This document shows, one piece after another, positions 1 through 36,451 of a stretch of 36,451 bases of DNA. The stretch is taken from positions 1-36,451 of the forward strand of contig JAFGCL010000010.1 of NCBI GenBank assembly GCA_016932645.1. The letters run 5' to 3'. The stretch's first letter is position 1. The number at the start of each line of letters is the position of its first letter. Source of the DNA: Dehalococcoidia bacterium (GTDB lineage Bacteria; Chloroflexota; Dehalococcoidia; UBA2247; RBG-13-53-26). Position numbers and translations under genes: made by a program. The notes under the pieces are model-generated. The model did not search any database, was not told the DNA's origin, and saw only the letters and a program-made list of their open reading frames with translations.

Positions 1-1
1 G

Positions 2-109
2 ATGCAGTGGGAGATAGTCCTGTTGCTGATTATTGCATCACCGTTCGCCTTGTATCATTTGATGCGTCATGGCATTCGCCGGCTCAATAAGATCCCTGCT
101 GAGGATTGA
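2..109 (+). CDS. Short hydrophobic protein or C-terminal end of a membrane protein (possibly truncated by window edge)
   Basis: Frame 2 reads MQWEIVLLLIIASPFALYHLMRHGIRRLNKIPAED*: one hydrophobic helix followed by a basic tail. The ORF is open to the window edge. Confidence 0.4.
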   Translation: MQWEIVLLLIIASPFALYHLMRHGIRRLNKIPAED

Positions 110-853
110 ATCAAGAATGAGATTGCCGTGGGCTAGTAGATGAGGGCAATCTCTGCGCCAAATGGCTGGCAGTCAGTTCTAGTTTCACAAGAGGGGGGTG
201 ATCCTGACAGGCCAGCCATCACTTTTCTGTGTCACTTCATCGTGTGTGCATGGAAGTCACCCCCCCCCGGAGAACGTCATGATCGGACACATGCTGTCAA
301 CCTCCCGAGGCAATCTCAAGCTACACAGGACGACGCAGAGGGATGGAGGCTTGCGGATGGGCCGTTACGATGATTGACAGATAGGTAGTTAGAGGTTATG
401 ATAGATAAGTCTAGGTGAAGTCGAAGGGTGGAGAGAAACGGCCACCCTTGGCAGGCCATAAGGGTGGGCAGAGATGTTCACCCCTTCTCTTCTCCCGGAG
501 CCTACGAAGGCAGATCGGAATGGAGAGCACAATGGCAAGAATACGGCTTGAGGACCTCGAGGATGGCTTTGGAAGCGATATCTCAGCACTCATTGACGGC
601 CATGATACAGAGGCGGACGTGCGACAGCGTAACCGTGAATTTGTCAGTTCCGGCAAACTACAAACAAGGAGAGACCTGTGTGCTCATCTCAAGTATCACA
701 CAGCCCCCATCGCTCCTTTGGTCCTACGCTCACTGCATAGAGTGAAGGCCAATTCAAAGGTTCTGGTTCTGTCTACCGTACAGTAGCGCCCACCGCCAGG
801 AATCCACATACAGTTGCCCCCACGCCTGATGTCGATTTCGCCAGCTTCTTAGG

Positions 854-3800
854 TCAGGCGAAGTTCCTGACCTTGGCCACTGGCATCGTTTGAGGCAGTT
901 CCTCTTGATGATGGTGGATGGGCTGCAGATGCCCCGCTATCACATTGACCACTCCGCTGTGCTTCTGAAGTATTCCTTCCACCACGATAACCGGCTTCAG
1001 TCGGACGGTCTGGCGATATTTCTCATATACCCTTGGCCTGAGAATGACGTTGATTAGACCGTTTTCATCTTCTAACGTGACGAAAACGTGCCCCTTGGCT
1101 GTACCTGGCATCTGCCGGCAGACCACGCAGCCAGCTACCCTCACCTTGGTACCTGAAGGAATGGCTGCTATGTCAGAACTCTTGAGGACGTTTCCAGAGA
1201 CATCGGAGCGGAATACGTCCATCGGGTGGTGCGTGGCTGACAGTCCTTGGATCTGGTAATCCGCTGCCACCTCATCCTCCAGCGTCATCCGGGGCAGATT
1301 TGCTCCGGGCATCGGCAACCGGAGGGGCATGGTATCTGGGGGTTGCTTCACCAGCATCCTCATCTGCCAGAGTAGTTGCCGCCGAGGCACATGAAGATAG
1401 TCAAAGGCACCCACCAAGATAAGGTTCTCTACTGCTTCTCTATCCAGCCTGGTTCTGGTGTAGAAGTCATCCAGCGAGGTGTATAGCCCTTGGTTTCGCC
1501 CCGCTTCTATCCTCTGCCAAGCCTCCTCACCCACGGCTCTTACGTACCGGAAGCCCAGCCTTATCTTTCCTCTTTCCACAGTGCATCTGGCTCGGCTGAG
1601 GTTTATATCAACAGGCAATACTTTGATTCCCTTCTGTTTGGCGTGGTTGACGATCACCTCGGGCGCATAGAAACCCATGGGCTGACAGTTGAGCAGGGCA
1701 CAGTAGTATTCACAGGGGTAATAGAGCACGAGCCAGGCAGAACGATAGGTCGTCTCAGCCAGGGCCGCTGCATGGGCTTTGCAGAAGCCAAATTCAGCGA
1801 AGCTGGCGATCTGCTGGAAAGCAATACCGGCCACCTTCTCTTCTACGCCGTTTCTACGAGCGCCATCCATGAATCCCTCTTTCAGCTTCTCCATGGCTTC
1901 TCTGGAGCGTTTGCGGCTCATCGCCCGGCGTAGCGAGTCTGCCTGGCCTGGAGTGAAACCAGCAATGACCATAGCCACCTGTATCACCTGTTCTTGGTAG
2001 ATGATGACACCTAAAGTCTCCTTGAGCGCCGGTTCCAGGCTGGGGTGAAGGTAAGTCACCTTCTCCTTTCCCTGCCTGCGACTGAGATAGGGATGGACAG
2101 CGTTGCCCTGGATTGGTCCGGGCCTGATGATAGCCACTTCCGCTATCAAGGCCTCGAAGCAACGGGGCCGGGAGCGCGGGAGAATGGACTGTTGGGCTCC
2201 CGATTCCACTTGGAAGACACCCAATGTATCTCCCCGGCAAAGCATGTCGTAGACGCGGGGATCGTTCAACGGTATGCTGTCCAGGTTCAGGTCAATATCC
2301 CGACTTCGTCTGATCAAATCTGTAGCCTCGTGAATAAGTGAGAGCATACGCAGGCCAAGTAGGTCGATCTTGATCAGGCCAACATCGCTGATGTCATCCT
2401 TGTCCCACTGGGTCACCACCCGGCCCGGCATGGCGGCCTTCTCCAGCGGCACGATATCACTCAAAGGTGTGGTGGAAATGATCATTCCGCCCACATGGAT
2501 GCCCAGATGGCGGGGGAAATCGGCTATCTGGCGGCACATCTCCAGGAACTGCTCCCAGACTTGGGAATCCAGAGAACTCTGGAAATCAGTTAGTCCAGAC
2601 AGGCTTTCCTTTATGTTCGCTGCAGTGTAAACATCCAGTGACCGGGCCATCCGGTCCACGAGATCCGGCGGCAGGCTCATGGCCTTGCCCACTTCCCTGA
2701 CCGTGTTCCGAGCCTTGTAGGTCACCACGTTGCATAGCATGGCCGCATGCCCTGCTCCGTGCTTTTGGTAGATGTACTGGATGAGTTTCTCCCGCTGGTC
2801 TTCGCGATCGGAAGCGATGTCGATGTCTATGTCCGGTATAGCCGACATTTCATCATTGAGGAACCTGCCGGCGAACAGCCGTTGCTCTACGGGATCGACG
2901 CGGGTGACGCCCAGGACATAGGTCACGATGGAACTGGCGGCCGAGCCTCTGCCTTGAGCAGGGATGTCATTCCTCTTGGCATATTCCGTAATGTCCCAGA
3001 CCACAAGGAAATAGCCGGCCAGACCCAGCTTGTGGATTAAGCGCAGTTCGTCTTTCAGCCGCCGTTCTACTTCCTCCGTCACGGGATGGTATTTCTGGCG
3101 AACTCGCTCCCGGCAGAGCCTCTCCAGGTAGCTGTCGGCAGTCTCCCCCGGCGGCGCCGGGAAATCGGGAAAGCGATGGCTGGACAGATTCAGTTCGAGG
3201 TTACATTCATCCGCTATTTGCAGGGTGTTAGCCACTGCTTGCGGATACTCTCTGAACAACCAGGTCATCTCCTCAGCGGACTTGAGGTAGTATTCGGAGT
3301 TGGGCCGCCGCAGGTAGTGGGAGTTGTCCAAAGTAGTGCGGTTCTTGATACAGACGAGGACATCTTGCAGGCGGTGGCCTCCCCTCCGGGTATAATGCAC
3401 GTTGTTGGTGGCTACATATCCTACCCCTAGACCGGAGGCCAGACTTACTAAGTCACGGCAGAGCCATCTATCCTCGGGACAGAGGTTGTTCTGAAGTTCG
3501 ATGTAGAAGTTGGGACCAAAGATATCAAGATACCAACGGGCTGCCTTGAGGGCCTCTTCTTTCCTGTTGTTCAGGATGAGTCGGGAAACCTCGCCGTTCT
3601 TGCAGCCAGACAGACAAAAAAGCCCATCAGAATGGCTCTCCAACATGGCCAAGGCTAGAGAAGCCTGCCCCTTGCCCTGACTGAGTTGGGCCTGGCTGAT
3701 GAGGCGGCAGAGGTTGGTATAGCCTGCCATACTCTTGGCCAGCAGAGTGATATGATAACCGCCTTCGAGCGTCATCTCTGCGCCGACAACTGGCCTGATT

Positions 3801-3970
3801 CCCTGCTCTTTGGCCGCGTTGCTGAACTTCACTATGCCATACAGCCCATCATGGTCAGTCAGGGCCAGCGCAGTCATGCCCAGTTCTTTCGCCCTGGATA
3901 TCAAGTCATCAGGGTGGGAAGCCCCGTCAAGGAAGGAGAAATTGCTGTGGCAGTGGAGCTCAACGTACAT
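854..3970 (-). CDS. dnaE2: DNA polymerase III alpha subunit, error-prone DnaE2-like C-family polymerase
   Basis: N-terminal PHP domain (MYVELHCHSNFSFLDGASHPDDL...LTDHDGLYG), catalytic PDIDIDI motif, GxVFQVES-like DTLGVFQVESGAQQ, C-terminal OB fold. The ORF track starts at 4087, but the family N-terminus MYVELHCHS starts at 3970. It lies beside an ImuB-like gene. Confidence 0.93.
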   Translation of the reverse strand: MYVELHCHSNFSFLDGASHPDDLISRAKELGMTALALTDHDGLYGIVKFSNAAKEQGIRPVVGAEMTLEGGYHITLLAKSMAGYTNLCRLISQAQLSQGKGQASLALAMLESHSDGLFCLSGCKNGEVSRLILNNRKEEALKAARWYLDIFGPNFYIELQNNLCPEDRWLCRDLVSLASGLGVGYVATNNVHYTRRGGHRLQDVLVCIKNRTTLDNSHYLRRPNSEYYLKSAEEMTWLFREYPQAVANTLQIADECNLELNLSSHRFPDFPAPPGETADSYLERLCRERVRQKYHPVTEEVERRLKDELRLIHKLGLAGYFLVVWDITEYAKRNDIPAQGRGSAASSIVTYVLGVTRVDPVEQRLFAGRFLNDEMSAIPDIDIDIASDREDQREKLIQYIYQKHGAGHAAMLCNVVTYKARNTVREVGKAMSLPPDLVDRMARSLDVYTAANIKESLSGLTDFQSSLDSQVWEQFLEMCRQIADFPRHLGIHVGGMIISTTPLSDIVPLEKAAMPGRVVTQWDKDDISDVGLIKIDLLGLRMLSLIHEATDLIRRSRDIDLNLDSIPLNDPRVYDMLCRGDTLGVFQVESGAQQSILPRSRPRCFEALIAEVAIIRPGPIQGNAVHPYLSRRQGKEKVTYLHPSLEPALKETLGVIIYQEQVIQVAMVIAGFTPGQADSLRRAMSRKRSREAMEKLKEGFMDGARRNGVEEKVAGIAFQQIASFAEFGFCKAHAAALAETTYRSAWLVLYYPCEYYCALLNCQPMGFYAPEVIVNHAKQKGIKVLPVDINLSRARCTVERGKIRLGFRYVRAVGEEAWQRIEAGRNQGLYTSLDDFYTRTRLDREAVENLILVGAFDYLHVPRRQLLWQMRMLVKQPPDTMPLRLPMPGANLPRMTLEDEVAADYQIQGLSATHHPMDVFRSDVSGNVLKSSDIAAIPSGTKVRVAGCVVCRQMPGTAKGHVFVTLEDENGLINVILRPRVYEKYRQTVRLKPVIVVEGILQKHSGVVNVIAGHLQPIHHHQEELPQTMPVAKVRNFA

Positions 3971-3972
3971 GG

Positions 3973-4221
3973 TTAGTATCTCTGCCGGGACCAGTTTCCA
4001 GAGATGAGATCCTGGAACACGGTGATTACTGAACCGTTGCTCAGTTCCAGATCGAAATAGCGGCGGGATATCTCCTGCCGCCACCACTCATCATCTATGC
4101 GCCAGACATTCCTGACACGGGCCACCCGCCTCTGCCTGTTACTTAGCCAGATGGAGACAGGACTGCCGTCTCCGTCGGCTGTAACGCGGATATCTCTGGG
4201 GATGTTAAGCGGCGTGACCAT
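3973..4221 (-). CDS. Small DUF6504-like protein of ImuB/DnaE2 loci
   Basis: 82 aa, MVTPLNIPRDIRVTADGDGSPVSIWLSNRQRRVARVRNVWRIDDEWWRQEISRRYFDLELSNGSVITVF. Sits tightly between imuB-like and dnaE2 genes. The family was recalled from known DnaE2/ImuB neighbourhoods. Confidence 0.75.
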   Translation of the reverse strand: MVTPLNIPRDIRVTADGDGSPVSIWLSNRQRRVARVRNVWRIDDEWWRQEISRRYFDLELSNGSVITVFQDLISGNWSRQRY

Positions 4222-4233
4222 GATGATTGACCT

Positions 4234-5436
4234 TTATCCATCGATGCGAGCATCGGCCAAGGCAACCCGGCGCTCCGGTATGCGGGAGTCTGGGTCAAGC
4301 GTCACCACCTTCTTGAGTGAACTACGCACGAACCGATCCCCCATATCTTTCTCCAGGCGTTGCAGGGCTTCTTCCTGCTGGCTTTTCGCCTTTGAGGAGA
4401 GAAGCGTCTGTTTTCCAAATTCGCCGCCCAGCTTGGCTAAGCCGAGGTAGATTTCCGCTATTCCTTCAGGGGAAGAAAGCGGCTCCAGGTGGCGTTTCAA
4501 TATGCCGAGCATTTCCGATTGCGAATCCGAAGGTGTCTTCAGGGTTACGGTATCCAACCAAGCACTACCATCATCGGAACGGAAGCTCAGCCTTATCTGG
4601 TGGCAGACCTGGTAGCGCTTTCTCAGCAGAGGAACAAGCCTGTCCAGAGACCTGCTAAGAGCAGCCAGCAACGCGTCTAAGCTCTCCAATGTCTGCTCGA
4701 AAGACAAAGTCTCCTCCAGCACATCCGGCCTTGGTCTGGGTATGATCGGCCTTTCGTCTATCCCATTGGCCAAACGGTGTGCCATCAGCCCCTCCTGGCC
4801 AAGTTGGCTATCGAGAGCATTCACTTGCAGGTCGGCCACTTGGCCCACAGTGCGCAGTCCCAACCGCTTGAGCCAGGCTATGGACTCCGGGGCGATGGGC
4901 AGAAACTCAATGGACAGTGGTGTCAAGAAAGTCCGCTCCTGGCCGATCCTTACTATCAATGGACTGGTGACAGCCAGCGATGCGGCCACACCAGCTATAA
5001 ACCTGCTGCTGGCTATACCGATCTGAGGCCGCAGGCCAGTTGTGCGGGTCACCTCGTCGATGACCTGCCCGGCCAGACTCTCACTGGGGCCGAACAGACG
5101 TTCCGTTCCTGAGACGTCAAGAAAGATCCGGCCTGGGTCTTCTGCCTCCGCAACAGGAGTGAACTGATCCAGGATATCCAAAACCTCCTCTGAGGCCTTG
5201 GCATAACCGGCCTCGTCAATAGGGATGAAGACGGCATCGGGACAGCAGTGTGAGGCTTGCCTCAGTGTCATCCCAGGGTATACGCCCGAGGCAGCAGCCT
5301 TATGGGAGCAGTCGAATACGGCTTTGCGCTCATGAGGAAATCCGCCGATGATCAGTGCCGACTGGGCCAACCCGGGATGCCTCATCAACTCCCACTGTAT
5401 TGGCAGATGGGGAATATAAAGACAGAGAATTATCAT
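4234..5436 (-). CDS. imuB: ImuB-like Y-family DNA polymerase homologue, predicted catalytically inactive
   Basis: Y-family fold (IFLDVSGTERLFGPSESLAGQVIDEVTRTTGLRPQIGIASSRFIAGVAAS, helix-hairpin-helix LKRLGLRTVGQVADL). Lacks the N-terminal DxDxFF metal site (ILCLYIPHLPIQWE) and the S-[IL]-DE motif (replaced by AEAEDPGRIFLD). Confidence 0.88.
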   Translation of the reverse strand: MIILCLYIPHLPIQWELMRHPGLAQSALIIGGFPHERKAVFDCSHKAAASGVYPGMTLRQASHCCPDAVFIPIDEAGYAKASEEVLDILDQFTPVAEAEDPGRIFLDVSGTERLFGPSESLAGQVIDEVTRTTGLRPQIGIASSRFIAGVAASLAVTSPLIVRIGQERTFLTPLSIEFLPIAPESIAWLKRLGLRTVGQVADLQVNALDSQLGQEGLMAHRLANGIDERPIIPRPRPDVLEETLSFEQTLESLDALLAALSRSLDRLVPLLRKRYQVCHQIRLSFRSDDGSAWLDTVTLKTPSDSQSEMLGILKRHLEPLSSPEGIAEIYLGLAKLGGEFGKQTLLSSKAKSQQEEALQRLEKDMGDRFVRSSLKKVVTLDPDSRIPERRVALADARIDG

Positions 5437-5467
5437 TGTGATTCCTCTGCGGGTTAAGAGGTGGACT

Positions 5468-6100
5468 TCAGTTCGATTTCGTCAGTCTACGGATGACGCC
5501 GATGACTCTTCCCTGGATCTGCACATTTTCAGGATCGTGGTACATGGGTTTCATCTGGCTGTTGGCTGGTTGCAGCCGGACGCGGTTGCGCTCCCGGTAG
5601 ACCTTCTTCAGAGTAACCTCTTGCTCCTCCTTGAGCCATACTGCCGCCATTTCACCATCATGAACAGCGTTGGTGGCCTGCATGATAACAACGTCGCCGT
5701 CATCAATGAGAGCGTCGATCATGGATAGCCCCTGGACCTCCAGAGCAAAGACCTTGTCAGAAGCCATATCCGTCGGAATGTCCAGCATCTCCAATGGCTC
5801 CTCGTGCCAAGTATCTGACTGAGGCACGGGTATGGGCTGACCAGCGGCAATGCAGCCCAAGAGAGGGACCTTACCTGCAGTTACTGCCTTCCCGGTCAGG
5901 ACGATGCCCCTGCGGATGCCAGGGTTACGCCTAATATAGCCTTCCCTTTCCAACACCTCGAGATGACGCTGCACCAAGGCTATTGACGAGCTGTGACGAT
6001 CCTGGAGGATCTCTCTGAATGTCGGCACATATCCCTTATCCCGTGTGAGCCGGCGAATTGATTCGAGCGTTTGCAGGTACTTTAGTGGAAGGTGAGTCAT
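5468..6100 (-). CDS. lexA: LexA SOS repressor / S24 autoprotease
   Basis: Winged-HTH N-terminus (MTHLPLKYLQTLESIRRLTRDKGYVPTFREI...), Ala-Gly cleavage site CIAAGQP, Ser in VQGLSMIDALIDDGD, Lys in EVTLKKVYRE. True start at 6100 (RBS gaggag); the 6202 start is an over-extension. Confidence 0.93.
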   Translation of the reverse strand: MTHLPLKYLQTLESIRRLTRDKGYVPTFREILQDRHSSSIALVQRHLEVLEREGYIRRNPGIRRGIVLTGKAVTAGKVPLLGCIAAGQPIPVPQSDTWHEEPLEMLDIPTDMASDKVFALEVQGLSMIDALIDDGDVVIMQATNAVHDGEMAAVWLKEEQEVTLKKVYRERNRVRLQPANSQMKPMYHDPENVQIQGRVIGVIRRLTKSN

Positions 6101-6110
6101 TTTCTCCTCA

Positions 6111-6130
6111 ACAGGTACAAATGTACCTGT
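6111..6130. promoter_or_regulatory. Putative LexA operator (SOS box)
   Basis: ACAGGTACA-AA-TGTACCTGT: perfect 9-bp inverted repeat with 2-bp spacer, 11 bp upstream of the lexA ATG and between divergent lexA and SRAP genes. Confidence 0.82.
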
Positions 6131-6148
6131 CTGGGATGATTTTGTCAA
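6120..6148 (-). promoter_or_regulatory. lexA promoter, -35 TTGACA / 17 bp / -10 TACATT
   Basis: On the - strand TTGACA (6148-6143), 17-bp spacer, TACATT (6125-6120). The -10 lies inside the palindromic operator. Confidence 0.75.
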
Positions 6149-6190
6149 GCTAAGTGAGTGGTACAATGTGGCCAGGAGTACTAGCAGAAC

Positions 6191-6910
6191 ATGTGCTACC
6201 ATACCTCCCTATCCAGGAATAAGGATTACCTGGAGAAGAGATTCCAGGCAAAGTTCGAGCACCCGGATCTCTTTGAACCCATATATCACCATTCAGGCTT
6301 CTCAGCCCCTTTCCATCCCGTGATAAGCAATGAGAGCATGGAGTCCATTCGATTCTTCCAGTGGGGTCTTGTGCCTTTCTGGACGAAGGATGAGGTTGTC
6401 GCCGAGAGAATCAGGACCCAGACCATTAACGCCAAGGCCGAGACCATCCATGAGAAGCCGTCATTCCGGTCTTCCATAATGACGAAGCGGTGTCTTGTGC
6501 TGGCAGACGGTTTTTACGAGTGGCGAGAAGAAGGGAACAAGAAGTACCCCTACTATATCTCTCTGGTCAGCAATGATGCCTTCGCTTTGGCGGGGATATG
6601 GGACAGGTGGCAGAACAATAGGACAGGAGAGGTAAAAGACACCTTCTCCGTTATCACCACAAAGGCCAATCCTCTGCTGGAACGGATTCACAACACTAGG
6701 AAGAGAATGCCGGTCATACTGAGGCAGGCTGATGAAAGGGAGTGGCTGGACAAGAATCTAGATAGAGCTGCGATCGATTCCCTTCTAGAACCATACGATG
6801 CCAGTCAGATGCAGGCTCATACAGTGTCTAGGCTGATATCAGCGAAGCGGGCCAATACAAACGTTCCCGAAGTGATGCAGGAATTCAAATACGAAGGGCT
6901 TGACGTTTAG
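6191..6910 (+). CDS. SOS response-associated peptidase / SRAP (YedK/HMCES family) protein
   Basis: Catalytic Cys2 (MCYHTS), WGLVPFW, NAKAET, CLVLADGFYEW, TTKANPLLERIHN.RMPVIL. All are SRAP signature blocks. Confidence 0.93.
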   Translation: MCYHTSLSRNKDYLEKRFQAKFEHPDLFEPIYHHSGFSAPFHPVISNESMESIRFFQWGLVPFWTKDEVVAERIRTQTINAKAETIHEKPSFRSSIMTKRCLVLADGFYEWREEGNKKYPYYISLVSNDAFALAGIWDRWQNNRTGEVKDTFSVITTKANPLLERIHNTRKRMPVILRQADEREWLDKNLDRAAIDSLLEPYDASQMQAHTVSRLISAKRANTNVPEVMQEFKYEGLDV

Positions 6911-6973
6911 TCCGAGTTCTTGCCTCAAGATAGCACAATGTTTCCGTAGGAATCCGACAGTCCATGTAGAATC

Positions 6974-7109
6974 ATGGACATGCAAGATAGTACGCCGATC
7001 ACCCTCTGCTGGGAGCTTCACGAACAAAGGATGCCGAAGGCACGTATTGACCACAGGTTGGGGAAACAGCGCGAGACGATTCACCTTTGGATCAAGGACA
7101 TCGAACAAT
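6974..7109 (+). pseudogene. Remnant of transposase N-terminal helix-turn-helix region
   Basis: ITLCWELHEQRMPKARIDHRLGKQRETIHLWIKDIEQY resembles the HTH start of IS-type integrase/transposases and is not followed by a catalytic domain. Confidence 0.5.
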
Positions 7110-7330
7110 ACTGGACGATTGTTCAACCCTCTGGCGCTCAGAGCCGCATGTCCTTTGCTTAACGTGTCAGCGCGCGATGGCTCAGGAGCTCCAGAAGGGC
7201 TTCTTTTCGTTGAGATCGTAATCGAGTGTATGATGTGCCCCACTGCGTGCCCTTTACCCCTCAACCGGGCCGGAGTGGCTAACGGAGTCCTACAGTCATC
7301 TCAAATTCCTATCAAACCGTTAAGATAGCA

Positions 7331-7359
7331 TTGACATACCCTCCGGATAGTAATATAGT
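7331..7359 (+). promoter_or_regulatory. Sigma70-type promoter of the marR-like gene
   Basis: TTGACA (7331-7336), 17-bp spacer, TATAGT (7354-7359), 35 bp upstream of the likely ATG at 7394. Confidence 0.7.
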
Positions 7360-7393
7360 TTCCATACTGGAAGTAACTTACGGGTTTGGAGAG

Positions 7394-7894
7394 ATGAGCA
7401 CTGAGAACCAAGAGAAGGCGTCCAATGAACGCGTCCAGCGCTTGCTGCAGCTGTTCATGCAGATACTGCCAAAGCTCAGGCCTTCCGACATGGGGCCTTT
7501 TCTGAAAGGCCTGGACCGCATGCCTCCTCGATTCAGTCCTCACCTGGTGGCCGAGCCGCCAACCATGCATCGCATGGCTAGTATGCTGTACGGAGACCCC
7601 AAGCCAACAATGGGAGACCTCAGCAGGGATCTGTCGCTTCCTCCCTCTACAGTGACGCGTGTCATCAATATGCTCGAGGAACAGGGATTTGCCAAGAGAG
7701 TACCCGATGCCGAGGACGCCAGGGTGGTGAGAGTAGACCTGACGGATGTCGGACGGCGAATCCACGAGGCCATGGAGGCCCATGCAGTACAGAGCGCCCG
7801 GAGCATCCTCGAATGCCTCACGCCCGAGGAGCAAATCATACTGCTGACTCTGCTCGGCAAAGTTGCCTCGAGCTTGAATAAGGGCACGCAATGA
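7394..7894 (+). CDS. MarR-family transcriptional regulator
   Basis: Winged-HTH MGDLSRDLSLPPSTVTRVINMLEEQGFAKRVPDAEDARVVRVDLTDVGRRI. Start taken as MSTENQ at 7394; the upstream extension overlaps the promoter. Confidence 0.88.
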   Translation: MSTENQEKASNERVQRLLQLFMQILPKLRPSDMGPFLKGLDRMPPRFSPHLVAEPPTMHRMASMLYGDPKPTMGDLSRDLSLPPSTVTRVINMLEEQGFAKRVPDAEDARVVRVDLTDVGRRIHEAMEAHAVQSARSILECLTPEEQIILLTLLGKVASSLNKGTQ

Positions 7895-8084
7895 CTTCCT
7901 CGTTCTTTGCTCTTTACGATAGCTTTACCTCTGAGATGCTAAGCTTATCCTTTGATGCGTCGATAGTGACAAATCGAGGGGCAACCTAGAGGCAACAAAT
8001 GATGCAGAACGCGGGCTGTTTGTACCCAGCACTATTACCGTTATGGAAGTGTATATTGAACACCTTTTCCTACGAAGGAGGCTC

Positions 8085-9110
8085 ATGAGCGTTATTGAAG
8101 CCAAGGCTCTCACCAAGATTTACCCTGGGGATATAAAGGCAGTCGATACCATTGATTTCCATGTGAACGCCGGCGAGATATTCGCTTTTCTGGGGCCAAA
8201 CGGCGCCGGCAAGACGACCACGATCAAGATGCTAAACACGCTTCTCATGCCCACCTCCGGCACAGCCACGGTAGCCGGCTTTGATGTGGCGAAGAATTCG
8301 GCCGAAGTCCGCCGGCGTGTCGGCTACGCGGCCCAGGACGTGGGCATAGATGAGCATGCCACCGGGCGGGAGAACCTGTCGCTTTACGGCCATTTCTACC
8401 GACTGGATGGCAGAACGATCAAGGCGCGGGTGAAGGATCTGTTCGAGCTGGTCGATCTGGCTGGCTATGAGGACAAGATGGTCTCGACCTACTCCGGCGG
8501 TATGCGCAAGAGACTCGATCTGGCCATGGGGCTGATACATGAACCTCAGGTGATCTTCCTGGATGAGCCCACCACGGGACTTGATCCGCAGACCAGGGCT
8601 CACCTCTGGGAGTATATCAACAATCTGGCCAGAAGCATGGGCGTAGCCATATTCCTGACTACCCACTACATGGAGGAGGCGGACCGCCTGGCCGATCGAA
8701 TCGCCATCATCGACTTGGGCAAGATAGTGAGCCTCGGCACTTCGGGCGAACTGAAGAAATCCATAGGGGGTGATGTGGTGACGCTGACCCCTCCGGTAGA
8801 GAGGGATGAGGAACTCCGGGAGTTCATCAAGCGCACTGAGGCGGTTCTGGCGGGTCAGCCGTTTGTAGCGGAGATGAAACCCAGCGATGGGGCTCTGGCG
8901 GTCTACGTGAATGATGGCAGCTCAGCCGTACCCGATATGATGCAGATACTGAGCGGCCAGGGAATCGATGTCAAGACGATATCCATCTCACGGCCCTCTC
9001 TCGATGACGTGTTCCTCAAGTACACCGGTCGCACTATCCGCACGCAGGAGGGGACCCGGACCAACTTCGCTCAGTTGAGGCGGCAGGCTAACAGGAGGCG
9101 AAACCAATGA
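8085..9110 (+). CDS. ABC transporter ATP-binding protein (DrrA/daunorubicin-resistance-like)
   Basis: Walker A GPNGAGKTTT, signature YSGGMRKRLDLAMGL, Walker B VIFLDEPTTGLDPQ, and DrrA-type C-terminal extension. aaggagg RBS before ATG at 8085. Confidence 0.93.
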   Translation: MSVIEAKALTKIYPGDIKAVDTIDFHVNAGEIFAFLGPNGAGKTTTIKMLNTLLMPTSGTATVAGFDVAKNSAEVRRRVGYAAQDVGIDEHATGRENLSLYGHFYRLDGRTIKARVKDLFELVDLAGYEDKMVSTYSGGMRKRLDLAMGLIHEPQVIFLDEPTTGLDPQTRAHLWEYINNLARSMGVAIFLTTHYMEEADRLADRIAIIDLGKIVSLGTSGELKKSIGGDVVTLTPPVERDEELREFIKRTEAVLAGQPFVAEMKPSDGALAVYVNDGSSAVPDMMQILSGQGIDVKTISISRPSLDDVFLKYTGRTIRTQEGTRTNFAQLRRQANRRRNQ

Positions 9111-9877
9111 TGTGGGCCTTATCTGATACTTGGCAAGTCGTGCTGCGCGATGTCAGGAGTCGCATTCGCATGCCCGTGTTCATCTTCATGAACCTGTTTC
9201 AGCCTGTGCTGTGGCTGTTGCTCTTCACTCAGATATTCAAATCCCTCAGTGGCAGTGTAGCTGGAGAGGGAATCAGCTATCTCGATTTCTTTGCGCCGGG
9301 TGTGATAGTCATGACCGTGCTGTTCGGCTCGGCCTTCGCCGGCATGAGTACGCTGATGGACATGGATTCTGGTGTTCTGTCCAAGATGGTAGCCACGCCG
9401 GTTAACCGGGTCTCCATCATAACCGGCCGCGTCCTTGCTAACGTGCTGGTGGGGTTGGTTCAGGCGCTGATTGTCTTTGTAGTGGCTGCCATCATGGGCG
9501 TACGTGTGGCTACCGGTATGCCTGGGGTGCTGCTTGTGCTGTTGCTTGTCGCCTTGCTTGGAACGGGGTTCGCTGCTTTCTCCAATGGCTTGGCGCTTCT
9601 GTTCAAGCGAACCGAGACGGTGATGGCTACCACCAACCTGCTCACGATGCCGCTGATGTTCATGTCCTCCATGATGATGCCTTCTCAGGCACTTCCTGAT
9701 TGGCTGAACACAGTGAGACAGTTCAACCCGGTGGATTATGCGGTTGTGGGTGTCCGCAACCTGGTTCTTTATGGGTATGTCTGGACCGACCTTTGGAAGT
9801 CATTGCTAGTGCTTGGCGCCTTTGCGGTGGTGATGGTGGTGTTTGGCACGCTGATGTTCGGCACCCGGGCAGAGTGA
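9107..9877 (+). CDS. ABC-2 type transporter permease (DrrB-like)
   Basis: Six hydrophobic segments. LDFFAPGVIVMTVLFGSAFAGMSTLMDMDSGVLSKMVATPVNR is typical of ABC-2 permeases. Overlaps the upstream ATPase stop. Confidence 0.92.
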   Translation: MMWALSDTWQVVLRDVRSRIRMPVFIFMNLFQPVLWLLLFTQIFKSLSGSVAGEGISYLDFFAPGVIVMTVLFGSAFAGMSTLMDMDSGVLSKMVATPVNRVSIITGRVLANVLVGLVQALIVFVVAAIMGVRVATGMPGVLLVLLLVALLGTGFAAFSNGLALLFKRTETVMATTNLLTMPLMFMSSMMMPSQALPDWLNTVRQFNPVDYAVVGVRNLVLYGYVWTDLWKSLLVLGAFAVVMVVFGTLMFGTRAE

Positions 9878-10083
9878 GAAAGGGGCCAACTATGCAGGAT
9901 AGAGTGAGCAAGGCAGTCAAGAATCCAAGCTTGGGCTCTCGGGATCGAATCGATTGTTGTGGTCAACCGCCTGTCCGCTACTAGGGATCTAGGATCAAGC
10001 AAGGAGTGGGTGGAATTAAGATATGCAATTTAGAGATAGGTGCAGCAAGGCCTTGGAGGCTGGGGCTGCAGGGAGGTGAAGCA

Positions 10084-11028
10084 GTGGAATACGCCATTCG
10101 AACGGAGAATCTGAGCAAGACATACGGGAAGACCTTCAAAGCCCTGGACAGTGTCTCTCTACAGGTAAGTAGGGGCGAGGTGGTGGGATATGTCGGTCCT
10201 AACGGTGCCGGCAAGACCACTACCATCAAGATACTGACCGGCCTGATACGGCCCACGTCGGGGAGGGCCCACGTGAACGACAGAGACGTGGTCTCCAACC
10301 CGAGAGATGCCCTGCGGTCTATGGGGGCGCTGATCGAAGTGCCAGGGGTGTATGACTACCTGACGCCGCACGAGATGCTGACCTACTTCGGCCGGGTCTA
10401 CGGCATGCGCCGCGATGTGATAGACCAGAGGATTAAGGAGACGCTGGAACTGGTCAGATTGCCGGACTGGGAGCACAAGAAGACCGGGGCGTTCAGCACC
10501 GGAATGCTGCGACGCCTAGCCATAGCCAAAGCCGTCCTCCACAGGCCGGACATCCTGATCCTGGACGAGCCGGTTCTCGGCCTGGACCCGAAGGGGATCA
10601 TGGAGGTGAGGGAGATGATAAGGCAGTTCCGCAGCGAGGGCATGACAGTCTTCCTCAGTTCCCATCTCCTGAGTGAGGTGGCCGAGGTCTGCGATTCGGT
10701 GATCTTCCTGGACAAAGGGAAAGTGGTCACGTCAGACTCTGTGGAAGGTATAGGCCGCAGAGTGGGGCATGCTGTGGTGGACGCAAGGTTCCTCCATCCG
10801 CTATCCCCCGAAGAAATCGGCAAGCTCAAAGACATTGATTTGATAAAGGGCGTTGACATGAAGAATAGTACGGCTCGACTACAGTACGATGGAACGCCAG
10901 AGACAAGTGCTCAGATACTGAGACTCCTCGTGTCTCTGAACTTGGACGTCGTGTCCTATGCGGCCGAAGGTGTCGGGCTGGAAGAATACTATGTCTCCGT
11001 CATGAGCGATGAGAAGGGGGTCAACTAA
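10084..11028 (+). CDS. ABC transporter ATP-binding protein (second module)
   Basis: Walker A GPNGAGKTTT, FSTGMLRRLAIAKAVLHRPDILILDEPVLGLDP. Likely GTG start at 10084 (VEYAIRTENLSKTYG) after ggagg. The ORF track starts at 10006. Confidence 0.92.
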   Translation: MEYAIRTENLSKTYGKTFKALDSVSLQVSRGEVVGYVGPNGAGKTTTIKILTGLIRPTSGRAHVNDRDVVSNPRDALRSMGALIEVPGVYDYLTPHEMLTYFGRVYGMRRDVIDQRIKETLELVRLPDWEHKKTGAFSTGMLRRLAIAKAVLHRPDILILDEPVLGLDPKGIMEVREMIRQFRSEGMTVFLSSHLLSEVAEVCDSVIFLDKGKVVTSDSVEGIGRRVGHAVVDARFLHPLSPEEIGKLKDIDLIKGVDMKNSTARLQYDGTPETSAQILRLLVSLNLDVVSYAAEGVGLEEYYVSVMSDEKGVN

Positions 11029-11847
11029 ATGGCAATAGACGCAGTGAGGATGAGGAACGACCTCTCTGAAAGCTGGCTTTCGCTCCGGTTCGAGATGCTG
11101 AAACATCTGAAGCGCCGCAGGCTCTTCATCGTGGGCGCACTGGCGATAGTGGTGCCGCTGTTCTTCTATGTCTACTTCTACCAGGCAGACCCGAATGCCG
11201 CAGTGGACTTTGCCAACATGTCGCTCCAGTTCATGAACGTCCTGATCGTGATATCGGCTGCCATGTTTGCCGGCGACGCTGTGTGTGGCGAATTCGAGAA
11301 AAAGACTAGCCTGCTGATCTTCCCAACTCCACAGAGAAGATCCTCCATATTTGTTGGCAAGTACGCGGCAGCAGTGATGGCAACCTTCCTGGTGGTTTCA
11401 CTCTACTATGTGGTGCTGACTCTCCAGATAGGACAGCTCTTCGGCTGGGGAGAAATACCAGGGGCACTGGGCAAATCCTTCCTGACGGCCTTGATCTACT
11501 CTGTCGCCGCGGTAAGCGTGGCATTCCTCATAAGCAGCCTATTGAAGCGCTCAATGTCTGCCACCATTGTCAGTTTTCTGGCGCTCTTGATGATATTGCC
11601 CATCGTACAAATGCTCATATCCGTACTGGATCAGGAACCCTGGTTCATCGTCACCTACTCCAGTGGTCTGATCACCAGCGTGCTCGGCGCGTCGAGCAGT
11701 CTCCCGATGAATCCCGGCGGCGGTACCAGTGGCAACGAGATCCAGCAGTTCACTCCTACTCTGAAGACGGGCATCGCCGTGATGGTGACCTGGGCCATTG
11801 CCTGCTTGGCAGCTGGCATGGCGATAGCCGTCAAGAAGGAGGACTAG
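11029..11847 (+). CDS. ABC-2 type permease (second module)
   Basis: Directly follows the ATPase (2 nt after its stop). Multiple hydrophobic helices; GDAVCGEFEKKTSLLIFPTPQRRSSIFVGKYAA typical of ABC-2 permeases. Confidence 0.88.
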   Translation: MAIDAVRMRNDLSESWLSLRFEMLKHLKRRRLFIVGALAIVVPLFFYVYFYQADPNAAVDFANMSLQFMNVLIVISAAMFAGDAVCGEFEKKTSLLIFPTPQRRSSIFVGKYAAAVMATFLVVSLYYVVLTLQIGQLFGWGEIPGALGKSFLTALIYSVAAVSVAFLISSLLKRSMSATIVSFLALLMILPIVQMLISVLDQEPWFIVTYSSGLITSVLGASSSLPMNPGGGTSGNEIQQFTPTLKTGIAVMVTWAIACLAAGMAIAVKKED

Positions 11848-12018
11848 GGCACGCCTGTTAAGCCGCCTGTGTTTCGACGCGATGGGTACTAGGGAGGTAT
11901 CCTGAGTAACGTGGCAACTGCCTTGGTTATCAAGGTTCTCCCAGGCAAGCAGGAGACCAATGCATATGGTCTCTAGCCATTGAGTTCAGTATGGTGAGCA
12001 GCTTGCGCATGCAGGTGT

Positions 12019-12054
12019 CCCGTGGCACGGGCGAAGCCTGACGGCTTGCCCGTG
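12019..12054. repeat. Nested inverted repeats (bulged hairpin)
   Basis: CCCGTG-g-CACGGGC-g-AAGCC-TGAC-GGCTT-GCCCGTG: 12-bp stem with one bulged G and a 4-nt loop. A third arm (CCCGTG) can pair alternatively. Confidence 0.6.
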
Positions 12055-12200
12055 ATCCCAACTACTGCAACGCCCGCTACTACAACGGCACGATCGGGCG
12101 GTTCATCAGTGCGGACACGGTAGTCCCCGATTTCTCCAATCCCCAGTCCCTCAACCGCTACAGCTACTGCTGGAACAACGCACTGCCCACCAGCCAACGA
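12054..12200 (+). pseudogene. Remnant of RHS repeat-associated core domain
   Basis: Frame from 12054 reads DPNYCNARYYNGTIGRFISADTVVPDFSNPQSLNRYSYCWNNALPTSQ, matching the RHS-core consensus YxARYYDPxxGRFISADxxxPxxxxPQSLNRYSYxxNNPL. No start codon and no upstream RHS repeats. Confidence 0.8.
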
Positions 12201-12537
12201 TGTTCCGAGTGCACAGTTCAAAGAAAACTGCCTGAATACCTGATGCCAAACTCAGGCAACCGCTGTTCATCAGGTGCTCGGTGACCATGACACCTCACGG
12301 TCACATCATCCGTCAGTAAGCGGGACTCTCTCATACTGCCAGACTGTGAAGAAAATCGTGGTTTTAAAATGCATCAATAGGCACCTCACCCTCGTCCGGA
12401 AACAGAACGCTTTGCCGGAGACAGCATGCGGGTGGTAGAATCGCGCTGTCCGCGAGCCGCCATCTCACGATGGCCAATCATGCTCGGCAGCCTCTATTGT
12501 CCTGGCTCAGGAGAGTGATACGACGTCTGAACGCCTG

Positions 12538-15243
12538 TTGATTACAAAGCTGCATGTTCCTCCCGTCCCCCCGGGGTGGCTCACGCGCCCCCGCCTCAGG
12601 AAACACCTCGACGCCGCGCTGCGTTGCCGGTTGACGCTGGTTTGCGCGCCCGCCGGGTTTGGCAAGACCACGCTACTGAGCGAGTGGATCGCTCTTCAAG
12701 CGGGCGGAAGCGCCATGCATGCCCCACCTGCTGCATGGCTTTCCGTGGACAAGGAAGATAATGATCCGGATCGCTTCTGGACCTACTTTGTGGCCGCACT
12801 GCAAACCGTGCAGTCGGGTCTGGGACAACGTTCACTGGAGATGCTGGAGACGGGCAAAGCGCCCTCTATCAGGGCTGTGTTGACCACTTTGGTGAATGAC
12901 ATCAGCGAGGCCAAGCGTGACTTCGTGCTGATACTGGATGACTACCACGAGATAGCATCGAAGTCGGTCCACGAGTCTATCGCCTTCCTCGTGGACCATC
13001 TGCCGCCGCGGGCGCATTTGGTGCTGGCGAGCAGGGTTGATCCGCCGCTCCCACTGGCCCGTCTGCGAGTTCGTGGGCAGTTGAATGAGCTGCGGGCCGC
13101 TGACCTGCGTTTTACGACGGACGAAGCGACCGCCTTTTTCAATGACATCATGAACCTGGGACTGACGACTGACAACGTTAGGGCGCTCGACTCTCTGACA
13201 GAAGGCTGGATAGCCAGCATCCGAATGGCCGCGCTATCCATGCAGGGATGCGAGAATATCCCTAGCTTCATCGCGGAGTTCACGGGCACCCACCGCCATG
13301 TGATGGACTATCTGGTGGAGGAGGTGCTTGGCCGTCAGAGACCTAGCGTGCAGCAGTTTCTGGTGCGAACCTCCGTTCTTGATCGTTTGAGCGCGTCGCT
13401 GTGCAATGCCGTGACCGGTGGGGACAATGCAGAAGAGATGCTCGATCATCTGCAATCGGCCAATCTATTCGTGGTGCCGTTGGACGAGAGCCGGAAGTGG
13501 TTCAGGTACCACCATTTATTCTCTGACCTGTTGCGCGATCGCCTGCAGAAGACGCAGCCTGACCGTATACCAATGCTGCAACGCCGGGCCAGCCAATGGT
13601 TTGAGAGAGAGGGTTTGACTTCCGAAGCCATTCAATATTCTCTCGCAGCCAAGGACCTTGACCGCGCTGCAGACCTGATCGAGTCAGTGGCCGTGCCGCT
13701 CATATCACAGGGCAAGATTTCGGCGCCGCAGGGATGGCTGGAGAAGTTGCCCGAGGAAGTCATCCTGTCGCGCCCGTGGCTCTGCATCGGCCTGGCCAAT
13801 GTCCGGGAGGCACGCGGCCAGCTTGTTGCTGTTCAGCCACTAGTGGATGCAGTGGAGGCCATCCTCTCCCGGGCCCGGCCTGCCAGGACGCCCAGAGAGG
13901 CGGAGTCAGACAGGCGCATCCGCAACCATTTGACGTCTCTGCGCATACCGCTGTTTCTGGCCCGGGGTGAAACCGACGAGGCCATCCGCCTCTGTCATGA
14001 GGCGATTGAGCAGTCAGCCGACGACCAGCCAACGGTGCGATGCATGTCGGTGCTCCTTCTGGGGTTGGCGCATTGGATGAAGGGGGACATGTCCAGTGCC
14101 GTGCCCTATCTGGAAGAGGCAGCGGTTTACGGACAGACCACGGGTAATTACTTCATCACACTGGTTGCCATGGGACACCTGGCAGACATCTATGTCAGAC
14201 AGGGGCGGCTGCACGAGGCAGCCGAGGCCAGCCGCAAGGCTATCCGCCTCGGCACGGAATGGGGAGGTGGAGAACCCCTTCCCGCTACCAGCTACGCCCA
14301 TATATGCCTGGCTCAGATTCTCTACCAATGGAATGAGATTGAAGAGGCCATACACTATGTCAACCGGGCGATTGATTTGGGCAGGCAAGGGGTGCAGTTG
14401 ACCATTGCCGTGATGGCGGTTCCGGGGCTAGCGCCCCTGACGGAGCTGATCGGACAGACCACTGCACTGTCCGATGCCTTGGATGAACTGGAGGGTGTGG
14501 CTAGGGCATCGCGGAGCACTGTGATGACCAGGGTGACCGCTTCGTGGCGCGCCCGTTTATCTCTGGCCAGGGGCGATATCGGCCAGGCTCTGCAGTGGGC
14601 GGCCTCCAGGGAGAGATCCAAAGGTGGTTGGGATGAGGGGCTCGAGTTCGCACTGGAATTCGAGTATCTCACACTGGCCCGGCTCAAGATCGCCAGGGGG
14701 CAACTACAGGGCGTTCCGGCCATGCTGGATCAGGTGCGGAAAAGGGCTGAGGCAGAGGGCAGGATGGGTAGCGTCCTTGAGATACTGGTCCTGCTGTCCA
14801 CCACGCTTCGTGCTCAAGGCAGGGCCGATGAGGCCATGCAGACGCTGCAGAGGGCCCTCTCGCTGGCGGAGCCCGAGGGATATGTCCGCATCTTCGTGGA
14901 TGCGGGGGAGCCGATGGCCGAGCTCCTGCGGTCTGCGCTGCAAGAGCGGATCATGCCAGAATACGTGTCGGGCCTGCTGGCGTCGTTTGGCACGGCCACC
15001 GGTCGCGATGGATCGACCGGCATCACCGCACCACGTGTGAAGCCAATGTCGGAGCCGATCACCAAGCGTGAGCTGGAGGTGCTCAAGCTGCTGGCTGCCG
15101 GTGCATCCAACCAACAGATCGCCGAGGAGTTGGTGCTGGTGACGGGAACAGTAAAGGCTCACCTGCTGAACATCTACCGCAAACTCGACGTTCATAGCCG
15201 CACACAGGCAGTGGCCCGGGCGCGGGAACTTCGCCTCCTGTGA
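12538..15243 (+). CDS. LuxR-family transcriptional regulator, MalT/LAL type (STAND ATPase - TPR - LuxR HTH)
   Basis: Walker A CAPAGFGKTTLLSEW, LILDDYHEI, TPR-rich middle, C-terminal LuxR HTH PITKRELEVLKLLAAGASNQQIAEELVLVTGTVKAHLLNIYRKLDVHSRTQAV. TTG start. Confidence 0.92.
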   Translation: MITKLHVPPVPPGWLTRPRLRKHLDAALRCRLTLVCAPAGFGKTTLLSEWIALQAGGSAMHAPPAAWLSVDKEDNDPDRFWTYFVAALQTVQSGLGQRSLEMLETGKAPSIRAVLTTLVNDISEAKRDFVLILDDYHEIASKSVHESIAFLVDHLPPRAHLVLASRVDPPLPLARLRVRGQLNELRAADLRFTTDEATAFFNDIMNLGLTTDNVRALDSLTEGWIASIRMAALSMQGCENIPSFIAEFTGTHRHVMDYLVEEVLGRQRPSVQQFLVRTSVLDRLSASLCNAVTGGDNAEEMLDHLQSANLFVVPLDESRKWFRYHHLFSDLLRDRLQKTQPDRIPMLQRRASQWFEREGLTSEAIQYSLAAKDLDRAADLIESVAVPLISQGKISAPQGWLEKLPEEVILSRPWLCIGLANVREARGQLVAVQPLVDAVEAILSRARPARTPREAESDRRIRNHLTSLRIPLFLARGETDEAIRLCHEAIEQSADDQPTVRCMSVLLLGLAHWMKGDMSSAVPYLEEAAVYGQTTGNYFITLVAMGHLADIYVRQGRLHEAAEASRKAIRLGTEWGGGEPLPATSYAHICLAQILYQWNEIEEAIHYVNRAIDLGRQGVQLTIAVMAVPGLAPLTELIGQTTALSDALDELEGVARASRSTVMTRVTASWRARLSLARGDIGQALQWAASRERSKGGWDEGLEFALEFEYLTLARLKIARGQLQGVPAMLDQVRKRAEAEGRMGSVLEILVLLSTTLRAQGRADEAMQTLQRALSLAEPEGYVRIFVDAGEPMAELLRSALQERIMPEYVSGLLASFGTATGRDGSTGITAPRVKPMSEPITKRELEVLKLLAAGASNQQIAEELVLVTGTVKAHLLNIYRKLDVHSRTQAVARARELRLL

Positions 15244-15462
15244 CTCGGACGCCACGCTATGGACTGACTGCCCATCCCGCACCATGGGTCATGGTGACCT
15301 TGCGGGAGATGACTGCACTCTAAGGTGGGCGGGACATCCTGTTCTTGCAGGTTGCCAGCCGGCAATGTCTTTCTCGCTGTCTTTCAGACCAGCGTCGTCA
15401 TCCGAGTCAGGACGCGTGGCTCTGAGTACAGCACAGGCCAGTAGTAGAATCGCGCTGTCCTG

Positions 15463-16875
15463 GGATCCAAGAAGCTCAAGGCCGTTGCGGTCAAGTGGGA
15501 AGGCAAGGCGGTGAACATCGCCCAGCCGGAGAAGTTGAGAGAGCTGTCCGAATACTACCGCGGCATGAAGATCGGCTTTCCCTACCATGACGAGGGCTTC
15601 CACAATGTGTTGAGTCGGTGGTCCCACGACCACCGACTCGGGTTCCGGGTGGTGCTTGGTGAAGGCACTCTGAAGAAAGAGCCATGCTATGGGTGTCTTG
15701 GCCGATGCCCCCGGAGCACCTACCGCTCGAAGGACGGGAGGTCGGGGAAGTTCATCTGCCATTCGGCATGGGTGTACCAACCGTGGGCCGAACAGTACTA
15801 CAAGGACTGGAACGACGTCCCCTTCCACGCTACCAAGCTCTTCGACAACTATGGGCTGGATACGATTGACGTTGACCTGATCATAAGTTGGCTTAACGCG
15901 TGCCAGAAAGCCGGGATTCTGACTGACGAGAGTACCGGTATACCCATATCCAAGCTGGGAAGCCAGGTATTCATTGAAGTCCTGCTGAAGAAGATATCCA
16001 TGCGCGAAGGCTTCGGGGACATACTGGCTCAGGGACTGGACAGAGCCGCGGATGAGGTTGGTTCGGCTGCCAGGGAGCAGATCAGGAACGGGGGCATACT
16101 CTCTGAACCCGGATACAGCCAGCCCTATGGGCCGAGACTGCATATCATGACTGGACTCCTGCACGCCATGGAGCCGAGATTGGCCATAAGCCTGCTGCAT
16201 GAGGTGACTACCTGCATGGGCAAGTGGTTGACGCGCTACATGGGACTAAATGTTTATCCGTCCACCCAGACGGTCCGCGCCATAGCCGCCAGATTCTGGG
16301 GCAGTGAGCTGGCCGCCGACTTCTCCACGTACGAAGGAAAGGCCCTGGCGGCCAAGAAGATGCAGGACCGTTCCTACGCCAGGGAGTGCCTTATACTCTG
16401 CGATTGGCTATGGCCCGTTTTGGAGTTGGAGTCCTCCGAGGACATGTGGGCGATCCTACCCTGGAAAGCAGGGTCGTGTCTGCCGTGACCGGCAGGGATA
16501 TGGATGAAGCGGGCCTTAATGGTATTGGTGAGAGGGTGTTCAATTTGGTAAGAGCCATCCATCTCCGTGAAGTGCACAAGGGGGAGAGTGTCTGATGTGA
16601 TCCCGGAACAAGCCTACACAGAGCCGCTCGAATACGAAATCCAGGATTCGCAGTTGATCTTGCCTGGGAAGGATGGTGAGGTGGTCAGCCTCAAGGGCCG
16701 AGTAGTAGATCGGGAAGCCTTCGAGAGGATGAAGGACGAATACTATCAGCTTCGGCGGTGGGATGTGGCCTCGGGACTCCAGACAAGGACACAACTTGAA
16801 GAGATCGACCTAAAGGATGTAGCACAGGATTTGGAGCGACGGGGGCTATTGGCTGCCGCAGTGCACGGGGACTGA
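15463..16875 (+). pseudogene. Aldehyde:ferredoxin oxidoreductase (AOR) family, N-terminally truncated and frameshifted
   Basis: GSKKLKAVAVKW..., 4Fe-4S motif CYGCLGRC, ECLILCDWLWPV in frame 1. GDPTLESRVVSAVTGRDMDEAGLNGIGERVFNLVRAIHLREVHKGE continues in another frame, then DVIPEQAYTEPLEYE...DEYYQLRRWD back in frame 1. The AOR N-terminal domain is missing. Confidence 0.85.
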
Positions 16876-16945
16876 CGCTGTAACATGACGATCACCACCA
16901 GCCGATGGCTCACTGACGTACGAGGGGGCCTCTGACTTAGGCCGT

Positions 16946-18349
16946 TCAGTCTCGAACTGCCCGGGAAGCGCCAACGCCCATGTCCGAGCTATGACGTCTT
17001 AGTTGCCTGACTCCCTTGCTGCGTGATCGACTGCCGCAGCGTTGCAGGGACACTTTGAAGTGCCTCTTGTCGAATCCCTCTGAATCGTAGGTCTTCCATT
17101 TGGGCAAGGCATATTCATAGACCCCAAGCTTTGCTCCCGCCAGTCCAAATATCTCCTTGGGCACTACCCCTAGAGATCGCCGTCTGCCCAGAGTCATGAC
17201 ATGCAATGCCAGCAGAGTATCCCAGAGTCGTGGAGGGCACCCTTTCACGGCCACGACAGTCCCTGTGCTTCCATCATGGTTGTTGATGGCGCAGTTGCCA
17301 TACAGAATCGCTCTTTGGCCCTCGTGTTCCGGCCTCACATCTTTGCCGCAGCATATGACCAGTTCATCGCAGTCCCTGTTCGGGTTGTCTGTCACAAAGG
17401 CCACCAGTGCCAGGCCGAGATTGGCATAGCACCGCGAACAAAGGCTGTCGCCCGGATATGGAACCGAGATGCCGGTGACGCCGGCCGGAGCCAGCAGTTC
17501 CTTCGCCACGTCGGGTTTCCATTCCAGCCTTTCTCCCAGGGCCTTAATGTCCTTTTCACCTTCGATCTGAATGCCATCAGTTGTCAGAGGCCGGCCATGA
17601 CTCTCGGCATAGGCACGAAGATAGCCGACCTCTGAGGGATCAATCCCCATGATCGCAGACCCCACAACGTCGCAGGCAAACTTGTCCTGACTGGCGATGA
17701 TCAGATCCTTGCGCCGGGCGGTCCCCAGGAGCGTGTCCGGACCCCTCTCCAGCATGTATGTTCCGTCGATAATGGTAAGGTCGCTCTTCACGACTTCGTT
17801 CAGCAGGTAGATGAGACGGTTGAGGCGGTTGCTGCCATGAAACTTGGTCTTGGATGCCGGACTCAGGCAGCCCTTGAGGTTCTTGAAGCCCAGCGAAACC
17901 TTGGTGAGTCCATGGGTCTTGAGCACCGGGACATTGATCAGGAAGTCCGTCTCCAGGGCGCTCTGGGCGATCTGCACCTGGAAGCCCTCGAGTTCAACCT
18001 GGCGAAAGGGCCCCCTGTTGAGGTCCATCAGCCTTACGCCATACTTCGTAGCGAGCTTGTCGATGTCCGTGCGCGCACAGGCCTTGCGCGTGTCAAGACC
18101 CAGCACTTCGATGGACCCTTCGGCGATGGTTATGTCGCTGCAACCCTCCTCGATCAGCAACTGAAGAAGCGCCTCTAGCATGCACGTTGTGGTGATCATG
18201 CCGTATGGCGGCAGGCGAAGGCCGACGGATATGTTCGGTTTCACCATGATCCTGGCGTGCTTGTCCAGTTTCGCGAAACCGTCACACAGGGATACGGCTT
18301 CGCGCAGCGACTTGAAGGGCTCGGCCAGCTTCACTATTGAGACTACCAT
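16946..18349 (-). CDS. DUF362 domain-containing protein
   Basis: MVKPNIS, TDFLINVPVLKTHGLTKVSLGFKNLKGCL, TIIDGTYMLERGPDTLLGTARRKDLIIASQDKFACDVVGSAIMGIDPSEVGYL: conserved DUF362 blocks. Confidence 0.85.
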   Translation of the reverse strand: MVVSIVKLAEPFKSLREAVSLCDGFAKLDKHARIMVKPNISVGLRLPPYGMITTTCMLEALLQLLIEEGCSDITIAEGSIEVLGLDTRKACARTDIDKLATKYGVRLMDLNRGPFRQVELEGFQVQIAQSALETDFLINVPVLKTHGLTKVSLGFKNLKGCLSPASKTKFHGSNRLNRLIYLLNEVVKSDLTIIDGTYMLERGPDTLLGTARRKDLIIASQDKFACDVVGSAIMGIDPSEVGYLRAYAESHGRPLTTDGIQIEGEKDIKALGERLEWKPDVAKELLAPAGVTGISVPYPGDSLCSRCYANLGLALVAFVTDNPNRDCDELVICCGKDVRPEHEGQRAILYGNCAINNHDGSTGTVVAVKGCPPRLWDTLLALHVMTLGRRRSLGVVPKEIFGLAGAKLGVYEYALPKWKTYDSEGFDKRHFKVSLQRCGSRSRSKGVRQLRRHSSDMGVGASRAVRD

Positions 18350-18351
18350 GG

Positions 18352-19827
18352 CTATCCGGTTGACACAGGCTCTCGGACGTGCCGCTGTATCACCTGCGGC
18401 GCAAGAATTCCTTCAGCCGTTCTCTGATAGCTTCGTAGTTCGTGAAGATAGAGACTCAGAAACGTCCTCGCCTCCGCTTTGGAGAAACAGGCAGCTTTGT
18501 AGACAAGAGCTATATGCAGGTGATCGTGATATGTGCCAACACATAGGCTCATTCCCATTGGGCTGACGACCGGAGGCAAGCCTAAAACGCTGGTTATCTC
18601 CGCGTCACCCATTTTGACCCCTTCGCTTGAGGTGCTCCATTCTGGCCAGATAAGTCCCAGATTTGTGAGTAGTGTGGAATCCAGGTATATCTCGGTGGCT
18701 ATCAAGAACTTGGCTACGTACTTAGGGATTCGCAGCGGGAGATGGGTACAGAAATAGACGGCATACACGATGGAAAACGCTATTCCGTTCCTAAGCATTC
18801 GCGAAGTCTTCTCCTTCACTGTCCGCAACAGGGCTTCCGGGTCCACTCTCTCCTTGTGCGTGGTCGACACTGATATGAAGGATACTCTATTTGCGATGAC
18901 TTGCAAGGACATTGGGCTGCCAATGTTCACCGGCACCATGATACTAATCTTTCGGCTTGGTTTTCCGTGGGCGCTATTCCATTCTTCAACGGTCTTGAAG
19001 CATGCCGCCATGAGGATATCGTTCACCGTTGCGCCGACTGACCTCGATTTGGATCGAATCTGTCTTAGCTCGTAGGGATTCAACGATCCCTGGCAGAAGT
19101 TGATCTCAGCCGATCGCCTCGACCTCCTACGACAAATCCTGGCGTTGGGCGAAAGGGGAGCAAACAGAAACCGGTGGGCGAGAGTGGCGATCATCCTGAG
19201 GTAGAAATACCCCACTCTCAGCCTGCAGGCTTGCGCCAGTGCAACCAGATCATCCCCCCTTTCATTCCCCAGCGAATGCCTTGAGCGAGATGAGTTGTCA
19301 GTGGCCCCGTTGTACTCTTGAACCACCTCACCGATGAAGCGAAGAAACTGAAGTCCGTCTGCCGCCGAATGATGCCAGGTGAAAACGAGTGAGGACTCTG
19401 TGCGTGTCCTTCTCAGTAGAAGAACTCTGCACGGTAGCTGCTTACCTGGGTCAAGCTGTCTGTTCATCCAGTCCGAGACAAGACTGTCATAGCGGGCGCC
19501 AATCTGACTGCGACTTGAGTCAGTTGGACCTTGTGGCTGCACCAAGTCCCACACACTCAATATGTCATTGCCGTAGTTGCTTCTTGTCTCTCGGGTTTGC
19601 CGAAATAGTCCAGCACGTATGGTTGATCTCAAACTAGGATGGCAGAGCAGTACGGTCGTCAGAGCGGACTTCAACTTGACAGGATCCACGGACCCATCAA
19701 TGGTTAGTATATAGTGATTGACCATTGATTCATCTTGGCTATGGAGTGCAAACATCGCCTTGTCCACGCAGTTGAGTGCAGCACTGGTGCTCAGGCGTTC
19801 CATCTCTTCCGGCATCTGTTGCCTCAC
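18352..19827 (-). CDS. Condensation-fold (CoA-dependent) acyltransferase, WS/DGAT or PapA-like
   Basis: HHxxxDG motif in VFTWHHSAADGLQFLRFIGEV; C-terminal VGATVNDILMAACFKTVEEWN...KISIMVPVNIGSPM typical of WES/condensation-fold enzymes. Stop is 2 nt from the start of the DUF362 gene. Confidence 0.78.
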   Translation of the reverse strand: MRQQMPEEMERLSTSAALNCVDKAMFALHSQDESMVNHYILTIDGSVDPVKLKSALTTVLLCHPSLRSTIRAGLFRQTRETRSNYGNDILSVWDLVQPQGPTDSSRSQIGARYDSLVSDWMNRQLDPGKQLPCRVLLLRRTRTESSLVFTWHHSAADGLQFLRFIGEVVQEYNGATDNSSRSRHSLGNERGDDLVALAQACRLRVGYFYLRMIATLAHRFLFAPLSPNARICRRRSRRSAEINFCQGSLNPYELRQIRSKSRSVGATVNDILMAACFKTVEEWNSAHGKPSRKISIMVPVNIGSPMSLQVIANRVSFISVSTTHKERVDPEALLRTVKEKTSRMLRNGIAFSIVYAVYFCTHLPLRIPKYVAKFLIATEIYLDSTLLTNLGLIWPEWSTSSEGVKMGDAEITSVLGLPPVVSPMGMSLCVGTYHDHLHIALVYKAACFSKAEARTFLSLYLHELRSYQRTAEGILAPQVIQRHVREPVSTG

Positions 19828-19956
19828 AAATGAACGAGTGACAAGTGACTTATGTGAGACCGCTCGTTGTTGCTAGTCTTCCTACTTAGTGGAGGGCACT
19901 GTCCACCATGAGAAGCCGGAGAGGAGAGAGTAGGCCTGTAGGTCGACTTGCAGGAT

Positions 19957-20006
19957 ATACTACTATTATCTGTCTGTCTGTCAAGTGCTCATCTATCATA
20001 ATAGTA
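19957..20006 (-). promoter_or_regulatory. Putative promoter with flanking inverted repeat upstream of the acyltransferase-DUF362 pair
   Basis: On the - strand TTGACA (19984-19979), 16 bp, TAGTAT (19962-19957). Inverted repeat TACTATTAT (19961-19969) / ATAATAGTA (19998-20006). Confidence 0.45.
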
Positions 20007-20121
20007 ACATGTAAGACGCAAAGGACTATCGCGATCTTCCGGAATTGACATGCCAAGGGTTCGATGAGTTGCTGGGGATGGACTGTTGCAGCCAGCGCCA
20101 GGAAGACGCCGCGCTGGAACA

Positions 20122-20919
20122 TCACGCACCGGCGCGGAGGAATGGCTCGATCGTGTCAGCGACGATGGCTGCGCCTGTGCCGTTCAGATGCATTCCCTCT
20201 GTAGTCAATAGAAAGCCGTTCTCTCTGGCAATTTCGTCGAAGCTGCGCCTGAGAACGTAGTGACGAAAGAGAGAGGTCCACATCAGGGTCGAGTTGGGAT
20301 GATGCCGACGCCCAGCCGCACCATGAACTTTATACAGGTAGTTCTCCTGCCGCTCATGCGCCGGCAGGTAGGTCACTTGCTGTTCGGTCGCTATTTGCAT
20401 CAGGCATGCACTGTAGGCCCTGATGCGCTCGTTAGGCAACGACGTCAGGTGCTCTCCTAAGACAGGAGGTGAGACCAAAGCGATCCTGGCCGGCGTCTTC
20501 TCCTTGAGGACCTTCACTATCTGAAGCATGTTGCCGTAGTACCAACCGATGACGGGCTCCTCGGGAAGTCCTTTCCAGAGTCGATATGCCAGCCGGAGGG
20601 CTGGACTCAGGGTAGCATTGACATCATTGCCACCAACCAGAACGATGACGAATTCTGGCTGGCGAGCGACGACGGTATCCAACCGGATTAGAATATTGTA
20701 GGACAGGTCGCCATTTACCCCGTGATTGAAGAAGCGGAAGCCTTCGTCGCTTAAGCGCCCCCTCAAAATGTCAATGAAGTCAATGCTGACCTGTCCCCGA
20801 ACAAGACTGTCTCCGATACAGACAACCGAACGCGGGTGTCGAGGTTCTCTCGGGGTTCCTTCGCTGGTCTGACAAACGCCGCTGGCGCGACGGCCGTCTC
20901 GCTGTCTCCGAGATGGCAT
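20122..20919 (-). CDS. SGNH/GDSL-type hydrolase
   Basis: Block I VVCIGDSLVRG, Gly block HGVNGDLSYN, VLVGGNDVNA, C-terminal TEGMHLNGTGAAIVADTI. Confidence 0.85.
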   Translation of the reverse strand: MPSRRQRDGRRASGVCQTSEGTPREPRHPRSVVCIGDSLVRGQVSIDFIDILRGRLSDEGFRFFNHGVNGDLSYNILIRLDTVVARQPEFVIVLVGGNDVNATLSPALRLAYRLWKGLPEEPVIGWYYGNMLQIVKVLKEKTPARIALVSPPVLGEHLTSLPNERIRAYSACLMQIATEQQVTYLPAHERQENYLYKVHGAAGRRHHPNSTLMWTSLFRHYVLRRSFDEIARENGFLLTTEGMHLNGTGAAIVADTIEPFLRAGA

Positions 20920-21461
20920 CAGTGTAGTTCGAATGATGTCAGAGCCTCGCGTCTGTCAATGACCTAGAAATGTATGACATTTCCATTACATCTTAAAGTC
21001 TACGAGGTGCTATTTGCAAACGTGTCTCAACGTATTTCGGTGACCTCACATTCCCGTCACATGAGGGCCTGTGGACTTCAGCAACTGCCTCAGCTGAGCG
21101 GGATTTCCACTTCTTCTGAGTGCCATCTAATCCGATTCCAAGGCAACGCCGAAACCGGAGTGGTATCCTGGTTTTGCACTGGAAAGGACACCCCCCCACA
21201 CTCCAGACAAAGAGAGGCCCACCGAGTGAGATGCACTTTTCTCTTTGTCCGACAACTTGCCCTGGCGTCGCGGCGTCAGGTTCCGGAGACCCTGTGCTTT
21301 TCTCGTTTTCGACAGGTGTGCCGCCGAGAAGCACTTATTCAGATGATTTTGTGACAATATATATCGCTTCTGTGACCATCCGGTTAACCGGCCGATCTAT
21401 CATCTGATACCGAATGCTGCGTTTGCGCGCAGTACGTACCTGTCGTGATGGAGGTCATGCT

Positions 21462-22688
21462 ATGTCAACCACATCAAGATCCAGCCGAAAGAGCCAGTTA
21501 GTTGTCTTTGGGGCGCCGCATGCGGAGCGCGCCGGTACACAGAAAGGTACCGCGTCATCCGCCAAGTCAACCCAGGCGGAAGCGGAGCGTCGAGTCCTTT
21601 TGGATCTGATACCCGATCAAGTGTTTCGCGTCAAGGCGAAACATGACGGCTCCGTCTCAGTGAGAGATGGGCGTACCCGCACCCAAGTCGTCATGGACGG
21701 CGTGTCAGCTTCCGCCTCAGAGGCCAACAAACAGGATAAGTCTCTGGAGGCAACGAGGAGCCTCGGTCAGGAGTTGGCATGTCGAGGCAGGACGCTTATG
21801 GATGACTTCCTGACGACGGGTGAGATGCAGACTGTTGAATTCGATGTTGAGTGCGGTGGTCGTACAACTCACTACCAGATTCGAGCGGCTGCCTGCGGTC
21901 CTTGGGAACTGCTGGCTGTAGTCACGGATATCACGGCGCGCAAAGAGGCGGAATCTAGCATTGAGAGATCACTCAGTGAAGTGGCCCGTCTGAATGAAGT
22001 TCTTCAGAACGAGGCATCTCAGCACGCCGAGGATGAACAGATTCTGGACAACGCCTTCGCCAAGCTGGGCAAGCTGCTGGAGGACACCATCGGGGCAATC
22101 CAGATGATCGTCCAGATGAAAGACCCTCCGACGGCTCATCATCAGGCGCGAGTGTGCAAGCTGGCCTGCGCCATAGGCCGGGAGATGGGCCTGGGGAAGG
22201 GACAAGTCGACACGATTGGGTTGGCAGCCCTACTTCATGACCTGGGCAAAGTGTTTATTCCTGATGAAACCCTGAACAAGCCCGGCAAGCTGACCGAAGC
22301 TGAGTTTGCGACCATTAAGGAATCCGCCGAGACGGAGTTCCAGATTTTGAAGACCATTGATCTCTTCTATCCCATCGCCGACATTGTCCACCAGCATCAC
22401 GAAAGGCTTAACGGAGCCGGCTATCCCCTGGGGCTCAAAGGCGAGGATATTCTGCTCGAGGCGCGCATAATCGCGATCGCGGATGTGGTTGAGGCGATGG
22501 TTTCTGATCGTCCTTATCGGCCCGCACTGACGTTGGAAGAAGCTCTGGGCGAGATTGAATCCGGGAAGGGAACGCTGTACGACCCATCTGCTGTTGAGGC
22601 CTGCATCAGGATGTTCAGAGAGCACAGGTTCGAGTTCGATCGGGCAGAGGCCAACGTGCCCCAGGAGGCAGCCTATTCCGGAGCATAG
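21462..22688 (+). CDS. PAS-like sensor with HD-GYP phosphodiesterase domain
   Basis: HHQARVCKLACAIGREMGL, LLHDLGKVFIPDE, HHERLNGAGYPLGLKGEDILLEARIIAIADVVEAMVSDRPYRPAL: HD-GYP signatures. Start at 21462 (MSTTSRSS). Confidence 0.9.
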   Translation: MSTTSRSSRKSQLVVFGAPHAERAGTQKGTASSAKSTQAEAERRVLLDLIPDQVFRVKAKHDGSVSVRDGRTRTQVVMDGVSASASEANKQDKSLEATRSLGQELACRGRTLMDDFLTTGEMQTVEFDVECGGRTTHYQIRAAACGPWELLAVVTDITARKEAESSIERSLSEVARLNEVLQNEASQHAEDEQILDNAFAKLGKLLEDTIGAIQMIVQMKDPPTAHHQARVCKLACAIGREMGLGKGQVDTIGLAALLHDLGKVFIPDETLNKPGKLTEAEFATIKESAETEFQILKTIDLFYPIADIVHQHHERLNGAGYPLGLKGEDILLEARIIAIADVVEAMVSDRPYRPALTLEEALGEIESGKGTLYDPSAVEACIRMFREHRFEFDRAEANVPQEAAYSGA

Positions 22689-22922
22689 GGTCTGTGCCCT
22701 CTGTTTTTAGGAGTCTGGCTCGGGATGTATGTTTAATTCCACTGGGGTTGGGTAGATCGAATCACCGAGTGTTATCCAATGGCAGCGTGCGGGGGATTCT
22801 CGAAGTACCTAGCAAGAGGATGGATGGTGCATTGCCGGGCAGCGACGTTTCAGAACACAGATAGAAGGAGCATGCTAGTGCCGGTCTCATGGGCGCTCGC
22901 GTATAGGTCTTAGGGCTGAGAG

Positions 22923-23390
22923 ATGGGTTTTGACTACAGCGCGAAGAATGCAGCCTTCGTCAGGCAGCACGGCCGTTGTGCCAAGTGCGGCAAGTACCTG
23001 AACATGGTCTATGAAGACAGGCGGGGATACGAGGGCGCTTGGACAGCACATGACCTCGTGCCGATGAATGAAGGGGGAAGCAACAGAGCCCACAACTGTG
23101 TCATACTCTGCATCACAGACCCAGACTGTCATCTCAACTTCGCCCACGGTGGAGACCTGCGCCAGCATGTCTTTCTCACCCCGTTCGCGTTTCCAGGTTG
23201 GGTATTCAGGGATGGTGGTGAAGAGGGGCGTTTGGAGGATATCCCAGCCGAGACGCAGCGGCCTGTTCAAGAAGCTAGGGCTTCCGTTGTTCCATACCGA
23301 GTGCCCCGCACCGGTGACGGACCATGGATGACTCCGAGTGCTGCTGCATCTGTGCGTCCCTTGACGCGCCCAGGACTCGGTTCACGATGA
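22923..23390 (+). CDS. HNH-nuclease-like protein
   Basis: HGRCAKCGKYLN ... WTAHDLVPMNEGGSNRAHNCVILCITDPDCHLNFAHGGD matches CxxC-HD-N-C/H HNH spacing. The C-terminal ~60 aa are low complexity and uncertain. Confidence 0.6.
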   Translation: MGFDYSAKNAAFVRQHGRCAKCGKYLNMVYEDRRGYEGAWTAHDLVPMNEGGSNRAHNCVILCITDPDCHLNFAHGGDLRQHVFLTPFAFPGWVFRDGGEEGRLEDIPAETQRPVQEARASVVPYRVPRTGDGPWMTPSAAASVRPLTRPGLGSR

Positions 23391-23472
23391 GGCCAGAGGA
23401 TGATTCGGATTGGCCCCGGCATTTGACCTGGCTCTAAATGCGCCGACACAGTCGTGATATAGTTGGGACGTC

Positions 23473-23697
23473 ATGGCAAAGGTGCTTTTTGCGGCTGGCT
23501 TGGTTTCTTTTTTCGCCGCCCTGGTCTCTGAGATTGGCTTCATTATGCTCAGGCTGACGACTGCCAGCGGAACGACCACTGCTTCTCCTGGTTCCGTCTA
23601 CGGCCTGATCGTATGGGGTTGCATTGGCGTCGGGGTCTTCTGCTGGATCATTGCAGCGGCAATTGTTGTCGCCGGTCACTTTTGGGATGGGTCCTAG
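23473..23697 (+). CDS. Small two-helix membrane protein, unknown function
   Basis: 74 aa with two hydrophobic segments (VLFAAGLVSFFAALVSEIGFIML; SVYGLIVWGCIGVGVFCWIIAAAIVVAG). Confidence 0.5.
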   Translation: MAKVLFAAGLVSFFAALVSEIGFIMLRLTTASGTTTASPGSVYGLIVWGCIGVGVFCWIIAAAIVVAGHFWDGS

Positions 23698-23829
23698 CCG
23701 CCGCGTGATCACCGTCACCACGCGGGTCCTGATGCTCAGATACTGGACACATGATCCCGGGACCCTCATGGAGCTGCTCTCAGATGGCACCTCTGATGCC
23801 GAGCACTCAGCCAGCTGGACCACACCCAG

Positions 23830-25272
23830 TTAGGCAGCGTCCTCTGACATCCTCCTCAGGATATCCCAGAAAGCTCCGCGGTATCCCTGGCGAATAGCCT
23901 CCACCAGATGGCTATTGTCATTGTAGTTGTAGTTCATGTCCCCGGCCCGCGGCGGTCTCATGAAGAGAAATCGCTGGTCGTTGTCTATCAGCCGCTCGAG
24001 GTATTGCGGCACGTCATTGCCCAACTCTGCTGAAAGATAAAACACCGGCCGGAAGAATCGATTGTTGTCCTCTACAGCGCCGTGCAGGTTGCGGTTGGAT
24101 TCCGGGGGTCCCGACCGAAGCACCATGTCAGCCAGTCGCGTACCCGGGAAAACGCGAATCCCCAGGGCCGTACCGACGCGGTGTGGCGACATCTTCTTCA
24201 TGGCATGGATCGTTCGGCCCAGGGTCTCCTTCGTTTCTCCTGGCCCACCCAACAGGAGATCATACATGAAGACCAGGCCCTGCTCGTGACAGACTGCTGC
24301 CGTCCGCCGCAGATCGTCCACAACATAGTCCCTCGCCAGCGCCCGCAGAACGTCATCGTCGGCGCTGTCCACGCCGAAGTTGATGCCCCGGCAGCCCGCC
24401 TTTAGGTACAGGGCTGCCGTGTCGCTGCCAAACGGCACAGGGCTGGCATAGGCATACCAGCCTATCTTCTCTCCCAGGCCTCTTCGAATTATCTCCCGGC
24501 AGAGGTCGTCGGCATGGGATTCAGGCAGGTTGAACTCGGCATCGCAGAGATGAAGGCAATCGATTCCCTGGGCCAGCAGGGCTTCCATCTCTGCGGTGAC
24601 GCTCTCAGGTGAGCGGCAACGCAACTGATGCCCCTTGCTTGGGGCGTCGACGCAGTAGATGCAGCGCTTGGGGCAACCGCGCTTCGTCTCGATGCTCCCC
24701 ATGCCGCCCTCGGCGAGGTAGCGCCGGTTGTCGATGAAGGTGCGGGTTAACACGGTGTTCCTGTCCATGTCATGCCATGCGGGAGGATTGCACTTGAAAA
24801 CAGGGCCATCGCGATAGACCAGACCTGGAACCGACCGATAGTCGGCTCCGGCTGCAAGCCTTTCCACCAGGAGAGGCAGCGATTCTTCACCGTCACCGAC
24901 GATCCCGAGATCGATATCGCAGTATGCCAGAATGTCTTCAGGCATGATGGAGAAGCCTGAACCGCCCGCAATGATGGGAGCATCTGTCCTGCTGCCCAGG
25001 TAGTCCGTGACTTCCTTGAAGCCCGGGAGGAAAAACCCCTGGCTGCTGAAGGTCGTGTCGTCGACATTGCGGAGCGTAACCCCCACAGCCTCCACCGCGT
25101 TGCGGGCGAAGTAGGCATCTACGGCCGACCTCCAGTCTGGGTGGAGACACAGGTCCAGCAGGTCCACCTGAATGCCGCGCTGGTTCAGGGCGTGAGCCAG
25201 ATAGTCCAGTGCAATGGGGGTCACCGGAGGTTTCAATAGATTCGGATTGACCAGTAGAACTCGATAGGGCAT
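23830..25272 (-). CDS. B12-binding domain radical SAM protein
   Basis: N-terminal cobalamin-binding-like domain (MPYRVLLVNPNLLKPPVTPIALDYLAHALNQRGIQVDLLDL...IIAGGSGFSIMPEDIL), radical SAM motif RGCPKRCIYC, ELP-like GINFGVDSADDDVL. Start at 25272 rather than 25353. Confidence 0.92.
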   Translation of the reverse strand: MPYRVLLVNPNLLKPPVTPIALDYLAHALNQRGIQVDLLDLCLHPDWRSAVDAYFARNAVEAVGVTLRNVDDTTFSSQGFFLPGFKEVTDYLGSRTDAPIIAGGSGFSIMPEDILAYCDIDLGIVGDGEESLPLLVERLAAGADYRSVPGLVYRDGPVFKCNPPAWHDMDRNTVLTRTFIDNRRYLAEGGMGSIETKRGCPKRCIYCVDAPSKGHQLRCRSPESVTAEMEALLAQGIDCLHLCDAEFNLPESHADDLCREIIRRGLGEKIGWYAYASPVPFGSDTAALYLKAGCRGINFGVDSADDDVLRALARDYVVDDLRRTAAVCHEQGLVFMYDLLLGGPGETKETLGRTIHAMKKMSPHRVGTALGIRVFPGTRLADMVLRSGPPESNRNLHGAVEDNNRFFRPVFYLSAELGNDVPQYLERLIDNDQRFLFMRPPRAGDMNYNYNDNSHLVEAIRQGYRGAFWDILRRMSEDAA

Positions 25273-25508
25273 GGCCTTTCTGAATTCTCCCGCTGGCGCT
25301 CTCAGCGCAACTAGACGATCATCATCATACCAGCTGTGCCGGCCAATGCGCACCCCTATTCCCCAGCGAAACCCTCAGTCTGTGGGATGAACCAAGGCGC
25401 AGTCGGATCCACCCTAGACGCAGGGCCTAGCCATGGCCGGATTGATCTCGTCCTTGTCTCATCTGGCGGGATTGGCCATGATATATTCACGGATGGGCAC
25501 CAGCCCCC

Positions 25509-26027
25509 TCACCAACCTTCACGTTTGTACTGCTCGATCAACTCCAGCAACCAGGCGTGCACCGCCGGATCGCGCTCCACCCACCACAACTGGGCCTGGG
25601 TGGCCTCGCCCACTATGCGCCCTGGCACGCCGGCTACAAAGGAGCCGTCGGGCACCATCATGCCTTGGCCCACCACTGCCCCCGCAGCTATGATGCAGCG
25701 ATCGCCGATCTCCGATTCATGCAGTACGGTGGCATTCATCCCGATCAACACGTGGTTGCCGATGCGCCGGGAGTTGACCACCGCGCCGTGTCCCAGGGTC
25801 ACTCCGTTGCCGATGTCCAACCCCTTGGGGTCCCCATGCAGCACAACGTTGTCTTCTATCAGGACGTCGTCACCGATCCTTATCGGGCCGAAGTCCGCCC
25901 TCACTACCGCCCCCGGGAACGCCGCGCACCTTTCTCCGATCACCACGTCCCCCAGAACATGGGCCGCCTGGCTGATGAAAGAAGATTCAGCAATGCTGGG
26001 CGCCTTCTTCCCTAGGGCTTTGATCAT
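25509..26027 (-). CDS. Gamma-carbonic anhydrase-like / left-handed beta-helix protein
   Basis: Hexapeptide repeats: VVIGERCAAFPGAVVRADFGPIRIGDDVLIEDNVVLHGDPKGLDIGNGVTLGHGAVVNSRRIGNHVLIGMNATVLHESEIGDRCIIAAGAVV. Confidence 0.9.
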   Translation of the reverse strand: MIKALGKKAPSIAESSFISQAAHVLGDVVIGERCAAFPGAVVRADFGPIRIGDDVLIEDNVVLHGDPKGLDIGNGVTLGHGAVVNSRRIGNHVLIGMNATVLHESEIGDRCIIAAGAVVGQGMMVPDGSFVAGVPGRIVGEATQAQLWWVERDPAVHAWLLELIEQYKREGW

Positions 26028-26189
26028 GATTCTGTACCTCCGCAGTACGTACGATCATAGGTTGATCGAAGCTTGCCGGTCAAACCGGGCGATCGGGCCG
26101 CTGGCCGGTGAACAGATCCTCAATATTAGGGCCGCTGGATTCAGATCATCAGAACGAAGGGTCGGGTGGCGAGAATGCAAGAGGGCAGT

Positions 26190-27269
26190 CTAGTTCGGGT
26201 TGAACAGTACCACCACCACGTCGCCGTCCTGCACTTCGTAGGCTCGGCCTTCGACTCGTTGTCTGCCGGCTTTGGCCACTGCAGCCTCGCTGCCGAGCTC
26301 GATGAGATCCTCGCAGCGGATGACCTCCATGCGGATGAAGCCCTCTTCCATGTCCGCATGGATCTTGCCCGCCGCCACCGGCGCCGGGTCTCCGCGGCGG
26401 CAGGTCCAAACGTGGACTTCTTTCGGTCCGGCGGTGAAGAAGTTGACCAGGCCCAGAATGCGATTGGCCGCCCGTAGCAGTCGTTCCACCGATGACTCCT
26501 GCAGGCCCAGAGCAGCCAAGAACCCCGGCTGTTCTGCAAGATCCAGTTGGCTGATCTCGGCCTCGTCGCGCCCGCAGACGGCGACCATCTCGGCTCCCTC
26601 CGCATCGGCAATGCCCCGCAGCGCCGTGAAGTGCTTGTTGTTGACGTCTGCCATCGACTTGATGTTGGAGATGTAGAGAACCGGCTTGAGGGATACCAGG
26701 TTGCACTCCCTGACGCTGGCCAGTTGCTCCGGCGTCAGTTGTTGCCGCCGCGCCGGAACCCCCTGGTCGAGTGAGTCCTTTACCTTCTGGCAGTCGGCTA
26801 CCTGCCTTGCCACGTCGGGATCGGTGCGCGCCTTCTTGGCCAGGCGGTTGACCTTATTGTCCAGCGTCTGGCTGTCGGCCACCATCATCTCCAGGTCTAT
26901 GGTTTCGACGTCGCGCGCGGGGTCGATGGTGCTGTAGGCAAAAGGAATGCTGTCATCCTCGAAGCAGCGCACCACGTGCAACAGGGCGTCGGCGTCCTTG
27001 AGATGGCCCAGCAGCCTGGCTCCTCGCCCCTCGCCGGCCGTTGATCCGGTGGTCAGGCCGGGGATATCCACCACTTCCACGGTGGCCGGGGTTATCTTGG
27101 GCGGCTGGTAGATGGTGGCCAGCGCTTCGATGCGGCGGTCGGGAATGCCGACAGCGGCCCGGTTCATCTCGGAGCCGTTGTAGCTGGCCGCGCCCGCAGC
27201 CGTAATGGCGTTGAAGATAGTGGTCTTGCCGCAGGAGGGCAGGCCTACCAGCCCACTTTTGAGTGCCGT
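26190..27269 (-). CDS. ychF: YchF/Obg-like redox-regulated GTPase
   Basis: Translation upstream of the reported ORF start restores the G1 motif: ALKSGLVGLPSCGKTTIFNAITAAGAASYNGSE-MNRAAVGIPDRR. G3 DIPGL; C-terminal TGS-like FTAGPKEVHVWTCRRG...HADMEEGFIRMEVI. Apparent start codon is ACG at 27269-27267 with AAAGGA upstream. Confidence 0.88.
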   Translation of the reverse strand, partial: TALKSGLVGLPSCGKTTIFNAITAAGAASYNGSEMNRAAVGIPDRRIEALATIYQPPKITPATVEVVDIPGLTTGSTAGEGRGARLLGHLKDADALLHVVRCFEDDSIPFAYSTIDPARDVETIDLEMMVADSQTLDNKVNRLAKKARTDPDVARQVADCQKVKDSLDQGVPARRQQLTPEQLASVRECNLVSLKPVLYISNIKSMADVNNKHFTALRGIADAEGAEMVAVCGRDEAEISQLDLAEQPGFLAALGLQESSVERLLRAANRILGLVNFFTAGPKEVHVWTCRRGDPAPVAAGKIHADMEEGFIRMEVIRCEDLIELGSEAAVAKAGRQRVEGRAYEVQDGDVVVVLFNPN

Positions 27270-27397
27270 TCCGGGTTCCTTTCAGCGATCAGCCAAGCGT
27301 GGACAGGACAAGTGCCAGCGGCTTGCGCCGTCGAATTCTCTTTCCAACGTGTATATTGTAGCTGATTCGGCTGCAGTACTCAAAACCGCCCGGTCGC

Positions 27398-29353
27398 CTA
27401 TATGTCCAGGCCGATACGGTATCCATCAGCCATGGCCTCGGCTATACCCCTGGGCTCCACGCAGTCGCCCGCGCAGTACACGTCAGGGACAGCGCGCCGG
27501 AGTCCACGCATGAGGGTCTGGTCCGGCTTACCACCGGCAGCAATCACCACGGTCTCAAAGGCTACGGTCTTCTTCTCGCCTTCCTTGGTGGCGATCCGCA
27601 AGCTGTCCTTGGTGAACTCACGGCACTGCACACCTGTCAACACGGCGACTCTCATGCTGGCCATGCGGGCCAGAAGCATCTTCCTCAAGGCCAGCGGCAT
27701 GATGCCGGCCACTTCATCCAACATCTCTATGATGGTCACACTCCTCTGCTGCATGGCGAGGTACTCCGCCGTCTCGCAGCCCACCAACCCACCGCCGATA
27801 ACGACCACGGTGTCACCTACTTTGGCCCCGTTCAAGACTTCCTTGGCGGTCAATACCCCGACGCCATTAATGCCCTTGATGTGAGGCACGCTGGTCGTCA
27901 CACCCGTGGCCAGTACAGCCGCGTCCGGTTTCGTCTCTGCTATCAATTGCTGATCGGCCTCCACGCCCAGATTGACGTCAACCCCTCTCTTCGCCATCTG
28001 CCTCGTGAGGTAGTCCAGAAAGGGCTTCATGTTATCCTTGTGTGGCGGGATCACGGCCTCCAGCAACTGACCACCGAGCTTGTCCTGCTTATCATAGAGA
28101 GTGACTTGGTGCCCTCGCAGGGCGGCCACCCTGGCAGCTTCCATTCCAGCAGGTCCACCGCCGATGACGACCAACTTCTTCGCTTTCCCTGGCGGCTTGA
28201 CTTCATATGCATGCTCCCTGCCTACGGCTCCGTTGACCGAACACATGATGCCTATACCCTTGACGGTCTGGTTGTCGATGCAGCGCAGGCAGCCGATGCA
28301 CGGCCTGATTTCATCCAGTCTGCCTGCCGCTGCCTTCAGGGGCAACTCCGGGTCAGCGATTAGCGCCTTCCCCATGGCGATCAGGTCGGCCTGTCCGTCT
28401 TGCAGTGCCTTCTCGCCCAGTTCCGGAGTGATCCGGGCAGCCGCGATTATGGGAATTTTCACGGCCTTCTTCAGCCCGTCCATGAAAGGTAGAAGGCCCC
28501 CGGAGGCTTCGGCAGTTGGCGGGGGTATCTCGGGCATGACGCCCCACAACATCGCCGCTATCTCCAGAGCATCGGCTCCGGCCTCTTCGGCCATCTTGGC
28601 GACCAGCGGCCCTTCCTCGAAGGTTAACCCGGCGCCAGGGCCCAGCTCCATGGCGCTGATCTTGCACAGTAGGGGATAGTCCTGGCCCACGGCTGCCCTG
28701 ACCGCTTGGACGATCTCCGTCAGGAACCTGCCCCGATTTGTCAGGCTTCCACCATATTCGTCCTGTCGCACATTAGCCGTAGAGGATAGGAACTGCGCCA
28801 CCAGGTAGTAACCGGTGCTATGGATCTCCACTCCGTCAAATCCCGCTCTCCTAGCCCTGTCGGCTGCTCTGGCGAACTTGCGGACCAGCTCTTTGATCTC
28901 ATCGATCCTGAGTTCCCTGGGCATCTCGCCCTCATAGCCGACCTGGGTGCCATAGGGCATCGGAATCGGTGATGGGGCAACCGGTTGAATCCCGGTGATT
29001 GATGACTTGGTTCCTCTTCCTCCGTGCTGAAGTTGCAGCACCGTCCTGGCGCCGTGCCGGTGTATGGTTTCCGCCAGCCGGCTCAGGCCGGGGATGAACT
29101 TGTCGTCGTCTATGGCCAACTGATACGCGGTAGTCTTGCCGACAGGAGCATCGACGCAAGTCGTCTCCACGATGATCAGGCCGACACCGCCCTTGGCCCG
29201 TTCCCTGTAGTAGCACACGATCTCCTCTGTGACGTGGCCGTCGGCAGTACCCATGTTCGTGCCCATCGGCGGCATTACGATCCGGTTCTTGATCTCCATC
29301 TTCCCGATCCGGGTAGGTTCAAACAACCTCTTAAACTCTGGCGTGGTGTTCAA
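27398..29353 (-). CDS. NADH:flavin oxidoreductase / 2,4-dienoyl-CoA reductase-like FMN-FeS-FAD enzyme
   Basis: OYE-like TIM barrel (FEPTRIGKMEIKNRIVMPPMGTN), Fe-S motif CIGCLRCIDNQTVKGIGIMC, FAD/NAD Rossmann motifs KKLVVIGGGPAGMEAAR and TVVVIGGGLVGCETAEYL. Confidence 0.92.
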   Translation of the reverse strand: MNTTPEFKRLFEPTRIGKMEIKNRIVMPPMGTNMGTADGHVTEEIVCYYRERAKGGVGLIIVETTCVDAPVGKTTAYQLAIDDDKFIPGLSRLAETIHRHGARTVLQLQHGGRGTKSSITGIQPVAPSPIPMPYGTQVGYEGEMPRELRIDEIKELVRKFARAADRARRAGFDGVEIHSTGYYLVAQFLSSTANVRQDEYGGSLTNRGRFLTEIVQAVRAAVGQDYPLLCKISAMELGPGAGLTFEEGPLVAKMAEEAGADALEIAAMLWGVMPEIPPPTAEASGGLLPFMDGLKKAVKIPIIAAARITPELGEKALQDGQADLIAMGKALIADPELPLKAAAGRLDEIRPCIGCLRCIDNQTVKGIGIMCSVNGAVGREHAYEVKPPGKAKKLVVIGGGPAGMEAARVAALRGHQVTLYDKQDKLGGQLLEAVIPPHKDNMKPFLDYLTRQMAKRGVDVNLGVEADQQLIAETKPDAAVLATGVTTSVPHIKGINGVGVLTAKEVLNGAKVGDTVVVIGGGLVGCETAEYLAMQQRSVTIIEMLDEVAGIMPLALRKMLLARMASMRVAVLTGVQCREFTKDSLRIATKEGEKKTVAFETVVIAAGGKPDQTLMRGLRRAVPDVYCAGDCVEPRGIAEAMADGYRIGLDI

Positions 29354-29407
29354 CAGTGCACCTCCTCAGGTTCTCATGACAGAGCTCTTCCGGCTGTAGT
29401 GTCTCGA

Positions 29408-30397
29408 TCAGCGCATCTTCTCCCAGTGCGCCGTAGGCTTGTTCTCCTTGCCCGCCCTGTAGTAAGGCGACTGACTTAGCATCCACCAGCGAACCAACGG
29501 TGACAACACTCGCAAGCCATATCTCACTGGCCCGAGAGACGCCGCGATCTCTCTGGTGAAATCCTCGAACGAATGCCGTTGGTAATGCAGAAGCCTCTCG
29601 CTTTCCATGGTGTCGATCCAGTCCGAAAAAGCACATGCCGTGGAAGCGAAAGCGGTGTCCGGCAGTCGGCCGATTCCCATGGCCTTCATCATTCCGCCGA
29701 CGAAGTCGCGGAAGTATAACTGGCTGCTGTGTCCGCCGCCGATAAGGAGTATCTTGCCCCAGACTTGGTCACTGGTCACGGCATTGGCTACCGCCAGGCC
29801 CACGTCATCGGGATGCACGAATTCTGTGCGCTGGCCGGGAGGTGTATCGAACATCTTCGGTGTAAAACCGCCCAGTGACTTCGGTGGAACGACGCCAAGA
29901 CGGAAGATCGACCAGTCAAGACCCGATTCCCTCACCATGCTCTCGCATTCCACCTTGTGGCGATTGTAGTTATCCATCGGCTGGACTGGATCAGAGGCGG
30001 TTCGGGGCGGCACCCTATCCTGGCAACTCCCGTAGACGCTGAAGGACGAAATGAAGATGATCCGTGGTGGGACATCGAATCCCTTCATAGCTTCGAGCAG
30101 ATTCCTGGTGCCGCCGATGTTGACTGACTCCGCCAGTTCGGGATGTTCATCGCTCGCAGGGGGCAAGATGAAGGCCACATGGACAACCACGTCCTGCCCG
30201 CGTACCGCCGACGCGACGTCGCCGGGCCGGCGCATGTCGCCCCAAGCGAAATCCACCTTGCCTGAGAACCTCTTCGCCTGCTTCCGGTTGGCTTCCGTCT
30301 TCAGGTCGAGACACCTCACTTCGTGCTTCTGTTGCAGCAGCTCTGTGAGGCAACTCCGGCCAACGTTACCCAGTCCGCCGGTCACCAGTACCTTCAT
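29408..30397 (-). CDS. NAD-dependent epimerase/dehydratase (extended SDR)
   Basis: MKVLVTGGLGNVGRSCLTELL nucleotide-binding motif, IIFISSFSVYGS, YNRHKVECE catalytic YxxxK-like. Confidence 0.9.
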   Translation of the reverse strand: MKVLVTGGLGNVGRSCLTELLQQKHEVRCLDLKTEANRKQAKRFSGKVDFAWGDMRRPGDVASAVRGQDVVVHVAFILPPASDEHPELAESVNIGGTRNLLEAMKGFDVPPRIIFISSFSVYGSCQDRVPPRTASDPVQPMDNYNRHKVECESMVRESGLDWSIFRLGVVPPKSLGGFTPKMFDTPPGQRTEFVHPDDVGLAVANAVTSDQVWGKILLIGGGHSSQLYFRDFVGGMMKAMGIGRLPDTAFASTACAFSDWIDTMESERLLHYQRHSFEDFTREIAASLGPVRYGLRVLSPLVRWWMLSQSPYYRAGKENKPTAHWEKMR

Positions 30398-30500
30398 CGC
30401 AACACCCCTATGTCAAGTGATCCCGTCAGCCGTCACTGGAGAGCAGCGTATGGCGCCTGACAACAACGCCTGCCGACGCCGCTGCTTGTCGCTCCACCAG

Positions 30501-30845
30501 TTACTTCGAGGAGACTCTCTCGTCAATGAGAAAGGTCCGCGTCTTCCCCCTGTCCTGGAACTTCTCCTCGTCAGCGAGGAAGATCTTGCCGACCTCAGTC
30601 TTGTAGTCTCCCAGTATCTCCTGAACCTTTAGAGCACCCTCGATATCGTCAAACCAGAACTCGGTGATGCAATCGAAGTCAGGCTCATCGGTGCCGGGCA
30701 TGGCGATGGGGTAGTTGCGCACGTACTTCTTGAAAGTAAGGAGGTGTTTAAGGGCCAGCGGAGCGTGATGTTCCTCGTAGTATTTCGCGAAGTCCTCACG
30801 TGACATGCCGGGCTTCCTCTTGATGAGGGCGATGGTCTTGATCAT
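30501..30845 (-). CDS. EthD-domain (dimeric alpha-beta barrel) protein
   Basis: MIKTIALIKRKPGMSREDFAKYYEEHHAPLALKHLLTFKKYVRNYPI is a typical EthD/REDY-like start. Start at 30845 with aaggagg. Confidence 0.85.
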   Translation of the reverse strand: MIKTIALIKRKPGMSREDFAKYYEEHHAPLALKHLLTFKKYVRNYPIAMPGTDEPDFDCITEFWFDDIEGALKVQEILGDYKTEVGKIFLADEEKFQDRGKTRTFLIDERVSSK

Positions 30846-31139
30846 TGTGCTCAGCCTCCTTTGTATGCTGACGGCGGTCACCGTCACCAAGCCTCCCAAG
30901 TGACGAGTTGCGTCCAGAGGTCCAGGCGCGCCAAGGCCCGAGGGCAGCGTTTCGACTTGAGGTTGACTCGGACGATAGCAGTGCTGCCCTGCGGTTGTCA
31001 AGATGTGCCGGGAAGAATAGGGGGCATTTGGCGGATTTTGACTGAGGTGGAGACTCGGATGTATAGTGACTAGCGGCAGACGGCCGACGCGATTGACTAC
31101 TGTGGTGCGAAGCAGAGATTCAATGCAAGGAGGCTATCA

Positions 31140-32075
31140 GTGAATGCGCTGAAGAACGAGAAGATACTGTTTGCGGGGTTGACAGGGCAAATCGGTTTCC
31201 CTCTGGCATTGCGTCTAGCGAAAGACAACGAGGTGTGGGGCATTGCGCGCTTCAGAGATGAGGGCAAGAAGAAACAACTGGAAAATGTGGGGGTAAAGAC
31301 GTGCCCGATGGACCTGGGGCGTCCCGAGTATGCCACGTTGCCGGGCGATTTCAGTTACCTGATCCACTTCGCCGTCTACCAGGAAGGAGGCCTGGACTTC
31401 GACGAGGCGTTGCGGGTGAATGCCGAAGGTACCGGGCTTCTGATGGCGCATTGTCGAAAAGCAAAGGCAGCGCTGGTGATGTCGAGCTGCGCGGTGTATG
31501 CACTGCCTGAGGACCCGGGCCATCCGCTCAAAGAGTCTGACCCGCTGCACGGTCCGCAGTCAGCGCACTGCCCGACATACGCCGTATCGAAGACCGCTGA
31601 AGAGGCAGCAGCCAGGGCGAGCGCCCGCCAGGTTGGTCTGCCTACCACCATCGCCCGGATGAACGTATACTACGGCGAATACGGAGGGCTTCCGCCATGG
31701 CAGTTCGAGTGGATGCTGGCAGGCATGCCAGTGCCGGTGCAGCCGGGCCGCGCGTCCGTGTGCAGCCCTATCTACGAAGAGGACATCTACAACCATGTCG
31801 GTGGGCTTCTGGCCGGGGCCAGCGTCCCGGCGACGATTGTGAACTGGGGCGGTGACGAAGCCGTTGACGTGCGGACCTACTGCGCCTATATGGCAGAGAT
31901 CACGGGGCAGAAGATACAGTTTCAGGAAGCTGCCGATGATCCGCTGGCCGCCAGAACCGTCGTAGTGGACAACACACGGCGCCGGGAACTGGCAGGGGAT
32001 TGCATGATCAAGTGGCGGGACGGCATGCGCCGCATGCTGGCAGCCCGGCACCCTGAGATCAAGCTCAAGGGCTAG
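31140..32075 (+). CDS. NAD-dependent epimerase/dehydratase (extended SDR)
   Basis: NEKILFAGLTGQIGFPLALRLAKDN, VMSSCAVYALPED, CPTYAVSKTAEE (YxxxK). GTG start at 31140 after aaggagg. Confidence 0.88.
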   Translation: MNALKNEKILFAGLTGQIGFPLALRLAKDNEVWGIARFRDEGKKKQLENVGVKTCPMDLGRPEYATLPGDFSYLIHFAVYQEGGLDFDEALRVNAEGTGLLMAHCRKAKAALVMSSCAVYALPEDPGHPLKESDPLHGPQSAHCPTYAVSKTAEEAAARASARQVGLPTTIARMNVYYGEYGGLPPWQFEWMLAGMPVPVQPGRASVCSPIYEEDIYNHVGGLLAGASVPATIVNWGGDEAVDVRTYCAYMAEITGQKIQFQEAADDPLAARTVVVDNTRRRELAGDCMIKWRDGMRRMLAARHPEIKLKG

Positions 32076-32175
32076 TCAGCCCGAGGATCGAGGTCGGCAT
32101 CCCGGCCCAAAGGCCGCAGCTGTCCCTCTTGCGAACACAGCCGCCCTCAGGTTGCTCTAACGTGCGCCAGTGTCT

Positions 32176-33819
32176 CTATCCAGGTTGGCGGCTGGCGGCA
32201 TGCCCGCCCGCGCGCCGGCCGGCAAAGATGCAGTCTGCAATGGACGTCCCGCTGGCAAAATAGCCATTTCCGCATAGGCCTACCGCGTTTCGCCCGGCAG
32301 CATACAGGCCCTCGATGGATGATCCGTCTTTCTTGACTACCTCGCCCGTCTTCTCGTTCACCACCAAGCCACCCAGAGTGATGCCCGACACAGGAATGCC
32401 TCCCTTCGTGAACACGGCAGAGAATCCCTGGAAGGAGATATCCATGGCGTAGAACGGAGGCGTGTCTTGCGCCACGAAACGCTTCTCGAACTTGCCCAGC
32501 GGATCGGGCCGGCCGCTCTTCGCAATCTCATTGTACTCCTTCATTGTCGCTGCGAGGCCCTGGGCGGACACGCCGATCTTCTTGGCCAGTTCCTCGAATG
32601 AAGGCGCCTTCTTGCGGCCGAGCCGCAGCATGGGCGTCATGGCCAGCTTCTGGAAGGCGGCGCACTGTTCCTTCACATGGCTCTTGGCTTCCTCAAATGT
32701 CTTGCTGTCAAGAATGAGGTAGGCATAGCCCCCACCCTTCGTGGCTATGTACTGGCCCTGTTTGGCGCCGTACAGGTCCTCGGCGCAGAGTCGTTTGCCG
32801 TCCTTGCCTACCAGGACACCCTGCATCAGCGCCTCGGGCGGAACGTAGAAGGTCCACGCTGCCATCTTGTCCATGTGCGATGTGACCCCGCCAACGCTCT
32901 CGCCGAGCGCGATCCCTGAGCCGTCGTCCGCATAGGTGCCTAGGGGCATGATCCTGCAGAACAGGCTGTTGCACTCACTGACCTTCTTCTTGTTGAATAT
33001 GAAGCCGCCGGCTGCTAGTATGACACCTTTGCGCGCTTTGGCGCGGTAGGGGCGGGCTCGCAGTGTCATGATAAGACCGGCGAAACCATTGAGCAGGCTA
33101 GCCATCGGGGGCATATAGGTATTGAGCTTGGCATTGACCCAGGTCATACCACCATGGAATCGCCTGAGGAATATCGAGCTCGGTGGGATGGAACGCGCTT
33201 CCACACCTATGACTCGCTCGTCCTCACCACGAATGAGCTTCGTCACCTGGCTCTGGCACCGGACCTGAATCTTGTCTTGCTTGCGGACCGTCTCTTCCAG
33301 ACTGTGGAACAGCGTCAGGCCGGAGATACCCGGACCTTTGGCACGGTGGCCGCGGGGCGCTGGCTTCGCCTTCGCCTTGTAGATCTCGTTGTTCTCACTT
33401 CCGGAGAAGTAAAGGTAGTAAAGGTCAGTAGGGTAGGAGGTCTTGAATGGGCACATCGATCCCTCGAAGGGGACGCCTGCATCCGCCAGCCACTGAATGT
33501 CACCGGCTGATCCCTCGCAGAAGCGGCGGAGTGTTTCATCTGACATGACACCTTCGCCGACCTCCTGCTTCAGGTACTTGTACATTTCGTCGGGAGTGTC
33601 ATCAAATCCTGCCGCCTTCTGGTACGGCGTGCCGCCACCAGCATAGATGATGGCACCGCTGGCGGCGGTCGCTCCGCCCCCATGGAAGCGATCCAACACC
33701 AGCACCGAAGCTCCCTTCTGTGCAGCCTCCAGTGCGGCGCACGCGCCCGCACCACCAAACCCGACCACGATAACATCAACCTCAGCATCCCACTTTCGAG
33801 TTTCCTTTTTATCAGCCAT
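32176..33819 (-). CDS. FAD-binding dehydrogenase, fumarate reductase / 3-ketosteroid dehydrogenase-like
   Basis: VDVIVVGFGGAGACAALEAAQKGASVLVLDRFHGGGATAASGAIIYAGGG; C-terminal GLYAAGRNAVGLCGNGYFASGTSIADCIFAGRRAG. MADKKE start at 33819. Confidence 0.9.
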   Translation of the reverse strand: MADKKETRKWDAEVDVIVVGFGGAGACAALEAAQKGASVLVLDRFHGGGATAASGAIIYAGGGTPYQKAAGFDDTPDEMYKYLKQEVGEGVMSDETLRRFCEGSAGDIQWLADAGVPFEGSMCPFKTSYPTDLYYLYFSGSENNEIYKAKAKPAPRGHRAKGPGISGLTLFHSLEETVRKQDKIQVRCQSQVTKLIRGEDERVIGVEARSIPPSSIFLRRFHGGMTWVNAKLNTYMPPMASLLNGFAGLIMTLRARPYRAKARKGVILAAGGFIFNKKKVSECNSLFCRIMPLGTYADDGSGIALGESVGGVTSHMDKMAAWTFYVPPEALMQGVLVGKDGKRLCAEDLYGAKQGQYIATKGGGYAYLILDSKTFEEAKSHVKEQCAAFQKLAMTPMLRLGRKKAPSFEELAKKIGVSAQGLAATMKEYNEIAKSGRPDPLGKFEKRFVAQDTPPFYAMDISFQGFSAVFTKGGIPVSGITLGGLVVNEKTGEVVKKDGSSIEGLYAAGRNAVGLCGNGYFASGTSIADCIFAGRRAGGHAASRQPG

Positions 33820-34054
33820 CCTTCTCAGTCTCTCCTTTCCACCCGGGGGAGAACCGCCCATGGCTCACTTCTGCATCGATCAGATGGTCACCGTACAAGG
33901 TGCCCGCAGTCAGACCAGCCGCATGTGCGTTGTTCCCCGACAACGGAGAATACCAACAGACGGACAAATCGTCAACCCGGCCAACTAGTTCGGTGGATCA
34001 CCGTACCCGCTTACGGCACTTGCGAGAGGAGAGGGTCACCTGCCTGACGGTCGG

Positions 34055-34080
34055 GCTGCTGGCAATAGCCTGCCAGCAGC
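34055..34080. repeat. Strong hairpin (10-bp stem, 6-nt loop), possible terminator without U-tract
   Basis: GCTGCTGGCA-atagcc-TGCCAGCAGC, perfect inverted repeat in the intergenic region downstream of the kinase gene. Confidence 0.6.
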
Positions 34081-34158
34081 AACATAAAGAAAACTGAACG
34101 ACATAACACATAAGCTCCAGCCGATGCCTAAAGTGCCATCGTGCCATCTTTGAAGGAG

Positions 34159-36141
34159 CTAGGCCAGCTTGACCAGCGAGTATCCTACGCTAGGCTTCGT
34201 CAGTATCAGTTTGGCATCACCCGGCAACGGCTGAAGCTTCTGCCGTAGCTGTCTGATGTATGTCCTCAAAGTAACCACCGCTCCCGGGTAGTCCTCGTCT
34301 CCCCACACGGCCTCTGCAAGGCGGCCATACGTCACCACTCGGCCTGCGTTCAGCATGAGCTGTCTGAGGATGTGGCCCTCTACGACAGTAAGGCTGATCT
34401 CCCGCGGCCCGTAAGACAACTCGAAAGTTGAAGGATCGAGGCGAAGCGGCCCGTAGACAATAGGCGAGTCCTCTCCGGATGGAGTCTGTTTGCGCAACTG
34501 GACCTTCACCCGGGCCAGCAGTTCCTTCATTTTGAACGGCTTGGTGATGTAGTCATTCGCACCCATACTGAGCGCCCTGGTGATGTCCTGCTCTTCCTGT
34601 CTCACAGTCAGAATGAGAATCGGCACGGAGGAGAAGAGCCGTATGTCCTGCAACACGTCCAGTCCATCCTTGTCCGGAAGCCCGAGATCCAGGATGACCA
34701 CGTCCGGGTGTTCCGTTCCTACCAGGTCCACGCCCTCTTCGCCCATCCTTGTGGACAGCAAGGCGGCATGAGGCCATTCGGCTTCGAGCGCCAGTGAGAT
34801 AGCGTTGACGATCTGCGGATTGTCTTCGATAATCAGCACCTTCCATAGTTTGCCGACCTTGTCGACCTCCATCGGAAGGCTGCTCGGTGTTTCTACCGGA
34901 AGAGAGAAGCCGAAGGTCGACCCCTTGCCCAGACGGCTCCTTACCCATATTTGGCCGTCGTGAAGCTCGATGAACATCTTGCACAGGGCCAGCCCCAAAC
35001 CCATTCCATATGGCCGAACTCTCAGACCGCCTTCCGGCCGGCGGTAAGACTCGAAGATGTGCTTCTTCTGCCGCTCTGACATTCCCGGGCCAGTATCCTT
35101 GACCTCCACCACGATGCTGGCCCCTTGGTCTCTGGCAGACAAGGTGACCTTCCCTCCCCTGGGCGTGAACTTAATGGCGTTGTGCATCAGGTTTGTGAGT
35201 ACTTGCTGGAGACGATTAACGTCCGCCCGCACCTTGGGCAGATTGGGGGGCAGGTGGGCTATCAGGGACAGCCCATTCGCTAACGCCAGCGGAGTCATGT
35301 TGTCTGCGATGCCTCGTAGCATCGGCCTGAGATCAGAGGACTCCAGCCTGAGTTGCAGCATCCCTACCTCGCCCCGCGCCAGATCCAGCAGCTCATCGAC
35401 CCTCCTATCCAGAGCAGCAGCCCCCTGTCCAATGTTCCTGGCCAGCTTCAACGACCGCTCATCCCGCAGTTCGTCGGTCAGTGTCTCTATCGATGCCAGT
35501 ATGGGTGTCAGTGGCGTCTTCAACTCGTGCGCCACCGCTCTCATGAACTCGAGTCTCCTCTTCATCTCCGCTTCGATCTCCTGTCGGACCTTCCTTTCTT
35601 CACCATAAAGCTCCCGGAGTCTATCCTCCGCCTTCTTGCGCTCAGAGATGTCTCTTATTACTACGACCATACCCCACACTCGGCCGTTCCTCTTCAGGGC
35701 CCGCGAACTCACCTCTGTGTAGATCGGCGTCCCATCACCTTTCAGAAGCTCCACCTCCGCCAGTGGCGGGTTCTCCTGTTGCATGAGAGCGCTAAGGTCA
35801 TGGAACCACACCTCCTTCTCCTGTAGGCTGTCGGTCCCGAAGATGTCAACATCAATGAATCGTTTGCCCAATACGTCCCGGTCGCCGTAGACCTCCTCGA
35901 CCTTCTTGTTAACGTAGATGACGGTGCCACTCAGATCCACGACCAGAATCGCGTCACCAGCGCCTGCTAGAATATCTGCGACCTGCTTCAGGGACAGTCC
36001 CAGCGCGCCCTCCGGCATGCGCTTCCCTGCGCGCGCGGCCTCGTACTTGCCAGTCCCTCGCTGCAATCCGGCGCCCTCGGTGTGGATCGTCGCCGGCTCG
36101 GCCCTGGTATTGTCGCCCCTTCTAGACTTGTATCCGGCCAT
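34159..36141 (-). CDS. Single-chain PAS - HisKA - HATPase - receiver - OmpR-type winged-helix regulator
   Basis: PAS (ILAGAGDAILVVDLSGTVIYVNKKVEEVYG), HisKA (AVAHELKTPLTPILASIE), HATPase (NAIKFTPRGGKV, DTGPGMS, GMGLGLALCKMFIELHDG), REC (VLIIEDNPQIV, VVILDLGLPDKDG, LTVRQ, ITKPFKMKEL), Trans_reg_C (EGHILRQLMLNAGRVVTYGRLAEAVWGDEDYPGAVVTLRTYIRQLRQKL). One continuous ORF. Confidence 0.93.
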   Translation of the reverse strand: MAGYKSRRGDNTRAEPATIHTEGAGLQRGTGKYEAARAGKRMPEGALGLSLKQVADILAGAGDAILVVDLSGTVIYVNKKVEEVYGDRDVLGKRFIDVDIFGTDSLQEKEVWFHDLSALMQQENPPLAEVELLKGDGTPIYTEVSSRALKRNGRVWGMVVVIRDISERKKAEDRLRELYGEERKVRQEIEAEMKRRLEFMRAVAHELKTPLTPILASIETLTDELRDERSLKLARNIGQGAAALDRRVDELLDLARGEVGMLQLRLESSDLRPMLRGIADNMTPLALANGLSLIAHLPPNLPKVRADVNRLQQVLTNLMHNAIKFTPRGGKVTLSARDQGASIVVEVKDTGPGMSERQKKHIFESYRRPEGGLRVRPYGMGLGLALCKMFIELHDGQIWVRSRLGKGSTFGFSLPVETPSSLPMEVDKVGKLWKVLIIEDNPQIVNAISLALEAEWPHAALLSTRMGEEGVDLVGTEHPDVVILDLGLPDKDGLDVLQDIRLFSSVPILILTVRQEEQDITRALSMGANDYITKPFKMKELLARVKVQLRKQTPSGEDSPIVYGPLRLDPSTFELSYGPREISLTVVEGHILRQLMLNAGRVVTYGRLAEAVWGDEDYPGAVVTLRTYIRQLRQKLQPLPGDAKLILTKPSVGYSLVKLA

Positions 36142-36389
36142 GGCTTGTGATTATACTATATACCTCATATCCTACTCATTTCATCATCATGTTTTAATCA
36201 TCATCGCGTGGTCTGATATTGCTGTCATGCGGTGGCCAAGGGGGGATCAATCCGCCACTTCAGTTGTAGTCATCTCGCGGTGTGCACGGCTGGCGGGCCG
36301 CTGTGTTTGCCGGGCGCTTTGCACAGGTACAGAGACTTAGACTCTCGTTCTGATGACCTAAGAAATCCAAGCAAGGATAAGGAGGGAAG

Positions 36390-36451
36390 ATGGCCCAGAA
36401 ATTTGACTTCATCATCGTTGGAGGCGGCCCCAACGGGCTGACGATCGGGGC
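36390..36451 (+). CDS. FAD-dependent oxidoreductase, N-terminal fragment (runs off window)
   Basis: ATG after ggaggg: MAQKFDFIIVGGGPNGLTIG..., GxGxxG Rossmann dinucleotide-binding start. Confidence 0.8.
   Translation, partial: MAQKFDFIIVGGGPNGLTIG

Follow-up and report, generated by a model that had tools for sequence, protein, structure and literature searches.

A predicted LexA-controlled mutasome operon of the imuA-less, split-ImuB type in a Dehalococcoidia genome

Introduction

The canonical SOS mutagenesis cassette, imuA-imuB-dnaE2, known from Caulobacter, Mycobacterium and Pseudomonas, shares with the locus examined here DnaE2, an inactive Y-family scaffold and an ImuB-C domain, under LexA control that is predicted in the present case. 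A closer counterpart is the lexA - Y polymerase - DUF6504 - dnaE operon of Deinococcus deserti, which matches the present locus in all four genes and in their order, with LexA inside the operon, an inactive Y polymerase, an 80-82-aa DUF6504/ImuB-C protein and no imuA; in D. deserti, induction is reported to be RecA-dependent and UV mutagenesis to depend on ImuY/DnaE2 (PMC8072749). Also related is the putative DnaE2X-iPolY-ImuB-C-RecA mutasome (PMC12926913), including an operon of Kyrpidia tusciae (PMC6511836), with which the present locus shares an inactive PolY carrying a RecA N-terminal (RecA-NT) motif, a standalone ImuB-C, DnaE2 and the lack of ImuA, a likeness of gene content. SRAP/YedK/HMCES genes beside SOS polymerase operons have been reported as well (PMC3765255), and here too an SRAP gene adjoins ImuB-C/DnaE2 genes.

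The window analysed in the present study is the whole 36,451-nucleotide stretch of DNA, from a bacterium of the class Dehalococcoidia. We are confident that the locus at positions 854-6910 represents an SOS mutasome operon under its own repressor and belongs to the known lexA-imuY(iPolY)-imuB-C-dnaE2 type, with iPolY as scaffold, RecA in the place of ImuA and SRAP as an accessory. It is a well-formed further example of a known system, of a type already described from Deinococcus. The initial annotation had considered the arrangement unusual, which is not supported: many Deinococcus species have been described with this four-gene order (PMC8072749), which has also been classified as a known variant (PMC6511836, PMC12926913). 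New are a LexA seemingly devoted to one operon and the occurrence of fused iPolY-ImuB-C proteins without ImuA in sister families.

Results and discussion

Gene content and operon layout

The locus comprises the following features.

854..3970, minus strand: dnaE2, error-prone C-family polymerase, 1038 aa (NF004225, 1136 bits, above the cut-off of 939)
3973..4221, minus strand: standalone ImuB-C domain (DUF6504 family), 82 aa, all-beta
4234..5436, minus strand: iPolY, an ImuB-like (ImuY-type) inactive Y-family polymerase, 400 aa (IMS, 6e-27)
5468..6100, minus strand: lexA, SOS repressor, 210 aa (Pfam Peptidase_S24, 1.2e-24; LexA_DNA_bind, 1e-9; TIGR00498, above cut-off)
6111..6130, core 6115-6126, unstranded: predicted LexA operator ACAGGTACAAATGTACCTGT (one match in the window, 0.02 expected)
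6120..6148, minus strand: predicted lexA operon promoter TTGACA-17-TACATT (promoter scan), its -10 within the operator
6159..6167, plus strand: probable SRAP promoter element TGGTACAAT (extended -10), recognised by inspection and not called by the promoter scan
6191..6910, plus strand: SRAP/YedK-type gene, 239 aa (PF02586, 1.6e-58), a neighbour possibly outside the regulated unit

Four minus-strand genes lie in tandem in the order lexA - iPolY - 82-aa gene - dnaE2, separated by intergenic gaps of 31, 12 and 2 bp, and the SRAP gene diverges from them, all five being present in the order and orientation given by the initial annotation. Its proposal that the four genes form a single operon is upheld by the tight gaps and the intact LexA and DnaE2, and the Y polymerase - standalone ImuB-C - dnaE2 order of the known mutasome type is present. 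By inspection, DnaE2 has the catalytic PDIDID and KID motifs; a start at GTG 4087 was rejected, the most likely start being 3970 (MYVELHCH...), 2 bp past the stop of the 82-aa reading frame. A separate DnaE, 37% identical to DnaE2, is encoded on contig C55.

The lexA start was placed at ATG 6100, which has GAGGAG ahead of it, and not at 6202, because the longer reading frame matches the LexA DNA-binding profile only from residue 43 onwards and the LexA proteins of relatives align from 6100. With this start lexA and SRAP do not overlap and are therefore separated by 90 bp (6101-6190); a head-to-head overlap of the two genes was discarded as an artefact of the wrong start codon. The A-G cleavage site (IAAGQP), catalytic Ser (GLSM) and Lys (TLKK) of LexA are all present by inspection, and this is the sole LexA detected in the genome.

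The predicted LexA operator

A near-perfect palindrome, ACAGGTACAaaTGTACCTGT, at 6111-6130 in the lexA/SRAP intergenic region overlies the -10 of the lexA promoter. The pattern ACAGGTACANNTGTACCTGT has its one match in the window here, against 0.02 expected in shuffled sequences, on the -10 of the sole promoter found. The operator core GTACATTTGTAC occurs in exactly one copy per genome in five genomes of the family, each time immediately 5' of lexA, and is kept upstream of lexA in G000, G001, G002, G003, G006 and G009, with compensating changes among family members in the operator flanks. A one-mismatch search of the window's own genome gave no excess of operators over a control pattern. In most members of the class checked, GAACnnnnGTTC boxes lie upstream of the iPolY + ImuB-C + DnaE2 cassette. 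The conserved predicted operator over the lexA -10, together with the absence of imuA from the genome and the relatives searched, sustains the earlier description of a LexA-controlled, imuA-less mutagenesis operon.

A more far-reaching reading is that LexA in this family has turned into a dedicated repressor: the operator of its own mutasome operon would be the only strong one remaining, control of recA and of the other classical SOS genes having been lost. The operator would have shifted from the GAACnnnnGTTC of the class to GTACATTTGTAC, and in this species SRAP would recently have been placed across it and recruited to it. We regard this scenario as speculative and, taken as a whole, improbable. 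A LexA with one detectable operator per genome would amount to a minimal SOS circuit that uses damage induction only for mutagenesis.

The divergent SRAP gene

The SRAP assignment was confirmed by the profile search (PF02586), and the active-site Cys2, Asn, Glu and His can be read from the sequence. Having its start codon just 90 bp from that of lexA, on the opposite strand, the gene might belong to a five-gene damage-tolerance module, co-regulated from a shared operator, in which SRAP would shield abasic sites at the fork and DnaE2 would bypass other lesions. Three other Dehalococcoidia genomes lend such a module some weight, SRAP adjoining the iPolY-ImuB-C-DnaE2 cassette there in two further layouts: it follows dnaE2 in G020 (twice) and G078 and precedes iPolY in G070. 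The published SRAP-mutasome linkage (PMC3765255) points the same way. However, the divergent lexA/SRAP pair was seen only in this genome, other genes lying upstream of lexA in G001, G002, G003 and G009, and none of the 21 named loci has SRAP beside the cassette. The SRAP of the congener G002 (172/241 aligned positions identical) is located elsewhere, with the same promoter-proximal sequence and without a LexA box; in L068, GGTACAATGTRGCCAGG has been retained ahead of the congener's SRAP. Moreover, about 50 bp separate the predicted operator from the inferred SRAP start site downstream of it, and the operator is not overlapped by any standard SRAP promoter. Co-regulation of all five genes is accordingly possible in our view, but not likely.

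The initial annotation had placed SRAP under the same operator within a five-gene order, neither of which is supported by operator position or by relatives, the pair being unconserved even within the genus; of its suggestion that SRAP is coupled to translesion polymerases at one operator, the general linkage recurs and is published, while the case for a shared operator is weak. We favour the reading that SRAP is an accessory neighbour, which probably protects abasic sites and is expressed mostly from its own promoter.

iPolY is an inactive polymerase with a probable RecA-NT motif

Alignment with an active Deinococcus Pol IV indicates that all three catalytic carboxylates of iPolY are replaced, the metal-binding Asp by Tyr and the Asp-Glu pair by Gly-Arg. 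A Deinococcus aetherius match proved to be an active Pol IV and served only as the active-site reference. The AlphaFold model (pLDDT 88) has the Y-family fold, with Foldseek matches to DinB/Dpo4 at E about 1e-27, and the clamp motif is degenerate (GKQTLLSS), being weakened in this family. A search of plasmids with iPolY returned only distant Y-family matches of <60% identity.

The missing catalytic residues and weakened clamp motif, alongside a second DnaE in the gene content and the lack of ImuA, could be taken as signs of a decaying, non-functional remnant. This we consider very improbable: the reading frames are all intact, gene order is kept among orthologues that are 59-80% identical, the family shows no change in the operator core, and ImuB/ImuY proteins are as a rule catalytically inactive (PMC6511836).

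The C-terminus of iPolY bears a helix-strand motif resembling the RecA N-terminus (modelled as helix 348-368 followed by strand 375-379). Aligned with hhalign, iPolY tails and RecA N-termini scored 23.9 in the expected register, compared with at most 19.4 in 40 shuffles; the match is short (23 columns, probability 51%) and of moderate confidence. That iPolY lacks the catalytic acids and yet keeps this motif suggests that RecA probably takes the role of ImuA.

The 82-aa protein is a standalone ImuB-C domain

Alone, the 82-aa reading frame had no Pfam match even at E = 10, and NCBIfam was likewise unproductive. At the family level the earlier label 'DUF6504-like' is right, with PF20114 matched by 13 of the 24 aligned orthologues (best 1.3e-8) and also by the D. 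deserti ImuB-C. A class profile of the protein detects the ImuB-C of D. deserti (4e-8) and gives a weak match to the C-terminal end of ImuB from Cupriavidus (0.006), and the family is fused to the iPolY C-terminus in six loci of sister families (L054, L057, L058, L061, L062 and L078). The AlphaFold model (pLDDT 82) consists of strands only. A PDB fold search gave nothing better than E 0.7, in agreement with the literature, where the ImuB-C fold is stated to be new, and a phage search gave no match. The protein is the C-terminal domain of ImuB, carried by a gene of its own that lies between those for iPolY and DnaE2.

The initial annotation had this protein occupying the position of ImuA, and as the only small extra gene of an imuA-less operon it might be thought a functional replacement for ImuA instead of a piece of ImuB. 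Its membership of DUF6504/ImuB-C, the natural fusions to iPolY, an all-beta structure unlike the RecA fold and a location other than the place of imuA, upstream of imuB, make this highly unlikely.

Absence of ImuA

No RecA-like gene was found in the window, as the initial annotation had noted, and the whole-genome search for imuA or RecA paralogues yielded only recA (contig C79) and a weak RecA-family match on contig C46, which was rejected as ImuA, being RadA by sequence. With the genome 72.8% complete, it is largely the relatives that make the case for imuA being absent. Searches of 80 relatives with ImuA proteins and NF033429 brought up no ImuA, the matches being confined to RecA, which stayed below the family cut-off, and to noise. 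NF033429 is a narrow equivalog whose cut-off no control genome passed, Caulobacter included, and its negative result therefore rests on RecA itself being the best match that it reached in the genomes searched. Each of 15 genomes checked has a single RecA above the PF00154 cut-off.

Proposed mechanism

Based on the anatomy of the locus and the D. deserti precedent, we propose that LexA would bind the palindrome over its own promoter and thereby shut off the whole operon, until DNA damage leads to RecA filaments, LexA self-cleavage and transcription. iPolY, unable to polymerise, would serve as a scaffold, its C-terminal motif docking RecA in replacement of the missing ImuA. Published modelling of related complexes suggests that the separate ImuB-C beta-barrel would link iPolY to DnaE2 by way of the PHP domain of the latter, and DnaE2 would carry out error-prone lesion bypass.

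Distribution and comparison with known systems

The iPolY - ImuB-C - dnaE2 core was found in many Chloroflexota, Gemmatimonadota and Actinomycetota, in operons that usually lack lexA. The locus extends the imuA-less, split-ImuB mutasome to Dehalococcoidia, a large uncultured class, and is in favour of RecA being able to replace ImuA. The main text of the survey PMC12926913 makes no mention of Chloroflexi/Dehalococcoidia. As the class contains both split and fused iPolY-ImuB-C forms, all without ImuA, the proposed path from split to fused ImuB and then to ImuA recruitment becomes directly testable on intermediates.

Unlike the canonical imuA-imuB-dnaE2 cassette, the present locus has no ImuA and its ImuB is split over two genes. 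It differs from the DnaE2X-iPolY-ImuB-C-RecA type in having lexA at the head of the operon, and in some sister families iPolY and ImuB-C are one protein. Compared with other SRAP genes linked to SOS polymerases, this one is divergent from lexA, in this genome only. The D. deserti operon has the four-gene organisation of the present locus; its proteins are highly divergent (iPolY about 22% identical, and a long branch in the DnaE2 tree) and its DnaE2 has lost the HCH motif kept here at the start of the PHP domain; the present locus is further distinguished by its Chloroflexota host, its GTACATTTGTAC operator and the divergent SRAP.

Gene content of the cassette

All five genes claimed in the initial annotation are real, with the starts of lexA and dnaE2 corrected as follows.

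854-3970, - strand: dnaE2 (start corrected to 3970)
3973-4221, - strand: 82-aa protein (ImuB-C)
4234-5436, - strand: iPolY, inactive Y-family polymerase
5468-6100, - strand: lexA (start corrected to 6100)
6191-6910, + strand: SRAP gene

The lexA start was placed at 6100 because the LexA DNA-binding profile begins well within the longer ORF and relatives align from this position. Gaps of 31, 12 and 2 bp separate lexA, iPolY, the 82-aa gene and dnaE2, and the corrected starts leave a lexA-SRAP intergenic region of 90 bp. An ordinary export-like block adjoins the cassette (7394-11847, +; a MarR-type regulator, then two ABC-2 type transporter gene pairs), and a 901-aa MalT/LuxR-type ATPase-TPR regulator (TPR_MalT, GerE) lies at 12538-15243 (+).

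A split ImuB without ImuA

The iPolY protein has a Y-family fold, with all three catalytic carboxylates replaced relative to active Pol IV. The tail of the protein aligns with RecA N-termini in the register expected (a helix ending ..RFG, then a strand), scoring 23.9 against a maximum of 19.4 among 40 shuffles. The clamp motif QxSLF, found in many class members, is degenerate in this copy.

The 82-aa protein, initially placed in the position of ImuA, is one half of a split ImuB and no substitute for ImuA. Alone it has no Pfam match, while 13 of 24 class-wide aligned orthologues match DUF6504 (PF20114; best 1.3e-8), the name used in public annotation for Deinococcus deserti ImuB-C. With the class profile of the family, D. 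deserti ImuB-C is recovered at 4e-8, and the C-terminus of Cupriavidus ImuB is a weak match (0.006). The structure model is all-beta (pLDDT 82), and a PDB fold search with it returned no relative, as stated likewise for ImuB-C (PMC12926913). In relatives G020 (two copies), G078, G033 and G066 and in a named Chloroflexi MAG (L078), iPolY and ImuB-C share one ORF, with ImuB-C at its C-terminal end. Besides this MAG, the fused ORFs fall in two Dehalococcoidia families.

Single iPolY-ImuB-C ORFs (ImuB-like fusions)
L054:8400-9887, -
L057:4242-5696, +
L058:8481-9935, -
L061:8638-10092, -
L062:8190-9746, -
L078:952-2364, +

The two G020 cassettes (L057, L058) are closely similar, complete, accompanied by SRAP and on different contigs. 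In the DnaE2 tree the window clusters with its own family (100/100), and the fused families f11 and f24 form one nested clade among split ones (100/100). The split/fused label changes three times in total, and one of these changes concerns the distant Cupriavidus ImuB, which is placed with uncertainty. Within Chloroflexota, the simplest explanation is that an ancestrally split pair became fused, and the fused ORFs may be intermediates in evolution, linking split with canonical ImuB.

The absence of a RecA-like ImuA, noted initially for the window, also holds for its genome (72.8% complete) and 80 relatives as far as searched: RecA-family, ImuA-protein and ImuA-model searches gave only RecA, RadA-like proteins and noise. 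The four class genomes with a fused ORF that were searched likewise have a single RecA and no detected ImuA, and no ImuA-like gene was apparent beside the fused cassettes in an ORF sketch.

Predicted LexA operator and regulon

The sequence ACAGGTACAaaTGTACCTGT (6111-6130) occurs once in the window against 0.02 expected, and overlies the -10 of TTGACA-17-TACATT, the sole promoter that a scan returned. TTGACA and GTACATTTGTAC are kept at lexA in family members (directly seen in the window's genome, G000, and in G001, G002, G003 and G009), and the flanking bases vary as matching pairs (GGGGTAC..GTACCCC, TAGTAC..GTACTA, CAGGTAC..GTACCTG). LexA would repress the operon, with induction predicted upon damage. 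The exact 12-mer has one copy per genome in G000, G001, G002, G003 and G006, each adjoining lexA.

Elsewhere in the class GAACnnnnGTTC boxes usually lie close upstream of the cassette (about -20 to -80 in most of the class), with GTACATTTGTAC instead in the window's family.

Loci with GAACnnnnGTTC boxes upstream of iPolY
L043, L044, L046, L049, L050, L054, L056, L057, L058, L060-L064, L078, L093, L094

Mixed GTACnnnnGTTC half-sites upstream of iPolY in L040 and L042, both of family f21, suggest operator drift. Upstream of recA, no LexA-like box turned up in G000 or in the other family genomes checked, G001, G003, G004, G005 and G006 (loci L067, from G000, L100, L105, L104 and L101); one is present in three other class members (G013, G020, G078). 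In the window's family recA may have left LexA control. The findings suggest, short of proof, a LexA devoted mostly to its own operon.

SRAP and the mutasome

The initial annotation had SRAP as part of the module, sharing the operator. SRAP adjoins lexA in this genome only; in the congener G002 it is on another contig and lacks a LexA box, but the gene is preceded by the same GGTACAATGTRGCCAGG, which suggests that SRAP carried its own promoter along. An extended -10 for this promoter can be read at 6159-6167 by eye; the operator would then lie some 50 bp upstream of the promoter's start site. SRAP does recur beside the mutasome in other arrangements, as independent linkages.

L057:8894-9589 and L058:4587-5282 (G020, twice): SRAP directly downstream of dnaE2
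L061:4744-5454 (G078): SRAP directly downstream of dnaE2
L049:8234-8911 (G070): SRAP upstream of iPolY

These adjacencies make a functional link plausible, as already published (PMC3765255), and any role of SRAP here is putative.

Comparison with known systems

The order iPolY - ImuB-C - DnaE2 is shared by many Dehalococcoidia families and by named Gemmatimonadota and Actinomycetota; lexA as a member of the operon was observed only for the window's family and D. deserti. Operons of an inactive Y polymerase, standalone ImuB-C and DnaE2 lacking imuA are known, with RecA proposed in ImuA's place (PMC6511836, PMC12926913); RecA docking, complex formation and mutagenic function would be expected here too. 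At least 20 Deinococcus species carry lexA-imuY-imuB-C-dnaE2, and in D. deserti induction is RecA-dependent and UV mutagenesis depends on imuY and dnaE2 (PMC8072749). The window's cassette has the gene order of the Deinococcus one, agrees with it in all features testable by computation, and belongs to this already known mutasome type. New relative to the open-access literature searched are a LexA with an apparently single operator and, in sister families, fused iPolY-ImuB-C without ImuA.
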